The notes under the pieces: model-generated
The model's input: only the letters and a program-made list of their open reading frames with translations
Database searches by the model: none
What the model was told of the DNA's origin: nothing
Made by a program: the position numbers and the translations under genes
NCBI GenBank assembly: GCA_021845835.1
Contig: JAJZVE010000098.1
Coordinates: forward strand, 1-11,027
Length of the DNA: 11,027 nucleotides
Direction of reading: 5' to 3'
Source of the DNA: Pseudomonadota bacterium
Lineage (GTDB): Bacteria > Pseudomonadota > Alphaproteobacteria > Acetobacterales > Acetobacteraceae
Shown here: in pieces, positions 1 to 11,027 of the stretch
How the letters are laid out: every line of letters starts with the position of its first letter
Numbering within the stretch: the stretch's first letter is position 1

Positions 1-82
1 CTCATACAATGGGACAGACAACGCGCTGCACTGGAGCCAGCGGGAGCAGCGTGAGTCGCCCTATAAAGACACGGCGGACAAG

Positions 83-1198
83 ATGCCGGAGGAAAAGACA
101 GAACTGCCGATCGGGCAGTACTTGCCGACCATAAGGGAAAGTGGCGCCCGGTCGCATACGTTCTTCGACGGCGCCTCTCTGCGTCGCAGCAAGCCATTCT
201 ACGCCAATGCCATTGACACGAACTTGGCGCCGTCAGGGCACGAATTTACTGACCTTTCGTTCAGGACCTACAACGCGTCGCCCATGTTTTCGGTGGCTCT
301 AGAGGGCGCGTCTGTCATCGGCACAGAGGGCTTGGTCCTGCATAATGGAAAGCTGATCAGCGATACGGTCCACTATGTCCCCGTGTGGGAAGAAGGGGTC
401 TTGGCCGAGAGGGTGGACCTACCGCGTAGCGTGCTTTTCAGGCGCAATGTGCCGCTGCCGGGCAGGAGGCTTGAGGGGGAACACTTCGTCGGGTTCGTTG
501 GAGCTTGGCGCAATCACGCGCACTGGCTGACGGACTGCGTTCCTCGGATATACCTGTACAACCGCCTGAAGGAAATTTCCCCGACCGTCCGCCTTCTGCT
601 CCCTACGTTCGAGGAGGGCGGCCCTCAGTGGCGCACCTTGCAACTGCTTGGGGTAGATGACAGCCAGATCACATGGCTCGATGTCGGTCAGGTTGTGTCG
701 GCAGGCACCCTATGGTGCGCGCCCGGTATCGACTTGTGGAGACCGCCAATGCTGTGCCGGATCGCCGCCGAGGCGTTGTCTGGTGGCCTCCCAGTTCGCG
801 ACGGCTACGAGCGGATATACATCCGTCGTCCAGGCGGCCGCCGCGTGGCGAATTTTGCCGAGATTGAAACGCCGCTGCGCGACCGTGGATTCCGCGTGGT
901 GTCCTTCGAGGGCATGACGCTGGACGAGCAAATTTCGATTATGCGCGGCGCGCGCCACGTCATCGGTGAGCATGGCGCTGGTGTTGCCAATGTCATGTTC
1001 TGCCGCCCTGGCGCGCGGCTGCTGGAGATGTTCAATCCGTTTGGGGCACAGCCGGCGCACTGGTCGCTGGCGTCGGTCTGCGACGTGGGTTACGGCTACC
1101 TAATAGGCGATCACGCAGGCGGCCAACTGCACGGCAACTCGGATTACATCGTGCCGCCGGACAGGCTCACGGAATCTGTAGGCGCCTTGCTCGCGTAG
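83..1198 (+). CDS. Glycosyltransferase family 61 protein (DUF563-type), possibly 5'-partial
   Basis: Likely transfers a sugar onto a surface polysaccharide from the cytoplasmic side; donor and acceptor cannot be read from sequence. From the ATG at 83 it is 371 aa. The family signature is visible: an N-terminal strand-rich part with GTEGLVLHNGKLISD (about 80-94), the motif NHAHWLTDCVPRIYLY (144-159), YIRRPGGRR (246-254), and the C-terminal block from GFRVVSFEGMTL to IGEHGAGVANVMF (269-306), ending ARLLEMFNP. GT61 proteins are usually 350-450 aa, so the core is complete. The start is uncertain: the frame has no stop back to position 2, adding 27 residues, and the ribosome-binding site before 83 is weak (GGCGGA). 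The true start may lie outside the window. By eye it uses more A/T-ending codons than the downstream genes, hinting at a different origin. No signal peptide or membrane segment is evident. Confidence 0.8.
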   Translation: MPEEKTELPIGQYLPTIRESGARSHTFFDGASLRRSKPFYANAIDTNLAPSGHEFTDLSFRTYNASPMFSVALEGASVIGTEGLVLHNGKLISDTVHYVPVWEEGVLAERVDLPRSVLFRRNVPLPGRRLEGEHFVGFVGAWRNHAHWLTDCVPRIYLYNRLKEISPTVRLLLPTFEEGGPQWRTLQLLGVDDSQITWLDVGQVVSAGTLWCAPGIDLWRPPMLCRIAAEALSGGLPVRDGYERIYIRRPGGRRVANFAEIETPLRDRGFRVVSFEGMTLDEQISIMRGARHVIGEHGAGVANVMFCRPGARLLEMFNPFGAQPAHWSLASVCDVGYGYLIGDHAGGQLHGNSDYIVPPDRLTESVGALLA

Positions 1199-1203
1199 CG
1201 AGC
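1189..1203. other. Short hairpin over the GT61 stop codon
   Basis: GCTCGC (1189-1194) and GCGAGC (1198-1203) form a perfect 6-bp stem with a 3-nt loop, and the TAG stop (1196-1198) lies inside. No T-tract follows, so it is not a standard intrinsic terminator. It could slow ribosomes or protect the 3' end, or be chance in GC-rich DNA. Confidence 0.3.
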
Positions 1204-1225
1204 GTAGCCCGTACACCAAAACGTC

Positions 1226-1366
1226 GTAGGGCGGGTGAAACCCGCCGACGCAACGTTCGGCCGCGGCGGGTTGCGTGATGAGCCACGGCGGTGGCAAGCC
1301 CGAACTGTGGAGGCAGCATCGACGGTGCCGCGTGTGGCTTGCGTCGGCGGGTTGCACCCGCCCTAC
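1226..1366. repeat. REPIN-like / MITE-like element: two inverted REP hairpins
   Basis: The 28-bp arms at 1226-1253 (beginning GTAGGGCGGGTGAAACCCGC) and 1339-1366 are inverted copies differing at a single position, separated by 85 bp. Each arm holds its own hairpin: GGCGGGT (1230-1236)/ACCCGCC (1240-1246) with loop GAA, and GGCGGGT (1346-1352)/ACCCGCC (1356-1362) with loop TGC. The spacer holds a small GCCAC/GTGGC hairpin (1282-1295) and a partial third copy of the motif (GCGGCGGGTTGCG, from about 1263). Paired REP hairpins in inverted orientation are how REPINs look; these non-autonomous elements are mobilised by RAYT (Y1-type) transposases encoded elsewhere. No transposase gene is in the window. 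The GTAGGGCGGGT core resembles widespread proteobacterial intergenic repeats, so many genomic copies are expected. Confidence 0.75.
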
Positions 1367-1403
1367 AAGGGGTCGGCGGTCCGGGCTGCGCTCGCTGCGC
1401 TTT

Positions 1404-1418
1404 CCCGCCCTCCGCGGG
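1404..1418 (-). terminator. Possible weak hairpin after the toxin stop codon
   Basis: CCCGC (1404-1408) and GCGGG (1414-1418) form a 5-bp stem with a 5-nt loop, directly after the toxin TAG (1421-1419) on the minus strand. The bases that follow on that strand are AAAGCGC, not a T-run, so intrinsic termination is doubtful. It may only stabilise the mRNA end. Confidence 0.25.
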
Positions 1419-1913
1419 CTATTGCAGCAGATGCCGGACATCGGCGAGCGTGATCATGAGCGTCATGGGGTCCGCCGGCGACGGCTCGAAGCCGAGGGCG
1501 AGATAGAAGGCCCTGGCCTGTTCCGAGATCGCATGCACGACGATGCCGCGGATGCCGACCGTGTCGGCCGCATGGGCGACGCGCAGCGCGCCGTCGCGAA
1601 ACAGCGCGCGGCCGAGGCCTCTGCCCTGCTGCGCGCGGTCGATCGCCAGCCGGCCGAGCACCGCGACCGGGATCGGGTTCGGCATGTTGCGGCGGAAGCG
1701 GCCGACGCTGCTGTCCACGGTGATCGCGCCGGAGGCCAGCGCATAGTAGCCGACCACCTTGTGGCCGTCAGCGACGACGAAGGTGCGGGACGCGCCGCTC
1801 ACCTGGTTGGCGCGCGCGCGGCGCTTGAGCCAGTCGTCCAGCGACGCGACACCCGACAAGAAATCGTTGAGTTCATGCGCCTCGGCGAGCGGCTCAGGCC
1901 GCGACAGCGGCAC
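1419..1913 (-). CDS. GNAT-family acetyltransferase toxin of a type II toxin-antitoxin pair (TacT/AtaT-like)
   Basis: Members of this family acetylate the amino acid of charged aminoacyl-tRNA using acetyl-CoA and so stop translation; the antitoxin encoded just upstream neutralises them. The 164-aa product begins MPLSRPEPLAEAHELNDFLSG, with DDWLKRRARAN (26-36) matching the usual family N-terminus. The acetyl-CoA loop is QQGRGLG (95-101), preceded by PIPVAVLGRLAID (81-92). Tyr137 in EQARAFYLALGF (131-142) sits where the catalytic Tyr of TacT-type toxins lies. Start choice: a GTG at 1913 two bases after the antitoxin TAG, with GGGA six bases upstream, gives the normal family length (about 160-170 aa). 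The frame continues upstream without a stop, but that stretch overlaps the antitoxin and looks like an arginine-rich shadow. The catalytic elements appear intact. The exact tRNA target cannot be told. Confidence 0.88.
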   Translation of the reverse strand: MPLSRPEPLAEAHELNDFLSGVASLDDWLKRRARANQVSGASRTFVVADGHKVVGYYALASGAITVDSSVGRFRRNMPNPIPVAVLGRLAIDRAQQGRGLGRALFRDGALRVAHAADTVGIRGIVVHAISEQARAFYLALGFEPSPADPMTLMITLADVRHLLQ

Positions 1914-1915
1914 CG

Positions 1916-2197
1916 CTATTCCCAGGGCGGGACGGCGTGCATGGTGCGCCGCAGGCGGTCGTTCGGCTTCGGCGGCTCGTCGAGCCGTGCGAGAAATTCG
2001 GCATACGCCGCCGGGCTGACCGCCAACATGGTGCGATCGAGCAAGGCCTCTTCCGCGGCGCGGCGCGCGGCCTCGAGTACGAAATCCGTGCGGTTCTTGC
2101 CGGTGAGCGTGGCGGCCCGGTCGATCAGGCCGCGCTCTTCCGGTTTGATGCGCAGGTTGAGGGTGTCGCGGCGCGAGGTTGCCTTCGGCTTCGTCAT
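1916..2197 (-). CDS. DUF1778 ribbon-helix-helix antitoxin (TacA-like)
   Basis: This 93-aa protein is the antitoxin partner of the GNAT toxin. Residues 10-50 (RDTLNLRIKPEERGLIDRAA, then TGKNRTDFVLEAARRAAEEA) form the ribbon-helix-helix DNA-binding domain typical of DUF1778. The C-terminal part (about 58-93, with SPAAYAEFLARLDEPPKPND) is the segment that in this family wraps the toxin and blocks acetyl-CoA binding. Start choice: ATG at 2197 has GGAG (2207-2204) six bases upstream. A TTG twelve bases further up would overlap that Shine-Dalgarno sequence and is unlikely. The toxin follows with a 2-nt gap, so the two are probably translationally coupled. In this family the antitoxin, or its complex with the toxin, represses the shared promoter, and a matching palindrome lies just upstream. 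Confidence 0.9.
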   Translation of the reverse strand: MTKPKATSRRDTLNLRIKPEERGLIDRAATLTGKNRTDFVLEAARRAAEEALLDRTMLAVSPAAYAEFLARLDEPPKPNDRLRRTMHAVPPWE

Positions 2198-2217
2198 GGT
2201 GCTCTCCAATCTCGCTC

Positions 2218-2246
2218 ATCATAGCGCAGCGTAGTGTCATTGTCAT
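2218..2246 (-). promoter_or_regulatory. Sigma70-type promoter of the toxin-antitoxin operon
   Basis: Reading the minus strand, ATGACA (2246-2241; 5 of 6 to TTGACA) and TATGAT (2223-2218; 5 of 6 to TATAAT) are separated by exactly 17 bp. Transcription would start near 2211, giving a 5' leader of roughly 14 nt that ends in the GGAG before the antitoxin ATG. This is the best promoter match I found in the window, in the position expected for the operon. Confidence 0.7.
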
Positions 2247-2250
2247 TACG
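2230..2250. promoter_or_regulatory. Candidate antitoxin operator (imperfect palindrome over the -35)
   Basis: CGTAGTGTCA (2230-2239) and TGTCATTACG (2241-2250) are inverted copies matching at 8 of 10 positions around a central T. The region also holds a tandem TGTCAT-TGTCAT (2235-2246). It covers the predicted -35 box, where ribbon-helix-helix antitoxins normally bind to autoregulate. The operator role is inferred. Confidence 0.55.
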
Positions 2251-2284
2251 TCTGTTCTGAGCGATGGCAGGCGGTTGGGCGGCC

Positions 2285-2402
2285 AGGGGCCTTTGCCGGC
2301 GCAGGCCGGCATCCAGGCGAACCGCGCAAAATTCCGCGCGCCGCGCCTGGACCTCCGCTTTCGCAGAGGTGACGGAGGCGGAGGTGACGGCGAGAGGCCC
2401 CT
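2285..2402. repeat. Second REP-like composite element, different family
   Basis: Nested inverted repeats make a doublet. The outer pair is AGGGGCC (2285-2291) and GGCCCCT (2396-2402). A left hairpin TGCCGGC/GCCGGCA (2294-2311, loop GCAG) is followed by TCCAGGCG (2312-2319). This is mirrored by CGCCTGGA (2344-2351) and a right hairpin ACCTCCGC/GCAGAGGT (2351-2370, one mismatch). The right half resembles the widespread bacterial intergenic motif CTGGATTCCCGCTTTCGCGG. It lies between the 3' end of the homocysteine synthase fusion gene and the toxin-antitoxin promoter, where its hairpins could limit read-through. Confidence 0.55.
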
Positions 2403-2433
2403 CTTGCGGCGCGCCGGCGTGAGACATCGCCGG

Positions 2434-4245
2434 TCAGGTGTCCAGCCCGCGCAGCGCCTCGTCCAGATCGCGGATCAGATCGGCCGCCGTCTCCAGCCCG
2501 ATCGACAGCCGCACCACGTCCGGCCCGGCGCCGGCGGCGCGCTGCTGTTCCTCCGTCAACTGCCGGTGCGTCGTGCTGGCCGGGTGCAGGATCAGGCTGC
2601 GCGTGTCGCCGACATTGGCGAGGTGCGAAAACAGCCGCACGCGCTCCATCAGCTTCGTCCCCGCCGCGTAGCCGCCTTTCAGCCCGAAGGTGAACACCGA
2701 TCCCGGCCCAAGCGGCAGGTATTTCTGGGCCAGCGCATGATAAGGGCTATCCGTCAGCCCGGCATAGGACACCCATGCCACCTTGTCATGCCGCGCCAGG
2801 AAGTCCGCCACCGCCTGCGCGTTGGCGACGTGGCGTTCCATGCGCAGCGGCAGCGTCTCGATGCCGGTCAGGATCAGCCAGGCGTTCATCGGTGCCAGCG
2901 TCGGCCCGAAATCGCGCAGCGCAACCGCGCGCGCCTTGGTGGTGAAGGCGAAGTCGCCGAAATTCTCGTAGAAGCGCAGGCCGTGATAGGCCGGCTCCGG
3001 CTCGGTCAGCGCCGGGAAGCGGTTGCCCTGCGACCAGTCGAATTTTCCGGATTCGACGATGATGCCGCCGAGGGAGTTGCCGTGTCCCCCGAGGAACTTC
3101 GTCAGCGAATGCAGCACGAGGTCGGCGCCCCATTCGATCGGGCGGCACAGGTACGGCGAGGCCAGCGTGTTGTCCACGACGAACGGAATGCCCGCCTCGT
3201 GCGCGATCGCGGCGACGGCCTCCAGATCGACCACGACGCCGCCGGGATTGGCGAGGCTTTCGACGAAGATCGCCTTGCAGCGCGGCGTCAGCGCGCGGCG
3301 GAAATTCTCCGGCTCGCGCGGATCGACGAAATGGCAGTGCCAGCCGAGCTTCGGGAAGGACTGCCCGAACTGCGTCAGGCTGCCGCCATAGAGGTTGCGC
3401 GAGGCGACGAACTCGTCGCCGGGTTGCAGCAGCGTGAAGAAGGCGAGGAACTGCGCGGCATGGCCGGAGGCGGCAGCCACCGCGGCGCGCCCGCCCTCCA
3501 GCGCCGCCACGCGCTCCTCCAGCACCGCAACGGTGGGATTGGACAGCCGCGTATAGACGTGGCCGAAGCTGTGCAGATTGAACAGCGAGGCCGCCTGGTC
3601 CACGTCGTCGAACACGTAGGACGTGGTCTGGTAGATCGGCGTGGTGCGCGCGCCGGTGGCCAGCTCGGGCGCCGCGCCGGCATGGATGGCGCGCGTCTCG
3701 AAGCCGAGGTCCGCGCTGCGCAGCGGCGACGGCCGCGGTCGCGCGGGGCGCGGCTGCGGCGGCTCGGGCGCGCGGTTGCGCACCAGGCCGGAGTTGACGC
3801 CGTACCACGACAGCTCGCCGCCGAGCCGGCCGAACTCGATCTTCAGGCAGCGGTCCATGACCACTTCGATCCCGGCCGCCTCGGCCTGCGCCGCCGCCGC
3901 GTCGTTGCGGATGCCGAGCTGCATCCACACCACCCTGGCGCCGATCGCGATCGCGTCGTCCACGATCGGCCCGACATGCTCCGCGGCGCGGAAGATGTCC
4001 ACCAGATCGACCCGCTCCGGAATGTCGCGCAGCGTCGCGTACACGGTCTCGCCGAGCAGGGTCTGCCCCGCCAGGCCGGGATTGACCGGGATGGTGCGGT
4101 AGCCCTTGGTCTGCAGGTAGCGCATGACGAAGGTGCTCGGCCGGTTCCGGTTGGCCGAGGCGCCGACCACCGCAATGGTGTGGACGCGCTGCAGGATGCT
4201 GCGGAGCCTGGCATCCGAATAGACGAGCGGCTGGATCGCGTCCAT
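2434..4245 (-). CDS. Fusion protein: CoA-binding domain + O-acetylhomoserine sulfhydrylase (homocysteine synthase)
   Basis: The C-terminal enzyme uses pyridoxal phosphate to make homocysteine from O-acetylhomoserine and sulfide (direct sulfhydrylation, methionine pathway, cytoplasmic). The 603 aa divide into: residues 1-150, a YccU-type CoA-binding Rossmann domain with AVVGASANRNRPS (25-37) and the family end motif VMDRCLKIEFGRL (129-141); a proline/arginine-rich linker (about 157-176); and residues 177-603, a Cys/Met-metabolism PLP enzyme starting LGFETRAIHAG. Enzyme landmarks are YTRLSNPT (231-238, phosphate binding), VVDNT with Asp358, the PLP lysine Lys383 in HSLTKFLGGHGNS, and VGDTRSLILHPASTTH (545-560) with Arg549 for the substrate carboxylate. 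The start at ATG 4245 is set by GGAGG five bases upstream. The frame stays open further upstream, but that stretch is antisense to the hydrolase gene. These two domains are usually separate neighbouring genes in alphaproteobacteria. Methionine gamma-lyase or O-succinylhomoserine specificity is not excluded. Confidence 0.9.
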   Translation of the reverse strand: MDAIQPLVYSDARLRSILQRVHTIAVVGASANRNRPSTFVMRYLQTKGYRTIPVNPGLAGQTLLGETVYATLRDIPERVDLVDIFRAAEHVGPIVDDAIAIGARVVWMQLGIRNDAAAAQAEAAGIEVVMDRCLKIEFGRLGGELSWYGVNSGLVRNRAPEPPQPRPARPRPSPLRSADLGFETRAIHAGAAPELATGARTTPIYQTTSYVFDDVDQAASLFNLHSFGHVYTRLSNPTVAVLEERVAALEGGRAAVAAASGHAAQFLAFFTLLQPGDEFVASRNLYGGSLTQFGQSFPKLGWHCHFVDPREPENFRRALTPRCKAIFVESLANPGGVVVDLEAVAAIAHEAGIPFVVDNTLASPYLCRPIEWGADLVLHSLTKFLGGHGNSLGGIIVESGKFDWSQGNRFPALTEPEPAYHGLRFYENFGDFAFTTKARAVALRDFGPTLAPMNAWLILTGIETLPLRMERHVANAQAVADFLARHDKVAWVSYAGLTDSPYHALAQKYLPLGPGSVFTFGLKGGYAAGTKLMERVRLFSHLANVGDTRSLILHPASTTHRQLTEEQQRAAGAGPDVVRLSIGLETAADLIRDLDEALRGLDT

Positions 4246-4368
4246 GCTGGCCTCCGTCGCTGGCGGGACGGCGCATCTGGCCCCGGTTGCGCGGCCGGCG
4301 CAAGCCGGGGCTTTGCCGCGCGCGGCGCGGACGGTAAGAAGCCGCAGGAGGCCAGGGCAGCGGACCGC
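4246..4368. promoter_or_regulatory. Divergent intergenic region with a long imperfect inverted repeat
   Basis: This 123-bp gap separates the minus-strand fusion gene from the + strand hydrolase and must carry promoters for at least the former. GCCCCGGTTGCGC (4280-4292) and GCGCAAGCCGGGGC (4298-4311) pair over 13 bp with one bulged base around a 5-nt loop. This could be a regulator site, an attenuator-like hairpin or another REP-type repeat. GGAGG at 4255-4251 (minus strand) is the Shine-Dalgarno for the fusion gene. No convincing -10 box is visible on either strand; TTGCCG with 16 bp to TAAGAA (4314-4341) on the + strand is only a weak candidate. Confidence 0.45.
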
Positions 4369-5343
4369 ATGGACGGCGACATCATCCACGACGGCGCGCA
4401 TTATCGCGTGGTCCACCGGCGCGTGAGCGACGATCCGCTCACCGTGGTGTATTTCGAATCGTTGCTGCCCGAGCCGTCGCGCGAGGCACCGCCGGCCGCG
4501 CAGGATTTCTTCGTGCGCCGCGGCGTCAACTTCATCGGCGTCAGGCCGGCCCGCAACGACTGGTACCAGCAGGACGAGATTTTCGCCGCCATCGCCGCCA
4601 TCCGCGCCGCCACGCCGGGCGGGCGGCTGGCCGGCTATGGCGGCAGCATGGGCGCCTACGCCGCCATCAACTTCGCCAGCGATCTTGGCCTGGCGACGCT
4701 GCTCGCGATCTGCCCGCAATTCTCGATCCGGCCGGAAAAGGCGCCGTTCGAACGCCGCTGGCTGGACGAGGCGGCAGTGATCGCCTTTCGCCACGACCGG
4801 ATCGAGGCGCCGCCGCGCCTCAGCCACGGCTTCATCATGTTCGACCCGCTCACCGACGACCGGCTGCATGCGGCTGCGATCCTGGCGCATCACGACCTGA
4901 CGCCGTTGCCGATCCGGTTCACCGGCCACGAGCAACTGCGCTTCCTGACGCAGACCGGCATCGCCGGGGACGTGATCGTCGGTCTGCTGCGCGGCGACAT
5001 CGACGGGCCCGGCGTGGTGCGGCGGGTGCGCACGGCGCGGCGCGACAGCAACATCGTCTGGCACGGCGTCGCCAAGCTGAAGCTGCGGCGCGGCGAAATC
5101 GCGGCGGCGGCGCGGGCGATGGACCGCGCCGAGGCCTCGCCGCTGCCCGATCCGTTCGATGCTGCCGTCACGCGCGGCAAGATCCTGCGCCGGCTCGGCC
5201 GCGCGGCGGAGGCGGAGGCGCTGGTCGCGGCCTTCCTCGCCGACCCGGCCACCGCCCCGCTCGCCCGCTGGCGGCTGGATCATTGGCGCGCGAGCGATCC
5301 GCCGCTGCCGTGGTGGCGCCGCCTGCTGGACCGGGTGGCATGA
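4369..5343 (+). CDS. Alpha/beta-hydrolase-like protein with helical-repeat (TPR-like) C-terminus
   Basis: A 324-aa protein that I cannot assign to a named family. Residues 20-200 look like an alpha/beta hydrolase: VNFIGVRPARNDWYQQDEI (53-71), then the nucleophile elbow GYGGSMGAYAAI with Ser93, an acidic residue in FDPLTDD (Asp159), and GHEQLRF with His187, together a plausible Ser-Asp-His triad. Residues about 225-310 are alanine/arginine-rich paired helices (VAKLKLRRGEIAAAARAMDRAE; GKILRRLGRAAEAEALVAAF), resembling TPR. There is no signal peptide, so it is probably cytoplasmic. It is the first gene of the polysaccharide run and its stop overlaps the next start, so an esterase or acyl-transfer role on a glycan or lipid intermediate is an inference. 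ATG 4369 has a poorly placed Shine-Dalgarno: AGGAGG at 4346-4351 is 17 nt upstream. MDGDIIHDGAHYRVVHRR reads as a natural N-terminus, and no better in-frame start lies between. Confidence 0.72.
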   Translation: MDGDIIHDGAHYRVVHRRVSDDPLTVVYFESLLPEPSREAPPAAQDFFVRRGVNFIGVRPARNDWYQQDEIFAAIAAIRAATPGGRLAGYGGSMGAYAAINFASDLGLATLLAICPQFSIRPEKAPFERRWLDEAAVIAFRHDRIEAPPRLSHGFIMFDPLTDDRLHAAAILAHHDLTPLPIRFTGHEQLRFLTQTGIAGDVIVGLLRGDIDGPGVVRRVRTARRDSNIVWHGVAKLKLRRGEIAAAARAMDRAEASPLPDPFDAAVTRGKILRRLGRAAEAEALVAAFLADPATAPLARWRLDHWRASDPPLPWWRRLLDRVA

Positions 5344-7094
5344 ACGGCGCCAACCCGAGCGCGAGCGCGGCGCTGATCCTGGACGCCTATGCGGACTGGG
5401 TGGCCGCGCACGACACGCTGACCGACGCCGACCGCGCGGCGATCCGGCAGCACATGCAGGGCCTGCCGTTCCGGCCGCTGTTCTCGCTGCTGCTGCCGCT
5501 GGGGTTTGGCGTGGCCGGCGGCGCGCGCGACACGCTCCGCTCGGTGCGGGCGCAGCTGTACGGGCGCTGGGAACTCTGCGTCGCCGGCACGGACCCGGTG
5601 GACGACGATACCATCGCCGCCGCGGCGGCGGCGGACCCGCGCATCCGGCGCCTGCCGCGGCATGCGTTCGCGGATGTGGCGGACGCGGCGAACGCCACCC
5701 TTGCGGTCGCGGAGGGGGCGTACGCGGCGATCCTGCTGCCCGGTGAGCAACTGGCCGAGCGGGCGCTGTACGAAATCGCCGTCGCCCTCGGCGCGCATCC
5801 CGGGACCGAGCTGCTCTACACCGACGAGGACGTGATGGATTGGGCGGGGCAGCGTTCGGCCCCGCTGCTCAAGGCCGGCTGGGACCCGGACCTGCTGCTG
5901 GCGCAGGATTGCGTCGGCGGCCTCGCGGTCTGGCACCTGCCGGGGCTGCAGACGGCGCACGGGCTGCGGTCGGGGTTCGGGCGGGCGGCGGCCTACGACC
6001 TGGCGCTGCGCGCGACCGCGACCATGCTGCCCGACCGCATCCGCCATCTGCCCGCGGTACTGCTGCATCGGCCGCCGAGCGCCGGGCGCAGCCTGCGCGA
6101 CCGCATGCTCGGCGACGACAACGAGGCGCTGCGGCGGGCGGTGCGGGAACGGCTGGGCGATGCCGCCGAAATCGCGCCGGCGCCGCTGTGGCCGTCGGCC
6201 AATCGCGTGACGTGGCGCCTGCCCGATCCGGCACCGCTGGTTTCCGTCATCATCCCGACGCGCGACCGCGCCGCGCTGCTGGTGCCGTGCGCCTGGGGCG
6301 TGCTGCAGCGCACGGACTATCCGTCGCTGGAGCTGCTGATCGTGGACAACGACAGCCGCGAGGAATTGACGGCGAGGGCGCTGCGCGACCTGGAAACCGA
6401 TGCGCGCGTGCGCATCCTGCGCCATCCCGGCCCGTTCAACTTCGCCGCCATCAACAATGCCGCGGTGGAGCAGGCGCGCGGCGAGATCGTGGTGCTGCTC
6501 AACAATGATGTCGAGGTCATGCATCCCGGCTGGCTGCGCGAGCTGGTCAGCCACGCGGTGCGGCCCGATGTCGGCGCGGTCGGCGCCAAGCTGCTGTACG
6601 CCGACGGCACGCTGCAGCACGGCGGCATCGTGTTCGGGCCCGGACTCGCGGCGACACACATCCTGCGCCAGGCGGCGCGCACGGACCCCGGCTACAACGG
6701 GCAACTCGCACTGACGCGCACGCTGTTCGCGGTCACCGGTGCCTGCCTCGCGATACGGCGGAGCGTGTTTCGCGAGGCAGGCGGCCTGAACGCCGACCGC
6801 TTCGCGATTGCCTTCAATGATCTCGATTTCTGCCTGCGGCTCGGCGAGCTTGGCTACCGCATCGTCTGGACGCCGTTCGCGGAGCTGTTCCACCTGGAGA
6901 GCGCGACCCGCGGCCTGCCCGAAACGCCGGAGGAAATCGCACAGGAGCAGCGCGAGGTGACCAATCTCTGGCATAGCTGGCGCCATGTCTTCGCGAGCGA
7001 CCCCTACCACAACATCAACCTGAGCTGCGCCTGGAGGGAGCCGCTGCATCTCTGCGCGCCGCGGCGCCGCAAGCCGTGGCAGATGGACACCTGA
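5340..7094 (+). CDS. Two-domain GT2 family glycosyltransferase
   Basis: Transfers sugar from a nucleotide-sugar donor during surface polysaccharide assembly; the specific sugar is unknown. The 584 aa contain an N-terminal GT2-like half (about 45-260) and a complete C-terminal GT2 domain (298-560). The first half has RDTLRSVRAQLYGRWELCVA (63-82) and LLYTDEDVMDWAGQR with the DED at 162-164, then GWDPDLLL; its usual IPxYN-type opening strand is replaced by FSLLLPLGFGV. The second half starts LVSVIIPTRDRA (300-311), then LLIVDNDSRE (332-341), the metal-site segment LLNNDVEVMHPGW (387-398), and FNDLDFCLRLGELGYRIVW (492-510) near the catalytic base. This layout resembles tandem GT2 O-antigen/rhamnan-type transferases. 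The start is ATG 5340, overlapping the hydrolase stop as ATGA and implying translational coupling. The frame also opens 57 nt upstream, inside the hydrolase gene, without support. Confidence 0.88.
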   Translation: MNGANPSASAALILDAYADWVAAHDTLTDADRAAIRQHMQGLPFRPLFSLLLPLGFGVAGGARDTLRSVRAQLYGRWELCVAGTDPVDDDTIAAAAAADPRIRRLPRHAFADVADAANATLAVAEGAYAAILLPGEQLAERALYEIAVALGAHPGTELLYTDEDVMDWAGQRSAPLLKAGWDPDLLLAQDCVGGLAVWHLPGLQTAHGLRSGFGRAAAYDLALRATATMLPDRIRHLPAVLLHRPPSAGRSLRDRMLGDDNEALRRAVRERLGDAAEIAPAPLWPSANRVTWRLPDPAPLVSVIIPTRDRAALLVPCAWGVLQRTDYPSLELLIVDNDSREELTARALRDLETDARVRILRHPGPFNFAAINNAAVEQARGEIVVLLNNDVEVMHPGWLRELVSHAVRPDVGAVGAKLLYADGTLQHGGIVFGPGLAATHILRQAARTDPGYNGQLALTRTLFAVTGACLAIRRSVFREAGGLNADRFAIAFNDLDFCLRLGELGYRIVWTPFAELFHLESATRGLPETPEEIAQEQREVTNLWHSWRHVFASDPYHNINLSCAWREPLHLCAPRRRKPWQMDT

Positions 7095-7096
7095 GC

Positions 7097-10000
7097 ATGG
7101 ACGCACCGAGCGCGATCCCGTCGCCTTCCCCGAACGCGCTGGCACCGCTGCTGGCGCCGGAGATCGGCCCGCTATTCTGGCGTCCGTCGCGCGCCGGCGT
7201 CGAAAGCGCCTGGGCGGGCCATGTGCCGTTCGCGCTGTGGCTGGTGCCGGCGCTGCGTCCGCGGGTCCTGGTCGAACTGGGCACGCATAACGGCGTCTCG
7301 TACTGCGCCTTCTGTGACGCGGTGACGGCGGCGAAGCTCGATACGCGCTGCTACGCCGTCGATACCTGGGAAGGCGACGAGCACGCCGGCTTCTACGGGC
7401 AGATCGTCTATGACGATCTGCGGCGCTTCCACGACCAACGCTTCGGCGCGTTTTCGGAGCTGCTGCGCTGCACGTTCGATGCGGCGCTGGCGTATATCCC
7501 GGACGGCTCGATCGACCTGCTGCATATCGACGGCTGCCACGGCTACGACGCCGTGCGGCATGATTATGAAAGCTGGTTGCCGAAATTGTCGGAGCGTGCC
7601 GTGGTGCTGTTCCACGACACCAACGTGCGCGAGCGCGGCTTCGGTGTATGGCGGCTGTTCACGGAGCTGCGCAAGCGCTACCCGTCGTTCGAGTTCCTGC
7701 ACGAACACGGGCTGGGTGTGCTCGCCGTCGGCCGCGAGGTACCGGAGCCGGTGGCCTCGCTCTGCGCGCTGCGCGATCCGGCGTCCGTCGGCGCCGTACG
7801 CGAACGCTTCAGCCTGCCTGGCGAACGCTGGCGGCTTGAGATCCACGTGCAGCTCCTCGGCAACGAGATCGAGCGGCGTACCCGCCATGCGCAAGAACTG
7901 GCGCGGTCGCGTGACGCGGCCCAGGCGGAAGCGGCGGAATCGGCCCGCATGCGTGCCCGCGCCGCACAGCGTGCCGTGGAGGCGCGCGCCGCGGCAGCCG
8001 GCGCGATGGAGGAAGTCGATCGCCTGCGCGCCCATGTGCACGGGCGCATGGCGGCGCTGGAAGCAGAGGCCGAACGGGGCCGTGCCGCGGTGAACGAGGC
8101 GGCGCGGCTTCGTGTCGAAGTCGCGCGCACGCATGAAGCCTTGCAGCGCACGCGGGCGCTGGAGAGGGAGCTGGCACGTCGCACGGCGGAGAACGCCAGG
8201 CTGCGCGGCTCGATCGCCTGGCGTCTCGGCGCGCCGTTGCGCGGCGCCGCGGCGCATCTGCCCGCACCCGTGCGCCGTCGCGCCCGGCAGGCGGGGCAAC
8301 TCGCGCTCTGGACGGCGCGGATGGAATTGCGCACGCGGCTGCGGCGGCGGGCGCGTCTGCGCGACGAGTTGCAGATGCTGGCGAGATCCGATCTGTTCGA
8401 TCCCGCCTGGTACAGCGCCCGCTACCCGGACGTGGCGGCGTCCGGCATGGACCCGGCGGTGCACTACCTGCTGCACGGCAGGCAGGAGCGCCGCAATCCC
8501 GGTCCGGATTTCGACGCGGCGTACTACCTGGAGCATGCGCCGGATGTCGCCGCGTCCGACATCGATCCGCTGATCCACTACATCCGCGTGGGGGCGGCCG
8601 AGGGGCGGCCGAGTCGTCCTGTGGTTGGTGATGCGGCGCACGCGGCGGACACGACGGTTCCGCTGACAACGCTGCTGTCGCGGCGGCGGATCGCGTTCAT
8701 CTCCGGGGAACCGGACACGCCGGGGCACAGCTATCGCGTGCTGCGCTTTGCTGCCGCAGCCGAGCAGGCAGGGGCGGTGACGACCTGGATGCGTGCCGAG
8801 GAAGTCTCCGCGCGACGGGACGAGATTCTGGCCGCCGACGTGCTGGTGATCTGGCGCGCGACGTGGCCGCAGGTGGCCGGCGCGGTGGCGACGGCGCGGG
8901 AAGGCGGCGCGGCCGTCGTCTATGACCTGGACGACCTGATGCTCGATCCCGACCTAGCGACGCCCGAACTGCTGGACGCGCTGCGCAGCGAGGGCGTGTC
9001 GGAAGAAGATGCGAGAGGTCATTACGGGCGCATCCGGGATGCCGTGATGCAGGCGGACTTCTGCGTCGCCAGCACGGAGGAGCTTGCCTGGCACATCCGC
9101 CGTACCGGCCGCCCTGCGCTGGTGCTGCCCAACGGCTTCGACGACGAGACGCATCGCCGCTCGCGTCGCGCCGCACGAGCGCGACGGCAGACGGCAGGCG
9201 ACGGTTTGCGCCGCATCGGCTACGCCGGCGGATCGCGCACGCATCAGCGCGACTTCGGGCAGATCGCGGACACGCTTGCGCGCATCCTGCGCGAGCGGCC
9301 GGACTGCCGCCTGGTCCTGTTCAGGAGCCGCATCGACGGGCTGCCGATCGTCAACATCGCCGAATATCCGGCGCTTGCCGACGTGATTGCGCAGGTCGAG
9401 TGGCGCGAGTCCGTGCCGATCGCTGATCTCCCGGAGGAGATGGCGCGGTTCGACGTGAACCTCGCGCCACTGGAGGTCGGCAATCCGTTCTGCGAGGCCA
9501 AGAGCGAACTCAAGTATTTCGAGGCGGCGCTGGCTGGTGTCTGCACCGTCGCCTCGCCGACCGGCCCGTTCCGGCGTGCTATCGCGCATGGCGAGACGGG
9601 CTTCCTCGCCGCAAAACCCGAGGAGTGGTACGCGGCGATCACGGCGCTGCTCGATGACTTGACGCTGCGGCGGCGGATGACGGCCGCGGCGCGGCGCGAA
9701 GTGCTGTGGCATTTCGGTCCGGAGCGGCGGCGCGAAATGGTGGCATCGCTGCTCGATCAGGCGAGCGGGGGCCGCGCGGGTGCGCGTGCATTCGCGTTGG
9801 ATGCGCAGCTTGCGATGCGTCCGGACCCAGAGCCGCTGCTGCCGGCGGGCGAAGTGCTGTTCGAGACCGACCAGCTTGGCGACGCCGAGGTGACGGTGGT
9901 TGTGCCGCTGTACAACTACGCACATCATGTGCGCGAAACACTGGACTCGGTCGCGGCCCAGACGTTGCGACAGTTGGACCTCGTTATCCTGGACGACGCA

Positions 10001-10603
10001 TCCACCGATGCCTCGCGCGCCGTAGCGCTGGAATGGGCGGCGCAGCACCGCGAGCGCTTCAATCGCATTGTCGTTATCGGCAATGTCTCGAATGCGGGAC
10101 TCGGTCCGACGCGCAATGCCGGATTCGCAACGGCGGAGACGCCGTATGTGCTGCCGCTCGACGCCGACAACCGGCTGCTTCCGGACTGTTGCATGCGCCT
10201 GCTGCAAGCCGCGGGGAACCGTGGTGCCGCCTTCGTCTATCCGATTCTGCGCGAGTTCGGCGACTCCAACGGACTCGCTAACATTCTGGAGTACGTCCCG
10301 GCGCGACTGGTGGGCGTTCCGTTCATCGACGCGATGGCGCTTGTCTCGGTGGCGGCGTGGCGGGCGGTCGGTGGCTACAGCGACACGCGGCTGGGCTGGG
10401 AGGATTACGAATTCTGGTGCCGCATGGCCGAGCACGGACTGTTTGGTCTGCAGGTGCCAGGCGCGCCGCTGGCGGAATATCGCGTTCACCACGATTCCAT
10501 GCTGCTTTCGGTCACCGAGGACAAGCGGAACAAGCCGCGCGTCATGGCGGACATCACGCGGCGCCATCCCTGGCTGTCGCTGGTGTCGGCAAAGGAAGGG
10601 TAG
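7097..10603 (+). CDS. Multidomain methyltransferase / coiled-coil / GT4 / GT2 protein
   Basis: An 1168-aa protein with three putative enzyme modules. Residues 25-240 form a class I SAM methyltransferase (Methyltransf_24-like): VLVELGTHNGVSY (57-69), CYAVDTWEGDEHAGFY (85-100), SIDLLHIDGCHGYDAVRHDY (138-157), VVLFHDTNVRERGFGV (169-184). Residues about 250-375 are a long Ala/Arg/Glu coiled coil. Residues 434-509 hold two 38-residue FDxxYY...PDVAAS repeats. Residues 530-890 are a GT4-type (GT-B) glycosyltransferase with RIAFISGEPDTPGHSYRV, VVYDLDD (607-613), VLPNGFD (676-682), RIGYAGGSRTHQRDF (706-720), FCEAKSELKYFEAALAGV (798-815) and HGETGFLA. Residues 930-1168 are a GT2 with EVTVVVPLYNYAHHV (931-945), LDDAST (965-970), LPLDADN (1019-1025) and GWEDYEFWCRM (1100-1110). 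It probably builds and methylates part of a surface glycan. The start is ATG 7097, 2 nt after the preceding stop; GTG 7076 in the same frame is the alternative. No membrane segment is evident. Confidence 0.88.
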   Translation: MDAPSAIPSPSPNALAPLLAPEIGPLFWRPSRAGVESAWAGHVPFALWLVPALRPRVLVELGTHNGVSYCAFCDAVTAAKLDTRCYAVDTWEGDEHAGFYGQIVYDDLRRFHDQRFGAFSELLRCTFDAALAYIPDGSIDLLHIDGCHGYDAVRHDYESWLPKLSERAVVLFHDTNVRERGFGVWRLFTELRKRYPSFEFLHEHGLGVLAVGREVPEPVASLCALRDPASVGAVRERFSLPGERWRLEIHVQLLGNEIERRTRHAQELARSRDAAQAEAAESARMRARAAQRAVEARAAAAGAMEEVDRLRAHVHGRMAALEAEAERGRAAVNEAARLRVEVARTHEALQRTRALERELARRTAENARLRGSIAWRLGAPLRGAAAHLPAPVRRRARQAGQLALWTARMELRTRLRRRARLRDELQMLARSDLFDPAWYSARYPDVAASGMDPAVHYLLHGRQERRNPGPDFDAAYYLEHAPDVAASDIDPLIHYIRVGAAEGRPSRPVVGDAAHAADTTVPLTTLLSRRRIAFISGEPDTPGHSYRVLRFAAAAEQAGAVTTWMRAEEVSARRDEILAADVLVIWRATWPQVAGAVATAREGGAAVVYDLDDLMLDPDLATPELLDALRSEGVSEEDARGHYGRIRDAVMQADFCVASTEELAWHIRRTGRPALVLPNGFDDETHRRSRRAARARRQTAGDGLRRIGYAGGSRTHQRDFGQIADTLARILRERPDCRLVLFRSRIDGLPIVNIAEYPALADVIAQVEWRESVPIADLPEEMARFDVNLAPLEVGNPFCEAKSELKYFEAALAGVCTVASPTGPFRRAIAHGETGFLAAKPEEWYAAITALLDDLTLRRRMTAAARREVLWHFGPERRREMVASLLDQASGGRAGARAFALDAQLAMRPDPEPLLPAGEVLFETDQLGDAEVTVVVPLYNYAHHVRETLDSVAAQTLRQLDLVILDDASTDASRAVALEWAAQHRERFNRIVVIGNVSNAGLGPTRNAGFATAETPYVLPLDADNRLLPDCCMRLLQAAGNRGAAFVYPILREFGDSNGLANILEYVPARLVGVPFIDAMALVSVAAWRAVGGYSDTRLGWEDYEFWCRMAEHGLFGLQVPGAPLAEYRVHHDSMLLSVTEDKRNKPRVMADITRRHPWLSLVSAKEG
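8393..8623 (+). repeat. Tandem 38-residue FDxxYY/PDVAAS protein repeats inside the multidomain protein
   Basis: Two units, residues 434-471 and 472-509, share the pattern F-D-x-x-(W/Y)-Y, PDVAAS, x-x-D-P, HY, G and a following R. The first has FDPAWYSARYPDVAASGMDP, the second FDAAYYLEHAPDVAASDIDP. Such units are known as accessory segments in bacterial polysaccharide glycosyltransferases; their function is not established. Here they connect the coiled coil to the GT4 domain. Confidence 0.7.
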
Positions 10604-10604
10604 G

Positions 10605-11027
10605 GTGCCGCAGTTCCATTTCGTCGAGGACTACGAGAAGCTTGTCGCCGAGTTGGTGGCGACGCTGCCGCTGGATGAGGCGATGTCGCGTGCGGTTGGC
10701 GGCGACTTCGAGCGCACTGGCCAGGTGCAGTGCGCGGTGTTGCGCCATTTGGGTCTGCGGGACGGCCAGGCGCTGATCGATCTCGGCTGCGGCAGCGGGC
10801 GCCTGGCGAGCGCGCTCGGTCGGTGCATGGCGGTGGACTATCTCGGCATCGACATTGTGCGGGCGCTGCTGGACTACGCCGCCAGCAAGTCCCCACCGTC
10901 CTATCGTTTCATGCTCAATCGCACGCTGCACATTCCCGCACCCGACGCCAGCGCCGACATGCTTTGCGCTTTCAGCGTGTTCACGCACCTGCTGCACACC
11001 GAGACGTATCTCTATCTGGAGGATATC
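10605..11027 (+). CDS. Class I SAM-dependent methyltransferase, 3'-truncated by the window edge
   Basis: 141 codons are visible, starting MPQFHFVEDYEKLVAELVATL and running off the right edge without a stop. The SAM-binding motif I is ALIDLGCGSGRLASALG, at about residues 54-70. It is followed by YLGIDIVRALLDYAA (motif II region) and DASADMLCAFSVFTHLLHTETYLYLEDI, which matches the Methyltransf_11/25 region after the acidic loop. The start is a GTG one base after the preceding TAG, with GGAAG (10594-10598) six bases upstream, a good Shine-Dalgarno. It is the fourth gene of the tightly spaced run and probably modifies the same glycan, or a lipid or sugar precursor; the acceptor is unknown. Confidence 0.85.
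   Translation, partial: MPQFHFVEDYEKLVAELVATLPLDEAMSRAVGGDFERTGQVQCAVLRHLGLRDGQALIDLGCGSGRLASALGRCMAVDYLGIDIVRALLDYAASKSPPSYRFMLNRTLHIPAPDASADMLCAFSVFTHLLHTETYLYLEDI

What the first reader, a model, noticed from the sequence alone, without database searches (positions are those of the whole stretch)
7097..10603. One 1168-aa polypeptide joins a methyltransferase, a long coiled coil, FDxxYY repeats, a GT-B and a GT-A glycosyltransferase
The frame is uninterrupted and every module keeps recognisable core motifs, so this reads as a true multi-enzyme protein. The order resembles polysaccharide chain-length control systems in which a methyltransferase and polymerising transferases are tied together by a coiled-coil ruler (WbdA/WbdD of E. 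coli O9a, where the ruler and methyltransferase are on WbdD). Here the coiled coil sits on the same chain as both glycosyltransferases. It could polymerise, cap and measure a glycan as one unit. This functional reading is inference.
Basis: partly seen in the sequence, partly recalled or inferred. Interest (0 to 1): 0.72.

Follow-up and report, generated by a model that had tools for sequence, protein, structure and literature searches.

The report
Fused sugar-transferase and methyltransferase surface-glycan enzyme
One long bacterial protein carries two sugar-adding enzymes and, at the far end of a long helical arm, a methyl-adding enzyme; it belongs to a large, little-described family and most likely builds and methylates a cell-surface sugar chain, much as a few known surface-sugar enzymes do.

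Summary
The 1168-aa frame (7097-10603 +) is real: a 94%-identical protein of the same length exists and 52 relatives align with it. Modules: COMT-like, probably metal-dependent O-methyltransferase (residues 1-225), predicted 143-residue helix (228-370), basic segment, two 38-residue FDxxYY repeats, GT-B (GT4-like) and GT-A (GT2) glycosyltransferases. The helix is predicted, but its coiled-coil score in this member does not beat its shuffles; many relatives score strongly. The layout is not unique: WsaE and Klebsiella O7 ORF6 already put a methyltransferase and two glycosyltransferases on one chain, O7 with a coiled coil. Best reading: a membrane-peripheral enzyme that adds two sugars to a surface glycan and methylates it. 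Length control is possible but unproven. For: Wzm/Wzt exporter genes with a cap-binding domain within about 4 kb at 4 of 80 related loci. Against: no such domain found in the genomes of the 8 closest loci; methyltransferase heads swapped, separate or degenerate in other branches. One Acetobacteraceae branch sits beside an RTX-type protein. New variant of a known kind.

The parts
7097..10603 (+). CDS of the 1168-aa multi-enzyme protein (P0001), stop included
7097..7771 (+). Residues 1-225: Methyltransf_24 / COMT-like O-methyltransferase head
7778..8206 (+). Residues 228-370: one long predicted helix (rod), coiled-coil-like in many relatives
   Evidence: AF2; coiled-coil scores; indel lengths, equivocal
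8213..8392 (+). Residues 373-432: basic segment, net charge +11, perhaps membrane-facing (inference)
   Evidence: family median net charge +11 over the 50 of 52 members scored
8393..8623 (+). Residues 433-509: two FDxxYY repeats, period 38
   Evidence: own profile built from 50 proteins including this one; no Pfam family above its cut-off
8678..9811 (+). Residues 528-905: GT-B fold, GT4-like glycosyltransferase
9839..10600 (+). Residues 915-1168: GT-A fold, GT2 glycosyltransferase with DxD (D1022, D1024) and WED (E1102, D1103)
5340..7094 (+). Partner gene: GT2-type glycosyltransferase, 584 aa, 2 bases upstream of the 7097 gene (scanned from 5343)
   Evidence: homologue in all 8 closest loci (partial at the contig end in L018)
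4369..5343 (+). Partner ORF: 324 aa, hydrolase-like GGSMG motif (by eye), TPR match below its cut-off, overlaps the GT2 start (ATGA)
   Evidence: homologue found in 3 of 8 closest loci
10605..11027 (+). Partner gene: Methyltransf_11-type methyltransferase, GTG start 1 base after the stop, cut by the window end
   Evidence: homologue in 8 of 80 loci, the same 8 that are closest by head identity

Best explanation
A cytoplasmic enzyme of surface-glycan assembly, held at the membrane by its basic middle segment. The GT-B and GT-A modules add two sugars in turn to a lipid-linked glycan (repeatedly or once). The N-terminal, probably metal-dependent O-methyltransferase, held away from them by a rod of up to about 20 nm (143 residues at 1.5 angstrom), methylates the same glycan, most likely near its growing end. 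The upstream GT2 enzyme and the downstream methyltransferase act on the same product. Shown by sequence: module identity, conserved motifs, a tight gene row kept in the closest relatives. Inferred: the glycan substrate, the membrane contact, the order of reactions. Length control by the rod is a possible extra, which I put near 0.3.
For: Modules over Pfam cut-offs and folds. Residues E60, G62, D89, D145 kept in 52 of 52 and H148, D174, D1022, D1024, D1103 in 51 of 52. Partner genes nearly touching; GT2 upstream and MT11 downstream in the 8 loci closest by head identity (74-82%, next 67%). Basic segment +11. The best Foldseek match of the head is MeT1, a sugar methyltransferase by recall. FDxxYY repeats co-occur with glycan enzymes, including WsaF domains in 9 of the 120 listed proteins (Pfam names). 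In 4 loci the gene or its core lies near wzm/wzt with Wzt_C.
Against: No sugar, acceptor or linkage is known. The GT-B module lacks the canonical EX7E. The methyltransferase head is not universal: 40 of 80 loci show the HIDGxH motif in the ORF examined (6 of the 80 ORFs are open at the 5' end); other heads match other methyltransferase families (L019, L023, L025) or are degenerate (Acetobacter group). Hydrophobic moment gives no support for membrane binding of the basic segment: the top windows lie elsewhere.
Confidence: 0.6

Rival explanations
1. Polymerase-terminator with a molecular ruler, as in WbdD/WbdA, WsaE or Klebsiella O7 ORF6: the two glycosyltransferases polymerise a repeat, the methyltransferase at the tip of the rod caps chains that reach it, and an ABC exporter (Wzm/Wzt) carries only capped chains.
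For: Same order of parts: terminator at the far end of the rod, glycosyltransferases at the other (PMC11231755 passages). Wzt with Wzt_C within about 4 kb of the gene or its core in L022, L038, L055, L069. Linker length varies from 89 to 335 residues in 52 relatives. Rod indels of 5-30 residues fall on whole helix turns in 22 of 51 and 22 of 50 cases under two gap settings (27% expected, p 0.009 and 0.007).
Against: No Wzt_C in the genomes of the 8 closest loci (0 of 8; 7 of 36 overall; completeness not given, most are MAGs). No kinase family matched, unlike WbdD and ORF6. Coiled-coil score not above shuffles in this protein. Heads degenerate in one branch, and of the 4 Wzt_C loci only two have an intact fused head. 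The indel signal is weak: with a third gap setting 19 of 65 (p 0.38), and the methyltransferase control region shows 7 of 15 (p 0.08) in the first setting; the other control 9 of 29 (p 0.38).
Confidence: 0.3
2. Plain fusion: the rod is only a linker that keeps enzymes of one pathway together, and the methyltransferase decorates internal or branch sugars without limiting length.
For: Head exchanged for other methyltransferase families while the GT4-GT2 core is kept. Head-type domain encoded as a separate gene in L026 and L069, and as a degenerate copy in L038. A Wzt-like ATPase within 10 kb was found by motif in 7 of 80 loci (only 42 of 80 have more than 9 kb held on both sides). All 8 closest genomes carry Wzy_C-family proteins (also 9 of 14 control genomes).
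Against: A long linker with coiled-coil signal is kept in 45 of 52 relatives.
Confidence: 0.4
3. The enzyme serves a secreted RTX-type surface protein: it builds the glycan on it or the polysaccharide that holds it on the cell.
For: In 90 genomes of one family (that of the Acetobacter malorum genome, presumably Acetobacteraceae) 33 carry the GT4-GT2 core, 33 the RTX-type protein, 23 both (Fisher p 1.1e-6, not corrected for kinship); 15 of the 23 pairs lie within 2.2 kb. The RTX-type cluster is in 23 of 80 loci, within 5 kb in 20. A Caulobacter S-layer binds an O-antigen bearing branching 3-O-methyl glucose (PMC6978808 passages).
Against: In the held flanks of the 8 closest loci no such protein is adjacent; 7 of those 8 genomes match its profile elsewhere (best E 1e-29 to 1e-34). 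10 genomes have the RTX-type protein without the core.
Confidence: 0.1
4. Artefact: separate genes joined by a sequencing error.
For: None found.
Against: A same-length 94%-identical protein and many relatives with the same fusion.
Confidence: 0.01

Closest known systems
WsaE of Geobacillus stearothermophilus NRS 2004/3a (S-layer glycan; PMC2943079, passages read)
   Same: N-terminal methyltransferase plus two glycosyltransferase domains on one chain; partner glycosyltransferase (WsaF) encoded in the same cluster.
   Different: wzm/wzt lie next to wsaE and none is among the scanned window ORFs; the word 'coiled' does not occur in that paper; WsaE's sequence was not at hand for a direct comparison.
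ORF6 of the Klebsiella pneumoniae O7 cluster (PMC11231755, passages read)
   Same: N-terminal methyltransferase, central coiled coil, two C-terminal glycosyltransferases; terminator at the far end of the coil.
   Different: ORF6 has a kinase and a predicted carbohydrate-binding domain before the coil and two GT2 modules; here no kinase family matched, the methyltransferase is COMT-like, and the modules are GT4-like plus GT2.
WbdD/WbdA of E. coli O9a (PMC3482155 seen in listings only; facts from PMC11231755 passages)
   Same: Methyltransferase tied to polymerising enzymes by a long coil.
   Different: Two proteins, a kinase-methyltransferase, Wzt with a carbohydrate-binding module.
WbbB of Klebsiella O12 (PMC11231755 passages)
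   Same: Polymerisation and termination on one chain with a coil.
   Different: Terminator is a glycosyltransferase, not a methyltransferase.
MeT1 of Mycobacterium hassiacum (PDB 6g80, 6g7d)
   Different: Listed as a stand-alone protein; its sugar substrate is recalled, not read here.

Membership tests
WbdD/WbdA-type capped-glycan polymerase-terminator | Putative terminating enzyme at the far end of a long helix from the glycosyltransferases | tested here: met
   Order of modules and single helix 228-370 in the AF2 model; termination itself not tested
WbdD/WbdA-type capped-glycan polymerase-terminator | Extended coiled coil | tested here: inconclusive
   Score not above shuffles in this protein; stretch over P 0.5 in 45 of 52 members
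WbdD/WbdA-type capped-glycan polymerase-terminator | Wzt with C-terminal carbohydrate-binding module in the system | tested here: not met
   None among the scanned window ORFs; 0 of 8 closest genomes (completeness not given); present near 4 of 80 more distant loci. The window's own genome is not held, so this is a test on relatives
WbdD and ORF6-O7 methyltransferase-kinases | Kinase domain next to the methyltransferase | tested here: not met
   No kinase family among the 8 Pfam matches; the helix starts at residue 228, right after the methyltransferase
WsaE-type trifunctional enzyme | N-terminal methyltransferase and two glycosyltransferases on one chain | tested here: met
WsaE-type trifunctional enzyme | Rhamnan synthesis and 2-O-methylation of the terminal rhamnose | not testable with these tools
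   needs biochemistry
Methyltransf_24 / COMT-like metal-dependent O-methyltransferase | Pfam match, fold, conserved SAM- and metal-site-like acidic residues | tested here: met
GT4 (GT-B) | GT-B fold and EX7E motif | tested here: inconclusive
GT2 (GT-A) | GT-A fold and DxD | tested here: met
   D1022 and D1024 in 51 of 52

The most novel reading that the evidence does not exclude
A widespread family in which one GT4-GT2 polymerising core is paired, through a rod, with exchangeable terminator heads (COMT-like methyltransferase, other methyltransferases, or a dead methyltransferase that still docks), so that the same machine makes capped, export-coupled glycans in some lineages and, in Acetobacteraceae, the polysaccharide that anchors an RTX-type surface coat.
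Probability: 0.15. Interest if true: 0.7.

Novelty: new variant of a known kind. Interest (0 to 1): 0.42.

Why it matters
The family is large (3041 proteins at E <= 1e-3 among the 7992 candidates scored; many may be partial relatives). My paper searches, which went by words and covered open-licence papers only, brought up no description of it. It offers natural variation in rod length and in the methyltransferase head (intact, swapped, separate, degenerate), which would let the ruler idea be tested in a new system, and it links such enzymes to an RTX-type protein in one family.

Tried and rejected
Rejected: a frameshift or join artefact. Rejected: that the downstream methyltransferase gene is the split-off form of the C-terminal methyltransferase fused in longer relatives; L014 has both. 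Not supported for this clade: a Wzm/Wzt exporter next door. ABC2_membrane proteins occur in all 8 close genomes, but the family also rings in all 14 control genomes. The neighbour ABC gene of L002 is an ABC_membrane-type protein, not Wzt; that of L001 is similar to it. The motif search for ABC ATPases first missed the Wzt signature and was repeated with it. Wzy_C proteins occur in all 8 and in 9 of 14 controls, which does not discriminate. RTX as a general context: mainly one branch. Indel periodicity in the rod: positive in two gap settings, negative in the third, and the methyltransferase control has a similar share (7 of 15) in the first; in all pairs, gaps that are multiples of 7 were 131 of 794 in the rod (113 expected) and 34 of 516 in a control stretch. 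The FDxxYY repeats: no Pfam family above its cut-off; the VIA-align lists barely test that part. Paper searches brought nothing further on WsaE or WbbB (0 papers).

Limits: A1 holds P0001 and 51 of the 120 listed relatives, chosen by hand for coverage and spread. 'The 8 closest loci' are L001-L006, L014 and L018, the 8 of 80 with the highest head identity (74-82%, next 67%); I fixed on them after seeing that they share the gene row. The 33/33/23 table was typed by hand; core carriers are rows that reach the GT4-GT2 part (E <= 4.5e-224), and one search scored at most 7 candidates a genome. RTX-type naming rests on Pfam for 5 of the 25 cluster members. ORFs in loci were called by a simple script; 42 of 80 loci hold more than 9 kb on both sides. 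L001-L080 are the best 80 of 434 confirmed stretches, found through two patterns in the GT-B part only, so the list favours that core.
Full report
What is there. The frame 7097-10603 on the + strand is open from ATG to TAG and gives 1168 residues. It is one of a row of four nearly touching + strand ORFs: a 324-aa ORF (4369-5343), a GT2-type glycosyltransferase (5340-7094), this gene, and a Methyltransf_11-type methyltransferase (10605 onward, cut by the window end). Pfam finds Methyltransf_24 at 59-175, GT4-type domains at 706-878 and Glycos_transf_2 at 933-1059. ARAGORN finds no tRNA in the window.

Is it real. A database search gave a 94%-identical protein of the same length and 3041 proteins at E <= 1e-3 among 7992 scored candidates. 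In an alignment of 52 proteins (identity to P0001 42-94%) key residues are kept: E60, G62, D89, D145 in 52 of 52; H148 and D174 in 51; in the GT-B part N679, H716, K802, K806, E809 in 52; in the GT-A part D1022, D1024 and D1103 in 51. The GT-B part has no canonical EX7E; E800 stands one residue off. In 80 loci from named genome records the GT-B/GT-A tandem is the part most widely held, as expected from how they were found.

The rod. Relatives reach 1.85, and up to 162 residues over P 0.5; 45 of 52 have such a stretch. The part from residue 238 to 434 (rod plus basic segment) is 89 to 335 residues long in the 52. Indels of 5-30 residues in 39 nearest-neighbour pairs fall on whole helix turns in 22 of 51 cases (27% expected, p 0.009) and 22 of 50 (p 0.007) under two gap settings, but in 19 of 65 (p 0.38) under a third; control stretches gave 9 of 29 and, in the methyltransferase itself, 7 of 15 (p 0.08) in the first setting, so the signal is weak and not clearly special to the rod. 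I take it as a helical rod, probably a coiled coil in the family, not proven here. The next 60 residues carry net charge +11, family median +11, range 0 to 16 (50 of 52 scored), which suggests, but does not show, contact with the membrane.

The repeats. Two units of 38 residues. No Pfam family reaches its cut-off. A search with this part alone gave 149 proteins; the 120 listed include GT2, GT4, GT61, sulfotransferase (PF13469, name recalled), RgpF, GH99-like, methyltransferase, WsaF and RTX domains. PF21374 and PF22772 are named WsaF_N and WsaF_C and occur together or alone in 9 of the 120 rows.

Contexts. (a) The window's own type: MT11 homologues occur in 8 of 80 loci, L001-L006, L014 and L018, all with a GT2 homologue too; these are also the 8 with the most similar head. 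(b) Wzt with a Wzt_C domain within about 4 kb of the gene or its core: L022, L038, L055, L069, each with a Wzm-like neighbour (Wzm checked by Pfam in L069 only). L022 and L055 have an intact fused head, L069 an intact separate one, L038 a degenerate copy. By motif 7 of 80 loci have a Wzt-like ATPase within 10 kb. Wzt_C occurs in 7 of 36 genomes searched (6 over the cut-off) and in none of the 8 closest. A paper on Klebsiella O antigens states that in all of the terminated O-polysaccharide examples such a module is attached to Wzt (PMC11231755, passage). (c) An RTX-type protein of about 370-525 aa (two of 25 ORFs shorter, at contig ends): 25 ORFs in 23 of 80 loci, in 20 within 5 kb. In 90 genomes drawn evenly from one family, 23 carry both, 10 the core only, 10 the RTX-type only, 47 neither (p 1.1e-6, uncorrected for kinship); 15 of the 23 are within 2.2 kb. 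Seven of the 8 closest genomes match the RTX-type profile elsewhere; in the five fetched, the proteins are about 57-75% alike, and in G004 the gene lies near ORFs similar to glycosyltransferases.

The head varies. The HIDGxH motif is present in 40 of 80 loci by a pattern search on the ORF examined (6 ORFs are open at the 5' end). L023 has a Methyltransf_11 head, L019 and L025 weaker matches to other methyltransferase families. In the Acetobacter/Commensalibacter group (10 sequences) the head is still homologous (hhalign probability 99.2%), but none of the 10 matches the SAM-site or HIDGxH pattern. L026 and L069 carry a head-type methyltransferase as a separate gene, and L038 a degenerate copy in a separate gene; the fused head of L059 is also degenerate.

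Comparison with the known. WsaE already combines an N-terminal methyltransferase with two glycosyltransferases and is thought to cap a rhamnan by 2-O-methylation; [quoted passage not shown] Klebsiella O7 ORF6 has methyltransferase, kinase, coil and two glycosyltransferases on one chain, and O12 WbbB does polymerisation and termination on one chain (PMC11231755, passages). The present protein resembles these in layout; it is not filed as a member because the kinase was tested and not met, and the Wzt-linked module was tested and not met in its closest relatives.

Verdict. The architecture is real and the functional class (surface-glycan assembly with sugar methylation) is likely. The ruler reading is one of two live options. 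It is a new variant of a known kind, from a large family for which the paper searches named above brought up no function.

Noticed in passing
window 8393-8623 (residues 433-509): FDxxYY repeat, period 38, with no Pfam family above cut-off, spread over many glycan-enzyme architectures and an RTX protein; 13 copies by a simple pattern in P0122.
   Followed up: partly
L023 12290-13834, L060 8220-9638 and 21 other loci: RTX-type protein of about 370-525 aa, in 20 of 80 loci within 5 kb of the related gene.
   Followed up: partly
L060, L063 and relatives, first 200 residues of the related protein: Degenerate methyltransferase head with the SAM-site and HIDG stretches lost but the H..GLGVL end kept in some.
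   Followed up: partly
window 1419-2312 (-): GNAT acetyltransferase (in ORF 1419-2312) overlapped by a 97-aa ORF (1916-2209) that looks like a DUF1778-type antitoxin: perhaps a TacA/TacT-like toxin-antitoxin pair (names recalled; the small ORF was not scanned).
   Followed up: no
window 2434-5283 (-): CoA-binding domain and O-acetylhomoserine sulfhydrylase in one frame; a similar gene stands near the related operon in L001-L003, L005, L006, L014.
   Followed up: partly
window 83-1198 (+): GT61 glycosyltransferase, apart from the row of four.
   Followed up: no
P0124: 1672-aa protein (named partial by its source) that joins a methyltransferase, FDxxYY repeats, WsaF_N/WsaF_C and GT2 on one chain.
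   Followed up: no
L048 and L062: RTX-type protein and an ABC exporter within 7 kb of the related gene; in L048 Pfam shows Peptidase_C39 on the exporter and a HlyD-family protein after it.
   Followed up: no
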